Of a stretch of 64,000 nucleotides of DNA, positions 1 to 64,000 are shown in pieces. The stretch is from Apibacter adventoris (GTDB lineage Bacteria > Bacteroidota > Bacteroidia > Flavobacteriales > Weeksellaceae): NCBI RefSeq assembly GCF_002964975.1, contig NZ_PSZM01000043.1, forward strand, positions 1 through 64,000, written 5' to 3'. The notes under the pieces are model-generated. The model worked only from the letters and a program-made list of their open reading frames with translations. It made no database searches and had not been told where the DNA came from. The position numbers were made by a program, and so were the translations under genes. Each line of letters starts with the position of its first letter. Within the stretch, counting starts at the first letter, position 1.

Positions 1-282
1 ATATAGTTCTTTTACATATTCATGATTAGCTTCCCAGTCATTAATTGCAATTCCTAAAGAATCCCATACATATCCTCGGCCTGTATGTCTTGAATATGTT
101 CCTAATAATTGGATCCATGCATCCAAAGGTTTACCTAAAGGAAACTCCTTTCCTTTGTAGGTTATCTGGCAGGGAGTAATAGTAAATTCTGTATCCATAG
201 GTTTTGGGGGTTCTTTGGTTTGACATTGGGTGTAAAAACTACAAAACCCTAAAAGAAAAATGAGTACTGTATTATTTCTCAT
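1..282 (-). CDS. Tandem lipoprotein paralogue A, partial (putative T6SS immunity-like)
   Basis: This is the N-terminal part of a lipoprotein whose C-terminus lies beyond the left edge. Its first ~30 residues (MRNNTVLIFLLGFCSFYTQC, then QTKEPPKPMDTEF) nearly match the next two genes: a short hydrophobic signal, a Cys suited to lipidation, and the shared CQITYKGKE segment. A conserved 'WDSLGIAI' follows. The start codon overlaps the end of the upstream gene by 11 bases (ATGAGAAATAA), which suggests translational coupling. It is the most downstream visible member of the vgrG operon. An immunity role is inferred from position only; I cannot firmly name the family. Confidence 0.75.
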   Translation of the reverse strand, partial: MRNNTVLIFLLGFCSFYTQCQTKEPPKPMDTEFTITPCQITYKGKEFPLGKPLDAWIQLLGTYSRHTGRGYVWDSLGIAINDWEANHEYVKELY

Positions 283-1072
283 TCTCTTTGGATAAATATT
301 CTACTTTCAAATATTCCAACTCTCCTTCACTATAACGCAAAGTTATATAATACCAATAGTCCTGATTGGGACATATAGAGCTATGATCTTTTTGTTCGCG
401 GAACTCTCCGGTTTTTATAGTGGTAGAGCCGGAATCCCAGCTCCAGTCGCCATCGTTATCCCAGTATCCCATTTTTTCAAGACCTTTTATTTTTGACCTC
501 TCTTTATTTACTTCATTTAAACTCATTCCTGATTTAACCGGTGCTCCCTGTAAATTGACTGTTTGGGTATAGGGGGTAAAAGGATAGATATATTTTTCTT
601 TTGGTTCTATCCTTCCAATTATCCTTTTTTTAAGTTCTTCCGACATAGGTTCTTTTATAGATTGATAGTCTTTTTCTATAAATTCAAATGATTTTCTTTG
701 CCAGGCAAATTGCAATTTCCCCGCTTGTCCTACCTTACTATCCAGATTGACAAAGAAAATATATAGTTGATCACATTTTCTTTTTTCTTTATCTACATTT
801 GTGTCATATGCAGTTATACATGAGTTAAAGATAGCGACTCCTAATGAATCCCAAATATAGGTATGTTCATTAAAATTACGAGAATAGGGTCCAAATAGTT
901 CTACCCATGCATCTATAGGTTTTCCTAAGGGAATTTCCTTTCCTTTATAGGTTATTTGGCAGGGAGTAATAGTAAATTCCGTATCCATAGGTTTTGGGGG
1001 TTCTTTGGTTTGACATTGGGTGTAAAAACTACAAAACCCTAAAAGAAAAATGAGTACTCTTTTATTTCTCAT
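272..1072 (-). CDS. Tandem lipoprotein paralogue B, 266 aa (putative immunity-like)
   Basis: Predicted lipoprotein: hydrophobic signal of ~19 residues, then Cys-20 followed by QTKEPPKP. The lipobox (FYTQC) is loose, as is common in Bacteroidota. The N-terminal ~55 and C-terminal ~85 residues are almost identical to paralogue C (shared APVKSGMSL, WDSGSTTIKTGEF, YITLRYSEGELEYLKVEYL), while the middle differs. Its start overlaps the stop of paralogue C by 11 bases and its own stop overlaps the start of paralogue A in the same way. Location behind vgrG and a Het-C effector candidate makes immunity against a periplasm- or envelope-acting toxin a reasonable inference, with no direct motif evidence. 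Confidence 0.85.
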   Translation of the reverse strand: MRNKRVLIFLLGFCSFYTQCQTKEPPKPMDTEFTITPCQITYKGKEIPLGKPIDAWVELFGPYSRNFNEHTYIWDSLGVAIFNSCITAYDTNVDKEKRKCDQLYIFFVNLDSKVGQAGKLQFAWQRKSFEFIEKDYQSIKEPMSEELKKRIIGRIEPKEKYIYPFTPYTQTVNLQGAPVKSGMSLNEVNKERSKIKGLEKMGYWDNDGDWSWDSGSTTIKTGEFREQKDHSSICPNQDYWYYITLRYSEGELEYLKVEYLSKENEK

Positions 1073-1898
1073 TCTCTTTGGATAAATATTCTACTTTCAA
1101 ATATTCCAACTCTCCTTCACTATAACGCAAAGTTATATAATACCAATAGTCCTGTTTAGGACATATAGAGCTATGATCTTTTTGTTCACGGAACTCTCCG
1201 GTTTTTATAGTGGTAGAGCCGGAATCCCAGCTCCAGTTGCCATCGTTATCCCAGTATCCCATTTTTTCAAGACCTTTTATTTTTGACCTCTCTTTATTTA
1301 CTGCCTTTAAACTCATTCCTGATTTAACCGGTGCTCCCTGTAAATTTACTGTTTGGGTATAGGGGGTAAAAGGATAGATATAATTTTTAGGATGATGTTT
1401 TTCTTTAAGTTGAGTTAACTCTTCTTGTGTAAATGGTTTTACATCTGGATACTCAAGATCTGGTGAAAGCATTCTCTTTTCTTTTTCTTTAGTAATAGGA
1501 TAATATCCCCAGGCAAATTGCAATTTCCCCGCTTGTCCTACCTTACTATCCAGATTGACAAAGAAAATATATAGTTCTATTGTAGGTCGTGATTCTATAA
1601 AAGAACGTGTATTATAATCAGGATATTTATAATATTTAGCAGCATCCCAATGTATCGTTGCTCCTATTCCTAAAGTATCCCAAATAAAAACTCCATCTAC
1701 AAATCTATTATATTCTCCAAATATCTTTATCCATTCTTTAAAAGGTTTTCCTAAAGGAAGTTCCTTTCCTTTATAGGTTATCTGGCAGGAAGTAATAGTA
1801 AACTCTGTATCCATAGGTTTTGGGGGTTCTTTGGTTTGACATTGGGTGTAAAAACTACAAAACCCTAAAAGAAAAATGAGTACTTTATTATTTCTCAT
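1062..1898 (-). CDS. Tandem lipoprotein paralogue C, 278 aa (putative immunity-like)
   Basis: Predicted lipoprotein with the same signal region as paralogue B. Its C-terminal ~90 residues match B almost exactly. Its central region instead resembles paralogue D: both have a 'HWDA' motif, a 'SRP' segment before the 'IFFVNLD' or 'IFFMNLD' strand, and 'GYYPIT' followed by an acidic linker. The gene therefore looks like a mosaic of B-type ends and a D-type middle. It overlaps its neighbours by 11 bases at both ends. Function is unknown. Outer-membrane or periplasmic anchoring and the operon context suggest an immunity role. Confidence 0.85.
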   Translation of the reverse strand: MRNNKVLIFLLGFCSFYTQCQTKEPPKPMDTEFTITSCQITYKGKELPLGKPFKEWIKIFGEYNRFVDGVFIWDTLGIGATIHWDAAKYYKYPDYNTRSFIESRPTIELYIFFVNLDSKVGQAGKLQFAWGYYPITKEKEKRMLSPDLEYPDVKPFTQEELTQLKEKHHPKNYIYPFTPYTQTVNLQGAPVKSGMSLKAVNKERSKIKGLEKMGYWDNDGNWSWDSGSTTIKTGEFREQKDHSSICPKQDYWYYITLRYSEGELEYLKVEYLSKENEK

Positions 1899-2778
1899 TT
1901 TCTTTGGATAGGTATTCTACTTTCAGGTATTCCAGTTCTCCTTCACTGTAACGAAGAGAGGTAAAATAGACATAGTCTTTCCCTGCACATCTCCATTTAT
2001 CATCCACAAATTCAATCATTTCTCCGCTTTTTACGGAGGTTGAACCCCGTTCGTCTTTCCAGTTCATATCTTTATCCCAGTATCCCAGTTCATCTACTCC
2101 CTGTATTCCGGACCGTTCCTTATTAACCTGGGAAAGGCTCATTCCGGCTTTAACGGGAGCTCCCTGAAAATCTACCGTACCGGTATACGGATGATAAGGA
2201 TAGATATAGTTTTTTGGATGGCGTTCTTCTTTTAGTCTAGCTATCCGTTCTTTAGAATAAGGTTTAACATCCGGATACTCGGGATTAGGAGAGGTCATTT
2301 GCTTCTCCAATTCGGCTGTAATAGGGTAGTAACCCCAGGCATATTGAAGTTTTCCTTGCTTACCCGTTTCACTATCCAGGTTCATAAAAAATATATAAAA
2401 TTCAGTAACGGGTCTAGAATCAATAAATTCTTCCGTATTATAGTTTTTTTCTTTCCAAAATCTTGTGGCATCCCAATGAATCATTACAGCGATACCTAAC
2501 GAATCCCAAATAAGAAACCCTTTTACTTTTCTATTGTAATTTCCTAATTTTTTTCTCCATTCATTAAAGGGTTTTCCCAAAGGTAAGGGTTGTCCTTTGT
2601 AGGTTATCTGGCAGGGAGTAATAGTAAATTCTGTATCCATAGGTTTTGGGGGTTCTTTAGTTTGACATTGGGTAAAAAAAAAAGGAAAAAGAAATAGCAA
2701 AAGAAAAGCAGGGGAAGAAATAGCAGAGCTGAAGTGTACTTTCTTTAGTATGGGGATTATTATTGATTTCATATTCAT
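1888..2778 (-). CDS. Tandem lipoprotein paralogue D, 296 aa (putative immunity-like)
   Basis: First lipoprotein gene after the effector, 9 bases downstream of the effector stop. Its N-terminus is longer and unrelated in sequence (MNMKSIIIPILKKVHF) but still ends in FFFTQC, so it should also be lipidated. From QTKEPPKPMDTEF onward it follows the family pattern, with CQITYKGQPLPLGKP, an 'IHWDA' segment and the shared C-terminal 'RYSEGELEYLKVEYL'. It is the most divergent copy. As the copy adjacent to the effector it is the best candidate for the cognate immunity protein, with the downstream copies possibly protecting against variants. This is inference from gene order. Confidence 0.85.
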   Translation of the reverse strand: MNMKSIIIPILKKVHFSSAISSPAFLLLFLFPFFFTQCQTKEPPKPMDTEFTITPCQITYKGQPLPLGKPFNEWRKKLGNYNRKVKGFLIWDSLGIAVMIHWDATRFWKEKNYNTEEFIDSRPVTEFYIFFMNLDSETGKQGKLQYAWGYYPITAELEKQMTSPNPEYPDVKPYSKERIARLKEERHPKNYIYPYHPYTGTVDFQGAPVKAGMSLSQVNKERSGIQGVDELGYWDKDMNWKDERGSTSVKSGEMIEFVDDKWRCAGKDYVYFTSLRYSEGELEYLKVEYLSKENEK

Positions 2779-2787
2779 ATTTTATTT

Positions 2788-5193
2788 TTAGTTAAAATAC
2801 TTAAGTATTTTTTGTACGGTGTCGGATTCGATTGCGCGCTTAGTTTCATTATGTACATGTTCGTATACGGTAGCACTTTCCAGACGTTTAATTATATCTT
2901 GGTTTTTATTTCCCCAATCTTCAACCATTTCGATAGCCCAATCTGTTTTGGAGCTTTTGGGGTGAATGGTATATTTATTAATCACATATTGGGCCAGTTT
3001 TTCTCCAGTGGGATCTGATCCGGTACGCCAGATCTCTATGATTCGCTGGGCAACATCCCGAATGGCTACTTTCGCCAGATCTGCTGCCAGCGGATTTAGC
3101 GGATGATTATGAGAATCCTTTGCCAGCTGGGTATGGGTGGGGTTGGTGCCGTAATTCCGGTTACTGTGAAGCGTTTGTTCTTCTTTAATATCGATATCTG
3201 CCGTAGAAAGGAAAAAATTAAAGCCTATATTAACAAAAGTGGCCAGGGCATCTCCCATGTAGCTTATTCCCCGGTCAATAAACCGGCCTACGCCTCCTAA
3301 GGCATCTACTCCGGAAGCTTTAATATCTACCATCTTTAAGTATAAGTCATATTTATTCAGCCATTCTGCGGCCGTCATACCGGCATAGGTAGGATCGGGC
3401 TCTCCGTCGGATTTTTGATTGGTGGAAAGATCCTCCAGCGTGGTCAGGATAAAAGCATCGGTAAATGTACGGTCTTTCGGTTTTCGTTGTTCGTATTTTT
3501 GTATCCCTACCGGAAACATCTTATCGGCCATTTTAGGAAGTATGCTGGCCAGGGTATCGTCTGTCAGAAATTTTCCGGTAACAATGGGTATGGTGGTATA
3601 GTCTTTTCCCTGCATTCCTTCTACCCAGGGATATATATTTTTAAATCCGGCTTTCATCAGGGCCAATTCTATAAAATTGGAGTGGGAAAAATAGTCTTCC
3701 AGCACGTGTAGGGCGGCTCCCAGGTGCCGGAATCCGTCGCGGTTTTTTCCGTATTGTACGGCTAGTTTTAATTGCTGGCTCATATAAGCATCAGCCGAAG
3801 GGCGATCTGCGTCTATATTTTTATGTATATAGCTTTTCAACATATGAGCATATCCAGTGTGGGTAGGAACGGTATCTACTGCTAACGATTCCGACTTTTC
3901 TCCTGCATACAGCCTTTTCTCGGTTAATATTCCTTTTTCATATTCATAAAGGCACGAAATACTCAGGCTGCTGAAGTCTTTTAACCCCATAGGGTTATCA
4001 ATATGTTCTTCGGGACGGTAAATACCCAGTACATCTCTATCTAATGGGCCGTAAATTTCTTCGAACTTATCTACATAGTTTTTGTACTGGTGAACAAATT
4101 TACTTTCTCCTGATTCTGCTTCATATACAAATTCCTTAGCTGCCAGTATCCGGAGTATTTCCAGCCATCCTTCATGAGACAGTTTCATAGGGTTTGTTTT
4201 TACCAGGTTTTTCATATGTTCATCCGGAGAATTTTTTAGCCGGTTTATTTCTTCGTCGGGCAAATGTACCGCACTTTCAATAATTACCTGCGAATAATCC
4301 CGTAACCAGTTTCCGTAATAAATCTGACGGATATCATCTTTCGTAAATAAATTTATTGGATCATACAAAGCTTCCATTTCAATAGCTCCGTGGGAACCGG
4401 GTTCAAAACCGGCTCCAAATCCTTCAAAGTCTTCTTCGAGGGGATCTGCATCATACCATTGGTCTTCTCCTACATAGGCTTGCAGTTCCCGGTTCAGTTC
4501 GGAAAAATCAATAACCAAATCTCCTGAGTAGTTGGGAGTCTGCGCCCGGGCAAAGCTCAGGTGGGTTTCGTTAAAAATATCAAACTGAAAAAGCTGATAG
4601 GCAAACTTAGCTCCCTCGTCAAGTATATCCTGATCCTTTTTCCCGTTTGTAGCCAACTCTGTCCGGAGAAGATTGTCTATATGGTGACCGTATTCTTCTA
4701 CCAAAGCCGCCATAAGCTCACCACGTGAGTCATTATCTTTTATGGCCTGATCTATAAAATGCTCCCATACAAGTATTTTTTTTCTTTTATTACTATAACA
4801 AGCTTTCCATCCGCGTACGGGCATACGGGTAACTAGAATTTCAGGAGGAGGAATAGATTGATCGCTCAACCCTCGGTAAAGTTTGCTGTAAGCGCTTATT
4901 TCTATTTCTTCTCCAAAGATTCCGATTAAAAAGCAAATAAATGAAACCTCATCCAGTTCTCTTGCCAGTTGTGATAACTGCTCATGTGCATAGGTACTTT
5001 TTAGCTTGTATTCACTTTCTACTACCCGGAGATCCGGAGGTTGGTATTTACCATAAACAACTCCGTTTTGCTCTCCGTGAAAAGCTACTTTTTTAGCGGC
5101 ATTGAAAGTGACATTTCCCTCGGTTGCCCAAATATTTATATTTTTGGCAATATGGACAGATTTTTTTCCTATCACTCTTTTTATGGTTCCCAT
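2788..5193 (-). CDS. Het-C domain T6SS cargo effector candidate, 801 aa
   Basis: Large protein encoded 6 bases after vgrG. Residues ~1-50 (SVHIAKNINIWATEGNVTF, then NGVVYGKYQPP) resemble the gp5-like tail of VgrG and probably dock the protein on the spike. Residues 166-173 (EEYGHHID) resemble a zinc-metalloprotease helix in which the usual first His is Glu. The C-terminal half carries Het-C signatures: FTKDDIRQIYYGNWLRDYSQ at ~283-302, and a second block at ~491-512 with His-496, Asp-500, His-504 and Asn-506, an H-x3-D-x3-H-x-N pattern suited to metal binding. There is no signal peptide, as expected for T6SS cargo. Het-C is a recognised domain also found in fungal incompatibility proteins; the toxic activity here is inferred. 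Its G+C is higher than the genome background. Confidence 0.8.
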   Translation of the reverse strand: MGTIKRVIGKKSVHIAKNINIWATEGNVTFNAAKKVAFHGEQNGVVYGKYQPPDLRVVESEYKLKSTYAHEQLSQLARELDEVSFICFLIGIFGEEIEISAYSKLYRGLSDQSIPPPEILVTRMPVRGWKACYSNKRKKILVWEHFIDQAIKDNDSRGELMAALVEEYGHHIDNLLRTELATNGKKDQDILDEGAKFAYQLFQFDIFNETHLSFARAQTPNYSGDLVIDFSELNRELQAYVGEDQWYDADPLEEDFEGFGAGFEPGSHGAIEMEALYDPINLFTKDDIRQIYYGNWLRDYSQVIIESAVHLPDEEINRLKNSPDEHMKNLVKTNPMKLSHEGWLEILRILAAKEFVYEAESGESKFVHQYKNYVDKFEEIYGPLDRDVLGIYRPEEHIDNPMGLKDFSSLSISCLYEYEKGILTEKRLYAGEKSESLAVDTVPTHTGYAHMLKSYIHKNIDADRPSADAYMSQQLKLAVQYGKNRDGFRHLGAALHVLEDYFSHSNFIELALMKAGFKNIYPWVEGMQGKDYTTIPIVTGKFLTDDTLASILPKMADKMFPVGIQKYEQRKPKDRTFTDAFILTTLEDLSTNQKSDGEPDPTYAGMTAAEWLNKYDLYLKMVDIKASGVDALGGVGRFIDRGISYMGDALATFVNIGFNFFLSTADIDIKEEQTLHSNRNYGTNPTHTQLAKDSHNHPLNPLAADLAKVAIRDVAQRIIEIWRTGSDPTGEKLAQYVINKYTIHPKSSKTDWAIEMVEDWGNKNQDIIKRLESATVYEHVHNETKRAIESDTVQKILKYFN

Positions 5194-5199
5194 ACTCGG

Positions 5200-7161
5200 T
5201 TAAAATAAGTTTGATTTTTCCCCACTATTGGTTCTTACTTCCTTACTACCGTGTGCATTGATATTTCCCTCGGTTGCCGATTTTTCTACCGTCCCCCCGG
5301 TTTCATCTATTACATCTGCCTGGCTTACTTTTTCATTAGTGGCAGATTCAAAAATATCTGCGGCAAACAAAGAATACTGCCTGCCTACCTGGGTGGAGGA
5401 ATTTTTCCCTACGCTTGTGGTTTGATCTATTCCTACGTTGGTAACCATATTTTCCCCCACATTGATCGTAAAGTTTTTACCTACGGTAAAATTCATATTC
5501 TTAGGCGCATGTACCGAGATATTCCCTTCACCATCCATAAACATTTTGTTTCCGCTGGGGTCTTCTATCAAGATAGAACCCTTCCCTTGGGCATCATTAA
5601 AGATAATCTTGGTTCCACTGCGGGTTTGTATCACCTTTATATCATTCCCCTGCGTATAATACGCCGCGATTTCCCCTCCATTATAGGCGGTCCCCAGTAC
5701 TACCGGACATTCGGCATTGCCTCCCTGAAAGGCACATAAGACCATTTCCCCAATCTCCGGGTTAAAATACGTACCCTTGCTTCCCCCACTATGCGGCTGT
5801 ATCACCTGCACCCAAGGGGTACTGCTGTTTGACGGCTGCTGCCAGGTAAATTGTACCCGTACCCTTCCCATTTTCTGTGGGTCTTTATTATCTATAACCT
5901 TGGCATGCTGGATGTCTGCCTTGGGGGTATCGCTAAGGTCTGTGTAAAAAGGTACACTCAGGTCTTTGGGCACTCCGTAAAAGGTATTGGTATACCCCTC
6001 ACCATCGGCAAAGTCATGTATAATTTCCGTGATTTTATAGGATTCTATAGGTACTTTTCCGTTTTTGAATATTTTGTGATCCGGAATCCAAACCAGCATC
6101 TTAGCAATATCTCCGAGCATTATATTCGGATTATTGGAGGTTACTTCTATATCTATCAGGTTTTGTCTTTTTTTGTTTTCCCTCAAAACCGCCTGTTCTA
6201 TATCCCGTCGATTCTGAGGCAGCAGGCTTTGTTCGTAAAAGCCCGAAGGTTCTACATGGAAGAGCTTTTGGGATACCTGATCGGCATATTGCTGGAAGGG
6301 GTTTTGTGAAGCTTCTACCGACTGCCCCGAAGAGTCTACGCTATAGCTCTGAGACTGCTTGGGGTCGTATCCGCTATAGTGGTAGTGCTGGGGCTGTACC
6401 TCCATTTTCAATTCATAATCATAAACATCTTCTCCTTCCATCAGTTCGGTAATCTTCCCGCCCCAAGGGGAGAAGATAAAGCGGCTGCCATTATAGTAGA
6501 AATATTCTCCGTAACGTGCCGCCAAACGTTGGATAAAGGCAAAATCGGTCTCGTTATATTGTACTATATAGGGGATTCTTTCTTTATGGTTGGGGTTGAT
6601 TGTGAAATCTATCAGGTTTTGGGGATAGTTGCGGATGACTTCTTTGATGATTTCCTCGAGGCTTTGGTTCTCAAAGCTGCGGCAATGAGACCCGTTTTCC
6701 ATCAGGATAGAGGGCGATTTTCCCTGCAGGACGATTTGTTTGATCCCGTCTTTTTTGCGGGTGGAAATGCCTGTAAGTACACCGGTAAACAACGAGCAGC
6801 TTTTTCCCCATTGCTTGAAGGTAAAGGTTATGCGCTTGCCTAAATCTTTACGGCTGTTTTCTAACAGGTAGGCTTGGTTTTCTCCGTACTCATCGGGATC
6901 GCAGAGCATTTCAAAGGTATCGTGGGTATTGACCCTCTGGCGGATTTGCAGGTGGAAGTTCGTGTGGGTGAATCTTGCTTCTCCTGATATTTGTACAAAA
7001 ACGCTTACCAAGGGAGAGTCGCCGTATAGGTTTTCGCGGCTTCCGCCATAGGAAGCTATTATACCCTGTAGGGATTGTTGGCGGGCAATTTCTTTCTGGC
7101 TCAGGATTTTGAAGGGAGATGAAGGCAGTTCCTCTGACCCCGGAAATAATGAATCTGACAT
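5200..7161 (-). CDS. vgrG: Type VI secretion system spike protein VgrG, 653 aa
   Basis: VgrG trimers form the tip of the T6SS tube that is fired into neighbouring cells. The gp27-like part spans ~45-400 (SPLVSVFVQISGEARF, ETDFAFIQRLAARYGEYFYY). A gp5-type OB fold follows at ~418-492 (DPQKMGRVRVQFTW, STPWVQVIQPHSGG, NPEIGEMVLCAFQGG). The triple-helix tail at ~505-600 has repeated 'VGKN' and 'NVGEN' units. No enzymatic extension follows the tail; the protein ends in a short ATEGNINAHGSKEV segment. Bacteroidota T6SS belong to subtype iii, but no other T6SS structural gene is in this window, so this is an isolated vgrG cargo island or the edge of one. It is first in the operon with the effector and lipoproteins. 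Confidence 0.95.
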   Translation of the reverse strand: MSDSLFPGSEELPSSPFKILSQKEIARQQSLQGIIASYGGSRENLYGDSPLVSVFVQISGEARFTHTNFHLQIRQRVNTHDTFEMLCDPDEYGENQAYLLENSRKDLGKRITFTFKQWGKSCSLFTGVLTGISTRKKDGIKQIVLQGKSPSILMENGSHCRSFENQSLEEIIKEVIRNYPQNLIDFTINPNHKERIPYIVQYNETDFAFIQRLAARYGEYFYYNGSRFIFSPWGGKITELMEGEDVYDYELKMEVQPQHYHYSGYDPKQSQSYSVDSSGQSVEASQNPFQQYADQVSQKLFHVEPSGFYEQSLLPQNRRDIEQAVLRENKKRQNLIDIEVTSNNPNIMLGDIAKMLVWIPDHKIFKNGKVPIESYKITEIIHDFADGEGYTNTFYGVPKDLSVPFYTDLSDTPKADIQHAKVIDNKDPQKMGRVRVQFTWQQPSNSSTPWVQVIQPHSGGSKGTYFNPEIGEMVLCAFQGGNAECPVVLGTAYNGGEIAAYYTQGNDIKVIQTRSGTKIIFNDAQGKGSILIEDPSGNKMFMDGEGNISVHAPKNMNFTVGKNFTINVGENMVTNVGIDQTTSVGKNSSTQVGRQYSLFAADIFESATNEKVSQADVIDETGGTVEKSATEGNINAHGSKEVRTNSGEKSNLF

Positions 7162-7227
7162 AAAGCTAGGTTTTTGAATTGTTTTTTATTAAATAACTAA
7201 TTATTATTAAACTATCAATAAGATAAG

Positions 7228-7260
7228 CAAAAATAGGGTTTATTTTAATATGGGGGCAAC
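7228..7260 (-). promoter_or_regulatory. Predicted promoter of the vgrG operon
   Basis: On the minus strand, TATTTTTG (7228-7235) fits the Bacteroidota -7 box TAnnTTTG. A GTTG (7257-7260) lies 21 bases further upstream, near the expected position of the -33 box. This would give a leader of roughly 60 bases before vgrG. It is a pattern match only. Confidence 0.45.
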
Positions 7261-7721
7261 TTTTTTTTAATTATTTTTTTTCTGTATTGCTTTCTATGAA
7301 AGGATTCTGTTCGGTTTGTATAACAACATTCCTACCCATGTATTATGAATAAAGGGAATATAAGGTTTATAAAAATCAGAAAGATAGGTTTTTAAACTTT
7401 CTTATTAAAAACAACTAAGTAAGTATAGCAACTCTAAAAATCCTTTAGGTTTATGCTGTGTATTCTAAAAAAATATAATAAATTCTTAAAGTTTTCCCCT
7501 TCAATATTACAAACATAAAAAATTATTATAAAAAATCGGTTTAAAATTACATAATAGAAAGTAATTAATATATTCCATGCAAAAAAACTTATACTGAGAT
7601 AGGTAATATACAAGAAATCTGAAAACCGAAATATTTAAAATTCTTATCAATTATATAATTGGTTAAAGTCTTCATGTTTACCCATACAGAAAAACAGATT
7701 TTAAAGATTATAATTATTACT
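7261..7721. other. Intergenic AT-rich region between divergent vgrG and WbqC genes
   Basis: About 460 bases without a convincing ORF on either strand. Apart from the two predicted promoters at its ends I see no RNA gene, strong hairpin or repeat. Confidence 0.6.
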
Positions 7722-7729
7722 TACATTTG
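7722..7729 (+). promoter_or_regulatory. Predicted -7 box of the WbqC-like gene
   Basis: TACATTTG matches TAnnTTTG and lies 17 bases before the ATG, leaving a very short leader. No clear TTTG lies at the -33 position. Confidence 0.4.
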
Positions 7730-7746
7730 CTTTTTTAATAAAAAAC

Positions 7747-8343
7747 ATGATTACACTATCTAATTTCTATTTTGGTCCTGTTTCTTATTTTATTACCTGG
7801 GCAAATGCTGATAAAGTATGGTTGGAACAATGGGAAAATTTTCCTAAACAAACCTACAGGAACCGCTGTATTATTCAGGGGGCTAACGGCAGGCTTCCGT
7901 TAATTATACCCATAGAACATTCCGGAGCACGTATTTTTAAAGATATTAAAATATGTTATGCCTCTGCTTGGCAAAAATTGCATTGGAAGTCTTTGCAATC
8001 TTCTTATCAAAGTTCTCCGTATTTTGAATATTATGAAGATAGTTTAAAGGAAATTTTTGAAAAAAAAGAAATTTTTTTGTTTGATTTAAACCTTAAAACG
8101 CTGGAATGGGTAAGCAAAACTCTGAAATACGATTTTTCTTTCCGGCTTACAGCGGAATTTTATAAAAATCCTCCTGATAAAGATTACAGGAGTTTTTTTA
8201 ATGCCAAGGAATCGGGAAAATTTGCAAATAAAGAATATATACAAGTATTTTCAGACCGATTTTCCTTTATGAATGATTTATCTATATTAGATCTGATTTG
8301 TAACATTGGCCCGAAATCTGCTACTTATATAACTAACAATTAA
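7747..8343 (+). CDS. WbqC family protein, 198 aa
   Basis: Full-length member of the WbqC-like family, recognised from the N-terminal pattern (FYFGPVSYFITWANADKVWL), the 'WEQ...KQTYRNRC.I' region, the 'LIIPIEH' strand and the 'SYQSSPYFEYYEDSL' segment. WbqC is associated with O-antigen gene clusters, but this stand-alone Bacteroidota version has no defined reaction and I do not assign one. No signal peptide is visible, so it is probably cytoplasmic. It lies 24 bases upstream of the S8 protease gene in the same orientation and may be co-transcribed with it. Confidence 0.85.
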   Translation: MITLSNFYFGPVSYFITWANADKVWLEQWENFPKQTYRNRCIIQGANGRLPLIIPIEHSGARIFKDIKICYASAWQKLHWKSLQSSYQSSPYFEYYEDSLKEIFEKKEIFLFDLNLKTLEWVSKTLKYDFSFRLTAEFYKNPPDKDYRSFFNAKESGKFANKEYIQVFSDRFSFMNDLSILDLICNIGPKSATYITNN

Positions 8344-8367
8344 AATATATTGTAAAATAATAATTCA

Positions 8368-10020
8368 ATGAAAAAAATATTTTTAAGTCTTTCTTTAGCT
8401 TTTGCTTTGAATTTCTCTGTTGTATTTGCACAGGAAAATACCATGGCTGAAATAGATTCTACTTCATTAAAAAATTGGTATCATCAAAATTATGAAAAAA
8501 CAGGAGTTTACGGGGTCGGAACTGATGATGCTATAGATTTTGTTAAATCTAAAGGGTTAAAACCATCTACTATTATTGTAGGGGTTATTGATAGCGGAGT
8601 TCAAATCGATCACCCTGATCTTAAAAATAATATATGGGTAAATCCTAAAGAAAAGCCTAATAATAAAAAAGATGATGATAAAAACGGATATGCTGATGAT
8701 GTTCATGGTTGGGATTTTATAGGTGGAAAAGATGGAAAAGATGTAAATCAAGACACCATGGAAGCTACGCGTGTAGTGGTAAAATATGAAAATTTATTTG
8801 AGGGAACCGACGCTTCTGCGAATCAGGCAAATATAACAAAATATCCAAATGAATACCAGGAATATAAAAGAGCTAAATTAGTGTATGATTCTAAACTTAA
8901 AGCTACCGAAAAAGGTTTGAATAATATACAAGAAAACCAAAAACAAATAGGACAAATGGTTTCTACTTTACGAATGGCTTTGGGAAATAAAACCATAACT
9001 GAAGAAAATGCTCAAAACATAGCTAACTCGGGAATAAAGAAATATATTATGATGTTGGCTGAAGATGAATCTGTAAAAGGAAAAACCATAGACGAATTTG
9101 AAAAAATTGCATTAGCCCAGCTTAAAGAAGGTTTGGATTATTTTGGCAATCAGGAAAAATATATGTTGAATAAGGATTTTGACCCTCGTAATATTGTTGG
9201 GGATAATTATGCAGATCTTACTCAAAAATATTATGGAAATCATGAGGTAGAAGGTCCGGATGCTCTTCATGGCACTCATGTTTCCGGAATTATTGCTGCT
9301 GAACGAAATAACCATATAGGTATGGATGGAATAGCCGGTGATGTAGCTAAAATTATGGTTGTAAGAGCCGTTCCTGACGGTGACGAAAGGGATAAAGATA
9401 TTGCTAATGCTATTTTTTATGCTGTTGATAATGGAGCTAAAATAATAAATATGAGTTTCGGAAAGTCGTTTTCTCCGAATAAGGAAAGAGTATGGGAAGC
9501 GATGAAATATGCTGAAAGCAAAGGAGTATTAATGGTACATGCTGCCGGAAATGATAATAAAAATTTAGATCTTACTTTTAATTATCCTACTAATTATAAA
9601 GACGGCGAAAAAACTTCTTTTGTTAATAACTGGATAACTGTAGGTGCAAGTACTCGATATAATGATAAACTGAAAGCTTCTTTCTCTAATTATGGGCAAA
9701 AAGTGGATATTTTTGCTCCAGGTTTAGAAATTTATTCAACTATAACTAAAAGTGGATATAAATTTTTACAGGGTACTAGTATGGCTTCTCCTGTAGTTGC
9801 AGGTTGTGCTGCTTTATTGTGGGCATATTTTCCAAATTTAACTGCGGTAGAAGTAAAAGATATCTTAATAAAAACTTCTAATAAAAACACAGATCCGTTG
9901 CTTTTAGATGAAGATGCTGATACTACTTTTGATAAACTATCTGTATCCGGTGGGGTGGTAGATGTGTACAAAGCTGTTAAATATGCTTATGAAAATTATG
10001 CTTCTAAAGCTAGAAATTAA
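8368..10020 (+). CDS. Secreted subtilisin-like serine protease (S8 family), 550 aa
   Basis: N-terminal signal peptide (MKKIFLSLSLAFALNF, probable cut after VFA at ~21). The subtilase catalytic triad is complete: Asp-75 in VIDSGVQIDHPDL, His-301 in HGTHVSGIIA, Ser-471 in GTSMASPVVAG, plus the oxyanion Asn in AAGND at ~395. About 225 residues separate the Asp and His, far more than in classical subtilisins; the insert (~125-290) is helical and Lys/Glu-rich. No C-terminal sorting domain typical of type IX secretion is visible, so it is probably periplasmic or released by another route. It probably works as a general extracytoplasmic peptidase. Followed by an intrinsic terminator. Confidence 0.93.
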   Translation: MKKIFLSLSLAFALNFSVVFAQENTMAEIDSTSLKNWYHQNYEKTGVYGVGTDDAIDFVKSKGLKPSTIIVGVIDSGVQIDHPDLKNNIWVNPKEKPNNKKDDDKNGYADDVHGWDFIGGKDGKDVNQDTMEATRVVVKYENLFEGTDASANQANITKYPNEYQEYKRAKLVYDSKLKATEKGLNNIQENQKQIGQMVSTLRMALGNKTITEENAQNIANSGIKKYIMMLAEDESVKGKTIDEFEKIALAQLKEGLDYFGNQEKYMLNKDFDPRNIVGDNYADLTQKYYGNHEVEGPDALHGTHVSGIIAAERNNHIGMDGIAGDVAKIMVVRAVPDGDERDKDIANAIFYAVDNGAKIINMSFGKSFSPNKERVWEAMKYAESKGVLMVHAAGNDNKNLDLTFNYPTNYKDGEKTSFVNNWITVGASTRYNDKLKASFSNYGQKVDIFAPGLEIYSTITKSGYKFLQGTSMASPVVAGCAALLWAYFPNLTAVEVKDILIKTSNKNTDPLLLDEDADTTFDKLSVSGGVVDVYKAVKYAYENYASKARN

Positions 10021-10042
10021 GATCAATAAATTTAATATTTAT

Positions 10043-10076
10043 AAAAAAAGGAGAGTTAAAAAACTCTCTTTTTTTA
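10043..10076 (+). terminator. Intrinsic terminator after the S8 protease gene
   Basis: Stem GAGAGTT (10051-10057) pairs with AACTCTC (10062-10068) around a 4-base A loop, followed by a T-run. Confidence 0.85.
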
Positions 10077-10077
10077 T

Positions 10078-10422
10078 TTTTAAACGTAATATAAATTGAT
10101 TTTAAACTTAAACCAAATCCCATTTAATATTTAACTTCTATAAAATATTATATTTAATTAGAATAATGTATTTACATATCCATATTTTTATCAATTTTTA
10201 TTTTTCATAAAAAGTTTGTTCAAAAGATAATTTTATAGTTAAATAAAAGTATTCATAAATATGATCTAATGAACTCAAAAAAAACTTCATAAACATGAAA
10301 TAAAAATATGAGTAAAAATATTACTTAAAAGTATTATTGTATTAATTTTAATAGTAACCTAAAATTAATATTTACTTTCAAATAAAAACTGATTCAGAAA
10401 AAAATTATAATAAAAAAAGCTA
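10078..10422. other. AT-rich intergenic region, no gene seen
   Basis: About 345 very AT-rich bases between convergent genes. I found no coding frame, RNA gene or strong secondary structure. Confidence 0.6.
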
Positions 10423-10812
10423 TTATATAGCCGATACGCCTTCTGTTAAGGATTTAATAAAGTTATTTAATGGTTTTTCTACCATAGCAGAAATAAACAT
10501 ATTAAATTTTCCGTCAAATGTAAATTGCACACTACAGGAATTATCTGTTATTTTTTCAATAAAAACATTTAAATCAAATGTTAAGGAATCTTTTGCGGAT
10601 GTAAGTACAACTCGCGTATTAGGTATTTTTTCTTTAAATTTAAGAGCTATCTCAGGCATTCCTTTTAATGCAAATACAAATCCCTGATCATTTACTTCAA
10701 ATTTATCCATATCTGAAGGCATAATTTGCTTATATGTCTGAGGATCAGACACTAACATATATATTTCTTCGGTGGATTTATTTAAAGTAACTTTCTCTCC
10801 TTTTATATTCAT
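10423..10812 (-). CDS. SRPBCC (START-like) domain protein, ~129 aa
   Basis: Small cytoplasmic protein of the SRPBCC fold, which forms a hydrophobic ligand cavity. The pattern MNIKGEKVTLNKSTEEIYML, 'FVFALKGMPEIALKFKEK' and a C-terminal amphipathic helix (MVEKPLNNFIKSLTEG) match the flavobacterial members. An upstream Met would add ten residues (to 10842) and place the start directly against the divergent gene, so the internal Met at 10812 is preferred. Ligand and function are unknown. It is divergent from the NUDIX gene and shares its short intergenic region. Confidence 0.8.
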   Translation of the reverse strand: MNIKGEKVTLNKSTEEIYMLVSDPQTYKQIMPSDMDKFEVNDQGFVFALKGMPEIALKFKEKIPNTRVVLTSAKDSLTFDLNVFIEKITDNSCSVQFTFDGKFNMFISAMVEKPLNNFIKSLTEGVSAI

Positions 10813-10818
10813 TTTTTG

Positions 10819-10826
10819 TAATTTTG
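10819..10826 (+). promoter_or_regulatory. Predicted -7 box of the NUDIX gene
   Basis: TAATTTTG matches TAnnTTTG and lies 16 bases before the ATG, implying a leader of about ten bases. Confidence 0.4.
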
Positions 10827-10842
10827 AAAAAATTGAAAACAA

Positions 10843-11439
10843 ATGTACAAAATTTTTGTCAACGAAAAGTCTCTAACTATTAGTGAATATGAAATTAAGG
10901 GCTATGTCAATATACCTTATGAAACAGAAAATACATTTGCTATGGCTTTTGATATGTTATTCCATACTCAAAAAAAGGCTATAAACATTTTCTATTTTGA
11001 TGAGGAATTTCTTTGGAAAAAATTTCAAGAATTTGCTACTCCTGTATATGCTGCCGGTGGTGTTGTTGAAAATAACAAACATGAATATCTTTTTATTAAA
11101 AGAAATGGTAAATGGGATCTTCCGAAAGGACATGTGGAAAAAGGTGAAACGTATGAACAAACTGCTCTGAGAGAGGTTGAAGAAGAATGCGCTATAGATA
11201 ATTTGTCTTTAAAAAATCCTCTTTGTACCACGTATCATGTATATTTTGACAAAAAATACTATTTAAAAGTAGTATACTGGTTTACTATGTTTTCCGATTC
11301 TACTCATATGATTCCACAAAAAGAAGAAAATATTGAGGTAGTAGATTGGTTTTCTGTAGAACAAATACCTGATTTAATGAATAATACTTATGAGAACATC
11401 AAACATATGGTTAATGAATATATATTAAATAAAGGTTAA
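10843..11439 (+). CDS. NUDIX hydrolase, 198 aa
   Basis: Hydrolyses nucleoside diphosphate-linked substrates. The NUDIX box is at about residues 94-116 (GHVEKGETYEQTALREVEEE, then CAI). It keeps the metal-binding REVEEE core but has Ala where the consensus has its last Gly. The ~65-residue N-terminal part is family-specific and precedes 'AAGGVVENNKHEYLFIKRNG', the usual first strands of the fold. Substrate cannot be read from the sequence. Monocistronic, ending at a shared bidirectional terminator. Confidence 0.9.
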   Translation: MYKIFVNEKSLTISEYEIKGYVNIPYETENTFAMAFDMLFHTQKKAINIFYFDEEFLWKKFQEFATPVYAAGGVVENNKHEYLFIKRNGKWDLPKGHVEKGETYEQTALREVEEECAIDNLSLKNPLCTTYHVYFDKKYYLKVVYWFTMFSDSTHMIPQKEENIEVVDWFSVEQIPDLMNNTYENIKHMVNEYILNKG

Positions 11440-11456
11440 TTTATTTTATATCAATA

Positions 11457-11494
11457 AAAAAAGCATATAACATAAAATGTTATATGCTTTTTTA
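11457..11494. terminator. Bidirectional terminator between convergent genes
   Basis: Thirteen-base perfect stem, AAGCATATAACAT (11461-11473) with ATGTTATATGCTT (11477-11489), loop AAA. It is flanked by A and T runs, so it can end transcription from both sides. Confidence 0.88.
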
Positions 11495-11506
11495 CTTCTT
11501 TATAAA

Positions 11507-14053
11507 TTAGAATGTAAACTGTAGCCCAACTTTTATTCCAAAATTATTGGTATCAGGCATATCAAAATAATTTCCTCTCCAGTTGAAATCTATTCTAAAA
11601 AATCTAAAATTTCCTAACCCTATATTTTCAATTCCAAAACCATATTCATAATAGATATCATTTTTAGGAGCTCTATAAATTATATTAGAAGCATTTATGG
11701 CTTTAGAACCATCAGATATATCTCCTAAAGCTCCTCTAAAGAAAACTACTTCCCGCAATTGTAACTTTTTCAGTAAGGGAACGTAAGAAAATAATCTTCC
11801 GTTAAAGTGATGTTCTATATGAAGTGCAGAGTAAGTATCTGTAACAAAATCATAATAATCTAATTGTGAAAAGGTATTAGGTATTATTCCGTAAGACTGG
11901 TTACCAGGAACAACATTTAATAAAGATATAGGTAATCTGTTAAATGATTTCCCAAATTCAACAGTTACATTGGTTTTTCCAATAGGCCCCCATAGTATAG
12001 GTTGTGAATATAAAAATTGTAATTTATCATATGAAAAATCACTGTTAATTAATCCTTTTAAGCCTTTGGTATATTTTAAAATAAATGTAGGGGCTAAACT
12101 TGTATGCTGGTATCTGTCCAATCCATAATGAGAATATTTAGCTCCCGGTCTTGCTTCTACGCTTAATGTTAAATGTGAATCGTATAAATCTTCTCGTTTA
12201 TTACCGGATTTGTCATAATATCCTATATCAAATTTACTCAAATCACCGGATTTTATGTATTGATAAGTTCCATCCAATCTAAACTGTACATTTTTCCATG
12301 GATTTATAGAGATAAATACATTCGTTTTGTTTACTGAACTCAAATAATCATTATCTCCTCTAGAAATTATAGATGATGAGGCAAAGGAACGTGACATTAT
12401 ACCTTCATTTTCTGTTAAAGTAACTCCTAATTGTGTTATATCTCTTTTTGTTCCGATTCCGAAAGTTAAACGGTTGTATTTATTAACCAACCAACGAAAC
12501 TCTCCTCCATACTTAAATTGATGATCTTTAAATCCATATGCTGAATACCCTTCTATACGCCACATGTCGTCAGGTCCAAAATAAGTTCGAGCTCCTAATC
12601 TTAACCGAAAACCTTCTATGTTATTAAATCCTACGGTTTGATAGAGGTTTCCAATATCAATTGTCTTTTTAATATTTACATATCCGGAAGATAATATTTG
12701 AACCCCATCTACTATATTTCTGAACAAACGGGTTTTAGATATTTTATTTATTAATTGATTGGCTTTTATATCATCTTCACCTAAACGTTCGGGTCTATTT
12801 TGTGCCCAAAAATCGTCATCTTTATTATAAGCCCCCGAAGAAACTGGCTCATATTTTTCGTCTAATAACTTTTCTATATCTTCACGAGGTTGATCAAATT
12901 TATAATCATTATATGTAAGTGTCCTTTTTGCAAACATACCCTTTGTGCCCTCTTTTTTAGATAATAAAGACATATCTAAAACTATATAATTACGAAGCGG
13001 AATAAAAATAGAATCATTTATCATATCATAGTTAAGCTCCATATATATATCTTTAACAAAATTTACATTAATACCTGAAGTAGATTGTAATGTAGCTTGT
13101 TTTACCGCATATGTATCTTTGGTAATGTATAAATCTCCTTTAAAAGTAAGTTCTGATTTTCTTATAGGTCTATAACGAATATGATAACAATCTACTCCAT
13201 CCACATCTACAGTGTCGGTTAATAAATACTCGTACACTGAAAAACCAATTGTTGATACAGGACTTGTAAAGCCCTTATTGAAAAAGTTTAAAACATTATC
13301 ATATATATTTACATCTTTATATAGATTTTTTACTGTATTAGCTACTACTTCATTATTCGTTACTCCATAAGCTTTATTTCCACGTAAAAAACTTTTTTCT
13401 CTTTTACTTGGTTTATTCTGCCCCACAATATTTGTTATGGATTCATTTAAATAAACCGGAATATAGGTTTTCCCAGATATATCTAAGGTATCTATGTCTT
13501 GGGTAGATATATTTAATTTTTGAAATATTTTTTTACTTATAAATGTACTATCTATATTATTTAGGTCAAACTCTATTTTCTCATACTCTTTATATTCATA
13601 ATTTTTAAAATTCGTAAGACCATTAGTTCTTCGCCTTTTCCATAATTCTTGTAAAATCCGATATGCAGGGTTTTCCTTTTTGGGTAATTTTTTGCGTGGA
13701 AAGCCATTAATTACTACTTCTTTTATTGTCTTATCATTTTTATCTTTTTTTTGAATTGTCTCTTGGGTCGAAAATTCTATTACTACATCTACATTTTCTC
13801 CTGGATGAATAGAGAAATTTTTTGTATAATCATTCACTGTTATCTCTAAGGAATCTACAGTTTTTTCAGATTGAAGGGTAAAATATCCATTTTTATCAGA
13901 AGAAGTAAAACTATCTGTACCTTTTAAAAAAATTTCGGCATTTTCAATAGGATTTTTTGTATCCGAATATATAAGCTTCCCGGATACTTTTACTTGGGAA
14001 TGTAGCAAAACACCTGATAATAACAATAAAAATAATAATATTTTTTTGGGCAT
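11507..14053 (-). CDS. DUF5686 outer-membrane protein with carboxypeptidase-like regulatory domain, 848 aa
   Basis: Signal peptide (MPKKILLFLLLLSGVLLHSQ). An N-terminal CarboxypepD_reg-like beta-sandwich spans ~22-95 (VSGKLIYSDTKNPIENAEIF). A long DUF5686 region follows, ending in a predicted outer-membrane beta-barrel with a terminal aromatic strand (FGIKVGLQFTF). The family is common in Bacteroidota and resembles TonB-dependent receptor architecture without a recognisable plug. Its substrate is unknown. Length is typical for the family. It is probably monocistronic; the gap to clpP contains a weak hairpin-rich AT stretch. Confidence 0.88.
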   Translation of the reverse strand: MPKKILLFLLLLSGVLLHSQVKVSGKLIYSDTKNPIENAEIFLKGTDSFTSSDKNGYFTLQSEKTVDSLEITVNDYTKNFSIHPGENVDVVIEFSTQETIQKKDKNDKTIKEVVINGFPRKKLPKKENPAYRILQELWKRRRTNGLTNFKNYEYKEYEKIEFDLNNIDSTFISKKIFQKLNISTQDIDTLDISGKTYIPVYLNESITNIVGQNKPSKREKSFLRGNKAYGVTNNEVVANTVKNLYKDVNIYDNVLNFFNKGFTSPVSTIGFSVYEYLLTDTVDVDGVDCYHIRYRPIRKSELTFKGDLYITKDTYAVKQATLQSTSGINVNFVKDIYMELNYDMINDSIFIPLRNYIVLDMSLLSKKEGTKGMFAKRTLTYNDYKFDQPREDIEKLLDEKYEPVSSGAYNKDDDFWAQNRPERLGEDDIKANQLINKISKTRLFRNIVDGVQILSSGYVNIKKTIDIGNLYQTVGFNNIEGFRLRLGARTYFGPDDMWRIEGYSAYGFKDHQFKYGGEFRWLVNKYNRLTFGIGTKRDITQLGVTLTENEGIMSRSFASSSIISRGDNDYLSSVNKTNVFISINPWKNVQFRLDGTYQYIKSGDLSKFDIGYYDKSGNKREDLYDSHLTLSVEARPGAKYSHYGLDRYQHTSLAPTFILKYTKGLKGLINSDFSYDKLQFLYSQPILWGPIGKTNVTVEFGKSFNRLPISLLNVVPGNQSYGIIPNTFSQLDYYDFVTDTYSALHIEHHFNGRLFSYVPLLKKLQLREVVFFRGALGDISDGSKAINASNIIYRAPKNDIYYEYGFGIENIGLGNFRFFRIDFNWRGNYFDMPDTNNFGIKVGLQFTF

Positions 14054-14158
14054 TGAATAATTTATTTTAATTAAAAAAAACTTTCTTTTATATTATTCAA
14101 TATAAACGAAAGTTTTATTCATATATTATTAACAAACAGATATAATGTATAATTAAAT

Positions 14159-14821
14159 CTATCTTTTTTCTAGAACTTCATCAATTAAACCATAATCTTT
14201 TGCCTCAACAGAAGTCATCCAATAATCTCTATCTGAATCTTTTTCAATTTTTTCAAAAGTTTGTCCGGAATGTGAAGATAAAATATCATAAAGTTCTTTT
14301 TTCAATTTCAATATTTCCTTCAAAGTAATTTCCATATCTGAAGCCTGACCCTGTGCTCCTCCTAAAGGTTGGTGAATCATAACCCTGGAATGCTTTAAAG
14401 CAGATCTTTTACCTGCTGCTCCTGCTGTTAAAAGTACAGCTCCCATAGAAGCGGCCATACCTGTACAAATAGTAGCTACATCCGGCTTAATAATTTGCAT
14501 GGTATCGTAAATGCCTAATCCTGCGTATACTCCTCCTCCGGGAGAATTTATATATATCTGTATATCTTTGGAAGAGTCTGTACTTTCTAAGAATAATAAT
14601 TGAGCTGTGACTATATTAGCTATTTGATCATCTATTGCGGTACCCAAAAAAATGATTCGATCCATCATTAATCTCGAAAATACATCCATCTGTGCCACGT
14701 TCAATTTTCTTTCTTCTGTAATATACGGCGTCATGGATGATGATATATATTGATCGACAGTAAGGCCATTTAATCCTTGCCCTTTTACTGCATATTTTCT
14801 AAATTCATTTTTTATATCCAT
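14159..14821 (-). CDS. clpP: ATP-dependent Clp protease proteolytic subunit ClpP, 220 aa
   Basis: Serine protease forming the tetradecameric chamber that degrades proteins delivered by ClpX or ClpA/C. The triad is visible: Ser-125 in GMAASMGAV, His-150 in MIHQP and Asp-199 in DSDRDYW, with the conserved spacing. [11 protein letters not shown] at ~91-101 is the oxyanion/handle region. The N-terminus is ~25 residues longer than the mature E. coli protein and is probably processed. No Clp ATPase gene is adjacent. Confidence 0.97.
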
Positions 14822-14884
14822 TTTACTATTTTTTATTTAAAAATTTTGATATTCAATTTCTCTAAAATTATACCAAAAGAATTG

Positions 14885-15274
14885 TTACAGATATAATTTT
14901 ATTTTTTCTGCAATATCTAAAAATTCTTTTTCCGTGAGTTTTAATTTATTATGAATATTCATATCATCTTCTGTGTTTAAAGGAACCAGATGAACATGAG
15001 CATGGGGTACTTCTAATCCTAAAACTGTGAGCCCTACTCTTTTACAAGGAATAGCTTTTTCTATTACTTTTGATAATTTATAAACTACTCCCATTAAATT
15101 TTGATACTCTTCTAAGGAAAGATCGTAAATTTTATTTACTTCTTTTTTAGGGATAACTAATGTATGACCTAAAGCAAAGGGGTTTATATCTAAAAAAGCT
15201 AAATGATTTTGATCTTCGTAAATTTTATAACAAGGAATCTTCCCTGCCACAATTTTAGAAAATATACTTTCCAT
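14885..15274 (-). CDS. HIT family protein (nucleotide-binding), 129 aa
   Basis: Histidine-triad hydrolase/transferase of the Hint group acting on nucleotide phosphoramidates or similar. The signature HAHVHLVPL lies near residue 95, with the family start FSKIVAGKIPCYKIYED and the 'FLDINPFALGHTLVIPK' segment. The usual zinc Cys pair is absent, as in many bacterial members. It sits 23 bases downstream of greA on the same strand, a common flavobacterial arrangement, so it is probably co-transcribed. Confidence 0.93.
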   Translation of the reverse strand: MESIFSKIVAGKIPCYKIYEDQNHLAFLDINPFALGHTLVIPKKEVNKIYDLSLEEYQNLMGVVYKLSKVIEKAIPCKRVGLTVLGLEVPHAHVHLVPLNTEDDMNIHNKLKLTEKEFLDIAEKIKLYL

Positions 15275-15297
15275 TATTATTAATATTTAATACTATA

Positions 15298-15771
15298 TTA
15301 TGGATTTAAAGTGATTTCAAGTATCTCAAAATTAATCACATTACCATTCGGTAAAGCAATTTCGGCTTTTTCCCCAACCTCTTTCCCTAGCAAACCTTTG
15401 GCTATAGGGGTATTTACTGAAATTTTTCCTGTTTTAAGATCTGTTTCCGTATCGGGTACTAAAGTATACTTCATTTCCTGTCCATTCACAGTATTTTTAA
15501 TTTTTACGGTACAAAGTATCGACACTTTAGAGGTATCTAACTGTGAGTGGTCTATAATTTTAGAATTTGCAATTATATCTTTGAGCTTTCCTATTCGCAT
15601 TTCTAGTAACCCTTGAGCTTCTTTAGCAGCATCGTATTCTGCATTTTCAGATAAATCTCCCTTATCTCTTGCTTCTGCAATTTGTTGTGTAACCTTAGGT
15701 CTTTCTACCTGTTCCAATTGCTCAAGTTCTTTTCGCAATTTTTCTAGTCCTTCTTTCGTTACATAATTCAT
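15298..15771 (-). CDS. greA: Transcription elongation factor GreA, 157 aa
   Basis: Binds the RNA polymerase secondary channel and stimulates cleavage of backtracked transcripts. The N-terminal coiled coil starts MNYVTKEGLEKLRKELEQLE, its tip carries the acidic pair in 'GDLSENAEYDAAKEAQG', and the C-terminal FKBP-like domain has 'NTPIAKGLLGKEVGE'. The open frame extends 28 codons further upstream, but the family length and the normal N-terminus fix the start at 15771. Upstream lies a hairpin followed by a T-run, described separately. Confidence 0.95.
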   Translation of the reverse strand: MNYVTKEGLEKLRKELEQLEQVERPKVTQQIAEARDKGDLSENAEYDAAKEAQGLLEMRIGKLKDIIANSKIIDHSQLDTSKVSILCTVKIKNTVNGQEMKYTLVPDTETDLKTGKISVNTPIAKGLLGKEVGEKAEIALPNGNVINFEILEITLNP

Positions 15772-15807
15772 GATACTTTTTTTTGTAATTTTGAATAATT
15801 TATAATA

Positions 15808-15860
15808 AAAAAATAACCCGACAATAGCGTTATTAGTCGGATTATCCGTATGCAAATCTA
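15808..15860 (-). promoter_or_regulatory. greA promoter candidate with attenuator-like hairpin
   Basis: On the minus strand, TAGATTTG (15853-15860) fits the -7 consensus. Just downstream, CCGACTAATA pairs with TATTGTCGG (15818-15840; one bulged base), and seven T residues follow within a few bases. This hairpin would lie near the very start of the greA leader. It could attenuate greA or merely be a terminator for antisense-strand transcripts. Confidence 0.4.
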
Positions 15861-15870
15861 ATAAATTTAT

Positions 15871-16317
15871 ATGATGAATAAAAAAATATTTCTACATATC
15901 TTACTTTTAAGCCTATATTTACCTCTGTTTATTCAATGTGAAAACGGAGATAAAACTACTGATTGCTTTCCTAAGTCTACTATTAATTATCAAGTAAACC
16001 TTGATTTGCCTGCTTATCAAAATTTAGCCAGCATAAATGGCTGGGCTTACGTTCCCGGAGGGCCTTTGTCTGGAACAAATGGTTTAATTATTGTAAAGAA
16101 AGGCACATATGAATTTAAAGCTTATGACAGAAATGCTCCTCATATCTGTCCTACGGCTAATTCTGTATTGGAAGTTAAAGATGATATATATATTTATTGC
16201 CCTGAAGATAATGCGAAATGGATTCTCAATTCAGGACAACCTTTAGAAGTTGCTGGTATTTCTCCTAAAACCTATCCAACACATTTAATAGGGAATACGC
16301 TATATATTTCGTATTAA
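15871..16317 (+). CDS. Lipoprotein with degenerate Rieske-like fold, 148 aa
   Basis: Signal region ends LPLFIQC (Cys-23), so lipidation is likely. The C-terminal ~80 residues follow the pattern of Rieske-type ferredoxin lipoproteins in this phylum: 'YEFKAYDRNAPHICP', then 'IYIYCPEDNAKWIL', 'SGQPLEVAG', 'YPTHLIGNTLYI'. The two C-x-H-type cluster-binding pairs are not intact. A 2Fe-2S cluster of the normal kind is therefore doubtful, and the protein may be a structural relic or a binding protein. Divergent from greA. The family assignment rests on recalled patterns. Confidence 0.6.
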   Translation: MMNKKIFLHILLLSLYLPLFIQCENGDKTTDCFPKSTINYQVNLDLPAYQNLASINGWAYVPGGPLSGTNGLIIVKKGTYEFKAYDRNAPHICPTANSVLEVKDDIYIYCPEDNAKWILNSGQPLEVAGISPKTYPTHLIGNTLYISY

Positions 16318-16332
16318 TAAAATTCTTTTTCC

Positions 16333-17577
16333 TTATTTTTCCTGAGCTATTTTATTTATAGTTAAACCTTGTACTACAATTGAAAATATTACTACAAAAT
16401 ATGTAATTGCTATTATGGCATTTCTATGTCCTTCATAACCGGGTATTTCAGGAATGGATAAAGCTAAAGCTATAGAAACTCCTCCTCTTAATCCTCCCCA
16501 AACCAATATTCTTATTGTTTGTCTGGAATATTTTTCTTTAAAAGGAATTATCAATACCGGTATTTTTATCGAGATATAACGGGCTAGTAAGACTGCCAAT
16601 ATGCTAATTATTCCGACTTGCCAATAACTTAACACATTAGGAATAAGCAATAATTCAAAACCTATAAGTATGAACAAAACGGCATTTAAGATCTCGTCTA
16701 TTAATTCCCAGAAAAAACCTAAATAACCTTTCATGGTCCGTGTTGATAATTGCATTTTCTTAGAATTTCCGATAATTAAACCTGCGGAAACCATTGTTAG
16801 AGGTCCAGAAATATTAATAGATTTTGCTACTAAATAACCACCCATCACTACCGCTAAAGTAATAATAATACTTGCTTTATAATCTTTAACTTTATTTATA
16901 GCCACAGAGGCTAAATATCCTATTAATATACCTACCAACATACCTCCTCCTGCTTCTTTTAAAAGTAATATGGCTATATTGGAAAAAGAAATATTTTGTC
17001 CTCCTCCTTCTAGAATTTTTAGTATTACAGCTACCAAAACAACAGATATTCCATCATTAAAAAGGGACTCCCCTGAAATTTTTATTTCTATGGATCTAGA
17101 AATATTTAAATTTTTTAAGATGCTTAAAACTGCTACAGGGTCTGTAGGTGAAATAAGTGCCCCAAATAAAAAACAATAAATTAAATTGGCTTTAAAATGA
17201 AATATTTGTAATGAATAATATAAAATATACCCAACAGCTATAGTTGAAATAATTACACTGACAGTTGAAAAAGTTATTATTGATAATCTTTCTTTTTTAA
17301 AATCATTTATATTAATATGAATTCCTCCTGCAAATAATAAAAAATTTAAAATCCCTCCCATTAATAGTTCTGAAAAATCAAAACTATTCATTAAGGATGA
17401 AAATTTTAATATTAGATCGGGAAATATTCTATTTCCAAAAAAAACCAGAACTATAGAAACTACCATGGCTATTATCATAACCCCAATGGAAGATGGCATT
17501 TTCAAATACCGTAAATTCAAATAATAAAATATAGAAGTAATAACTATAAGAACAGAAAAAGAGTAGTATAATTCCAT
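16333..17577 (-). CDS. Cation:proton antiporter, CPA1/NhaP type, 414 aa
   Basis: Polytopic inner-membrane Na+(K+)/H+ exchanger for pH and ion homeostasis. Family motifs are ISPTDPVAVL (~142-151), GESLFNDGISVVL (~169-181, with the ion-binding Asn-Asp pair) and WGGLRGGVSIALALSIP near ~365. About 11-12 hydrophobic segments and no regulatory C-terminal tail. A minus-strand TATTTTTG (17582-17589) lies only a few bases before the ATG, implying an almost leaderless transcript if used. Confidence 0.92.
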   Translation of the reverse strand: MELYYSFSVLIVITSIFYYLNLRYLKMPSSIGVMIIAMVVSIVLVFFGNRIFPDLILKFSSLMNSFDFSELLMGGILNFLLFAGGIHININDFKKERLSIITFSTVSVIISTIAVGYILYYSLQIFHFKANLIYCFLFGALISPTDPVAVLSILKNLNISRSIEIKISGESLFNDGISVVLVAVILKILEGGGQNISFSNIAILLLKEAGGGMLVGILIGYLASVAINKVKDYKASIIITLAVVMGGYLVAKSINISGPLTMVSAGLIIGNSKKMQLSTRTMKGYLGFFWELIDEILNAVLFILIGFELLLIPNVLSYWQVGIISILAVLLARYISIKIPVLIIPFKEKYSRQTIRILVWGGLRGGVSIALALSIPEIPGYEGHRNAIIAITYFVVIFSIVVQGLTINKIAQEK

Positions 17578-18015
17578 AGTGCAAAAATATGTAATCTTCC
17601 AGAATGAATAATTTATTTATATTATTTTTTTAATTTTGACAAAATTAAGTACACTTGATATTTTTTTATAAGTTTTTTTTAAGTGTGTTTTCATTGCTAT
17701 TCATTAATATATAATTTTTTTTAAATTATATAATCAATTCCAAAGATTAGGTTTAAATTGTGTTTATTTATAATTGCATTTTTTTGACTTGTCTTATTTC
17801 TATGGAAGATTTTATAATTTTACTGAAAAATTTATACTAAACAAATTTTCTTTTTTGAAAGATATTACAATCATAAATTGAAGATGAAATAACTCAAATA
17901 TTTTTCTTTTTTTGTAAAGTGAAAAACAGTCACTTAGATTTAATTTTAAAGAACATGAATACTCAGAATATATAAAATAATATACTTTTAAATTTAATAT
18001 TAGCATTAAAAGATT
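17578..18015. other. Divergent intergenic region upstream of antiporter and thiL
   Basis: About 440 AT-rich bases. A minus-strand -7 box TATTTTTG is at 17582-17589. I see no RNA gene or credible short gene; the minus-strand frame at 17812-18006 is composed of low-complexity AT-driven residues. Confidence 0.5.
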
Positions 18016-19080
18016 ATGATAGATGATAAAAATATTTTTAAAACTCCTATCTCAGAATATGGTGAATTTGGAATTATCAAACATCTTACTAAAAATTTTG
18101 AAATAAGAAGTCCTTTTACTGTTAAGGGCATCGGCGATGATGCCTCTGTATCTGACCCTAAAAATAAAAAAGTATTACTTTCTTCAGATATTTTAATAGA
18201 AAATGTACATTTTAACCTTGCTTATACCCCTTTAAAACATTTAGGTTACAAAGTTGTAATTGCCGGAATTAGCGATATTATTGCTATGAATGCTTCTCCA
18301 CAACAAATCCTTATATCTATAGGAGTTTCTAATCGCTTTCCCGTTGAAGCCTTAGATGAAATTTACAAGGGAATTCATATAGCTTGTAAACACTATAATA
18401 TTGATCTTATTGGGGGAGACACTGTATCTTCTAATTCCGGATTAGTATTAAATGTAACTGCTGTTGGATTTGCTGATGAAAATGAAATAGTTTATAGAAA
18501 AGGGGCACAACCAAATGATTTGTTAATAGTAAGTGGAGATTTAGGGGGAGCATACTTTGGTTTACAAGTACTGGAAAGAGAAAATGTAGCCTACAAATCT
18601 AACCCTAATTTACAACCGGATCTAAGTGAATATTCATATATTCTGGAACGACAGCTTAAACCGGAAGCTCGTACCGACATAAAAAATCTTTTGAAAGATA
18701 TGGATATACACCCTACATCAATGATTGATATTTCTGATGGGCTGGCTTCAGAAATACTTCATCTGTCTGATCAAAGTAATGTCGGATTTTCTCTTTATGA
18801 AGAAAAAATCCCTATAGATAACCAGGTTATAACTACGGCTGAAGAATTTGGTATTAACCCTATTACAGGTATTCTAAACGGAGGAGAAGATTATGAATTA
18901 TTATTTACTCTTCCAATTACAGAAACTGATAAAATAAAACACAATCCAAATTTTAGTATTATAGGACATGCTACACAGGAAATAAAAAACGTTCTGATCA
19001 CGAAAGGTAATACCCAAATAATTCCACTTACAGCCCAAGGCTGGGAAGCTTATTTAAATAAAAAACACACCATTAAGTAA
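18016..19080 (+). CDS. thiL: Thiamine-monophosphate kinase ThiL, 354 aa
   Basis: Phosphorylates thiamine monophosphate to thiamine diphosphate. PurM-like ATPase fold with the N-terminal 'GEFGIIKHLT', 'GIGDDASV' Mg/ATP motif, 'LLSSDILIENVHF', 'SDIIAMNASPQ', 'LIGGDTVSS' and the C-terminal 'MIDISDGLASEIL' and 'NGGEDYELLFT'. All conserved acidic Mg ligands are present. No other thiamine gene is nearby and no TPP riboswitch-like structure is seen upstream. Confidence 0.95.
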   Translation: MIDDKNIFKTPISEYGEFGIIKHLTKNFEIRSPFTVKGIGDDASVSDPKNKKVLLSSDILIENVHFNLAYTPLKHLGYKVVIAGISDIIAMNASPQQILISIGVSNRFPVEALDEIYKGIHIACKHYNIDLIGGDTVSSNSGLVLNVTAVGFADENEIVYRKGAQPNDLLIVSGDLGGAYFGLQVLERENVAYKSNPNLQPDLSEYSYILERQLKPEARTDIKNLLKDMDIHPTSMIDISDGLASEILHLSDQSNVGFSLYEEKIPIDNQVITTAEEFGINPITGILNGGEDYELLFTLPITETDKIKHNPNFSIIGHATQEIKNVLITKGNTQIIPLTAQGWEAYLNKKHTIK

Positions 19081-19095
19081 TTTCAGAAAGTTCCA

Positions 19096-19126
19096 TTTGC
19101 ATATCCAAAACAATTTGTTATATTTG
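19096..19126 (+). promoter_or_regulatory. Consensus promoter of rpsP
   Basis: TTTG (19096-19099), a 19-base spacer, and TATATTTG (19119-19126): an exact match to the Bacteroidota -33/-7 pattern. The start of transcription would fall about 45 bases before the rpsP ATG. Confidence 0.75.
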
Positions 19127-19148
19127 CACCTTTAAAATAAAATTAATC

Positions 19149-19163
19149 AGGGACGGGTTCCCT
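19149..19163 (+). promoter_or_regulatory. rpsP leader hairpin
   Basis: AGGGA-CGGGT-TCCCT forms a small perfect hairpin, unusually G+C-rich for this genome, in the predicted 5' leader 14 bases before the rpsP ATG. It is a candidate autoregulatory site for S16. The role is inferred. Confidence 0.45.
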
Positions 19164-19177
19164 AAAAATCAAAATTA

Positions 19178-19735
19178 ATGGCAGTAAAAATTAGATTACA
19201 AAGACACGGAAAAAAAGGTAAACCTGTTTTTCACATTGTAGTAGCAGACTCTAGATCTAAAAGAGATGGTAAAAACATTGAAAAATTAGGAATTTACATT
19301 CCTACTACAAATCCGGCAACCATTGAATTAAATGTAGATAAAGCAGTTAGCTGGCTAGAACAGGGAGCACAACCTACTGATACCGCTAAAGCTATTCTTT
19401 CTTATAAAGGTGCTTTATTAAAAAAACATTTAAACGGAGGTGTGAAAAAAGGAGCTTTTTCTGCAGAAGAAGCTGAAAAAAAATTCCAAACTTGGTTAGA
19501 GGAAAAAGAAAAAGCTATTCAGGCAAAGAAAGATCAATTAATGACTTCTAAAGAACAAGCTAAAAAAGACAAACATGAAGCTGAAAAGAAAGTAAGTGAT
19601 GCTCGTTTAGCAGCTCAACAAAAAGCACAAGAAGTTGCAGAAGAAAATGATGCCGAAGAAGTAGTGGAAGAAATAATTTCAGAAGATGAAGCTGCAACAG
19701 ATGCTTCAGATAACAAAGAAGAATCTCAGGCTTAA
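19178..19735 (+). CDS. rpsP: 30S ribosomal protein bS16, 185 aa
   Basis: Small-subunit ribosomal protein. The conserved core (MAVKIRLQRHGKKGKPVFHI, 'VVADSRSKRDGKNIEKLGIY', 'WLEQGAQPTDTAKAIL') fills the first ~90 residues. A ~90-residue Ala/Lys/Glu-rich tail follows, probably helical and ending in acidic repeats. Such extended S16 proteins are usual in Bacteroidota. Driven by a consensus promoter. Three bases separate its stop from rimM, so the two are translationally linked. Confidence 0.97.
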   Translation: MAVKIRLQRHGKKGKPVFHIVVADSRSKRDGKNIEKLGIYIPTTNPATIELNVDKAVSWLEQGAQPTDTAKAILSYKGALLKKHLNGGVKKGAFSAEEAEKKFQTWLEEKEKAIQAKKDQLMTSKEQAKKDKHEAEKKVSDARLAAQQKAQEVAEENDAEEVVEEIISEDEAATDASDNKEESQA

Positions 19736-19738
19736 TTC

Positions 19739-20254
19739 ATGAAAATAGAAGATTGTTACTATTTAGGCACAATCACTAAACCCCATGGACTAAAAGGTCA
19801 TCTGATAGTAAAATTAGATACCGATGTACCTGAAATTTACAATAACTTGGAATCAGTATTCTTATATATTAATGGAATATTGGTTCCATTTTTTATATCA
19901 GAATGTCAACTTATAAATTATAATTCATTAAAAATAAAATTTGAAGATTCTAATTCCATTTCTTTCAATCTTATTGGAGTAGAACTTTATATGCCTCTTA
20001 ATACTTTACCTGAACTTAAAGGAAAGCAATTCTATTATCATGAAGTTATTAATTTTAATTTAATGAATGAAAAAAGGGAAGTTATTGGAACTATTATGGA
20101 AATTAATGATAATGGACCTCAACCTCTATTTAAAATTATAACCTTAGATGATAAAGAGTTATATATTCCTATTATAAATGATTGGATAATTGAAGTTAAT
20201 AGAGAAGAAAATTTTATTTTGATAAATTTACCTGAAGGAATTTTAGATTTATAA
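19739..20254 (+). CDS. rimM: Ribosome maturation factor RimM, 171 aa
   Basis: Binds S19 and helps maturation of the 30S head. The N-terminal RimM domain begins YYLGTITKPHGLKGHLIVKL, and the C-terminal PRC-barrel half contains 'VIGTIMEINDNGPQPLFKI' and 'LYIPIINDWIIEVN'. Length is standard. It directly follows rpsP, the usual partner in bacteria; trmD is not present next to it here. Confidence 0.95.
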   Translation: MKIEDCYYLGTITKPHGLKGHLIVKLDTDVPEIYNNLESVFLYINGILVPFFISECQLINYNSLKIKFEDSNSISFNLIGVELYMPLNTLPELKGKQFYYHEVINFNLMNEKREVIGTIMEINDNGPQPLFKIITLDDKELYIPIINDWIIEVNREENFILINLPEGILDL

Positions 20255-20359
20255 TTGAAAAAAATTATTTCATCTGTATTAAATTTCTTTTAATAATTTT
20301 ATAATGTAAAAAAACTACTATTTAACTAAAGTATTTTATTAGTAACAAATAATCTTAAA

Positions 20360-21313
20360 ATGGAATATCTAGATTTTGAATTACCTATTAAAGAATTGGA
20401 TGAACAACTTGATAAATGCATTGCAGTCGGAAAAAACAGCGGTGTAAATGTTGCTTCTACATGTAAAGAAATAGAAAATAAGATTCAAGAAACCAAACAT
20501 AACATATATGATCATTTAACTCCTTGGCAAAAAGTTCAACTATCTCGGCACCCTAACCGCCCCTATTCTTTGGACTATTGTTATGCTCTAACAGATAATA
20601 CTTTTATAGAACTCCATGGAGATAGAAGTTTCGCTGATGACAAAGCTATGGTTGGTGGATTAGGAAAAATAGATGGAACGACCTTTATGATTATTGGCCA
20701 GCAAAAAGGCAAAAATACAAAAGAAAGACAATACAGACGTTTTGGTATGCCCAATCCTGAGGGGTATAGAAAAGCTTTAAGATTAATGAAAGTAGCTGAA
20801 AAGTTTAATATTCCGATATTAACTTTGATTGATACTCCCGGAGCCTATCCGGGGCTAGAAGCTGAGGAAAGAGGACAAGGAGAAGCTATAGCTCAAAATA
20901 TACTTCAAATGTGCACAATTAAAGTTCCTATTATATGTGTTGTTATTGGTGAAGGAGCTAGTGGCGGTGCTCTGGGCATCGGTGTGGGTAATAAAGTTTA
21001 TATGATGGAGAATACTTGGTATTCTGTTATTTCTCCGGAAAGTTGTTCTTCTATCTTATGGAGAAGTTGGGAGTATAAAGCACAAGCTGCAGAAAACTTA
21101 AAATTAACAGCGGAAGATTCATTAAAATTAGGTATCATTGATGATATTATAAAAGAGCCTCTTGGGGGCGCTCATTATAATCCTGAAAAAGCCTATGAGG
21201 CATTAAAAAAACAAGTGCTTACTGCCTATACTGAATTAGAAAAGATGTCTTCAAAAGAAATAGTAGAACATAGACAAAACAAGTTTATTAATATTGGTAT
21301 ATTTAATGGATAA
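20360..21313 (+). CDS. accA: Acetyl-CoA carboxylase carboxyltransferase subunit alpha AccA, 317 aa
   Basis: With AccD transfers carboxyl from biotin-BCCP to acetyl-CoA, the first step of fatty acid synthesis. Motifs: '[13 protein letters not shown]' N-terminus, '[16 protein letters not shown]', '[20 protein letters not shown]', '[20 protein letters not shown]' and '[17 protein letters not shown]' of the oxyanion-forming region. Standard length. Followed by a clear terminator; accD and the biotin genes are elsewhere. Confidence 0.97.
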
Positions 21314-21331
21314 TTAAATATTATATATATA

Positions 21332-21368
21332 GGGCACTAATCTCATTTATGGTTAGTGCTTTTTTTAT
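21332..21368 (+). terminator. Terminator after accA
   Basis: GCACTAA (21334-21340) pairs with TTAGTGC (21353-21359), followed by seven T residues. Confidence 0.85.
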
Positions 21369-21477
21369 TCTTTATTTTAAAATAAATTTTATACCCTTAC
21401 TTCTTAATATTCAGAACTTATAAATTATATTCTTAGTATATTTCTTGTTTACTGAATACTAATCTTATTTAAAAAAA

Positions 21478-22116
21478 ATGAATCAAACGGAACATATAAA
21501 AATCATAAAAGAATATGTCAAAGAAAAATTATCTATGGATAGTTCTGGTCATGATTATTGGCATATAGAAAGAGTAGTAAACAATGCTCAAAAAATATTG
21601 CCTTTTGAAACTGCTAATAATTTAAAGGTAATTGTATCTGCCTGGCTTCACGATATAGGTGATTATAAACTGAATAACGGAAAAGATAAAACCGAAGAAA
21701 TCGTTTTTCCTTTACTTATTTCTTTAGAATTTTCAGAGGATTTTGCGGAAGAAATCATTCAAATTATTTCTGAAGTATCTTATAAGGGAGGTCATAATTC
21801 TACTCCTTCTTCTTTAGAAGCAAAAATTGTTCAAGATGCTGATAGATTAGATGCTATGGGGGCCGTTGGAATAGCTAGGGCTTTTGCTTATGGAGGAAGC
21901 AAAGGAAGAGAATTATATAATCCTGAAGAAAGTCCTAATGAGTATATTGATATGGATTCATATAAAAAAAATACATCTTGTACAATAAATCATTTTTATG
22001 AAAAACTATTAAAGTTAAAGGATTTAATGAATACTGAAACTGCTAAAAAAATAGCTTTAGAACGACATAATTACATGATAAATTTTTTAGAAGAATTTCA
22101 TAAAGAAGTTTTATAA
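21478..22116 (+). CDS. HD domain phosphohydrolase, 212 aa
   Basis: Metal-dependent phosphohydrolase of the YedJ-like HD group. Metal ligands are visible as His-25 in HDYWHIERV, His-58/Asp-59 in WLHDIGDYKL, and an Asp in 'IVQDADRLDAMGAVGIARAF'. Cytoplasmic, no other domain. The substrate is unknown; relatives act on nucleotides or other phosphorylated small molecules. Stand-alone gene, convergent with purF. Confidence 0.88.
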   Translation: MNQTEHIKIIKEYVKEKLSMDSSGHDYWHIERVVNNAQKILPFETANNLKVIVSAWLHDIGDYKLNNGKDKTEEIVFPLLISLEFSEDFAEEIIQIISEVSYKGGHNSTPSSLEAKIVQDADRLDAMGAVGIARAFAYGGSKGRELYNPEESPNEYIDMDSYKKNTSCTINHFYEKLLKLKDLMNTETAKKIALERHNYMINFLEEFHKEVL

Positions 22117-22186
22117 CTATATAATACAAAAACCACCTTATATACAAAGGTGATCTTCACAATAACAAAAATTACAATTAGTTATT

Positions 22187-23638
22187 TTACAAAGCTGAAA
22201 TATCAACTTTGTAATTTTTTTTATTTACCGGATATTTTCCTGTAAAACATCCGAAACAATGATTTTTACTCCCTAATATTTCATATAAACTTTCTAAACT
22301 TAAAAAATCCAATGAATTTACTTTTAAATATTCTCTTAACTCTTCCCGTGTTTTATTAGAAGAGATTAAATATCTTTTATCCGGAGTATCAATTCCTAAA
22401 AAACAAGGGGCTATAATGGGGGGAGAAGCACTTCTAAAATGTATTTCTTTAGCACCAGACTCTTTTAATATTTTGACTAAACGTTTGGATGTTGTTCCTC
22501 TTACAATACTATCATCTATAATTACTATTCTTTTACCTTTTATTTCAGAGTGTATAGGATTTAATTTAAGGTTAACAATTCTTTCTCTCATCTCTTGGGT
22601 AGGTATTATAAAAGAACGTCCTATATACCTATTTTTAATAAGTACCGGCATAAAGGGAATTCCTGATGCTTTAGAATATCCTATCGCAGCAGGTACTCCG
22701 GAATCAGGTACCCCTAAAACCATATCTGCATCTACAGGGCTTTGTTCATATAATTTTTTTCCACTTTCCATTCTTACTTTATGCACTTCTATATTCTCAA
22801 TTATGGAATCAGGACGAGCAAAATATATATATTCGAAAGAACAAATTCTCTGATGAGCTTTTTTAAATATTATTTCAGATCTTAATCCTTCTTCATCTAT
22901 TATTATCATTTCTCCCGGAAGCACATCTCTAAAAAACTGTGCTCCTACTCCATCTAAAGCACAAGATTCGGAAGCTAATACATAAGTATTTTCATCTACA
23001 ATTCCTATGCATAAGGGGCGTATACCATTAGGATCTCTAAAAGCTACTAATTTATTTTCTGTAAGTGCTAAAACAGAGTATGCTCCTTCTATATTGGTAA
23101 CTGTTTGTTTTATTGCATTTTCTATACCTTTATCAAGGTATTTTTGAATAAGTCGTAACATTACTTCTGTATCTGAAGTAGCTAAAAAGTTTATTCCTTC
23201 TTGTTCTAATTTCTTTCTAATAGGCTCGATACAAACCAAATTACCGTTATGTGCTATAGACAATATTGTTTTATCATATTGATTTTTAGCGAATAAAGGC
23301 TGGTAATTATATCTTTTTTTATCTCCTGCTGTTGTATAACGTGTATGTCCGATCGCTGCATTTCCCTGGAAATCTTCTGCGCTTTCTACTGATTTAAAAG
23401 CATCCAGTACCAATCCTTCTTGTTTTACTGTATGTATGAAACCATCTTTTAACACGGAAAATCCACATGCTTCTTGCCCTCTGTGTTGCAAGGCAAAAAG
23501 TCCAAACTGTACTAATGAAAATGTATCTATCTTTTGAGTAGAATATACTCCAAATACTCCACACTCTTCTTCCGGAGAATCATAGAGAAGATTTTCTGCA
23601 GCTCTGTATTTGTTTCTTTTATAATAATCCCTATGCAT
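22187..23638 (-). CDS. purF: Amidophosphoribosyltransferase PurF, 483 aa
   Basis: First committed step of purine synthesis: PRPP + glutamine to phosphoribosylamine. A ~25-residue propeptide precedes the nucleophile Cys-26 (EEECGVFGVY) of the class II glutamine amidotransferase domain. The C-terminal phosphoribosyltransferase domain has 'GVPDSGVPAAIGYS' and the PRPP loop 'VIIDDSIVRGTTS'. Cysteines in ICSFEYIYFARPDS, APCFLGID and HCFGCFTGKYP match the four ligands of the 4Fe-4S cluster in the Bacillus-type enzyme, so this one probably carries an oxygen-sensitive cluster. Last gene of purL-purC-purF. Confidence 0.96.
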   Translation of the reverse strand: MHRDYYKRNKYRAAENLLYDSPEEECGVFGVYSTQKIDTFSLVQFGLFALQHRGQEACGFSVLKDGFIHTVKQEGLVLDAFKSVESAEDFQGNAAIGHTRYTTAGDKKRYNYQPLFAKNQYDKTILSIAHNGNLVCIEPIRKKLEQEGINFLATSDTEVMLRLIQKYLDKGIENAIKQTVTNIEGAYSVLALTENKLVAFRDPNGIRPLCIGIVDENTYVLASESCALDGVGAQFFRDVLPGEMIIIDEEGLRSEIIFKKAHQRICSFEYIYFARPDSIIENIEVHKVRMESGKKLYEQSPVDADMVLGVPDSGVPAAIGYSKASGIPFMPVLIKNRYIGRSFIIPTQEMRERIVNLKLNPIHSEIKGKRIVIIDDSIVRGTTSKRLVKILKESGAKEIHFRSASPPIIAPCFLGIDTPDKRYLISSNKTREELREYLKVNSLDFLSLESLYEILGSKNHCFGCFTGKYPVNKKNYKVDISAL

Positions 23639-23660
23639 TAGTAATAATTAAGGTGCATTT

Positions 23661-24377
23661 TTAAGAAATAATTTTTTTAATTCTATTTAGTATTTCATGG
23701 TATGCATTTTCTACGTCACCTAAATCTCTTCTAAATCTATCTTTATCCAATTTTTTCAATGTGTTTTTATCCCATAATCGGCATGTATCCGGACTTATTT
23801 CATCTGCTAATAAAATTTCTCCTTTAGAATTTTTCCCAAATTCTATTTTAAAATCTACTAAAATAATATCCATTTTAAGAAATATTTCTTTTAAAAGATC
23901 ATTAATTTTTCTTGTAATTTTAAAAATTTTATCTAATTCTTCATAGGTAGTCACTCCAAGTGCTACTGCATGATCATTATTTATAAGCGGGTCTCCTAAT
24001 TCATCTTTTTTATAACAAATTTCTATGATGGTTACCGGAGATTTGGTTCCTTCTTCTATACCTAGACGCTGAGCCATACTTCCAGCAATATAATTTCTTA
24101 CAATTACCTCTAAGGGTATTATAGATACTTTTTGTACCAATTGATCTCTTTCATCTAATTTCTTAATAAAGTGTGTAAAAATTCCATTTCTTTCTAAATA
24201 TTTAAAAATATAAGTAGAAATTTCATTGTTCATAATTCCTTTATCCGCAATTGTTCCTTTTTTCTGAGCATTAAAAGCAGTTGCATCGTCCTTATAATGA
24301 ACAATTACTTTATCTACTTCATCTGTAGTGTAAACTTGTTTGGCTTTGCCTTCGTATAGAAATTCATTTTTTTCCAT
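23661..24377 (-). CDS. purC: SAICAR synthetase PurC, ~238 aa
   Basis: Joins aspartate to CAIR in purine synthesis. N-terminal ATP-binding '[20 protein letters not shown]', then '[20 protein letters not shown]', '[21 protein letters not shown]' and 'SPDTCRLWD', all characteristic of PurC. The frame opens ten codons earlier (to 24407), but the Met at 24377 gives the family's usual N-terminus. It is 63 bases (64 from the preferred start) after purL and 22 bases before purF. Confidence 0.95.
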
Positions 24378-24440
24378 GGTTTGTTTTTTAAATATTTTTT
24401 TGTACAATCTGACTTTTCATCAACACTTTTGGAATTAAGA

Positions 24441-27400
24441 TTATATACTTTGTTTAAAATAATCTACTGCATTTTTAAATATGTTGTGATACCTTGTACC
24501 AGGTATATTGATCATTAATCCGTCTTCAAATCTTTCAGGATGTCCCATTCGTCCATATATCTGTCCACATTTGCTCACCAATCCTTCTATAGCATAAACA
24601 GATCCATTAGGATTATGCGGCATATTTATCGATGGATTTCCTTGAAAATCTACATATTGAGTAGCTATCTGATCATATTTTATAAGTTCTTTTATATTTT
24701 TTTCATCTGCATAGAAACATCCTTCTCCATGAGAAACCGGAATGGTATAGGTTGCATCTTTCATTCCTTTTAGCCAGGGACTCCTATCTGAAACTACTTT
24801 AACTGTAACCATTTGAGAAACGTGTCTTCCTATTTTATTATGGGTAAGAGTTGGAGAATAGATTTCTGAATCTTGTATTTTTCCATAAGGTAATAACCCG
24901 GATTTAACCAGAGCTTGAAAACCGTTACAAATTCCTAAAATTAGTCCTCCTCTTTGTAATAAATCATGAACTTGTGTTTTAATTTTTTCATTTTTTAATA
25001 TAGAAACCATAAATTTTGCTGATCCATCGGGTTCATCTCCTGCCGAAAAACCGCCGGGTAACATCAAAATCTGAGTGTTTTGCAATTCCTTTTCAAAAAC
25101 CTGAATAGAATTGTTTAGTTTAGTTAAGTTTAGATTGTTGATAAGTACTGATGTTACCCCTGCGCCTTCTTCTTCAAACGCCTTTATACTTTCATATTCG
25201 CAGTTAGTTCCCGGAAAAACAGGAATTACGACTTTAGGTTTTTCTATATTTTTTTTAATAAAAGGATTATTTTTAGGTTCTTTTTTTGGAATGTTATATT
25301 TCTGTATTTGTTTTATTATCGGAGTTTCCGTGGCAAAAATTGGTTCTAAAGTATCTTTAAAAGAATTTTTAAGTTCGTCTAATATAAAATTTTGAGAATT
25401 AATTTTTAATATAGGTTCATGAATTACTTTTCCTATTTCATAGATTTCTGGGTATATCAATTTTTCAGTACTCTCAAACAACAGTGAACCAATAGTATAT
25501 ATTTCATTTTCAATATCTACCTCGAACCCTAAATCATTTCCAATAGCCATTTTGGCTAATTCTACTGCGGGATGTGAATTTTTAATGGTTTTTACAGAAA
25601 CAATTTTTTTATGTAAAATTTGTTCATGTATCCAAGAATAAATTTTTTTCAGCTGAGTATAATTCGGCATTTCATCTTCTAATAGAAGATGCTTAAATAG
25701 ATAAATTCTATTATTTTTTTCTTTCAGTTCCGGAGATATAATATGGTTCTTATTTCCAATAGCACAAGCGAAAGAAATTAGTGTAGGCGGAACATTTAAT
25801 TCTTTGAAAGTTCCTGACATACTATCTTTACCTCCAATAGCTGCACACTCAAAAGCTAACTGTGCTTGTATTGCCCCTAAAAGTGCAGATAAAGGTTTTC
25901 CCCATTTTTCAGGATCCGTACCTAGTCTTTCAAAATATTCCTGAAAACTAAACCGTATCTTTTTATAGTCACCTCCTAAAGCCACCACCTTTGCTACTGA
26001 CTCTACTACGGCATAAGCTCCGCCATGTAAAGGACTATTTTTAGCTATTTGCGGAGAAAATCCCCAAGTGGCTAAAGAAACCGTATTTGTTTTCCCTTTC
26101 TGTATAGGAAGAGTTTGAACACTGCCTTCTGCCGGAGTTAATTGATTTTTTCCTCCCAACGGCATTAAGACTGTTGATCTTCCTACAGAATTATCAAATT
26201 TCTCAATTAATCCTTTTTGAGAACAATGTTCTAATGAGGATAATTCTTTTTTTAAATAATCTTGAGTAAGGAATATTTTCTTATTTTGAAAAAGTTGATT
26301 TTTTATCTTTACATGTGCTTCTTGAGTTTTAGCTGAGCCATGAGTGTCTAAAAAATCTCGAGATAGATCTACTATTTTATTACCTTTCCAATACATTTTC
26401 AAAGTTTTGTCTGATGTAACTTTAGCTACTTCTACAGCTAAAATATTTTCTTTTTCAGCCAACTCTATAAATGTGTTAACGTCTTTAGGATCCACAACCA
26501 CAGCCATTCTTTCTTGAGATTCTGAAATTGCCAGTTCTGTCCCGTTTAATCCCTCATATTTTGTAGGAAGTACATCTAAATTAATTTCTAAACCTTCTGC
26601 CAATTCCCCTATAGCTACGGAAACTCCTCCAGCTCCGAAATCATTACATTTTTTTATTAATTGAATAACTTTCTTATTTCTGAAAAAACGTTGAATCTTT
26701 CTTTCTTGTACGGCATCTCCCTTCTGAACTTCTGCACTCATAGTATGAATGGATTTTTCATCATGTACCTTAGAAGATCCGGTAGCTCCACCTATTCCAT
26801 CTCGGCCGGTTTTACCTCCTAAAACTATGACTTTATCTCCTTCTATCGGTTTTTCCCTACGTACCCAATCTTGGGGCACAGCTCCTACAACCATTCCTAC
26901 TTCCATTCGCTTTGCTTTGTAATCTTCATCATATATCTCGGAAATATGGGTAGTTGCTAATCCTATCTGATTACCATAAGAAGAAAATCCATCTGCTGCT
27001 TTTTGGACGATTTTCCTTTGAGGAAGCTTATTTGGAAGGGTTTTGTCAAATGATTCCAAAGGATTTCCTGCCCCTGTAACTCGCATAGCCTGATATACAA
27101 AAGCCCTTCCACTTAACGGATCTCTTATGGCTCCTCCTATACAAGTAGAAGCTCCACCAAAGGGTTCAATTTCTGTAGGATGATTATGCGTTTCATTTTT
27201 AAACAAAAGATACCAAGGTTCTTCTTTTCCGTTGACATCTACATTTACTTCAATAGTGCAAGCATTAATTTCATCAGAAACTATTAAATCTTTTAATTTT
27301 CCCGTTTGACGAAAATATTTCCCAACTATCGTGGCTAAATCCATCAGATTAATAGGTTTATGTTCCCTATTTAGTTCTTTACGTAATTTAAGATACTGTG

Positions 27401-28121
27401 AAAATATTTTTTCTAAGGTCTCTTTAAAATTTCCCTCAAATCGTATATCCGTCAATTCGGTCATAAAAGTAGTATGACGACAATGATCACTCCAATATGT
27501 ATCTAAAACTTTTAATTCAGTTTCTGTAGGATCTCTCTGTATTTGACTAAAATGCTTCTGAATAAACTTAAGATCGTCTAAATCGAAGGCAAAGCCTTGC
27601 TGTTTATAAAATTCTGTGAGTTGGGAATCATTAAAATTCATAAAGCCTTCATATTTTTTTATCGGTATTGGTTTTTCCGATTTAGTATTTATTAAAATAT
27701 TCAGGTCTTTTTCTTTACTGTCCACAGAATTGATAAGATATTTTTTTATAGAAGATATATCTCCTATCCCTTGAATATCGTATAATTTTGCTGTTCTTAC
27801 TACACAACTTGTATTACCGGTTAAAACGGCTATCAATTGTTGTGCAGAGTCAGCCCGTTGATCGTATTGTCCCGGAAGATATTCTACTGCAAAGTGTGTA
27901 TTTTTTGCCGGATTATTTATATGTAAAATATCTGTTACTTTATCTACAAAAACATTAAATATAGATTTTTGAAAGTCTTGTTCAGAAATTGTAAATAAAT
28001 CGTAAATGAGATATACTTTTAAAGAAGTAATTAGAGGATATATTAGTTTAAGTTCACTAAATAGGTTCTGACTTTCCCAATCAAAATTATCTCTTTTTTC
28101 TATAAAAATTCTTTTGTCCAT
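24441..28121 (-). CDS. purL: Phosphoribosylformylglycinamidine synthase PurL, 1226 aa
   Basis: Converts FGAR to FGAM with ATP and glutamine. Single-chain large form: N-terminal domain (~1-190), 'LDTYWSDHCRHTTFMTEL' linker, two PurM-like halves ('FKNETHNHPTEIEPFGGAST', 'GGKTGRDGIGGATGSS', 'GGKDSMSGTF') and a C-terminal class I glutamine amidotransferase with 'MLPGGFSAGDEPDGSAKFM', the nucleophile Cys in GICNGFQALV and the His in SHGEGCF. Length matches the family. It heads the pur operon and is preceded by a long hairpin leader. Confidence 0.96.
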   Translation of the reverse strand: MDKRIFIEKRDNFDWESQNLFSELKLIYPLITSLKVYLIYDLFTISEQDFQKSIFNVFVDKVTDILHINNPAKNTHFAVEYLPGQYDQRADSAQQLIAVLTGNTSCVVRTAKLYDIQGIGDISSIKKYLINSVDSKEKDLNILINTKSEKPIPIKKYEGFMNFNDSQLTEFYKQQGFAFDLDDLKFIQKHFSQIQRDPTETELKVLDTYWSDHCRHTTFMTELTDIRFEGNFKETLEKIFSQYLKLRKELNREHKPINLMDLATIVGKYFRQTGKLKDLIVSDEINACTIEVNVDVNGKEEPWYLLFKNETHNHPTEIEPFGGASTCIGGAIRDPLSGRAFVYQAMRVTGAGNPLESFDKTLPNKLPQRKIVQKAADGFSSYGNQIGLATTHISEIYDEDYKAKRMEVGMVVGAVPQDWVRREKPIEGDKVIVLGGKTGRDGIGGATGSSKVHDEKSIHTMSAEVQKGDAVQERKIQRFFRNKKVIQLIKKCNDFGAGGVSVAIGELAEGLEINLDVLPTKYEGLNGTELAISESQERMAVVVDPKDVNTFIELAEKENILAVEVAKVTSDKTLKMYWKGNKIVDLSRDFLDTHGSAKTQEAHVKIKNQLFQNKKIFLTQDYLKKELSSLEHCSQKGLIEKFDNSVGRSTVLMPLGGKNQLTPAEGSVQTLPIQKGKTNTVSLATWGFSPQIAKNSPLHGGAYAVVESVAKVVALGGDYKKIRFSFQEYFERLGTDPEKWGKPLSALLGAIQAQLAFECAAIGGKDSMSGTFKELNVPPTLISFACAIGNKNHIISPELKEKNNRIYLFKHLLLEDEMPNYTQLKKIYSWIHEQILHKKIVSVKTIKNSHPAVELAKMAIGNDLGFEVDIENEIYTIGSLLFESTEKLIYPEIYEIGKVIHEPILKINSQNFILDELKNSFKDTLEPIFATETPIIKQIQKYNIPKKEPKNNPFIKKNIEKPKVVIPVFPGTNCEYESIKAFEEEGAGVTSVLINNLNLTKLNNSIQVFEKELQNTQILMLPGGFSAGDEPDGSAKFMVSILKNEKIKTQVHDLLQRGGLILGICNGFQALVKSGLLPYGKIQDSEIYSPTLTHNKIGRHVSQMVTVKVVSDRSPWLKGMKDATYTIPVSHGEGCFYADEKNIKELIKYDQIATQYVDFQGNPSINMPHNPNGSVYAIEGLVSKCGQIYGRMGHPERFEDGLMINIPGTRYHNIFKNAVDYFKQSI

Positions 28122-28147
28122 ATTTTAATTTGACTTTTCCTCTTTTA

Positions 28148-28199
28148 GTCTCTATAATTAAAAATTAACAAAAGAATGTTAATTAACATTTATAGAGAC
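28148..28199 (-). promoter_or_regulatory. Long hairpin in the purL leader
   Basis: Outer arms GTCTCTATAA (28148-28157) and TTATAGAGAC (28190-28199) are perfect inverted repeats of ten bases. Inside them AATTAACA (28163-28170) pairs with TGTTAATT (28177-28184). The nested structure lies ~27 bases upstream of the purL ATG and has no adjacent T-run, so it is more likely a regulatory RNA structure or dimeric operator than a terminator. Confidence 0.6.
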
Positions 28200-28290
28200 A
28201 AATTTACGGTTTGTCGTAGAAACGTTTGCCCATATTGCAAACATATACAAATGCTTTTTAAATTTATAATATTTGTTACGTACAAATATA
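28199..28290 (-). promoter_or_regulatory. Candidate promoters of the pur operon
   Basis: Three minus-strand matches to TAnnTTTG precede purL: TAAATTTG (28199-28206), TATGTTTG (28238-28245) and TATATTTG (28283-28290). The first abuts the hairpin and would start the transcript inside its first arm; the others would include the whole hairpin in the mRNA. Confidence 0.4.
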
Positions 28291-28534
28291 CGTTATAATT
28301 TTTTACATCTTATTTTTATTTTAAAGATATTATCAACCTATTTCCTTTGATTATTCCTCCTCTAATTTTTCATATGCAGTTAATTTAAAATAAAATATTA
28401 TATACTACTTCCTTGATTTATAAAAAGATTGTCTCTTCTAAGTAACTTCCAACATCATTATATGTTGCCTATACATCACTATAAAAATAAAGAAAAAACA
28501 AGAGAGTGCAATGAGTAATTTTCTAATCCTGTTT
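28291..28534. other. Intergenic region between purB and purL
   Basis: AT-rich stretch downstream of purB. I see no strong terminator, gene or RNA here. Confidence 0.5.
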
Positions 28535-29962
28535 TTACACTTTCAAGTTTGTATTAATTCCGATCAAATCCTTATATTTCTTCAAAATAGGATTAACTTC
28601 CTGATCTAAAAACTCTTCTGTTTGTTCGGGAGCAAATCCAATAAAATTGATTGGATTCAATAGTTGTAACAATTTTTCTTTATCTATATGTACTTTTTCA
28701 TCTGCAATAATCCTTTCTATCAGATCATTGGATTTCCCTTCGATTTTCACCTGCTTAGCTGCTTCCATAGAATGAATACGTATAATCTCATGCAACTCCT
28801 GGCGGTCTCCTCCATTTTTTACTCCTTCCATAATAATATATTCTGTAGCCATAAATGGAAGTTCCTCGTTGATATGTTTCTCTATCATCTTAGGATAAAC
28901 TACTATTCCATCCAAAATGTTATTCCATATAATTAAAATGGCATCTACAGCTAAAAATGCCTGAGGGATACTTAATCTTTTGTTTGCAGAATCATCTAAA
29001 GTTCTTTCAAACCATTGAGTAGAAGCTACCATGGCAGGAGAAGTCGTTAAGGATATTACAAACTTAGCGAGAGAAGATATTCTTTCGGAACGCATCGGGT
29101 TTCGTTTGTATGCCATGGCACTGGATCCTATCTGATTCTTTTCAAAAGGTTCTTCTATTTCTTTAAGGTTTTGTAATAAACGCAAGTCGTTAGTAAATTT
29201 ATGTGCTGACTGGGCTATATTGGAAAGCAACTCCAATGCCTGAGCATCTACTTTACGATCGTAGGTTTGTCCGCTTACTTTAAAAACATGAGTAAATCCA
29301 AATTTTTCTGAAAGTTTTCTATCCAGTTCCTTTACTTTGGAAAAATCTCCATTAAATAATTCCTTGAAGCTTGCAGCTGTTCCGGTAGTTCCTTTTACTC
29401 CACGGAACCGTAATGTATCTATGCGAAATTCTAATTCCTCTAAATCTAATAAAACGGACTGAAGCCATAAGGTGGCTCTTTTACCTACAGTGGTTAATTG
29501 TGCCGGTTGGTAATGGGTAAATCCTAAGGTAGGGAGCTCTTTGTATCGTAGAGCAAAATTATGCAAGCCGTTAATTACATTTACTAATTTTTTCTTTATT
29601 AACTCAAATCCGTCACGAATTTGTATAAGATCTGTATTATCTCCCACAAAGGCAGAGGTGGCCCCTAAGTGTATAATCGGACGTGCGGCAGGAGCTACAT
29701 CTCCATAGGCATGTACATGTGCCATAACGTCATGACGAAATTTTTTTTCATATTTTGCCGCTTTATCAAAATCAATATTTTCCACATTTTCTTTCAGCTC
29801 ATTTATTTGTTCTTCTGATATATCCAGCCCCAATTCTTTTTCTATTTCTGCCAGAGCTACCCATAATTTTCTCCAGGTTGTAAATTTTTTTTCCGGTGAA
29901 AAATTATATAACATCTCATCACTACAATAGCGGCTTTCTAACGGATTCTGATATTTATTCAT
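28535..29962 (-). CDS. purB: Adenylosuccinate lyase PurB, 475 aa
   Basis: Cleaves fumarate from SAICAR and adenylosuccinate, in the same pathway as the neighbouring pur genes. The fumarase-superfamily signature [17 protein letters not shown] is present, with '[11 protein letters not shown]' and '[14 protein letters not shown]' forming other active-site regions and '[17 protein letters not shown]' carrying the catalytic His. Length is typical of the longer PurB type. It has its own predicted -7 box (minus-strand TATTTTTG, 29996-30003), so it is transcribed separately from purLCF. Confidence 0.96.
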
Positions 29963-30025
29963 TATAGTTTATTGTTTAGTTCTAAAAATTTACCTCAAAA
30001 ATAAGGATTAAAATTAAGATATAAA

Positions 30026-30058
30026 TTGTACTTATTTTATTAAAATTTAGTATTTTTG
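30026..30058 (+). promoter_or_regulatory. Predicted promoter of the TonB-C-like gene
   Basis: TATTTTTG (30051-30058) with a TTG (30026-30028) 22 bases upstream. Confidence 0.4.
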
Positions 30059-30105
30059 TAGTTAACATTTATTTAGTAAATGGATTATTAATCTAATTTA
30101 TCTTA

Positions 30106-30582
30106 ATGAAAAAGTTATTTATATTGTTCTTATCCTTAGTATCAATTCCTTTATTTTGTCAGGAAAAAGATACTCTTCTAGCGCTACCCGCAGCTCCAAA
30201 TGTTATAAATGAAAATACTATTTTTGATGGAAATACAGAAGTGGAAGCTCAATATTTTGAAGGAATAGCGGCTTTAAAAAATTTTTTTGCAAAATACATA
30301 AAATACCCTGAAACCGCAATTAATAAAGGAACTGAAGGCCGCTTTTTAATTAAATTTGTGGTGGAAAAAGACGGAACTATTTCTAATCCTACAATAATAG
30401 ATGATATTGGTGATGGTTGTGGCGAAGAGGCTATAAAAGTAGTAAAACTTACTTCCGGAAAATGGAAAGCCGCCCAAGTAAACGGAATGCCTGTAAGATC
30501 TGTATATAGATTTCCTGTTTTTTTTAGAATACCTACAGAACCTCAACTCAAACCTAAAAGAAAATCAAAAAAAATGCATTAA
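30106..30582 (+). CDS. Secreted TonB C-terminal-like domain protein, 158 aa
   Basis: Signal peptide (MKKLFILFLSLVSIPLFC) followed by a TonB-C domain: 'KYIKYPETAINKGTEGRFLI', 'FVVEKDGTISNPTIIDDIG', 'GCGEEAIKVVKLTSGKWKAA' and 'NGMPVRSVYRFPVFF'. In Bacteroidota such domains occur in many periplasmic proteins outside the classical TonB energy complex, and no N-terminal membrane anchor with a proline-rich linker is present here. It ends with a basic tail. A decayed duplicate lies immediately downstream. Confidence 0.85.
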   Translation: MKKLFILFLSLVSIPLFCQEKDTLLALPAAPNVINENTIFDGNTEVEAQYFEGIAALKNFFAKYIKYPETAINKGTEGRFLIKFVVEKDGTISNPTIIDDIGDGCGEEAIKVVKLTSGKWKAAQVNGMPVRSVYRFPVFFRIPTEPQLKPKRKSKKMH

Positions 30583-30607
30583 CAATATATACAAAATATT
30601 TTTATCT

Positions 30608-31049
30608 ATAAAAAAAACGTTCTTTCTTTCTATTATTTCTTATTCCAGTTCTCTTTTTCAGACAGAAATATGATGTCATTCCCGCTCCTCCAACAAATTT
30701 TATAAATGAAAATACTATTTTTGATGGAAATACAGAAGTGGAAGCTCAATATTTTGAAGGAATAGCAGCTTTAAGAAATTTTATTGCAAAACACATAAAA
30801 TACCCTGAAACCGCAATTAATAAAAGAACTGAAGGCCGCTTTTTAATTAAATTTGTGGTGGAAAAAGACTGAACTATTTCTAATCCTACAATAATTGAAG
30901 ATATTGGTGATGGTTGTGGCGAAGAGGCTATAAGAGTAATAAAACTTACTTCCGGAAAATGGAAAGCCGCCCAAGTAAACGGAATGCCTGTAAAATCTGT
31001 ATATAGATTTCCTGTTTTTTTAGAATACCATAAGGATATTAGCCTGTAA
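30608..31049 (+). pseudogene. Decayed duplicate of the TonB-C-like gene
   Basis: DNA from ~30695 to 31025 is nearly identical to 30195-30520. The coding frame is broken several ways. The equivalent start codon is ATA (30608). The signal-peptide part is in a different frame from the domain. The codon matching GGA in 'KDGTIS' is TGA. One T has been lost from the run in 'FPVFF', shifting the end. The many near-silent matches indicate a recent tandem duplication followed by decay. Confidence 0.85.
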
Positions 31050-31115
31050 GCTGAAAAAATTTAAATTAATATAAAATATTTGTACTTATAAAAGTACATT
31101 TTGTATAGTACAAAA

Positions 31116-32138
31116 TTATTTTATAACAACATTATCTAAATTTATTTCCAATAATTTCTTTAAACTCCCTTGTTGGGTAGCTTTATTACCTTTCCAGTTA
31201 TAAGTTTTCCCATCTATATTAATCAAAATTCCTATCTCTTTATCCTTATCATAAATCTGGTATTCGGCATCTTTATTTTTAAAACTTACAACATTTTCAG
31301 ATGCACTATAAATAAAATCCGGATTTTGATATATGGTTTCTATCGGATATGAAAATTCTACTACATCATTTTCTTTTAAAATAGCATAATTTAGCGTACG
31401 ATTGTTTATATTGAACAAAATCAATTGTTTATTGTTTTTGTTTATGGTAAAAGATAAAAAGCTCTTAATGCTTTCATCTTTTTTATCCATAACTGTTTCT
31501 GATGACTCGAGCATTTTTCCATTTTTCCTCTCTTTAATGGTACTGGTGTAAAAAGGGATTTTAAAAGCATCTTCTTCAACAATTTTCACAGCTACGGGTT
31601 GATTATTTTCTATAACAAATTCCGAAAACTGATGCCAGCAACAGCCGCTCTTAGTCATTGTATAAATCTTTTTTTCTTCCTTGTTATAAGAAAACATTCC
31701 ACAATATTCTTGTGCCAGCCTTGTAAATTTTTTATTGTGTATAAATCCATTTTTTGTTCCCAGATAAATCTGATATGATGGTCCGTGATAACAACTATTT
31801 TGCCCATCCTGTAAAGCCAGATCGGAAATACCGTCAAAGTTGAAATCATCATAAATCAAAAGACTTTGTTCTCCATAAGGTAATTGTAATATATTTGCTT
31901 TAATATTCCCTTCTGTTGTAAAATCGGGAGCTAATTCTTCGGATTCTACTTTAACTAATTCTTTTCCTGTTTTTTTGTTGTATACAGTAATTACTCCAGG
32001 AGTAAACACCTCAGAAGAATCCTGAACAGAAACTTTGGCATAATATTTTTCTGAAAAGTTCTGAACTTCAAAAACCTGTTGAGAATACCCTAAAGTAAAA
32101 AAGATAAAAAACAGCCAACTATAAATTCTTTTTATCAT
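31116..32138 (-). CDS. Secreted protein with FG-GAP-like segment (XAC2610-type), 340 aa
   Basis: Signal peptide (MIKRIYSWLFFIFFTLGYSQ). 'IYDDFNFDGISDLAL' is a calcium-loop motif as in FG-GAP/VCBS repeats and XAC2610-related proteins, followed by a Cys-containing segment ('YCGMFSYN', 'SGCCWHQF'). The remainder is beta-rich with no recognised catalytic motif. It begins 10 bases after the pdxT stop on the same strand, so it may ride on the pdxST transcript although nothing links it to vitamin B6. Function unknown. Confidence 0.6.
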   Translation of the reverse strand: MIKRIYSWLFFIFFTLGYSQQVFEVQNFSEKYYAKVSVQDSSEVFTPGVITVYNKKTGKELVKVESEELAPDFTTEGNIKANILQLPYGEQSLLIYDDFNFDGISDLALQDGQNSCYHGPSYQIYLGTKNGFIHNKKFTRLAQEYCGMFSYNKEEKKIYTMTKSGCCWHQFSEFVIENNQPVAVKIVEEDAFKIPFYTSTIKERKNGKMLESSETVMDKKDESIKSFLSFTINKNNKQLILFNINNRTLNYAILKENDVVEFSYPIETIYQNPDFIYSASENVVSFKNKDAEYQIYDKDKEIGILINIDGKTYNWKGNKATQQGSLKKLLEINLDNVVIK

Positions 32139-32148
32139 AGCTTTTTTA

Positions 32149-32718
32149 TTATTTTTTGTTTATAAAGCTTTCTATAAAATACTTATGTACTGAATTGGAT
32201 TGAGTGAGTTCCGGATGAAATGAGGTTACTAATATATTTTTTTCTTTTGCTGCCACTATATGTCCTTCAACCTCTGATAAAATTTCTACTTCTTTTCCTG
32301 TTGTTGTAATATATGGAGCACGGATAAAGGTCATAGGGATTTTACCAATCCCCTTAAACTCTGCTTCTGTAAAAAAACTCCCCAACTGCCTGCCATAAGC
32401 ATTCCTTTTAGCTGTAATATCCATTATTCCCAAATGAGATTGACCTTTCTCTACATTTTTAGCAAGTAAAATTAATCCTGCACAAGTTCCAAAAGCAGGA
32501 AGTCCTTCTATAATTTTATATCTTAAATCTTCAAACATATCTAAATCTCTCAATAACTTGCCTATAGTAGTACTTTCTCCTCCAGGTAAAATAATACCGT
32601 TCATATTTTTTAATAAGTCTTTTTTCTGGCGGATTTCAAATGTTTTTACTCCTATTCCCTCCAATATTTTTCTATGCTCAATAAAAGCTCCCTGTAAAGC
32701 CAAAACGCCTATTTTCAT
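32149..32718 (-). CDS. pdxT: Pyridoxal 5'-phosphate synthase glutaminase subunit PdxT, 189 aa
   Basis: Supplies ammonia from glutamine to PdxS in vitamin B6 synthesis. Class I amidotransferase with nucleophile Cys-79 in [10 protein letters not shown], the oxyanion loop PGGESTT (~46-51) and the catalytic pair His-168/Glu-170 in SFHPELT. Standard length. Separated from pdxS by ~70 bases containing a strong hairpin. Confidence 0.96.
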
Positions 32719-32735
32719 ATTTATTTCTTATTTAA

Positions 32736-32769
32736 AAGGTCATTTTGAAAAAAATTTCAAAATGACCTT
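32736..32769 (-). terminator. Hairpin between pdxS and pdxT (possible partial terminator)
   Basis: A 14-base perfect stem, AAGGTCATTTTGAA (32736-32749) with TTCAAAATGACCTT (32756-32769), has a 6-base loop. On the coding strand it is followed by TTTT and then, ~17 bases later, the pdxT start. It may reduce readthrough or stabilise the upstream pdxS message. Confidence 0.6.
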
Positions 32770-32790
32770 AAAATTATTTTATTTATATTT

Positions 32791-33666
32791 TTATTTTCCT
32801 CTCTCAGCCATTAATAATTCAATCTCAGCTTCATTTATTCCTACCATTGCTTCTCCTAAATCTTCGGAAATTTCCAATAATACTTTCGGATCATTAAAAT
32901 TGGTAACTGCTTTTACTATCGCTTGAGCTCTTTTTTCAGGATCTCCCGATTTAAAAATCCCGGAACCGACAAATACTCCCTCAGCCCCTAACTGCATCAT
33001 TAAAGCTGCATCTGCCGGGGTTGCCACTCCACCTGCAGCAAAATTTACTACCGGTAATTTTCCATTTTCGTGTACATATTTTACTAAATCGTAAGGTACC
33101 TGTAGTTCTTTTGCTTCATTAAACAATTCATCTTCCTGCATGCCTTGTATTTTTCTTATCTCTTCGTTCATAGCTCTTAGATGCCTAACAGCCTGTACCA
33201 CATCGCCTGTTCCTGGCTCTCCTTTGGAACGGATCATTGAAGCTCCTTCCTGTATTCTCCTCAATGCCTCTCCTAAATTTTTAGCTCCACAAACGAAGGG
33301 AACCTGAAATTTAGTTTTATTTACATGATATTTATCATCTGCAGGAGTTAGAACTTCACTTTCATCTATATAGTCAATTTCTAACGCTTCTAAAATCTGA
33401 GCTTCGACAAAATGTCCGATTCTGATTTTAGCCATCACAGGAATACTTACTGCTTTTTGTATACCTTTAATCATCTTAGGATCACTCATCCGAGAAACCC
33501 CTCCTACTGCTCTTATATCTGCCGGAATTCTTTCTAATGCCATTACTGCTGCAGCACCAGCAGCTTCTGCTATTTTTGCTTGTTCGGGAGTAGATACATC
33601 CATAATTACTCCCCCTTTTAGCATTTGTGCTAAATTTTTATTCAGCTCATATCTGTTATTTTCCAT
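32791..33666 (-). CDS. pdxS: Pyridoxal 5'-phosphate synthase subunit PdxS, 291 aa
   Basis: Makes PLP from ribose 5-phosphate, glyceraldehyde 3-phosphate and ammonia. TIM barrel with the catalytic Lys-80 in [14 protein letters not shown], Asp-23 in IMDVST and Lys-148 in [12 protein letters not shown], plus '[20 protein letters not shown]' and '[11 protein letters not shown]' phosphate-binding loops. Full length. A minus-strand -7 box TATTTTTG lies at 33695-33702. The organism therefore uses the DXP-independent route to PLP. Confidence 0.97.
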
Positions 33667-33809
33667 TTTTCAAAATATTGTTATTTTTCTTTTACAAAAA
33701 TATCACAAAAAAAACTTTTAACGGATCATTATTCCTTTAACTCTATTTTTTTCATTATTTAATTTAAATGTACAACTATAATAAATAGGGCTAGTAAAAA
33801 ATTATGCTG

Positions 33810-33817
33810 TATTTTTG
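33810..33817 (+). promoter_or_regulatory. Predicted -7 box of the LOG-family gene
   Basis: TATTTTTG matches TAnnTTTG, 21 bases before the ATG. No good -33 box is seen. Confidence 0.4.
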
Positions 33818-33838
33818 TAATATTAATATATATTTAAA

Positions 33839-34549
33839 ATGGACAGTTTAGACGAACAAATAATAACTAATAGTTTTAAACAAAAAAACTGGAATGAAAT
33901 TAAAACAAAAGACAGTTGGATGTTATTTAAAATCATGGCTGAGTTTACTACCGGATTTGAAACGATGACTAAAATAGGACCTTGCGTATCTATCTTTGGT
34001 TCAGCAAGAACTCAACCCAATACAAAATATTATAATATTACGGAAGAAATTTCTTATAAGCTCACAAAAATAGGTTTCGGAATAATTACTGGAGGTGGAC
34101 CCGGAATTATGGAGGCAGGAAACAAAGGGGCACAATCTGCCGGAGGAAAATCTATAGGTCTTAACATAGAATTACCTTTTGAAACCGGAAGCAATGCTTT
34201 TGTAGACCAAAGGCTGAGTATGTCATTTAACTATTTTTTTGTAAGGAAAGTCATGTTTTTAAAATATTCTCAAGGGTTTGTTGTGATGCCCGGAGGATTC
34301 GGAACTTTGGATGAACTGTTTGAAGCTTTAACATTAATACAAACTCATAAAACAGGCAAATTCCCAATAATTTTGGTCGGTAAAGATTACTGGAAAGGTT
34401 TGATTGACTGGATGAAAGGTGCTATGTCTGAAGAACATTACATAAATGATCTTGATTTTAATATTTTTAAATTAGTAGATACCTCCGATGAAGTGGTAGA
34501 TTATATACAATCTTTTTATGATAAATACAGTATAAAACAAAATTTTTAA
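33839..34549 (+). CDS. LOG family protein (Rossmann-fold nucleotide-binding), 236 aa
   Basis: Member of the LONELY GUY / TIGR00730 group, often mislabelled lysine decarboxylase. Signature motifs are GGGPGIMEAGNKGAQ and MPGGFGTLDELFEALTL (the PGGxGTxxE motif), with 'SIFGSARTQPN' at the N-terminus. Known members hydrolyse nucleoside 5'-monophosphates to base and ribose 5-phosphate; the substrate of this protein cannot be told from sequence. Cytoplasmic, monocistronic. Confidence 0.9.
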   Translation: MDSLDEQIITNSFKQKNWNEIKTKDSWMLFKIMAEFTTGFETMTKIGPCVSIFGSARTQPNTKYYNITEEISYKLTKIGFGIITGGGPGIMEAGNKGAQSAGGKSIGLNIELPFETGSNAFVDQRLSMSFNYFFVRKVMFLKYSQGFVVMPGGFGTLDELFEALTLIQTHKTGKFPIILVGKDYWKGLIDWMKGAMSEEHYINDLDFNIFKLVDTSDEVVDYIQSFYDKYSIKQNF

Positions 34550-34565
34550 AACATGTATTTGGCAT

Positions 34566-34573
34566 TAAATTTG
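34566..34573 (+). promoter_or_regulatory. Predicted -7 box of the DUF6702-lipocalin-OmpA cluster
   Basis: TAAATTTG matches TAnnTTTG, ~40 bases before the first gene of the cluster. It lacks a clear -33 partner. Confidence 0.35.
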
Positions 34574-34615
34574 TCTTTTCTATAAATGGAACTAGTAAAT
34601 AAATAATATATGACA

Positions 34616-35089
34616 ATGAAAAAAAATATATTTTTAATATTTTCTATATTTTTTTTAATTTTTTATGCTTTTTGTTCAAGTGATTTTTATACTTCTATTA
34701 CTAAAGTAGAATATGTATCTACAAATAAAAGTTTAAGAATTTCTTCTAAAGTAAATGCTGATCATTTACAACAAGCTTTAGGTAAAAAAATTGATGAAAG
34801 TGGTTTTGACACTGCTTTGAACAGATATATTCAAAGTAACATTAAAATTAGCGTAAACGATATACCTGTTAGTTTTACCTATTCTTCTAAAAACCATGAC
34901 GGAAGTGTTATATGGATTTATTATGAAGTCTCTAATGTTAGTGATAATATTTCTTCTATAACTCTAAGAAATAATTTATTAATCGATAAATTTCCTGATC
35001 AGCAAAATTTCAATAATTTTATTATAAACGGACAAAAAAAAACCTTGGTTTGTAAAAAAGGAAATGAAACGGGGAAAATAAATTTTTAA
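34616..35089 (+). CDS. DUF6702 family secreted protein, ~157 aa
   Basis: Signal peptide (MKKNIFLIFSIFFLIFYAF, the Met at 34616 preferred to the one two codons earlier). The pattern 'FYTSITKVEYVSTNKSLRIS', then 'ISVNDIPVSFTY' and 'IWIYYEVSNVSDNISSITLR', matches the DUF6702 family common in Bacteroidota, small periplasmic proteins of unknown role. It is first of three closely spaced envelope genes. Confidence 0.72.
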   Translation: MKKNIFLIFSIFFLIFYAFCSSDFYTSITKVEYVSTNKSLRISSKVNADHLQQALGKKIDESGFDTALNRYIQSNIKISVNDIPVSFTYSSKNHDGSVIWIYYEVSNVSDNISSITLRNNLLIDKFPDQQNFNNFIINGQKKTLVCKKGNETGKINF

Positions 35090-35116
35090 TTCAACTTATA
35101 AATTAAAAAACAGAAT

Positions 35117-35581
35117 ATGAAAAAGATTATTTTTTTAGGAATACTTAGTTTATTCTTAGTTTATTCTTGTAAAACGACTATAGACAGATCTTCTCAAAGA
35201 CAATTAATCGGAACATGGAATTTGGATAAGGTTACTTATTCTGATAATTTTGTAAAAGTTAAAGCTTTTGATGAATATGATGCTCAATGTTTAAAAAACA
35301 GTACCTGGTATTTCGTTTCTAACAATAATACAGGTAATTTTACTCTTCCTGGAGGAAATGATTGCCCTAGTTACACACAAAAATTTACTTGGTATATAGA
35401 CCCTCAGGGAATGTTAGGCTTAAAATTAATCAATGAAGGTGAAAGAGCAAGAAAAGTAACTACTGGTACTATTTACCAGGTGCAAAATATTTCTGACACG
35501 GAATTCAATTTAAACCAAGTGATAAGTGGCGTAAAAATTACTTATCATTTTTCTCAATTATCTAAAGGAAAACTAAAATAA
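35117..35581 (+). CDS. Lipocalin-like lipoprotein, 154 aa
   Basis: Signal ends FLVYSC (Cys-18), so probably a lipoprotein. 'RQLIGTWNLDKVTYSD' is the GxW lipocalin start, and the rest forms alternating strands (STWYFVSNNNTGNFTL, GVKITYHFSQL). Probably binds or shields a small hydrophobic ligand in the periplasm; ligand unknown. It starts 27 bases after the DUF6702 gene and ends 9 bases before the OmpA-family gene, so the three are likely one operon. Confidence 0.82.
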   Translation: MKKIIFLGILSLFLVYSCKTTIDRSSQRQLIGTWNLDKVTYSDNFVKVKAFDEYDAQCLKNSTWYFVSNNNTGNFTLPGGNDCPSYTQKFTWYIDPQGMLGLKLINEGERARKVTTGTIYQVQNISDTEFNLNQVISGVKITYHFSQLSKGKLK

Positions 35582-35590
35582 TTATAATTT

Positions 35591-36277
35591 ATGAAAACAA
35601 TTTATACTAAATCATGTGCTATTATACTAGCTGCTTGCCTATTTATAGTTTCATGTAATACTAATAATACACAAAAAGGAGCAGGTTTAGGAGCCATAGC
35701 CGGAGGTGTATTAGGAGCTGTAATTGGAAACAATGTAGGCGATAAAAATAATGCAGCTTTAGGGGCCTTAATCGGTGCTGCAGTGGGAGGTACTACAGGA
35801 GGGCTTATAGGAAATAAAATGGATAAACAAGCTCGTGAGATTCAACAAAGTATTCCCGGTGCCAGTGTAGAACGTGTAGGTGAAGGTATTAAAGTAGTTT
35901 TAAATGAAAATGCTGTTCGTTTTGATTTTGATAAATCAACTTTAACTCCTTCTGCACAACAAAATTTGGATAAGATTATCAATATTTTCAAAGAATATCC
36001 AGATACTAATATTGGTATTTACGGATATACAGATTCAAAAGGAGCAGATCAATACAATTTAAATTTATCTGATAAAAGAGCTCAAAGTGTAGCTTCTTAC
36101 ATGACAGCACACGGAATAAGTTCTTCACGTTTAACCACTAAAGGTTTTGGAAAATCTGATCCTATAGGGGATAACAATACAGATGCCGGAAGAGCCTTGA
36201 ATAGAAGAGTTGAATTTTCTATTATAGCTAACCAGAAAATGATCGATGAAGCTAAAAAACAATCTGGAGAACAATAG
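35591..36277 (+). CDS. OmpA family lipoprotein with glycine zipper, 228 aa
   Basis: Lipoprotein signal ends FIVSC (Cys-22). Residues ~30-75 are a glycine-zipper segment (GAGLGAIAGGVLGAVIGN and a second repeat), probably membrane-inserted. Residues ~105-215 are an OmpA-C peptidoglycan-binding domain ('VRFDFDKSTLTPSAQQNLDK', 'GYTDSKGADQYNLNLSDKRA', 'NRRVEF'). It should tether the outer membrane to peptidoglycan. Last gene of the envelope cluster, closed by a terminator. Confidence 0.93.
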   Translation: MKTIYTKSCAIILAACLFIVSCNTNNTQKGAGLGAIAGGVLGAVIGNNVGDKNNAALGALIGAAVGGTTGGLIGNKMDKQAREIQQSIPGASVERVGEGIKVVLNENAVRFDFDKSTLTPSAQQNLDKIINIFKEYPDTNIGIYGYTDSKGADQYNLNLSDKRAQSVASYMTAHGISSSRLTTKGFGKSDPIGDNNTDAGRALNRRVEFSIIANQKMIDEAKKQSGEQ

Positions 36278-36297
36278 TCATTTATTTCAATAACAAT

Positions 36298-36329
36298 AAA
36301 AAAAGAGGGTTTATCTACCCTCTTTTTTT
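36298..36329. terminator. Bidirectional terminator after the OmpA-family gene
   Basis: GAGGGT (36305-36310) pairs with ACCCTC (36317-36322), with A and T runs on the two sides, serving two convergent genes. Confidence 0.85.
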
Positions 36330-36672
36330 ATTCTAATAATTTTTCATCAATAAAATATTGAACTATAGCTTTTTTCATTAACAATGTTTGTTCATTAGGT
36401 TTTAGAGGGGGCAAATCTTCTATTAGTTCATAATGAGGCCAATTATCTTCATCATATCTATCAAAACGATAATAACCAAAAGGTTCCAATAAACGACATA
36501 CAGCAATATGCATCAAATTCATTTTTTCATCCTTCTTATATTTCTTATACCCAAAACCTAACTCTTGCAAACCTATTAAAAAAATCATTGTATTTAAATC
36601 AGGAATTTCACCATTAGTAAATTTATCTTTAAAAAATATTTCAATCAATTCCCATATGCGAGTTTCATCCAT
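36328..36672 (-). CDS. Conserved hypothetical protein, 114 aa
   Basis: Small soluble protein without signal peptide or membrane segment. The sequence 'FLIGLQELGFGYKKYKKDEK', 'MHIAVCRLLEPFGYY' and 'LPPLKPNEQTLLMKKAIVQY' resembles an uncharacterised protein widespread in Bacteroidota. No catalytic motif is apparent. Codon use is in line with the neighbours. Stand-alone gene. Confidence 0.75.
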   Translation of the reverse strand: MDETRIWELIEIFFKDKFTNGEIPDLNTMIFLIGLQELGFGYKKYKKDEKMNLMHIAVCRLLEPFGYYRFDRYDEDNWPHYELIEDLPPLKPNEQTLLMKKAIVQYFIDEKLLE

Positions 36673-36994
36673 TTATATATTATTTAATTTGAAATATGTT
36701 TCAAATTTATAATAAAAATTATTGAAAAAAATTATTTTTTGTTCGCTTTACATCTCGTCTGCATAACAACTTTTGATTCTGGTTTTATAAAAAAACTGAT
36801 ATTTTATTAAATATTTCGACTTAATAATGAAATAAATAAATCTTAGTTGTGTTTTAAAATTCCTATTTATTAACTATATATACTAAATACAAAGCGATTC
36901 AAATTAAAAGGAAGGTTACATAATTTGTGAAAATATAATGTATATATGGATAAAAGAAATAATTTTTATATAAAATTTTATATATAAAAATGTG
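36673..36994. other. AT-rich intergenic region before tRNA-Leu
   Basis: About 320 bases with no supported gene or RNA. Confidence 0.5.
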
Positions 36995-37078
36995 TACTCA
37001 CGACCGGATTTGAACCGGCACATCCTTACGGACACCACCCCCTCAAGATGGCGTGTCTACCAATTCCACCACGTGAGT
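36995..37078 (-). tRNA. tRNA-Leu (anticodon GAG)
   Basis: Class II tRNA with long variable arm. The acceptor stem ACTCACG pairs with CGTGAGT, the anticodon stem CCATC pairs with GGTGG around loop TTGAGGG, and the T arm is CCGGTTCAAATCCGG. The terminal CCA is not encoded. A minus-strand -7 box TAATTTTG lies at 37117-37124. Confidence 0.95.
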
Positions 37079-37363
37079 TTTTTATTTTTTTACTAATATT
37101 AATTTTTCTTTTTATCCAAAATTACATTATCTAAAAACATATATTTCTTTAAAAGAAATTGATTTATAAAAGAACTTAATCGATTTTCAATCCAAAGATA
37201 TAAAAAATCTTTTTTTAGGGAAAGAGCTTTAAAGTAAATATTTTTATGATTGCTAAAATCAATGCAAACTTTATAATATTTGATATCTCATTACATTATT
37301 CCTACAAAAGTAATTTAAAAGAAAGAAAGAACAGGACAATAAAGAATACAGTAATTACTAATA
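37079..37363. other. Intergenic region between tRNA-Leu and the HxlR gene
   Basis: It holds the probable tRNA promoter at 37117-37124. I see nothing else. Confidence 0.5.
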
Positions 37364-37711
37364 CTACCCTAATATCTCTTTACGATGAAATATTCCCCAC
37401 TCTTTCAGTTCATTAATAACTTTACATAGCGTATGCCCATGGTCCGTTAATGAATATTCTACTGAGGGAGGAAAAGTCTCTAAAACTTTACGGTCTATAA
37501 GTTTATCACTTTCAAGTTCCTTAAGGTCTTTCGACAAACTCTTATCTGTTAGCCCCGGTATATCCCTTATTATCTCTTTAAAACGTTTACTTTCGTAAAA
37601 TAAAGAAATTATAATAGGAATTTTCCATTTACCTTGCAATACATCTAAAGCATCCCTTACGGGAATCATTATATGTTGGCAATCATAACTTTTTATTTCT
37701 TTTCCCATCAT
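37364..37711 (-). CDS. HxlR family transcriptional regulator, 115 aa
   Basis: Winged-helix regulator: 'ALDVLQGKWKIPIIISLFYE', 'IPGLTDKSLSKDLKELESDK' and 'VEYSLTDHGHTLCKVI' are the typical HxlR elements. Cys-11 just before the first helix (SYDCQHIMIP) sits where redox-sensing members such as YodB and HypR have their reactive cysteine. Two adjacent ATGs (37711 and 37708) are possible starts. Divergent from an oxidoreductase gene with a 126-base shared region, which suggests direct local control. Confidence 0.9.
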   Translation of the reverse strand: MMGKEIKSYDCQHIMIPVRDALDVLQGKWKIPIIISLFYESKRFKEIIRDIPGLTDKSLSKDLKELESDKLIDRKVLETFPPSVEYSLTDHGHTLCKVINELKEWGIFHRKEILG

Positions 37712-37738
37712 TTTTAAATTAAAAAAATTTATAGCATC

Positions 37739-37778
37739 TTACTTTCTTTAAGGTTAGTGCTTTCTCAGATGAAAGTAA
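37739..37778. promoter_or_regulatory. Inverted repeat between HxlR and oxidoreductase genes
   Basis: TTACTTTC (37739-37746) and GAAAGTAA (37771-37778) are perfect inverted half-sites separated by 24 bases, located between the divergent starts. Candidate HxlR operator; spacing is wide, so the assignment is tentative. Confidence 0.35.
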
Positions 37779-37837
37779 CACATTTTCTATAGTTAATATA
37801 ATTATTTTTACAAATATATAATTTAATATGTACCTAT

Positions 37838-38896
37838 ATGAAAAGATGGATTTTGAGAAAAAATGCAAAAAGTATAGACGACCTCATTCAAGAAGAGGTA
37901 GCCATACCTGAACCTAAAACAGGAGAAGTACGAATAAAAAATTTTGCTGTATCACTCAACTTTCGCGACATAGTTGTAATGAAAGGAACAAAAGGCATGA
38001 GTATAACACGAGACATCATCCCATGCTCAGATGGAGCCGGAGAAATTGATGCTTTGGGTGATGGTGTGAAAAATTGGAAAGTTGGAGACAAAGTCGTCAC
38101 CCAATGTTATCGAGGCTGGACAGATGGTAAAATAACTGCAAACATTGATTTAGGTTTGGGATCTAATGAGGTAGATGGAACCTTAGCTGAATTTTTTATT
38201 GTTAAATCGGATCAGATAATTAGTGCGCCCAAAACACTAAACTATTTAGAATCTTCTACCCTTCCCTGTGCAGGGACTACTGCTTGGTCGGCTATCCAAG
38301 GTAATCGTCCCTATCTTTTTCCATTACAAAAAGGAGAAAAAGTGTTAATATTGGGTACAGGTGGAGTTTCTACTATGGTCATGGCTATTGCTGTAGGGGC
38401 AGGAGCGCAGGTATATTGCACAACCAGTCAAGAAAATAAAATTGAAACACTAAAATCGATGGGAATAAAAGATGTAATCAATTACCGTTTAGATAAACAT
38501 TGGGGAGACACTATATATAAAAAAACACAGGGTGTCGACCTTGTAGTTAATACAGTTGGCTTAGCGGCAATTAACTCATCCATTAGGGCTCTGAATTTCG
38601 GAGGAAGAATGTCTATGGTCGGGGCAATGGACGATACAACTGAGGCATTTACCGAATCCTATCTGATGATGAGAAAAAATAATATCCTTTTTGGGGTTCT
38701 CACTGCCAGCACCGAGGCTTTTAAAGATTATATTCATTTCCTTGATGAGAAAAAAATAAAACCTTATATACAACAAATTTATGATTTTAACAACGCAAAA
38801 GAAGCTTTTAAAACAGCATCCTATTCTAAAAACTTAGGTAAAATTGTAATTCGGATCAAATCAACTATAAAAAATAATATTATGCATCAGCGATAA
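37838..38896 (+). CDS. Zinc-free MDR-family oxidoreductase (quinone reductase-like), 352 aa
   Basis: Medium-chain dehydrogenase/reductase. The GroES-like N-terminal part ('EVRIKNFAVSLNFRDIVVMKG', 'DGAGEIDALGDGVKNWKVGD') lacks the catalytic Cys/His and structural Cys zinc ligands. The Rossmann part has 'KVLILGTGGVSTMVMAIAVGAGA' and 'GVDLVVNTVGLAAINSSI'. This fits NADPH:quinone oxidoreductase-type enzymes. Paired divergently with an HxlR regulator, a pattern known for thiol/quinone stress responses. Substrate is inferred only. Confidence 0.85.
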   Translation: MKRWILRKNAKSIDDLIQEEVAIPEPKTGEVRIKNFAVSLNFRDIVVMKGTKGMSITRDIIPCSDGAGEIDALGDGVKNWKVGDKVVTQCYRGWTDGKITANIDLGLGSNEVDGTLAEFFIVKSDQIISAPKTLNYLESSTLPCAGTTAWSAIQGNRPYLFPLQKGEKVLILGTGGVSTMVMAIAVGAGAQVYCTTSQENKIETLKSMGIKDVINYRLDKHWGDTIYKKTQGVDLVVNTVGLAAINSSIRALNFGGRMSMVGAMDDTTEAFTESYLMMRKNNILFGVLTASTEAFKDYIHFLDEKKIKPYIQQIYDFNNAKEAFKTASYSKNLGKIVIRIKSTIKNNIMHQR

Positions 38897-39013
38897 GCCT
38901 ATATAGTTGATACCTGGTCCTTTCAAATACCTGTTATTTTAATTTTGCATAAGATATTACTTATCAATCTACTCATTAATGATACTGTATTGAAAATAAT
39001 AATATCAGAATGT

Positions 39014-39042
39014 AAAAAAAGGATTACGCAAATTTGTAATCC
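39014..39042 (-). terminator. Terminator of tRNA-Lys(CTT)
   Basis: On the minus strand GGATTAC (39036-39042) pairs with GTAATCC (39021-39027), followed by seven T residues. Confidence 0.8.
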
Positions 39043-39055
39043 TTCTATTTTGGAG

Positions 39056-39128
39056 TGACTCCGAAGGGGGTCGAACCCTTGACCCACTGATTAAGAGTCA
39101 GTTGCTCTACCAACTGAGCTACGGAGCC
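39056..39128 (-). tRNA. tRNA-Lys (anticodon CTT)
   Basis: Cloverleaf with acceptor GGCTCCG/CGGAGTC, D arm TAGCTCAGTTGGTAGAGC, anticodon loop CTCTTAA and T arm GGGTTCGACCC. CCA is not encoded. Its own terminator follows. Confidence 0.96.
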
Positions 39129-39674
39129 GTAAAAATAAATAGTCTAGATATTAAACTCAAACCATAGTTAGTATCCTAAGCTGATTTTATATCCTAATTA
39201 AATAAATAATAACAAATTTTTAAATACCTCCTTTCCAAATTTATGAAGGCTAATCTGTCCTTTTTAGACAGTTTTCTATTTGTATATTTTTAATATGTGC
39301 AAATATATAAATTCTCAACTCAAATTGATTAACTTTATGTAATAAATTTAAGCTTTTAATATATCTTTACAAATGTTATGATAGGATTAAATATACTTGA
39401 ATACCTAGATTAGGGTAAAAGTATGACTCATTTATTGCGATGAAAAGAAATTCTTTATTTGCAGTAATGATAACACACTTCAAACAAGACTTTTCAAAAA
39501 CTGTAGATTATTCAATTTTAGTATTATTCAAATTGAATTGTTAAGTAAAGTATACGAAAACTTTCTTTTCAAAACTGATGTAGAGCTGTGAAGTGGTAAA
39601 TTAATATCTAAATACAGGCTGTACAAAAGTTAATATAGTTTGAGAATAAATAGGTGGAATATATATTAAAATAC
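39129..39674. other. AT-rich region between tRNA-Lys and HXXEE genes
   Basis: About 545 bases with no open frame I can support. A minus-strand -7-like TATATTTG is at 39300-39307. It may hold eroded sequence of the accessory region. Confidence 0.5.
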
Positions 39675-40319
39675 TTATTTACGTGGTTCTTTAAATCGGT
39701 TCATTTCATCTTTAGAAAATGCGTAAGGTGAATTTATATCTTCAAAAGTCTTACTGATGATGATTCGCACACCTACTATATACCATACTATCATAATCAA
39801 AGTACCTAGTACCCAATCCCATATAGTCACCATATCGTTTATAACAATATAATGAACATAAACAATCATTATCGGTACATGTCCAAGCAGAACGGCTGCT
39901 AAACCGGCATTATAAAACCTTTTTAAAAGTATGTTATTATAAATACCATGCATAATCAGTTGAGCAACCCCTCCAAAAAGTATAGGGGCTAGTCCGAACC
40001 AGATGGCATTAGGCCAAATTATAGGTGGCACATACAGCACTATGGCTGAAAGCCAATTTGTCATTAGTGCCGACATTCTATTTAATGGATAACGATCGGG
40101 AGCAGGACTGTTCTTCATGGCAAACATGGTGTTTGCAAATTTAGGAAATCCACCAGGAAGTCTGAATTCTTCGAAAACATGTAGGTTAATAACTGCAAAA
40201 TTGAGTACAGCAAGCCCTTGCAAAAGGGACATATCTTTCCAAAAAATAATGGTTATAAATAGCACTATTACTCCGACTATACCATTGATATTGTACCAAT
40301 TTTTTAATAAAAATTTCAT
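39675..40319 (-). CDS. HXXEE domain membrane protein 2, 214 aa
   Basis: Integral membrane protein with about six hydrophobic segments. The family motif is HVFEEFRLPGG, with His-47, Glu-50 and Glu-51 near the start of the second helix; these residues could bind metal. It is clearly homologous to the gene just upstream (shared MKF...NWY start, 'EE..PGG', 'A.WLGLG', 'HGI..N', 'YNPGLA/YNAGLA', 'WDW..G'). Nineteen bases separate the two genes. No biochemical function is known for the family. Confidence 0.82.
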   Translation of the reverse strand: MKFLLKNWYNINGIVGVIVLFITIIFWKDMSLLQGLAVLNFAVINLHVFEEFRLPGGFPKFANTMFAMKNSPAPDRYPLNRMSALMTNWLSAIVLYVPPIIWPNAIWFGLAPILFGGVAQLIMHGIYNNILLKRFYNAGLAAVLLGHVPIMIVYVHYIVINDMVTIWDWVLGTLIMIVWYIVGVRIIISKTFEDINSPYAFSKDEMNRFKEPRK

Positions 40320-40338
40320 AATATTTCAGTTTTTAAGG

Positions 40339-40998
40339 TTATTTATTTTTTGAAAAGGAAGCAAACTTTTGTACTTTATTACTCATTTCAACCTGCCATT
40401 CAGATATAGGATAAAGTGTATCTTTATTTTTGAGAAATTGTACAGGCAAAATGGTTGTTAATAAAGTCATGAAAATAAAGGCTATTGCTCCGAAAAACCA
40501 ATCCCAATCATTGACAAGTTTATTATTTATAATGAAAACCATGTAATAGATGCTTATCGGAACAAACAGAAATACAACAGATGCCAGCCCCGGATTATAC
40601 CAAGTCTTCATGCTTTTGTTCATCTGAATACCATGCCCGATGAGCTGAAACAGATTGAAGAACATTGTACCTAATCCCAGCCAGATAGCTTGCGGGAAAA
40701 TAATAGCGGCAATATAAATCAAATAAGCTAGATTATTTACAATCATAGCTGATTGCATGTTGCCGGGATAGCATCTATAATCTGTTTTCTCTCCAAAGTT
40801 TCCTCTGTTTATGACTACAGGCCCACCGCCCGGAAATACATATTCTTCGAACTGGTGAACAAGTAATGCCATAAAGCTGTACATCAGGATTGTTTGTATC
40901 GGGTTTAACAAACTATATCCAAAAAATCCTATAAAAAACGACAAGGCGATAAATACGATAATTGTTAGTTTGTACCAATTGTTAATGTAGAATTTCAT
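40339..40998 (-). CDS. HXXEE domain membrane protein 1, 219 aa
   Basis: Paralogue of the following gene, with about six hydrophobic segments and the motif HQFEEYVFPGGGP (His-48, Glu-51, Glu-52). 'WLGLGTMFFNLFQLIGHGIQ' and 'YNPGLASVVFLFVPIS' are further shared blocks. Starts 107 bases after the Crp/Fnr gene on the same strand, behind its own predicted promoter and palindromic site. The two paralogues may form a hetero-oligomer. Function unknown. Confidence 0.82.
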   Translation of the reverse strand: MKFYINNWYKLTIIVFIALSFFIGFFGYSLLNPIQTILMYSFMALLVHQFEEYVFPGGGPVVINRGNFGEKTDYRCYPGNMQSAMIVNNLAYLIYIAAIIFPQAIWLGLGTMFFNLFQLIGHGIQMNKSMKTWYNPGLASVVFLFVPISIYYMVFIINNKLVNDWDWFFGAIAFIFMTLLTTILPVQFLKNKDTLYPISEWQVEMSNKVQKFASFSKNK

Positions 40999-41041
40999 AA
41001 CGGTTAATTTTATATTACGTTTATTGTTTAATTCTGTAATA

Positions 41042-41087
41042 CAAAATTAGAGTCAGGAAATGAGAATTGTCTTAAATTAATTTAAGA
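41042..41087 (-). promoter_or_regulatory. Promoter with upstream palindrome for the HXXEE pair
   Basis: On the minus strand TAATTTTG (41042-41049) matches the -7 box. The perfect palindrome TCTTAAATTAATTTAAGA (41070-41087) is centred about 40 bases upstream of the expected transcription start, where a -33 box is missing. That is the classic position for a Crp/Fnr-type activator. Confidence 0.5.
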
Positions 41088-41105
41088 AAGAATGAAATCG
41101 AAAAA

Positions 41106-41699
41106 TTATTTCTCAGCGATTTTACGTTTCAGATTGCTTAACCAGATAGGTGTAACCCCCATGAAATTAGCAATATCCTTCGACCGGAATCTTTGGAATA
41201 AAAAACCATATCTCTTCAGCAGCCAGCACAAGAAATCTTCACTGGAAAGTCCTAATAAATGATTCTGAATTTGATTCACATTCGAAAGGTATTGAATGCT
41301 AGTTTGAAAAACAAAACGTGCAAATGCATGGTCTTTATTTATCCATTTCAGCCCGAAAGAACTGTCCAGTTCCAATACAGTCATATCTTCGTTTGATTTT
41401 AGTAGAAAAGTAACTAGTGAATCTTTGCTATCAATATACATATTCCCGACCATAGGCATAAAATCTTCGGTGTGAAACATAACTGCTCTTTCTTCTCCGT
41501 TTGGATTTATAATAAAACGAATACAACTTCCTTTTATAGTATAATAAATCTTTTGCTGTTTCTCGCCTTCGTAAACAAAAGTTGCTCCTTTCGGCAATTC
41601 AAATATATTTCCATCTTCAAGCAAAGATTCTTTAAATAACGGATCGATATCCATCGGTAATCGCCGGACAAATTCATTAATTAACTTTTTTGTATCCAT
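41106..41699 (-). CDS. Crp/Fnr family transcriptional regulator, ~197 aa
   Basis: N-terminal cyclic-nucleotide-binding fold ('FELPKGATFVYEGEKQQKIYYTI', 'NGEERAVMFHTEDF') and a C-terminal helix-turn-helix ('FRSKDIANFMGVTPIWLSNL'). It resembles the Bacteroidota group whose sensor domain lacks the residues needed for cAMP, so the signal is unknown. An earlier Met would add six residues (to 41717). Upstream of and co-oriented with two HXXEE genes, which it probably regulates. Confidence 0.88.
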   Translation of the reverse strand: MDTKKLINEFVRRLPMDIDPLFKESLLEDGNIFELPKGATFVYEGEKQQKIYYTIKGSCIRFIINPNGEERAVMFHTEDFMPMVGNMYIDSKDSLVTFLLKSNEDMTVLELDSSFGLKWINKDHAFARFVFQTSIQYLSNVNQIQNHLLGLSSEDFLCWLLKRYGFLFQRFRSKDIANFMGVTPIWLSNLKRKIAEK

Positions 41700-41717
41700 T
41701 ATTTTGTTGATTTTCAC

Positions 41718-42389
41718 TAATTATCAAATATAGAAAATATAGAGCAGTTTAAGTATTTATCGGCAATTTTTTGCTTATTTTTTTGTCCGCTCAAGCTCAT
41801 TGAAAAAAGAAACGGATTCAAGATTGAGTCTGTTAACTTACTTTTATTTATTATGTTCTATTAAGTGTTTCAGTATTATTTTTTTTATCAGTTTCAATTC
41901 CTAATAAGATATTCTAGATCTATTCGGATAATACATAACCATGTTTGTGTAAATGGTTATGATAAAGTTCAATTATTTTTACTTTGTGGGCTTTCAGAAT
42001 CTGATTGGTATTATTCGCTTCCTATCCTAGTCTAATGCTACTTCCCCATTTACTGTTCCACTGTTTTGGGGAGACTGTTATTCTGATATTAAATTGTACC
42101 TTGTCTAACATTTATAGTAATTCGTCACATAAACGAAATTAAACCTTTGCCGCCTTTTCTGGTTTTGTGCAAATAAAATAAAACTGAAAAATATTGCTTT
42201 CATAATCTTTTTGTTTTTGGCATGTGAAATTAAATTTTGCATAACAAAACACGGGAGACATTTCGCTACTAATTTGCAACAAATTAACAACTTACATTCT
42301 AATTGGATACTATTTCAATTACTCTTTGGTAGACGTCGAATTACAGTTGTATGATTACATCAACCTGCTACTTGTTCCAAAATAGGGAA
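41718..42389. other. Non-coding AT-rich region between Crp gene and tRNA-Lys pair
   Basis: About 670 bases. The only open frame (minus strand, 42105-42290) has an implausible composition. I see no RNA gene; probably degenerate sequence. Confidence 0.5.
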
Positions 42390-42390
42390 A

Positions 42391-42430
42391 TTAAAAAATC
42401 CCCTAAAATAGTCATTTAGAGGATTTTGTT
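42391..42430 (-). terminator. Terminator of the tRNA-Lys(TTT) pair
   Basis: On the minus strand an imperfect stem (AAAATCCTCTAAAT with TTTTAGGGGATTTT) is followed by six T residues, downstream of the tandem tRNAs. Confidence 0.7.
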
Positions 42431-42476
42431 TTTCTTTTATTGCCAGAATTGTGTTTGTATGTTTCTGACCTTTCAG

Positions 42477-42549
42477 TGACCTGGCTGGGGCTCGAACCCA
42501 GGACCCCAACATTAAAAGTGTTGTGCTCTACCAACTGAGCTACCAGGTC
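42477..42549 (-). tRNA. tRNA-Lys (anticodon TTT), second copy transcribed
   Basis: Acceptor GACCTGG/CCAGGTC, anticodon stem CAACA/TGTTG with loop CTTTTAA, T arm CTGGGTTCGAGCCCCAG. CCA is not encoded. Identical to the copy at 42592-42664. Confidence 0.96.
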
Positions 42550-42591
42550 TTTAAACAATTTTAATTAATATTTACATTATTAAATATTCAG

Positions 42592-42664
42592 TGACCTGGC
42601 TGGGGCTCGAACCCAGGACCCCAACATTAAAAGTGTTGTGCTCTACCAACTGAGCTACCAGGTC
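42592..42664 (-). tRNA. tRNA-Lys (anticodon TTT), first copy transcribed
   Basis: Identical in sequence to the neighbouring tRNA 115 bases away. Closest to the consensus promoter at 42711-42741, so both are probably made from one precursor. Confidence 0.96.
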
Positions 42665-42710
42665 TTTAAACAATTTTAATTAATACATATTGTATTTCTT
42701 TTTGCGAGTG

Positions 42711-42741
42711 CAAATATAACTACTTTTTTTTTCTCTCCAAA
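42711..42741 (-). promoter_or_regulatory. Consensus promoter of the tRNA-Lys pair
   Basis: On the minus strand TTTG (42738-42741), a 19-base spacer and TATATTTG (42711-42718): exact Bacteroidota consensus. Confidence 0.75.
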
Positions 42742-42784
42742 TATTCTAACAAAAAATCTCATATTTGTATAAATATTTTATGTT

Positions 42785-43300
42785 ATGATTATTACTTTAA
42801 TAGGATATATGGGATGTGGAAAATCTACTATTGGAAAAAAATTATCTGAATATTTCAACTGTAAATCTATTGATCTTGATGAATTTATCATTTCTCAAGA
42901 AAAAACTACAATTAAAGAAATTTTTTCAGAAAAAGGTGAAATTTATTTTAGAAAAAAAGAAAATTTATATTTAAAAAAAATTCTTGAAAAAAAGAATTTT
43001 ATATTAAGTTTAGGCGGAGGTACCCCCGCTTATTATAATAATATGGATTTAATTAATGACAAAAGCCTATCTTTTTATTTAAAAATGCCTCCGATTGAAT
43101 TAGCAAGCAGATTAATTCATGAAAAAGACCATAGACCTATTATTGCTCATTTGAAAAATGAAGAGATAAAAGAATTTATATCCCGGCACCTTTATGAACG
43201 TTCTTTTTATTATGAAAAAGCTCAATATAAAATAACCTGCAATCAAAAATCTATTGAAGATATATGTAATGAAATTATCACAATTACTAAAAATTTATAA
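42785..43300 (+). CDS. aroK: Shikimate kinase AroK, 171 aa
   Basis: Phosphorylates shikimate in chorismate synthesis. Walker A is GYMGCGKST (~7-15), followed by 'SIDLDEFIISQEKTTIKEIF' (shikimate-binding Asp), 'FRKKENLYL', 'LSLGGGTPAYYNNMDLI' and the lid 'HDRPII'-type segment (EKDHRPIIAHL). Full length. Ends 8 bases from the convergent HSP15-like gene. Confidence 0.95.
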   Translation: MIITLIGYMGCGKSTIGKKLSEYFNCKSIDLDEFIISQEKTTIKEIFSEKGEIYFRKKENLYLKKILEKKNFILSLGGGTPAYYNNMDLINDKSLSFYLKMPPIELASRLIHEKDHRPIIAHLKNEEIKEFISRHLYERSFYYEKAQYKITCNQKSIEDICNEIITITKNL

Positions 43301-43308
43301 ATCAAAGT

Positions 43309-43698
43309 TTACTCTTCTTCCCCATTTGGGGAATCAGAAGAAATATAATCTTCCAGATCTCGCCTGTCTTTCTTAGTTGGACGACCTAGCCCTTTTTGTC
43401 TATAATAGTTTTGTTCTTGATTTCTTGTTTTTAATTTTTCAATCTGTTCTGTATCTGTTAAATCTTTACTATATAAAGATACTAATTTAGCCCCTAAACG
43501 GTTTGATGGGATTTGTAATACTTCAATCTTATATTCAATCTGATTTTTTTTTATTGTGTAAATTTCTCCTATATTAACTTCTTTCGAGGGTTTTAAAGCA
43601 TTATCTCCCATCCATATTCTATTTTTTTTACATTCTTCCGTAGCTAAGGCTCGGGTTTTATAAAAGCGTATACACCATAAAAATTTATCTATTCTCAT
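43309..43698 (-). CDS. S4-domain RNA-binding protein (HSP15-like), 129 aa
   Basis: N-terminal S4 domain MRIDKFLWCIRFYKTRALAT and 'NALKPSKEVNIGEIYTIKKN', followed by a basic tail (GLGRPTKKDRRDLEDYI). E. coli Hsp15 recognises stalled 50S subunits carrying peptidyl-tRNA; the same role here is an inference by family. Length and architecture match the family. Confidence 0.9.
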   Translation of the reverse strand: MRIDKFLWCIRFYKTRALATEECKKNRIWMGDNALKPSKEVNIGEIYTIKKNQIEYKIEVLQIPSNRLGAKLVSLYSKDLTDTEQIEKLKTRNQEQNYYRQKGLGRPTKKDRRDLEDYISSDSPNGEEE

Positions 43699-43771
43699 TT
43701 ATAAACTATTTAAATAATTTATTTTTAAATTAAATTGTAAATTAGCGCCTAATTTAATTCATTTTATCCAC

Positions 43772-44467
43772 ATGATTAAAAAATTTGTTTTACTTATATC
43801 TTTTTTTAGTTTTTTTACTTTTATAATTTCTTGTAGCAGTGATGATAATGATGTGAAATCTCTAACTATTGATGAACAAAATGCAGCAGATGATCTAGCT
43901 ATAAAAAATTTTTTAAATAATTATTATTTTGATGATTTAGGAAAAGTGGTGAAATTTTCTGAAAGTGTAACTTCAAATGATAAAGATGCATTAATTAAAA
44001 ATGCCATTCAGGACCCTTCGGGATTTTGGTATGTAATTAATCCTAAAGCACCCGTCAAAAATGGACTAAATCCGGATGGTAAAAACAATATACTTATTCA
44101 TTATAACCTTGCTTATTTTACTGCAACTGAAGGAGGAAATGGGTATTCTAGTTTAACAAATGCTGCCAGTACTATAAATCTGACCGGAATGCCTCAGGAA
44201 AATCCTTTCTTTTATAAAAAACCTAAAACAGATACAGTAAAAGCTGAAAATTATTATGTAATACCCAGCTTTATAAAAGGTCTTAACAAGTTCAAACCTA
44301 CAAATAAAGATAAAAATGCTGTATATGATCAATTACAAGGTGTTATTATTGTTCCTTCTCGTTTAGGGTATGCAAGAAATTCCAATTATCTAAACTTATC
44401 TAATGCTACTTTTATTTTAAATTTTGAATTGTATAAAGTATGTGCTGAGGAACAAACTTGTAACTAA
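43772..44467 (+). CDS. FKBP-like peptidyl-prolyl isomerase lipoprotein, 231 aa
   Basis: Lipoprotein signal ends FIISC (Cys-21), then an acidic SSDDND segment. Residues ~30-225 resemble FKBP-type isomerase lipoproteins of flavobacteria: an 'AIKNFLNNYYFDD' helix, 'ILIHYNLAYFTATEGG', 'YVIPSFIKGLNKF' and 'GVIIVPSRLGYA'. The last segment corresponds to the FKBP 'IPs.laYG' strand. Several active-site positions are poorly conserved, so activity is uncertain; some relatives are gliding-associated. Single gene. Confidence 0.7.
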   Translation: MIKKFVLLISFFSFFTFIISCSSDDNDVKSLTIDEQNAADDLAIKNFLNNYYFDDLGKVVKFSESVTSNDKDALIKNAIQDPSGFWYVINPKAPVKNGLNPDGKNNILIHYNLAYFTATEGGNGYSSLTNAASTINLTGMPQENPFFYKKPKTDTVKAENYYVIPSFIKGLNKFKPTNKDKNAVYDQLQGVIIVPSRLGYARNSNYLNLSNATFILNFELYKVCAEEQTCN

Positions 44468-44596
44468 ATTATTAGATAAGATAACTTTTATCTTTATAAA
44501 CTATTCATTTTATAAAGATTTCACTACATCTACCTGATAATCAATTATTAACAATATAATTAACATAATTTTATGTTAATAAAATGTTAATTTTTT

Positions 44597-44627
44597 TTTG
44601 TATTTTTTCTATTTCTTTATATATTTG
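44597..44627 (+). promoter_or_regulatory. Consensus promoter of the porin-family gene
   Basis: TTTG (44597-44600), 19-base spacer, TATATTTG (44620-44627). It lies ~28 bases before the chosen start, which supports that start over the upstream ATG at 44584. Confidence 0.75.
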
Positions 44628-44655
44628 CTACCAATTTAATTTAAAACTTAAAAAA

Positions 44656-45240
44656 ATGAAAAAATTATTTTTAGTAGGAGTTCTAGCTTTAGGAAGCTTA
44701 TTTGCAAGTGCTCAGGAAAAAGCTGGATTTGATGGACGTTGGTTTCTAGGTGGGGCCATAGGTTATGATCATAAAAAAACTGGAGCTACAGATGTTAAAA
44801 ATGACAATTTTCGTGTTACCCCTTTAATCGGGTATTTCATTACTCCAACTATAGCTGTAGGAGGTCAAATAGGATATGAATATGGACAAACTAAAGGTTC
44901 TAGTATTGATAAAGTAAAGAAAAATACTTTTATTATTCAGCCTTTGGCTAGAAAGTACTGGGGACTAGGAGAAAAATTATATTTCTTCGGACAATTAGAC
45001 GTTCCTATTGAATTTGGTGATACTAAGGTAACTGGTGCAAGTAAAGATAATTTTGTTGATTGGGGTGTTAACTTTAGACCTGGTTTAGATGTTTTCTTAA
45101 CTCCAAATTGGTCTGTTGAAACTACAATTGGACGTTTTGGATATGGAACTCATAATCCTGATGGTGCTAAACACGATGATAACTCTGCTTTTGGTATCAA
45201 TTTAAACGATGTCAATTTAGGAGTTAAATATGTTTTCTAA
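44656..45240 (+). CDS. Porin-family outer-membrane beta-barrel protein, 194 aa
   Basis: Signal peptide MKKLFLVGVLALGSLFASAQ, then an eight-stranded OMP_b-brl-type barrel ('GRWFLGGAIGYDHKKTG', 'FRVTPLIGYFITPTIAVGGQ', 'NVDLGVKYVF'-like C-terminal strand NLGVKYVF). The ORF opens 24 codons earlier, but that extension overlaps the promoter, so the Met at 44656 is right. Probably abundant in the outer membrane given the perfect promoter. Closed by a terminator. Confidence 0.9.
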   Translation: MKKLFLVGVLALGSLFASAQEKAGFDGRWFLGGAIGYDHKKTGATDVKNDNFRVTPLIGYFITPTIAVGGQIGYEYGQTKGSSIDKVKKNTFIIQPLARKYWGLGEKLYFFGQLDVPIEFGDTKVTGASKDNFVDWGVNFRPGLDVFLTPNWSVETTIGRFGYGTHNPDGAKHDDNSAFGINLNDVNLGVKYVF

Positions 45241-45257
45241 ATTTAACCATTTAAATT

Positions 45258-45293
45258 ATAAAAAAGAGAGTTTTTACAAACTCTCTTTTTTTA
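45258..45293 (+). terminator. Terminator after the porin-family gene
   Basis: GAGAGTTT pairs with AAACTCTC around a TTAC loop, followed by seven T residues and preceded by an A-run, so it may also serve the convergent acyltransferase gene. Confidence 0.85.
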
Positions 45294-45854
45294 TTAATAT
45301 ATTTTTGGATTATAATTTTTTGGATATTTAGCCATTTCTGGTTTATAGAAATCTTCTATTTCTTTAAAAACTTCTTCAACAGTCTTACCTTCTATATTTA
45401 TAATTTTCTTAACTCCGGCTATTTTATTTTTATAGTCTGCATAGGCTAAAACTACGGGTACCTCTGCACTTTTTGCAATATAATAAAATCCTTTTTTCCA
45501 TTCTTTAGCCCAAGATCGAGTTCCCTCCGGTGTATTAATTAGAGCCATAGAATCTGATTTTTTAATAAGAGATGCCGTATATTCAACTAAATTATTGCGT
45601 TGTTTTCTATTTACACCTATACATCCTAAAGATTTAAATATAAATCCATACCAAGGCTTGGTATAATTATCTTTAATCATAATTTTATATGGAATTCCTA
45701 TAGACCAAAAACAAGCTAAGCAATAATAAAAATCCCAGTTGGAGGTATGCGGGGCACAAATTATAACACTTTTTTTTAAATCTTCAATGGAAAAGTTAGA
45801 TAAAAGTTTCCAACCTGCAATCCAAAGCATAAATTTTCCTAAATTTTTCTTCAT
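45294..45854 (-). CDS. PlsC-like acyltransferase, 186 aa
   Basis: Glycerol-3-phosphate/lysophosphatidate acyltransferase superfamily. The H-x4-D motif is PHTSNWDF (near residue 36), the second conserved block is NTPEGTRSW (near 110), and 'VPVVLAYADYKNK' follows. It lacks a long N-terminal membrane region and is short, like the family of small acyltransferases acting on lysolipids or aminolipids. Substrate not determinable. Follows a 46-base perfect palindrome. Confidence 0.85.
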   Translation of the reverse strand: MKKNLGKFMLWIAGWKLLSNFSIEDLKKSVIICAPHTSNWDFYYCLACFWSIGIPYKIMIKDNYTKPWYGFIFKSLGCIGVNRKQRNNLVEYTASLIKKSDSMALINTPEGTRSWAKEWKKGFYYIAKSAEVPVVLAYADYKNKIAGVKKIINIEGKTVEEVFKEIEDFYKPEMAKYPKNYNPKIY

Positions 45855-45874
45855 TAATTTTGTATTTAATAATT

Positions 45875-45920
45875 AAAAGGTTCATTTAAGAATAAAATTT
45901 TATTCTTAAATGAACCTTTT
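45875..45920. terminator. 46-base perfect palindrome, probable terminator
   Basis: Arms 45875-45897 and 45898-45920 are exact reverse complements with no spacer (start AAAAGGTTCATTTAAG, end CTTAAATGAACCTTTT). It sits between the PspC gene and the acyltransferase gene, both minus strand, and the minus-strand side ends in TTTTAATT. Probably ends the padR-pspC transcript. Confidence 0.65.
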
Positions 45921-45961
45921 ACAAATGTATATATTTTTAAATTATTTAATTAAAACTGTTA

Positions 45962-46027
45962 CTAATTAAATATGCCTATAATCCAGTCTATAATCAGAAG
46001 AACTACTTTAAAAAGAATCTGTACCAT
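45962..46027 (-). CDS. Possible 21-residue hydrophobic peptide
   Basis: A short frame begins 13 bases after the PspC stop on the same strand: MVQILFKVV, then a run of Leu, Ile and Trp, ending GIFN and a TAG stop. It would form one transmembrane helix. Position inside the padR-pspC transcript and before the palindromic terminator makes it a candidate small membrane peptide, but a frame this short can arise by chance. Confidence 0.4.
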   Translation of the reverse strand: MVQILFKVVLLIIDWIIGIFN

Positions 46028-46040
46028 GATGATTATTTTT

Positions 46041-47669
46041 TTAATCGGAATTAACTATTTCATTACAATTTACGCATTTTAAAGAATCATTGGTAAATTT
46101 AAAAATTTTATTTGAATATTTTCCCCTATTATGATAAATATTAATTTTATTTATTGGATTAAGATATATAACTTTTTGTACATTATAGGTTATTTTTATA
46201 TATTTATTTTCAGGAACATACAATACTAGCTTTATATCTTGATTTCTAAATTTGTTATTTTTTGGAAATGACAAATAAGAGTCTAACATTAATTCTTTAT
46301 TATTTTTTAATTGATATTTATAATGTATTGCATCTATATTTTTTATAGCATTTAATTCATTATTCCCTTTAGCTATACTTTTTACTTCCAAATAAAAGTT
46401 GGAATCTGAGCTTTTCTTTATCTTTAAAGTTTTATTTATTCTTCTTATAACACTATCATTTATAAATTTAACTTGATCGGTATTTATGCCATATATTCCT
46501 TCTCCTACTGTAATATAAGTATTATTTGTTTTTCCCTGATAATCTTTCATATCAATACTTAAAGTATCAGATGCAACATTATTCAATACATTTTTTTGAG
46601 TCTTTTCTACTGTTTCTCTAAATTGAAATAGGAATAAACTAGCACTTATTAAAATAATTATTATTGATGAAATTAACCATATAACAAACAATGTGATTTT
46701 AGCTGTCTTGGAAAATTTAATTATGTTTTTTCCTGTTATCATGTTTAATCCTATAAAAAGAAGAATAAAAGATGGTATTAATAGTATTATTCCTATTAAA
46801 AAAACCATAATATATAATTGCCAAGATGAATCGAATATCAAATTTATATATTCGGATGAATTAATTCCGGGAAGAGATAAAGAAAAGGCACAAACGAAAT
46901 AAGAAATTATAAAAGAAATGCTTATAATTTCAAAAATAATACCTGTAAATATTGCTATAATTTTAATCAATATTTTAAATATAGATTCTAAAAAACCTCC
47001 TATTTCATTACTTGCTTTGGAAAAATTATTCTTTATTTTTCCTGTTTGTTCTGAAATTTCATCTTTATCTATATATTTCTTAATAGAATCAAAATTAACC
47101 GGCTTTCCTTTCATCTTCAATTTTTCTAAGGTAGTAGTAGCCTTAGGTATTATTATCCATAAAATAATATATATTAAAACCAATGTGTTTGCTACTCTAT
47201 TAAAATACCAACTGGCAATCAATATTAATAAAACCAATCCTAATCTGAACCATATAGGTTGTATACCAAAAAAATGAGCTAATCCACTACAAACTCCTGC
47301 TATTATTTTATCATCTGTATCACGATATAATTGCCGCTGATAAAACTTATCTTTTTCTTTTGATTCTTTTTTCAATTCAAATCCATCTTCTCCTGTTTCT
47401 GACTCTGAGTGATATTGTTCAGGAGTTCCCATGATTGAAATTACTTTATCCACATCTTTTTTATCTATCACCTGCCGATAATTACCTAACCACTCTTTGA
47501 ATAATTCTGCAATTCTTGCTTCTACATCTTTGAGTATTTCTTCTGTATCTTCTTCCTCTGTTTCTAAAGATGATTTTACATCTTCTAAATATCTTTGTAA
47601 CTTATGAAATGCATCTTCTTCTATAAAAAAAGATAGCCCCCCTAAACTAATTGATACTGATTTATTCAT
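46041..47669 (-). CDS. PspC domain membrane protein, 542 aa
   Basis: Envelope-stress type membrane protein. The PspC domain is at ~111-178 ('QLYRDTDDKIIAGVCSGLAH', 'FFGIQPIWFRLGLVLLILIA', 'YIILWIIIPKA'). An N-terminal soluble helical region (~1-105) and three or four more membrane segments (~235-345) follow, then a beta-rich extracytoplasmic tail. Bacteroidota PspC proteins commonly have such long C-termini and are encoded with PadR regulators, as here (8 bases apart). Signal sensed is unknown. Confidence 0.9.
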   Translation of the reverse strand: MNKSVSISLGGLSFFIEEDAFHKLQRYLEDVKSSLETEEEDTEEILKDVEARIAELFKEWLGNYRQVIDKKDVDKVISIMGTPEQYHSESETGEDGFELKKESKEKDKFYQRQLYRDTDDKIIAGVCSGLAHFFGIQPIWFRLGLVLLILIASWYFNRVANTLVLIYIILWIIIPKATTTLEKLKMKGKPVNFDSIKKYIDKDEISEQTGKIKNNFSKASNEIGGFLESIFKILIKIIAIFTGIIFEIISISFIISYFVCAFSLSLPGINSSEYINLIFDSSWQLYIMVFLIGIILLIPSFILLFIGLNMITGKNIIKFSKTAKITLFVIWLISSIIIILISASLFLFQFRETVEKTQKNVLNNVASDTLSIDMKDYQGKTNNTYITVGEGIYGINTDQVKFINDSVIRRINKTLKIKKSSDSNFYLEVKSIAKGNNELNAIKNIDAIHYKYQLKNNKELMLDSYLSFPKNNKFRNQDIKLVLYVPENKYIKITYNVQKVIYLNPINKINIYHNRGKYSNKIFKFTNDSLKCVNCNEIVNSD

Positions 47670-47677
47670 AATTTCAT

Positions 47678-48007
47678 TTATTTGGAGTTAGTTATTATAT
47701 TCACAGATCGGGTCAAATCTTCCCAGGTTTGAGCTAATTCTTTTAAAAACCCTTCTCCCTTAGGAGTAATTGCATAATATTTCCTTGGAGGTCCTGAAGT
47801 AGATTCTTCCCACCTATATGTTAAAAATCCTGCATTTTTAAGTCTGGTTAAAAGTGGATATAATGTTCCTTCCACAACAATAAGTTTACCTTTTTTTAAC
47901 TCATCAATTAAATCGGAAACATAAGCGTCTCCTCTCCTAATAATACTTAAAATACAATACTCCAGCGCACCTTTCCGCATCTGGGCTTTAATGTTTTCTG
48001 TATTCAT
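47678..48007 (-). CDS. PadR family transcriptional regulator, 109 aa
   Basis: Winged-helix repressor: 'KGALEYCILSIIRRGDAYVS', 'LIDELKKGKLIVVEGTLYPL' and 'GPPRKYYAITPKGEGFLKEL' are classic PadR features. Cotranscribed with the PspC gene, which it very probably regulates. A minus-strand -7 box TATATTTG (48034-48041) with TTG 21 bases upstream (48063-48065) precedes it. Confidence 0.92.
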   Translation of the reverse strand: MNTENIKAQMRKGALEYCILSIIRRGDAYVSDLIDELKKGKLIVVEGTLYPLLTRLKNAGFLTYRWEESTSGPPRKYYAITPKGEGFLKELAQTWEDLTRSVNIITNSK

Positions 48008-48033
48008 TTTAATTTATATAATAGATGGTACAG

Positions 48034-48065
48034 CAAATATATAAATAATATTAAGTAATATGCAA
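48034..48065 (-). promoter_or_regulatory. Predicted promoter of padR-pspC
   Basis: Minus-strand TATATTTG (48034-48041) with TTG at 48063-48065, ~27 bases before the start codon. Confidence 0.5.
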
Positions 48066-48151
48066 TACAAAGTACTAATTTATTATTTAATTTATTCTTA
48101 TAAAAAACTAGTATATTTGTATTTTCATATTTATAGTAAAGTTATATACTT

Positions 48152-49261
48152 ATGATCCCAGTAACCAAACCTTTTTTACCTCCGCTAAAGGAATTTAATG
48201 AATATCTCGAAAGGATATGGGAAACTCAGTGGCTCACTAACAATGGTCCTCTACATCAGGAGCTTGAACAAAAACTTTGTAAGTATTTAGGAGTTAAATT
48301 TATCAGCCTATTTTCTAATGGAACATTAGCTCTTATTACAGCTATACAAGCACTTAAACTATCAGGAGAAGTAATAACCACTCCATATAGTTTTGTTGCT
48401 ACAACCCACTCATTATGGTGGAATAATATTAAACCTGTTTTTGTAGACATAGAACCTGACTTTTTAAATATTGATACTAATAAAATAGAAGCTGCAATTA
48501 CTCCTCAAACAACTGCTATACTTCCTGTTCATGTATATGGAAATCCTTGTAATATTGATGCTATTCAAAAAATAGCTGATACATATGGACTGAAAGTGTT
48601 ATATGATGCTGCTCATGCTTTTGGTACCCAATTAAATAATAATTCTATCTTAAACTATGGAGATCTCTCTGTTTTAAGTTTTCATGCGACTAAAGTATAT
48701 AGTACTATAGAAGGAGGAGCAATTATTTCTCATGACAAAAAAACAAAAGATCGTATTGATAAACTTAAAAATTTTGGTTTTGCTGATGAAACAACCGTTG
48801 TGGCTCCTGGAATAAATGCTAAATTAAATGAAATTCAAGCAGCTTATGGTTTAGTGCTACTAAAACATATAGATAAACTATGGGCAAAAAGAAAATCTAT
48901 TGATAGCTTATATAGAAAATTGCTTAATAAAGTTAAAGGAATAGAATTACTACCTCAACCCAAAAATGCTAAAGTTCCATATTCTTATTTTCCTATACTT
49001 ATTAACAATGAGTATGAAAAAACACGGGATGAATTATATGAATTTTTAAAAAGTAAAAATATTTATGGTCGAAGATATTTTTATCCCCTTATAAGTAGTT
49101 TTCCTACATACAGAGGGTTAGCTTCCGCTTCTATAGCTAATTTGCCTATAGCTAACCAAATAGCTAATAAAGTTCTTTGTTTACCCATATATCCGGAACT
49201 GCAATTAGAAGATGTTGATAAAATATGTAATTTAATAAGCGATGGTTATAATAGGAGCTAA
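48152..49261 (+). CDS. DegT/DnrJ/EryC1/StrS sugar aminotransferase, 369 aa
   Basis: PLP-dependent enzyme converting a nucleotide keto-sugar to an amino sugar. Lys-181 in SFHATKVYST binds PLP; Asp-152 and His-155 in YDAAHAFGTQ contact the cofactor. The N-terminus (MIPVTKPFLPPLKEFNEYLE) and 'ITTPYSFVATTHSLWW' are typical of enzymes making 4-amino-4,6-dideoxyhexoses (VioA-like). It overlaps the next gene, an acetyltransferase, by 20 bases, which supports production of an N-acetylated amino sugar for a surface glycan. The precise sugar is inferred. Confidence 0.88.
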   Translation: MIPVTKPFLPPLKEFNEYLERIWETQWLTNNGPLHQELEQKLCKYLGVKFISLFSNGTLALITAIQALKLSGEVITTPYSFVATTHSLWWNNIKPVFVDIEPDFLNIDTNKIEAAITPQTTAILPVHVYGNPCNIDAIQKIADTYGLKVLYDAAHAFGTQLNNNSILNYGDLSVLSFHATKVYSTIEGGAIISHDKKTKDRIDKLKNFGFADETTVVAPGINAKLNEIQAAYGLVLLKHIDKLWAKRKSIDSLYRKLLNKVKGIELLPQPKNAKVPYSYFPILINNEYEKTRDELYEFLKSKNIYGRRYFYPLISSFPTYRGLASASIANLPIANQIANKVLCLPIYPELQLEDVDKICNLISDGYNRS

Positions 49262-49886
49262 AGGTTTTGCTAAAGAAGTTCTAAATGTTTGTATTCAAAA
49301 TAATATACCCAACATAGCCTTCTATGATGATATGACTAAGGAATCTCCTGACTTATTGTATAATCAATACCCCATATTAAAGAATACTTTTCAAATTGTA
49401 GATTATTTCCAAAATTATGGAAATAATTTTACCATTGGAATTGGAAATCCCGTATTAAGAAATCATGTTTTTATCAAAATTAAAGAACTAGGCGGAAATC
49501 TAACTTCTATAATAAGTACAGAGTCACGAATTGGCTCTTATGATGTTTCTATCGATAATGGTACTATTATATTGCCCGGAGTTACTATTTCTAATTCTGT
49601 AAAAATTGGATGGGGAACCATGATATATTACAATTCTATTATTACTCATGATTGTCAAATTGACAATTTCGTAGAAATATCACCCAATGTTACGTTATTA
49701 GGAAGAAGTAAAGTAAGTAGTTTTACCCATATTGGTGCAGGTGCTATTATTTTGCCTGATGTTCATATAGGTGGTAATGTTATAGTTGGTGCAGGAGCGA
49801 TAGTTACTAAAAATATTCCTGATAACTGTGTAGTAGCAGGTATTCCTGCACAAAAAATTAAAGATTTAAAACCTTTAAATTTTTAA
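49242..49886 (+). CDS. NeuD/PglD-like sugar O/N-acetyltransferase, 214 aa
   Basis: N-terminal Rossmann-like part (MVIIGAKGFAKEVLNVCIQN) and a left-handed parallel beta-helix of hexapeptide repeats from ~85 on ('GTIILPGVTISNSVKIGWGT', 'GAGAIILPDVHIGGNVIVGA'). His-136 (YNSIITHDCQ) matches the catalytic base of PglD. Probably acetylates the amino sugar made by the overlapping aminotransferase. In family terms it could also be called VioB-like. Confidence 0.88.
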   Translation: MVIIGAKGFAKEVLNVCIQNNIPNIAFYDDMTKESPDLLYNQYPILKNTFQIVDYFQNYGNNFTIGIGNPVLRNHVFIKIKELGGNLTSIISTESRIGSYDVSIDNGTIILPGVTISNSVKIGWGTMIYYNSIITHDCQIDNFVEISPNVTLLGRSKVSSFTHIGAGAIILPDVHIGGNVIVGAGAIVTKNIPDNCVVAGIPAQKIKDLKPLNF

Positions 49887-49889
49887 TTT

Positions 49890-50783
49890 ATGCCTCACCC
49901 GTTAGTAAGTATAAGTATGATTACTTATGGTCATGAAAATTTCATACGCCAGGCCATAGAAGGAGTATTAATGCAAAAATGTAATTTCACTTTTGAACTT
50001 ATTATTTCTAACGATCATTCTGATGATAATACCGATAAAATCATTAAAGAATATCTAATTAAAAACACTAATATAAAGTACTTTTACCAAACCAAAAATT
50101 TAGGAGTAATCCCTAATTTCTTATTTACTCTAAATCAAGCTCAAGGAAAATATATAGCTATTTGTGAAGGAGATGATTATTGGACTGATCCTTTAAAATT
50201 GCAAAAACAAGTAGATTTTATAGACAAAAATCCTAATTTTTCCATTGTTTTCCATCAAATACAAGTTATGGAAAATAAAATATTAACCGATGAAATATAT
50301 CCTCCTTTAAAAAAAATAAAAGATGTGTCCTCTATTGAGGATCTTTCTCAATATAACTATATTCCTACATTATCTGTTTTATTTAGAAATCCTTATGTTT
50401 ATCCAGATTATTTTATAAAATCTTATATAGGTGACTATCCCTTACATTTATATAATGCAGAAAAGGGTAAAATCAAATGTATTCCTGAAGTTATGGGGGT
50501 TTATAGAAAAGGAGTAGGAATTTGGAGCACTAAAGCAGATTTAAATCGTGACAAAAAAATGTTTCAATCCTTACAGGTAATTAGTCATTACTATAAAAAT
50601 AATCCTGTGATCTTTAAAAATTTATATCTACAACAAAAATATTATTTATACACTTATTTAGTTAAAAGTGTTAAGAATGGAAAATCAATGATTTCAGTAT
50701 TATCAAAAGATGAAATTTTTAAAAATATTTCTTTTATATATAAATTATTCTTTTATATAAAATTCTTATTAAAAAAGAGATAA
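49890..50783 (+). CDS. Family 2 glycosyltransferase, 297 aa
   Basis: GT-A fold inverting transferase: 'LVSISMITYGHENFIRQAIE', 'LIISNDHSDDNTDKII' and the nucleotide-binding acidic motif 'AICEGDDYWTDPLKLQKQVD'. Lies 3 bases after the acetyltransferase gene. A short hydrophobic C-terminus ('FIYKLFFYIKFLLKK') suggests membrane association. Presumably transfers a sugar, possibly the acetamido sugar, onto a glycan or lipid carrier. Confidence 0.9.
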   Translation: MPHPLVSISMITYGHENFIRQAIEGVLMQKCNFTFELIISNDHSDDNTDKIIKEYLIKNTNIKYFYQTKNLGVIPNFLFTLNQAQGKYIAICEGDDYWTDPLKLQKQVDFIDKNPNFSIVFHQIQVMENKILTDEIYPPLKKIKDVSSIEDLSQYNYIPTLSVLFRNPYVYPDYFIKSYIGDYPLHLYNAEKGKIKCIPEVMGVYRKGVGIWSTKADLNRDKKMFQSLQVISHYYKNNPVIFKNLYLQQKYYLYTYLVKSVKNGKSMISVLSKDEIFKNISFIYKLFFYIKFLLKKR

Positions 50784-50787
50784 TAAA

Positions 50788-51816
50788 ATGGATATTTTAA
50801 TAAAATCTTTTAACAGAGCATATTACCTAGACAGATGTGTAAGTAGTATTGAGAAATATATTGATGGTGATATAAAAATTAAAATTCTGGATGACGGAAC
50901 CCCCTCTAAATATTTAAATCTAATTAAACAAAAACATCCACAGGTTACTATTATAACTTCTCAACAATATAATGAAAAAGTAAAATCTGTAGAATTAAAT
51001 ATAACTACAGGCAGTGAAATAAATGGTTTTATAATTCCTACACAGATGTGGATAGAACAAGCACAAAAGTCCTCTGAATATTTTATAATGACTGAAGATG
51101 ATGTATGGTTTTTTAAACCATTAGCAATTAATCCTATTATTAATAATCTTAAAATATTTAATATCCATTTACTTAATTTAAGCTGGTTAGGCAATAAAAC
51201 AAAAAATTATCCTGTTACCGATTCACTTACTGATCTAATATATTCCAGTACTCCCAAAAATCTTTTTACCCCACCCCGATTTATTTTTAAAGCTTATTAT
51301 TATAACCAATTTAAATTATTTTCTATTCTTTATAAATTAGGTCTGGTAAATAATAACACTAAACAAAACTATTGGCAATTAAATTCAATTCTTATGGGTC
51401 TATGGAATAAAAAATACTGGTTAGAAGTATGGAAAGGTATTGATGATCAAGTAGATGAACATAAACAACTTTTCAATGCTACTATCTTTTTTAGAAAAAA
51501 TAAAAAAAACAAAAATTTTATCGGAACATTGAAACAGGCTGTCATGGAAACAACTTTTAAATCTTCTGCGACAAATTCACATCACCAATATAATGATACT
51601 TTTGATGTTAATCGTTTTAATTATATTATGAATGAGGCATGGTTCAAAGGCAATTTAAATATATGGGAAAATTTTCCAAAAGATTTTTCTGATTCTTACA
51701 TTATTAGTTTTTTAAATAAAATAAATGATGCTAAAGCTCAAAGCAAAGATTGGCTCAAATGGAGTGAGAAATTTAAAAATCAATATAGAAATTTAGGAAT
51801 AAAAATTGACGATTAG
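50788..51816 (+). CDS. Glycosyltransferase-like protein, 342 aa
   Basis: N-terminal GT-A-type half: 'MDILIKSFNRAYYLDRCVSS', 'IKILDDGTPSKYLNLIKQKH' and the acidic 'YFIMTEDDVWFFKPL' in the DxD position. The C-terminal ~200 residues are not recognised. Four bases after the GT2 gene; last gene of the cluster. Acceptor and donor unknown. Confidence 0.75.
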   Translation: MDILIKSFNRAYYLDRCVSSIEKYIDGDIKIKILDDGTPSKYLNLIKQKHPQVTIITSQQYNEKVKSVELNITTGSEINGFIIPTQMWIEQAQKSSEYFIMTEDDVWFFKPLAINPIINNLKIFNIHLLNLSWLGNKTKNYPVTDSLTDLIYSSTPKNLFTPPRFIFKAYYYNQFKLFSILYKLGLVNNNTKQNYWQLNSILMGLWNKKYWLEVWKGIDDQVDEHKQLFNATIFFRKNKKNKNFIGTLKQAVMETTFKSSATNSHHQYNDTFDVNRFNYIMNEAWFKGNLNIWENFPKDFSDSYIISFLNKINDAKAQSKDWLKWSEKFKNQYRNLGIKIDD

Positions 51817-52095
51817 CTTATCATTAATAACCATTTAATTATTTTATTTTCAATAAAAATATCTTAATACAAATAAATCTAATTTCTGTACCCTTATTTG
51901 AATTACTTTAAATCATTCTATTATTTACACTAAAACAGATGAATTATTAGCTTTTTATAATTATTTTTTTAAATTAATTATCTAATCATATCATTCATAA
52001 TATATAAATAATTCTATCTAGGAGTTTAATTTATTCTTTATATTTAAATATATGGGTGAATTTAAAATTACAACATGTAAAAACATTCAATAAAT

Positions 52096-52692
52096 TCACT
52101 TTTGAATTATTCTCCCACCTATATTTTCAAATTCTTTTTTCAAATTCTGGAAATTTGATGGATTGATAGCTTTAGTAGCATTTTCTATAATTTTTGTTCT
52201 GAAACCTAGTTCTAATGCGTCTTTAGCTGTATAATACACACAGAAATCAGCCGCAAGACCACAAATATGAACTTCATCAATACTTCTGCCTTTTAAATAA
52301 TCTCCTAATCCTACAGATTTTAACTTTCCATTATCAAAAAATCCACTATAACTATCTATTGTAGGATCTAATCCTTTCCTAAATATAGCTTCAATTTGAT
52401 TTTGTTTTAATTCCTTTGAAAATTCTGCTCCCCAAGATTGTTGTATGCAATGGTCGGGCCATAAAATTTGTTTTTGTCCTCTTAATTGTATTTCATCAAA
52501 AGTTTTTTTTTCTTTATGTTGGGAGGCAAAACTTTTATGATTTTCAGGATGCCAATCCTGTGTAGCTACAACTAAACTATATTCTTCCTGAACTTTATTA
52601 ATAATCGGTAATACTTCATTTCCATTTTCAACTGCTAGCGCTCCACCTGGAAGAAAATCATTCTGAACATCTACTATAATTAATGCTTTCAT
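52096..52692 (-). CDS. pncA: Nicotinamidase PncA, 198 aa
   Basis: Deamidates nicotinamide to nicotinate for NAD salvage (also activates pyrazinamide). Catalytic triad Asp-8 (VDVQNDFLPGG), Lys-106 (FRKGLD) and Cys-151 (LAADFCVYYTA); metal ligands Asp-46 and His-48 (TQDWHPENH) and His-81. Standard length. Divergent from pncB, which uses its product. Confidence 0.95.
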   Translation of the reverse strand: MKALIIVDVQNDFLPGGALAVENGNEVLPIINKVQEEYSLVVATQDWHPENHKSFASQHKEKKTFDEIQLRGQKQILWPDHCIQQSWGAEFSKELKQNQIEAIFRKGLDPTIDSYSGFFDNGKLKSVGLGDYLKGRSIDEVHICGLAADFCVYYTAKDALELGFRTKIIENATKAINPSNFQNLKKEFENIGGRIIQK

Positions 52693-52796
52693 TCTTTTTT
52701 TAGTTAAAGATAATTCTTTTTTTAATTATAACGATTTTAGGCATAAGAATTGCAAATAATATACATCTATTCTTTCAATTATTATTTAATATATAG

Positions 52797-52852
52797 TAAA
52801 TTTGATAAATTATTTTAATCTTTTTGTATTGAAAGATACCTTAATAAGGTAT
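52797..52852 (+). promoter_or_regulatory. pncB promoter candidate and palindrome
   Basis: TAAATTTG (52797-52804) fits the -7 box. About 30 bases downstream is the perfect hairpin or palindrome ATACCTT-AAT-AAGGTAT (52836-52852), which could be an operator overlapping the early transcribed region. The predicted leader before pncB would be ~175 bases. The rest of 52693-52986 shows nothing I can name. Confidence 0.4.
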
Positions 52853-52986
52853 ACTATAAATTTTTTATTTAAAAAAATTATGATTTATTTAATAGATATA
52901 CAAATTAAACTGCAAAATATTTTTTTTCATTTTTTGACTATATTAAATTCAGATAAATTAATATCAATATTAAGCATAAAATTCAT

Positions 52987-54147
52987 ATGATTATAAAGTA
53001 TTTTACCGATAACGACCTTTATAAATTTTCTGTAATGCATGCTATACAGAAACTATATCCAAGGGCATATGTTAGATATGATTTTATTAATAGAGACATT
53101 GGGAATTTTCCTGAAGGTTTTGCCGAAAAACTGAAAGAAGAAATTCAAAAAATGCCTCAATTGAAACTTACTAAAGAGGAAAAAAATTTCATTATAAAAA
53201 AATGTTATTATTTAGATCCTTACTTTATAGATTTCCTAGAAGGATACAGGTATAATCCTGACGAAGTTCATATATCTCAAAATGGTGGAGATCTAAATCT
53301 CTATGTAGAAGGGTTTTGGTATAGAACAGTTCTTTGGGAAGTACCACTTATGGCTTTAATATCTGAAATATATTTTAAAATGAAGGGTATTGTTCCTAAA
53401 GATGTCGAATCTAAAGCCAAAGAAAAAGCTATAGGCTTTAAAGATATAAAAGCGGATTATTCTGAATTTGGTACACGAAGACGATTTTCTTTTGATGTTC
53501 AGGATACTGTTGTAAAAACTCTTAAAGAAAATTCAGGAAAGCATTTCAAAGGAACAAGTAATGTATATTTAGCCATGAAACATAACACTACCCCTATTGG
53601 CACTATGCCTCATGAATGGTTTATGTATCATGGAGCCTTTTTTGGTTATCGCGCAGCAAATATAAAATCATTAGAAGCTTGGGTAGAAGTTTTTCAAGGA
53701 AGTTTAGGTATTACATTGACTGATACGTATACAACAGATTCCTTTTTTAAATCATTTAATTTAAAACTTGCGAAACTATTTGATGGTGTACGTTGCGATA
53801 GTGGAAGCAATATTGAATTTATTGACAAAACAATTCAGTTTTATAAAGAAAACCGTATAGATCCTACTTCTAAAACCATTGTATTTAGTGATTCCTTAAA
53901 TTTAGAAGAAGTCCGTAAAATTAAAGAATATGTAAATGGAAGAATACATGACACTTACGGTATAGGAACTTATTTATCTAATGATGTGGGTGCTAAACCT
54001 TTAAATATGGTCATAAAATTAACTCATGTTAAAGAAAAACCTAAAGATGAATATTTAAATGCGGTAAAATTATCTGATGTTATGGGAAAAAATACCGGTA
54101 ATGAAAAAGAAATTTACATTTGTAAGTTAACTTTAGGTTTAGAATAA
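52987..54147 (+). CDS. pncB: Nicotinate phosphoribosyltransferase PncB, 386 aa
   Basis: Forms nicotinate mononucleotide from nicotinate and PRPP, coupled to ATP hydrolysis. 'KYFTDNDLYKFSVMHAIQKL' and 'FGTRRRFSFDVQDTVVKTLK' are characteristic, followed by 'GTSNVYLAMKHNTTPIGTMP' containing the phosphorylated His, and 'FDGVRCDSGSNIEF'. Length fits the family. Divergent from pncA, completing the two-step salvage route from nicotinamide. Confidence 0.96.
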   Translation: MIIKYFTDNDLYKFSVMHAIQKLYPRAYVRYDFINRDIGNFPEGFAEKLKEEIQKMPQLKLTKEEKNFIIKKCYYLDPYFIDFLEGYRYNPDEVHISQNGGDLNLYVEGFWYRTVLWEVPLMALISEIYFKMKGIVPKDVESKAKEKAIGFKDIKADYSEFGTRRRFSFDVQDTVVKTLKENSGKHFKGTSNVYLAMKHNTTPIGTMPHEWFMYHGAFFGYRAANIKSLEAWVEVFQGSLGITLTDTYTTDSFFKSFNLKLAKLFDGVRCDSGSNIEFIDKTIQFYKENRIDPTSKTIVFSDSLNLEEVRKIKEYVNGRIHDTYGIGTYLSNDVGAKPLNMVIKLTHVKEKPKDEYLNAVKLSDVMGKNTGNEKEIYICKLTLGLE

Positions 54148-54198
54148 TTTACTAATTTCTATTAAAAGGATTCATTATTTTTCATATGATGAAAATAA

Positions 54199-54242
54199 TA
54201 TATAAAAAAGCTTTTAGTTTAAACTAAAAGCTTTTTTATATA
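54199..54242. terminator. 44-base perfect palindrome, bidirectional terminator
   Basis: Perfect palindrome centred between 54220 and 54221 (core CTTTTAGTTTAAACTAAAAG, flanked by A6G and CT6). It lies between the convergent pncB and glcU genes and has T-runs in both directions. Confidence 0.8.
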
Positions 54243-54331
54243 ATTTTTTATAATAGTTTATTCCAAAATCTTAAACTTAAAAATATATTTACAATTTAAT
54301 TTATGTATATTAAGACAGTTATATTTATTTA

Positions 54332-55216
54332 CTACATTTTATCGTAAACTCCAGATAAATAAAGAAAGAATAATCCTAAAGCTATTACCAACATGCCTAT
54401 GATAGCTGATATCCATTCTTTTTTAGTTTTCTTTTCTTTATTAATATATACACCGGCTATAATGGACACTATTATACAAGCTTGCCCTACAGGGTATGCT
54501 ACAGATAATCCTAATTTTATTTGAGAAATTAATATAGCTAAATTTCCTATTGCCCATACAACTCCTACTATACTGTTTTTTACTACAGTAAGATTAAAGG
54601 GATTATGCTTAAAAATACAAAATGAAATAATAATAACTCCCAATATTTGCCCGATAGATTGTGGGATAAGACTTGACCAACCATCAATATTAAAATATTT
54701 TAAAATACCCACATAAAAAGTAAATCCTAATGAGGAAAGCAAATTAAAAGAAATTCCTTTACCCCATTGTAATTTTTCTTTTACTATGCCTTCTTCAATC
54801 TCTTTATAGGAAGTGAAAAATATTCCCAAAATGATTAATACTAATGCGGTAAAACCAAAAATTTTTGAAGTCTTTGTAGTCCAATCTCCTAAAAAAATTC
54901 CCAATATAGAGGTACCTATAATTTGCGTTCCATTCGAAATGGGCATAGATTTAGAAACTCCTAAATATTTTAATCCTTTATATTGTCCAACTGAACCTAT
55001 AGCCCAGAATAAACCAGAAGACAAACCTATCCAAATAATATGAAAATTAATTTCTGGTTTTTTTATAGCAAATACAATTAAAGCAAATACTAAGCTACCC
55101 AAAGAAATACCCATAGATTGTTCTACGGCTTTACCTCCTATTATTGTGGAAATAACCGGTACCAAACCCCATGTGAGTATAGGAATACAGGCTATCAAAA
55201 AGTCTATAGAATTCAT
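54332..55216 (-). CDS. GRP/GlcU-type sugar transporter, 294 aa
   Basis: Ten predicted membrane helices of the drug/metabolite transporter superfamily. 'IACIPILTWGLVPVISTIIG', 'SGLFWAIGSVGQYKGLKYLG' and 'GLSVAYPVGQACIIVSIIAG' match the glucose uptake family of Gram-positive bacteria (GlcU). It probably imports glucose by proton symport in non-phosphorylated form. Third gene after two SDR dehydrogenases (25 bases downstream of the second), an arrangement like Bacillus glcU-gdh. Confidence 0.85.
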   Translation of the reverse strand: MNSIDFLIACIPILTWGLVPVISTIIGGKAVEQSMGISLGSLVFALIVFAIKKPEINFHIIWIGLSSGLFWAIGSVGQYKGLKYLGVSKSMPISNGTQIIGTSILGIFLGDWTTKTSKIFGFTALVLIILGIFFTSYKEIEEGIVKEKLQWGKGISFNLLSSLGFTFYVGILKYFNIDGWSSLIPQSIGQILGVIIISFCIFKHNPFNLTVVKNSIVGVVWAIGNLAILISQIKLGLSVAYPVGQACIIVSIIAGVYINKEKKTKKEWISAIIGMLVIALGLFFLYLSGVYDKM

Positions 55217-55241
55217 TCTCCTATATTACTTACAAAATAAT

Positions 55242-56021
55242 TTAAGCATCTTGGCCTAATATTGATAAAGCCCCATCTACAGTATATGTAGATCCTGTTA
55301 CATAAGAGCTTGCTTGAGAGGCTAAAAATAAAGCAACATTAGCAACTTCTTCCGGACTTCCAGCTCTTTTCATTGGGATAATATTTTCTTTTTTCTTTAA
55401 ATCTTCTGCCTCATCCATAACTTTTTTATTCATAGGTGTAAGAATCATCCCCGGAGCAATATTATTAACTGTCAATTCTTTAGGTGCTAATTCAATAGCT
55501 AAGGTACGTGCTAAATTTCTCATCCCTGCTTTTGCTGAATTATAATCTGCATTTCCCGGTTTACATATATATTCATGAATAGAAGTTACATTAATAATAC
55601 GAGATCCTTTATAAGAATTATTTTTCTTTTTAAGATTCAAGAATTCTTTAATACAATAAAAAGGTCCATATAAATCTGTTTTTATAGTTTTATCCCAAGT
55701 ATCTAAACTCATGTCTTCTATAGTAATATTCTGCCCATTAATTCCTGCATTGTTTACCAATATATCAATATCTCGAAAATCTTTTTCAACTAAATGAAAC
55801 AATTTTTGTATTTCTACTAAATCAGACACATCTACTTGATAAGCTTTAACCTTAATTTTTAAACTAGATAATTCTTCTTCTATTTTTTTTGCTCTTTCTT
55901 TTCCTGAATGATAGGTTATAACAACATTAGCTCCTTCTTGCGCAAATTTAGTAGCAATTGATTTACCTATCCCTGAACTGGAACCGGTTATTAAAGCGGT
56001 TTTATTACTTAATATTCCCAT
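55242..56021 (-). CDS. SDR-family oxidoreductase (glucose dehydrogenase-like), ~259 aa
   Basis: Classical short-chain dehydrogenase: 'TALITGSSSGIGKSIATKFA' cofactor loop, 'DILVNNAGING', catalytic Ser/Tyr/Lys in INVTSIHEYI and DYNSAKAG, and a C-terminal 'GSTYTVDGALSI'. The open frame extends 17 codons upstream, overlapping gdh, but MGILSNKTALITG at 56021 gives the normal start. About 35-40% similar in look to the gene upstream. Probably acts on a sugar such as glucose. Confidence 0.85.
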   Translation of the reverse strand: MGILSNKTALITGSSSGIGKSIATKFAQEGANVVITYHSGKERAKKIEEELSSLKIKVKAYQVDVSDLVEIQKLFHLVEKDFRDIDILVNNAGINGQNITIEDMSLDTWDKTIKTDLYGPFYCIKEFLNLKKKNNSYKGSRIINVTSIHEYICKPGNADYNSAKAGMRNLARTLAIELAPKELTVNNIAPGMILTPMNKKVMDEAEDLKKKENIIPMKRAGSPEEVANVALFLASQASSYVTGSTYTVDGALSILGQDA

Positions 56022-56046
56022 ATTATTTTTTTTATTATTTACATTT

Positions 56047-56847
<801 letters not shown>

Positions 56848-56870
56848 TTATTTTCACAATATTAATACGT

Positions 56871-56878
56871 CAAAGATA
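56871..56878 (-). promoter_or_regulatory. Predicted -7 box of the gdh operon
   Basis: Minus-strand TATCTTTG matches TAnnTTTG, ~36 bases before the gdh start. Confidence 0.4.
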
Positions 56879-57004
56879 TAAAAAATTATAATATTTTTTT
56901 TATAGAATAAAAAAATTCATATTTTTACACTATATTATTATACAATTACAAATTATTTTAGTTATTTTAACATTATTAATCAATTAATATTTAATCTCAA
57001 TTTT

Positions 57005-58060
57005 ATGGAAATATTTTTAATTGTAGGTACTTACACACAAGGAGATAGCGATGGTATTTACGTATATAAATTTGAATCTGAAACTGGCAATACTTCATTT
57101 ATAACTAATGTAAAAGTAAATAATCCTTCTTACTTAGTAGTCAATCATCATGGAGATCATATTTATTCTGTAAGTGAAAATGAGGATAATACAAATTCTA
57201 CAGTAAATGCATTTTCTTTTAATAAGAAAAATGGAAAAATTACTTTACAAAATTCACAACTGGTCTTTGGTGCTGCTCCCTGCTACATAAATATTGGAAA
57301 AAATGATCGGTATATAATTACGGCAAATTATATAGGCGGCAGTATCTCTGTATTTAAAACTAATAATGACGGAAGCTTACTCCCTATTTTACAACAGGTA
57401 GTTTTTTCTGGTAGTAGTTTACATGATACAAGACAAAATCAATCTCACTTACATTGTGTGGTTTTCTCACCAGATTATAAATATTTATATGCTACAGATT
57501 TAGGAAGTGATCGTATTTATAAATTTAATGTAAATTATAATGATGAAAATAATTTCCTATCCTTTGGTAAGCCTTCATATTTTGAAATTTCTCCAGGTTC
57601 AGGACCTCGTCATCTGGTATTTAACCCAAATAAAAAATTTGCATATCTTATAAATGAGTTAGCCGGAACAATAATTGTTTTTAAATATGAAAATGGCAAT
57701 TTGGAAGAAATACAAACCACTGTGTCTGATAGATATAAAGCAGAAGGAAGTGCAGATATTCATATCCATCCTAATGGTAAATTTCTTTATGCTTCCAACC
57801 GTTTAAAGAAAGATGGTATTTCAATTTTTAAAATCAATGAATCGGATGGTAAATTAACACGAATTGATTACGAAAGAACTAATATACATCCTCGAAATTT
57901 CATTATTTCTCCTAATGGAAAATTTTTACTTGTTGCTAATCTAGACAGTGATACCATACAAATTTTTCATATTAATCAGGAAACAGGTTTATTGAAAGAT
58001 ACACATCAAAATATTTTATTGGATATGCCTGTATGTCTAAAATTTATTTACCCAGGATGA
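57005..58060 (+). CDS. Lactonase family protein (7-bladed beta-propeller), 351 aa
   Basis: Seven-bladed propeller of the 6-phosphogluconolactonase/YkgB type: 'FLIVGTYTQGDSDGIYVYKF', 'HLHCVVFSPDYKYLYATDLG', 'GSGPRHLVFNPNKKFAYLIN', 'SADIHIHPNGKFLYASNR', 'HPRNFIISPNGKFLLVANLD'. It lacks a signal peptide, unlike many relatives, so it is probably cytoplasmic. Divergent from gdh, whose product gluconolactone is a natural substrate. Specific substrate is inferred. Confidence 0.88.
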   Translation: MEIFLIVGTYTQGDSDGIYVYKFESETGNTSFITNVKVNNPSYLVVNHHGDHIYSVSENEDNTNSTVNAFSFNKKNGKITLQNSQLVFGAAPCYINIGKNDRYIITANYIGGSISVFKTNNDGSLLPILQQVVFSGSSLHDTRQNQSHLHCVVFSPDYKYLYATDLGSDRIYKFNVNYNDENNFLSFGKPSYFEISPGSGPRHLVFNPNKKFAYLINELAGTIIVFKYENGNLEEIQTTVSDRYKAEGSADIHIHPNGKFLYASNRLKKDGISIFKINESDGKLTRIDYERTNIHPRNFIISPNGKFLLVANLDSDTIQIFHINQETGLLKDTHQNILLDMPVCLKFIYPG

Positions 58061-58132
58061 AATTATGATTAATATTAGGTAAAATTTGTTAAAAAATTAG
58101 ACAATAATACATGTTGTCTACCAATAAATGAG

Positions 58133-58140
58133 TAATTTTG
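58133..58140 (+). promoter_or_regulatory. Predicted -7 box of eno
   Basis: TAATTTTG, 35 bases before the eno ATG. A GTTG lies only 16 bases upstream of it, shorter than the usual spacing. Confidence 0.4.
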
Positions 58141-58154
58141 CATAGATTTTTTAA

Positions 58155-59468
<1,314 letters not shown>

Positions 59469-59487
59469 GAATAAAATTTCTTTAAAT

Positions 59488-59526
59488 AAAAAAAGAGAGA
59501 GTTAAAATACTCTCTCTTTTTTTATA
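59488..59526 (+). terminator. Terminator after eno
   Basis: GAGAGAGT (59495-59502) pairs with ACTCTCTC (59509-59516), followed by a T-run and preceded by an A-run. Confidence 0.88.
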
Positions 59527-59818
59527 GGAGTATTTTAAACACTTAATGTTTATATTCCTCTCCATTCAACATGATAAAAATCACACTAAAAAGTTTGTTT
59601 TTTCAATATACAATAGGAATAATTTTACATTTTATATACAAAAAATAATAAGTTAAATTTCTATTTATTCCTTAGTTTTATTTTTTCAACAACAATATAA
59701 ATATATAACTTATGTTATATCAATAATTTATACGACATATTTTAATAGATTATTTTTTTTACTATTTTTTTTATTAATAATTTATAATTCCTATATTTCA
59801 CAAAAATAAAAATAACGT
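59527..59818. other. AT-rich region between eno and gltA
   Basis: About 290 bases with homopolymer runs. No gene or convincing promoter box is seen; it presumably contains the gltA promoter. Confidence 0.5.
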
Positions 59819-61105
59819 ATGTCAGACACAGTAAAACTAATATATGAGGGTAAAGAATATGAATATCCTGTAATTGAAAGCACAATTGGCGATAAGGGAA
59901 TAGATATATCAAAATTAAGACAGGAAACAGGGTTAATTACTTTAGATATCGGATTAAAAAATACTGGGGCTACTAAAAGTAAAATTACTTATCTGGATGG
60001 GAATTTGGGACAATTATATTATAGAGGTTACCCCATTGAACAAATTGCTGAAAAATCTACTTTTACTGAAGTAATGTATTTACTGTTAAAAAGTGAGTTA
60101 CCAACGGAAGAGCAATTAAATAAATTTGAAAATGATATAAAAAAAAATAGTCTGGTTAGTGAAGAAATGAAATACATTCTTAAAGGATTTCCACGATCAG
60201 CACACCCCATGGGGGTTTTATCAACACTAACAAGTGCATTAACAGCTTTTAATCCTCATGCTGTAAATGTTAAGTCTGAAATTGATCTTTATAATGCATC
60301 TACTCTATTACTTGGTAAATTTCCGGTTCTTTGTGCTTGGACTTATAGACTGAAATTAGGTTTACCCCTAAACTATTCTGACAATAGTTTAGATTATCCT
60401 CATAATTTTTATCAAATGATGTTTAAAATTCCTACTGATAAATTTGAAACTGATGAAGTGATAGTAGATGCGATTAATAAATTATTAATTTTACATGCAG
60501 ACCATGAACAAAATTGTTCTGCTTCCACTGTTAGGATGGTAGGATCTGCACATACAGGCTTATTTGCTTCAATTTCTGCCGGTGTTTCTGCTTTATGGGG
60601 TCCATTACATGGTGGAGCTAATCAAGCTGTGATTGAAATGCTTGAGATGATTAAAGATGATGGTGGGGATCTTCAAAAATGGGTAGATAAAGCTAAATCT
60701 AAAGATGATAGTTTCAGACTTATGGGCTTTGGACATAGAATTTATAGGAATTTTGATCCTCGAGCAAAAGTAATTAAAAAAGTTGCCGACAATGTTTTTG
60801 AAAAATTGGGTATTCATGATGAAACTTTAGAAATTGCTAAAAAACTTGAGAATGTAGCACTAAATGACCCCTATTTTGTTGAAAAAAAATTATATCCAAA
60901 TGTAGATTTTTACTCCGGAATTATATATCGTGCCCTTGGAATTCCTACGGAAATGTTTACTGTAATGTTTGCTTTAGGACGATTACCTGGCTGGATTTCT
61001 CAATGGAAAGAAATGAGACTTAACGGAGAACCTATAAATAGACCCAGACAAATATATGTGGGTAATCATAAAAGAGATTACATATCTATTAGTGAAAGAA
61101 AATAA
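59819..61105 (+). CDS. gltA: Citrate synthase, 428 aa
   Basis: Condenses oxaloacetate and acetyl-CoA to citrate. Type II (Gram-negative) form with an N-terminal beta domain ('VKLIYEGKEYEYPVIESTIG', 'TYLDGNLGQLYYRGYPIEQI'). Active-site segments are 'LHADHEQNCSASTVRMVGS', 'ALWGPLHGGANQAVIEML' and 'GFGHRIYRNFDPRAKV', and the catalytic Asp is in 'NVDFYSGIIYRALGIP'. Length standard. Start MSDTVKL is typical. Confidence 0.97.
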   Translation: MSDTVKLIYEGKEYEYPVIESTIGDKGIDISKLRQETGLITLDIGLKNTGATKSKITYLDGNLGQLYYRGYPIEQIAEKSTFTEVMYLLLKSELPTEEQLNKFENDIKKNSLVSEEMKYILKGFPRSAHPMGVLSTLTSALTAFNPHAVNVKSEIDLYNASTLLLGKFPVLCAWTYRLKLGLPLNYSDNSLDYPHNFYQMMFKIPTDKFETDEVIVDAINKLLILHADHEQNCSASTVRMVGSAHTGLFASISAGVSALWGPLHGGANQAVIEMLEMIKDDGGDLQKWVDKAKSKDDSFRLMGFGHRIYRNFDPRAKVIKKVADNVFEKLGIHDETLEIAKKLENVALNDPYFVEKKLYPNVDFYSGIIYRALGIPTEMFTVMFALGRLPGWISQWKEMRLNGEPINRPRQIYVGNHKRDYISISERK

Positions 61106-61143
61106 ATAAACTCTTATTTTTAATTAAAATAATATTATTAAAA

Positions 61144-62415
61144 ATGACTGAGAATTTTTTACATTATATTTGGCTGTATAAGAAGTTTAATTTATTTAAT
61201 TTACATGCTTCTTCCGGGCAAAAAATAGAAATTATTAAATCTGGAATACTCAATAAAAATTCTGGTCCGGATTTTACGATGTCTAAAATATTAATAGATG
61301 GAATTGAATGGAATGGTAACATTGAAATTCACACAAAATCTTCCGATTGGTTAAAACATAATCATGAAAATAATGATTCTTATAAAAATATTATTTTACA
61401 TGTTGTTTATATACATGATAAAGAAATTCCCTCTTTAATTAAAAATAATATTCCAACTCTTGAGTTGCAGTCTTATATTCCGGATCAGCTAATTAAAAAC
61501 CATAGTTTTTTATTTTTTGACCCATTTTATTTTATTCCTTGCGAAAAATTAATAGATAAATATCTTCTAACTCCTAATTTTTCAATTTCTGAACATTTAT
61601 ATATCAATAAATTACAAGAAAAATTAGAAAAGATAAAACAATTATGTCATTTACTAAATAATAATTGGGAAGCTGTTTTAGCTACTACTTTGGCTTATTC
61701 TTTTGGATTAAAAATTAATGCCGAAGCATTTGAACAATTATTTCTTTCAATTGATTATAAAATTATACAAAAATTATCTTATAAGCCTATTTTATTAGAA
61801 GCTTTATTTTATGGCTTAACTAATAATTCTTTTAAACATAAAGACGATTCTTATTCTCTTTTACTAAAAGAAGAATTTAACTATCTTAAATCAAAATTTT
61901 TACTAACTAAACAAAATATAGAATTAAAATATTTTAGATTAAGACCTTCTAATTTTCCTACCATTCGCCTTTCTCAATTTGCTCATCTATTATCTTTATA
62001 CCCTAATCTATTTTCTCATGTGGTAGAAAGTAAGAGCATTGATCAATATTTTAATTTACTTGATAAAGTATATGCATCTGAATATTGGAATAACCATTAT
62101 GTATTTGGAAAAGAATCGAAGTTAAATATAATAAAAAAACTATCGAAATCTCAAAAGGAATTAATTGTTTTGAATTCTTTTATTCCTATAAAATTCACTT
62201 ATTCATTAAGTATTGGTAAATCTATGATAGAAGAAATTATAGATATAACAAATAAAATACCTGCAGAAAATAATTCTGTAATCAATAAATTTAAAAAACT
62301 GGGATTTCCTATAATTTCTGCTTTAGATAGTCAAGCATTTTTAGATTTGTATAAAAATAAATGTAGTAATAAACAGTGTTTAACCTGTTTAATAGGACAT
62401 CAGATACTAAAATAA
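61144..62415 (+). CDS. DUF2851 family protein, 423 aa
   Basis: Bacteroidota-specific family of unknown function. 'MTENFLHYIWLYKKFNLFNL', 'NSGPDFTMSKILIDGIEWNG' with the conserved 'GNIEIHTKSSDWLKHNH', and 'FRLRPSNFPTIRLSQFAHLL' are family hallmarks. A Cys pattern at the end (CSNKQCLTCLIGHQ) could bind metal. The central part suggests a nuclease-like alpha/beta core, but I do not assign activity. Stand-alone, 38 bases after gltA. Confidence 0.88.
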   Translation: MTENFLHYIWLYKKFNLFNLHASSGQKIEIIKSGILNKNSGPDFTMSKILIDGIEWNGNIEIHTKSSDWLKHNHENNDSYKNIILHVVYIHDKEIPSLIKNNIPTLELQSYIPDQLIKNHSFLFFDPFYFIPCEKLIDKYLLTPNFSISEHLYINKLQEKLEKIKQLCHLLNNNWEAVLATTLAYSFGLKINAEAFEQLFLSIDYKIIQKLSYKPILLEALFYGLTNNSFKHKDDSYSLLLKEEFNYLKSKFLLTKQNIELKYFRLRPSNFPTIRLSQFAHLLSLYPNLFSHVVESKSIDQYFNLLDKVYASEYWNNHYVFGKESKLNIIKKLSKSQKELIVLNSFIPIKFTYSLSIGKSMIEEIIDITNKIPAENNSVINKFKKLGFPIISALDSQAFLDLYKNKCSNKQCLTCLIGHQILK

Positions 62416-62732
62416 ATAATGGCATAGAATATTACACCAAGTTAAACTTTTTGAGTTAAAACTGATTCACCCATTTTTTATTTGGACAATTTATCACATT
62501 GTTTATAATTTGTTGATAAATTAATTTTCACAACATTAGATAAATCAACTATTATTTGTAAATTTAAAAGATTTGAGCATATATTCTACTGTTCATTTTT
62601 TTGATTGTAATCTCTATATTCCCAATTGTATAGAGAATATTAGGTCTTTGAAATATAAGCTATTTGTCAATCTTTTTGGATGTTGCTACATCAGAAAAGA
62701 TAATTTAAAATTTCATAAAAAATTTAAATAAT
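62416..62732. other. Intergenic AT-rich region
   Basis: About 315 bases, no supported gene. It should contain the promoter of the small gene that follows, though no clean box is seen. Confidence 0.5.
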
Positions 62733-62867
62733 ATGAAAAAAAATAATTACCATCAAGCTCCTTCAGGATACAAATACATTTTTAGAAGATGCATCACCAA
62801 AAATGGTGAAAAAATTTGTATGCCTAAAGGCAAAGCTTTTAAGATTTTAGTCAAAATAGAAGACTAA
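62733..62867 (+). CDS. Small conserved-looking ORF, 44 aa
   Basis: Short frame starting MKKNNYHQAPSGYKYIFR and containing 'TKNGEKICMPKGKAFKI'. The residues are balanced, with Gly, Pro and Cys unlike random AT-rich translation, and a typical terminator follows 24 bases after the stop. No signal or membrane segment; net positive. Function unknown, possibly a small nucleic-acid-associated protein. Confidence 0.6.
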   Translation: MKKNNYHQAPSGYKYIFRRCITKNGEKICMPKGKAFKILVKIED

Positions 62868-62887
62868 AATTAAGTTTTCTATAAACA

Positions 62888-62922
62888 AAGAGGTATTATT
62901 AATTGGGATAATACCTTTTTTA
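62888..62922 (+). terminator. Terminator after the 44-aa ORF
   Basis: AGGTATTAT (62891-62899) pairs with ATAATACCT (62908-62916), then a T-run. Confidence 0.82.
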
Positions 62923-63000
62923 TTGTTAAGCAAAATTATGAACTTATGTGATATAGGCATGCTAAAAAATGTTAAAAAAATGTTAAATTTTTATATATTA

Positions 63001-63183
63001 TTAATCTTCTTTAATTAAAATTGGGAACTCTTCTAGCATAAGAATTTTGGCATCAACAAATACATTTATTTCAATTAATAAATCATAAAACCAATTTCTA
63101 CCTATTAATTCATCTGTTTCTAAATTGAAATATGCAGGAATCTTTCTGTAGTACGCATTTTTAAAGTTTTCTGGTTTTTTCAT
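63001..63183 (-). CDS. Small hypothetical protein, 60 aa
   Basis: MKKPENFKNAYYRKIPAYFN, then 'LIGRNWFYDLLIEINVFVDA'. Aromatic- and charge-rich with credible composition. The frame extends 13 codons upstream (to 63222), but the Met at 63183 gives a cleaner start. No family recognised with confidence; such proteins occur in accessory regions of flavobacteria. Confidence 0.6.
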   Translation of the reverse strand: MKKPENFKNAYYRKIPAYFNLETDELIGRNWFYDLLIEINVFVDAKILMLEEFPILIKED

Positions 63184-63261
63184 AACAATTACAATTTTAA
63201 TCAATGTTACATAATTTTGCAATTATTTAACGATAACTACTCTAAATTTATTATATACTTT

Positions 63262-63381
63262 TTATTTTTTAGGCTTTTTAAAATCCATAATCTTTAACAT
63301 AGATTTGTCAAAATCTGTTTGTGGATAATCATATTTATGTCTTGTAACAGGTTTATCATTGAATTTAGTATTTATCCACAT
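63262..63381 (-). CDS. Possible 39-aa ORF
   Basis: Reads MWINTKFNDKPVTRHKYDYP, then QTDFDKSMLKIMDFKKPKK and a stop. Composition is more protein-like than the surroundings, but it is short and could be the tail of a broken gene. No family recognised. Confidence 0.3.
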   Translation of the reverse strand: MWINTKFNDKPVTRHKYDYPQTDFDKSMLKIMDFKKPKK

Positions 63382-63738
63382 CTATTTTAGCTCTGGAAAA
63401 TAGTCTTTTTCCTAAACATAACAATTTGAATATTATAAAATTATTATATTACAATATACGAAATATTTGTCTTAAAATTAGGAAATTTATTAAAGAAATC
63501 CTTGATAGAATTCTTAACTCTAATACAAATAAAGGTAAAGTCTTAGTTGTGGAACTTTATGTATTAAAACAAGATTATATCAAAATAGCTCCTGGATTAT
63601 CACAAGATTCTAATATTCCAATTCCCATAATATTAACTATCATCAATAAAAGATTTGATGGAATTGGATTAAATTAATTGGTCGAAAGGTCAGATTTTTT
63701 ATTAGATGTAACATTATACAGTATTGCCTTAAAATAAT

Positions 63739-64000
63739 TTATTTTATATCAATTATACCTAGAACTTCTTTTTTGTAAAAAGGTCCACCAGGATATTTTG
63801 CCATATAATCTAAATTTAACCAAATTTTACCGTCCAAATCTGTATGATAGAACAATCTTTTTCCTTTACTTTCATTAGGAAAAAGTTTACCTTTAATTAA
63901 ATAGTTTATTGTTTCTAAATCACTTTCATCTCCAATATATATTTCAGGATATATGTGTCCTGTAGTATAAATTAAACGTGGAGTTCCTCCTATAATTTTA
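63739..64000 (-). CDS. Partial uncharacterised protein, C-terminal ~86 aa
   Basis: A frame open to the right edge, ending at 63739. Visible segments: 'GGTPRLIYTTGHIYPEIYIG', 'LIKGKLFPNESKGKRLFYHT', 'DGKIWLNLDYMAKYPGGPFY'. Soluble and mixed alpha/beta in look. The N-terminus is outside the window, so I cannot name the family. Confidence 0.6.
   Translation of the reverse strand, partial: KIIGGTPRLIYTTGHIYPEIYIGDESDLETINYLIKGKLFPNESKGKRLFYHTDLDGKIWLNLDYMAKYPGGPFYKKEVLGIIDIK

Follow-up and report, generated by a model that had tools for sequence, protein, structure and literature searches.

A 64,000-nucleotide stretch of the Apibacter adventoris genome (hereafter the window) contains a regulator gene and two membrane-protein genes that we read, at a probability of roughly 0.55, as an acquired, effector-inducible pair of membrane acyl-amide hydrolases under class II activation by a Crp/Fnr-type protein. 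Comparison with other genomes supports the position of the operator, the co-occurrence of the pair and its acquisition. We infer activation, co-transcription, catalysis, the class of substrate and an effector: in a cassette that was acquired horizontally and regulates itself, the Crp/Fnr-type protein would sense a small effector, bind a palindrome centred at -41.5 and activate, in class II fashion, a promoter with a -7 box and without a -33 box, turning on both membrane-protein genes (hx1 and hx2) as one transcript. By kinship with the acylase MucF, their products would hydrolyse the acyl-amide bond of a lipophilic compound through a conserved H-x-x-E-E motif, a second histidine and a Y-x-P-G loop, working together by forming a hetero-oligomer or by attacking two related substrates, and the most plausible purpose would be the destruction of an N-acylated antibiotic or signal made by a neighbour. 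If so, what was an obscure gene pair becomes an inducible enzyme system open to testing, for which the operator, a predicted start and candidate catalytic residues can be named.

The three genes named in a preliminary description of this DNA, a Crp/Fnr regulator and two HXXEE membrane proteins, are present, all on the minus strand in the order crp, hx1, hx2 (Table 1). The crp start is most likely the ATG at 41699 and not the GTG at 41717, because the proteins of relatives begin there.

Table 1. Features of the cassette, in window coordinates.
Feature	Position	Strand	Details
Crp/Fnr-superfamily regulator gene (crp)	41106..41699	-	197 aa; recognition-helix region FMGVTPIWLSNLKRK
hx1, HXXEE membrane protein	40339..40998	-	219 aa; PF13787 67.5 bits
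hx2, hx1 paralogue	39675..40319	-	214 aa; PF13787 52.8 bits; 19 bp downstream of hx1
Likely operator, perfect 18-bp palindrome	41070..41087	.	T CTTAA ATTAAT TTAAG A (5-6-5); centre 41078.5
-7 box TAATTTTG	41042..41049	-	end exactly 37 bp downstream of palindrome centre
Predicted transcription start	41037	-	inferred from -7 box position
Cassette segment, read as insertion	39129..42475	.	between tRNA-Lys(ctt) 39055-39128 and tRNA-Lys(ttt) 42476-42549

Regulator, palindrome and predicted promoter

As a single sequence the regulator scored 18.4 bits against Pfam cNMP_binding, under the cut-off of 27.5. A profile of 16 relatives matched PDB entry 3dn7 over the full length (3e-62) together with FNR and CAP chains, HTH_Crp_2 matched 5 of these 16 relatives, and through the 16-row profile the protein has both the cNMP-like sensor domain and the C-terminal helix-turn-helix of the Crp/Fnr superfamily. 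FNR proper carries a set of cysteines for an iron-sulphur cluster; the window regulator, with two cysteines in 197 residues, does not have this set, and an iron-sulphur cluster is therefore probably not its effector. Its closest relatives among 147 family genomes share 38% (L049) and 35% (L050) identity. Searches of PADLOC, which covers known anti-phage defence systems, returned weak matches of the regulator to PycTIR and TIR-effector models over approximately 40–60 residues.

The 18-base palindrome in the preliminary description, TCTTAAATTAATTTAAGA, is exact and has no other exact copy in the 2.75-Mb genome. Sites with up to three mismatches numbered 30 genome-wide, itself included, against 29 for a backward control, and five of the 29 other sites (L070–L074) were examined and showed no -7 box at the window's spacing on either strand. 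Going by composition, the chance of an 18-bp palindrome in the 107-bp spacer is about 0.0017; a 64-kb stretch should contain about 0.7 palindromes of at least 18 bp on average, and four others lie in the window, so the palindrome alone is not decisive and its position carries the argument. AT-rich perfect palindromes of 48 bp (45874-45921) and 44 bp (54199-54242) lie elsewhere in the window. The expected number of 0.7 would allow the palindrome to be a chance AT-rich inverted repeat, or it could be the stem of a crp terminator, but no terminator-like site was called there, the same core (TTAAATTAATTTAA) lies at the same place, the end of the crp gene, in two other genera (L049 and L050, before an alpha/beta hydrolase gene, identified by Pfam for L050), and the spacing to the -7 box recurs across related loci, all of which make a chance repeat or terminator highly improbable.

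Class II activators of E. coli bind operators centred at -41.5. In the window the palindrome centre lies 37 bp upstream of the end of the -7 box (offset 37) and 80 bp before the hx1 ATG. The sigma-A -7 box of Flavobacterium psychrophilum, TAnnTTTG, spans -12 to -5 according to the available text of PMC9723704, and with this spacing carried over, the start would fall at 41037 and the operator centre at -41.5. In sequence geometry, and for this predicted start, the promoter is of the class II type; the earlier placement of the palindrome about 40 bases before the start of the HXXEE pair accordingly holds for the predicted transcript and not for the hx1 ATG. Neither TTTG nor TTG was read from the sequence near -33, in agreement with the -33 box having been described as missing, and the promoter looks activator-dependent for that reason. 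A sigma-70 scan gave 12 sites against 13 expected by shuffle.

A regulator that binds the palindrome to repress, with release by the effector inducing hx1-hx2, appears improbable. The site does overlap the -33 region, so that a protein sitting on it could stand in the way of polymerase, and several hx1 relatives adjoin regulators of the TetR family, most of which are repressors; against this stand the lack of a -33 box, which makes the promoter look activator-dependent, and the -41.5 centre before unlike targets, which is the signature of class II activators.

Offset 37 and half-sites in related Crp/Fnr loci

Class II activation, the preferred reading, gains most from the loci of related regulators. 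Fifteen promoters picked for a palindrome behind a Crp/Fnr gene had it at offset 37 in 14 cases, the other (L093) being at 61. The discovery set comprised 40 loci (39 relatives and the window), in which all occurrences of nAnnTTTG between 60 bp ahead of the crp stop and 300 bp beyond it counted as candidates, and 16-bp stretches centred 24 to 60 bp upstream were scored for perfect 5-bp arms (5-6-5). Such arms were found at offset 37 in 17 of 55 candidates and in 10 of 1966 at the 36 other offsets; when at least 7 of 8 pairs were required and the window was excluded, 17 of 39 loci had a site at 37, the sole other offset with sites was 50 (2), and upstream of crp there was one, at offset 57. No offset-37 site with at least 4 of 5 arm pairs was present in 18 of the 40 discovery loci, including some with helices like those of site-bearing loci (FTLSR in L076, ISLSR in L078 and ESLSR in several).

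Several discovery loci are closely related and offset 37 was first noticed on the 15 loci picked for palindromes, so that the discovery counts are not independent; a held-out test was run for this reason. The held-out loci were fetched later with the offset fixed beforehand, 30 loci per search among the matches listed; four that repeated earlier ones (L129, L130, L149 and L173) had been removed in advance. In the first order (27 loci among the matches listed) perfect arms occurred in 6 of 32 candidates at offset 37 against 6 of 1133 elsewhere (one-sided Fisher 2e-7, ignoring relatedness), and in a more distant order (29 loci among the matches listed) in 2 of 41 against 9 of 1445 (one-sided Fisher 0.035, ignoring relatedness). 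Upstream of crp, the first held-out group gave 1 of 22 at offset 37 and 2 of 792 elsewhere; 7-of-8 palindromes in the second group numbered one at offset 37 and three elsewhere. The offset rule thus appears strong near the window clade and weak in the second held-out group. No statement of a fixed-offset rule was found in the open-access literature searched, including the available parts of PMC9723704 and PMC12040651. The comparison across related Crp/Fnr loci makes the operator reading a strong one, and the class II-type operator with dedicated control that had been proposed for the window is supported in that its predicted position is kept in relatives. A fixed offset would also be a simple rule for predicting the operators, and hence the targets, of the phylum's local Crp/Fnr regulators, and it is checkable against published start-site maps.

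Offset-37 sites with at least 4 of 5 arm pairs were present in 38 loci (22 of 40 in the discovery set and 16 of 56 held out), and their half-sites were compared with the recognition helices, a pairing that was read by eye, applies to loci in which a site was found and includes close relatives. ETLSR helices went with TTGA half-sites in 8 of 8 loci (L085, L092, L106, L138, L143, L179, L185 and L188; one arm of L185 is TGTGA, and a second site listed for L188 does not fit the class), EYLS(E/Q) helices with TTAA in 13 of 13, (V/I/P)SLSR helices with TTAAC in 7 of 7 (one arm of L182 differs) and (I/V)WLSN helices with TTAAA in 3 of 3, namely the window, L049 and L050. Seven loci fell outside these classes (L080, L083, L084, L150, L151, L162 and L169); the sites of L150 and L169 look like chance and that of L151 has mixed arms. 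In loci with a site, then, the half-sites in most cases go with the recognition helix, which speaks for the neighbouring regulator as the protein that reads the palindrome. L106 has a second Crp/Fnr gene directly before an HXXEE gene, with CTTGAGTTCAGTCAAT at offset 37 (4 of 5 arm pairs), and this Crp/Fnr protein had no BLAST match to the window regulator at E 0.05. In five further loci (L051, L053, L058, L064 and L091) a Crp/Fnr gene is followed by CTTAAAC(CA/TG)GTTTAAG and a carboxymuconolactone-decarboxylase-like gene (Pfam for L051, by eye for the others), an arrangement that is its own regulator-target unit.

The HXXEE pair and its candidate activity

Both membrane proteins exceeded the PF13787 (HXXEE) cut-off of 25 bits, and they share 38% identity over 179 residues. 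Relatives in Staphylococcus and Necropsobacter were 51–58% identical to hx1 and 54–60% identical to hx2. A 32-row tree placed the five hx1 rows in one clade (98/97) and the three hx2 rows in another (98/95), the latter holding the hx2 of Staphylococcus and Necropsobacter; in rumen Bacteroidales a sister of hx1 is followed by a second HXXEE protein. The treatment of the two paralogues as a unit is thereby borne out, since hx1 and hx2 co-occur in other phyla. Staphylococcus loci L005 and L006 have hx1 and a TetR gene, with no hx2 within the stretch examined. Rumen Bacteroidales loci L012 (1423-2049) and L011 (3760-4386) carry three HXXEE genes, sisters of hx1 and hx2, and two AraC-type matches.

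In each of the 14 loci examined hx1 has a regulator gene next to it (TetR in 5, AraC in 9), a count in which L003 and L004 give the same matches and the hx1 of L019 was matched over 69 residues only. A conserved pairing of Crp/Fnr with HXXEE genes, on which the preliminary description had staked its reading, did not emerge: close hx1 relatives adjoin TetR or AraC genes instead, and in a neighbourhood survey of the HXXEE matches listed, made partly by eye, Crp/Fnr stood directly before HXXEE in the window and L106 alone. Stand-alone long-type HXXEE genes mostly had no adjoining regulator (by eye, among the matches listed), L106 (Crp/Fnr) and L046 (TetR) being exceptions.

The label ‘uncharacterised’ for this family is out of date, because MucF of Streptococcus mutans is described as an HXXEE-motif acylase that deacylates reutericyclin (available text of PMC10161427 and PMC9112991). 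As reported in the accessible parts of PMC10161427, MucF35 and MucF140 deacylated reutericyclin, and so did each of 16 other homologues, which were chosen from sequences with at least 50% identity to MucF35, the product of a 0.5-kb gene. The conserved residues of hx1 are H48, E51, E52, H122, Y134, P136 and G137. Across a chosen alignment of 11 long and 9 short HXXEE proteins, with L040, L036 and MucF itself outside it, H48, E51, E52, H122 and P147 were kept in 20 of 20 rows, Y134 in 19, G137 in 18 and P136 in 17, so that the histidine and two glutamates of the motif of MucF-type deacylases, and a second histidine, occur in every long and short row. Among 26 long-type rows (alignment A1) H48, G57, H122 and G137 were invariant and E51, E52, N88 and Y134 nearly so, L040 and L036 departing at E51/E52.

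The AlphaFold2 model of hx1 is all-helical (pLDDT 95.9). A Foldseek search of PDB had no hit under E 0.8, VIA-align reached at most Z 5.6, with generic seven-helix receptors as the partners, a sequence profile had no PDB match up to E 1, and no PADLOC family matched hx1 or hx2 at E 0.01. The pair could instead be a membrane transporter, immunity or signalling pair and not an enzyme, as a multi-helix membrane model and the lack of any report of activity for long-type HXXEE proteins in the literature searched would suit; we consider this doubtful, since the His/Glu/Glu/His set is common to short-type HXXEE proteins, which are MucF's type by gene length, and the gene that follows related Crp genes encodes an alpha/beta hydrolase. 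The hydrolase reading of hx1 and hx2 is a reasoned one by analogy with MucF, and on that analogy they are probably enzymes cutting fatty acyl amides. A metal or redox role, suggested earlier through stress phenotypes, was rejected, with nothing found that points to either and no supporting neighbour or residue seen at the locus.

Probable acquisition, wider meaning and comparison with known systems

HXXEE matches were found in none of 8 congeners and in 5 of 296 family genomes, the window's included. Six congeners have the tRNA-Lys genes and aroK together without the cassette: tRNA-Lys(ctt) and tRNA-Lys(ttt) are 38–45 bp apart in 5 of the 6 stretches, as against 3.35 kb in the window, the sixth has tRNA-Leu(gag) at that place, and crp, hx1 and hx2 were found in none of the six. 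The genes to the left of the array in the window (HxlR-like, oxidoreductase and others) likewise did not turn up in these six stretches; as this flank is not syntenic, it is the tRNA gene order that carries the insertion reading. The comparison supports the cassette as probably acquired. A 20-bp direct repeat at the segment ends is part of the tRNA genes and was therefore rejected as an attachment site. At 37364-38896, between tRNA-Leu(gag) and tRNA-Lys(ctt), lie a MarR/HxlR-like regulator gene and, in divergent orientation, a quinone-oxidoreductase/alcohol-dehydrogenase-like gene, neither of which reached its curated cut-off. In congener stretch L128 tRNA-Leu(gag) directly adjoins tRNA-Lys(ttt), and for this reason the array may be a hot spot where two cargoes have inserted. 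At 42476-42664 the tRNA-Lys(ttt) gene is duplicated in tandem, with similar flanks.

More broadly, and tentatively, with the odds leaning somewhat against so wide a proposal, paired HXXEE proteins might be a mobile two-subunit membrane amidohydrolase found in several phyla, placed under any fitting local sensor (here a Crp/Fnr activator) and directed against neighbours' N-acylated antibiotics or signals, with the -41.5 site and its helix-tracking half-sites serving as a general operator key for the phylum's local Crp/Fnr activators.

Among the systems comparable with the window, the pairs of Staphylococcus pettenkoferi (L004; L003 is alike) and Necropsobacter rosorum (L015) likewise have orthologous hx1 and hx2 nearby and a local regulator, although this is a TetR gene lying between or divergent from them and not a Crp/Fnr gene. 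Necropsobacter further differs in a CrtC/lipocalin-9-like gene between hx1 and hx2 (L015:4690-5628), possibly a hint at a lipid or isoprenoid substrate. MucF, according to the available text, resembles the window proteins in its annotated HXXEE domain, its HXXEE motif, its membrane location and a gene near transcription regulators (mucG and mucH, of TetR type), whereas it is short (0.5-kb gene) and the one HXXEE protein of the muc cluster, in contrast to the two long (about 215 aa), divergent paralogues with a Crp/Fnr regulator seen here. Crp/Fnr genes of relatives with neighbouring targets (alpha/beta hydrolase, carboxymuconolactone-decarboxylase-like, DoxX-like and NmrA-like) repeat the window's order of regulator, offset-37 palindrome and target, while differing in half-sites and targets. 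The class II promoters of E. coli CRP and FNR are alike in the -41.5 centre and in two 5-bp half-sites with a 6-bp spacer; unlike them, the window has a -7 box of the TAnnTTTG type, another half-site and a two-cysteine regulator.
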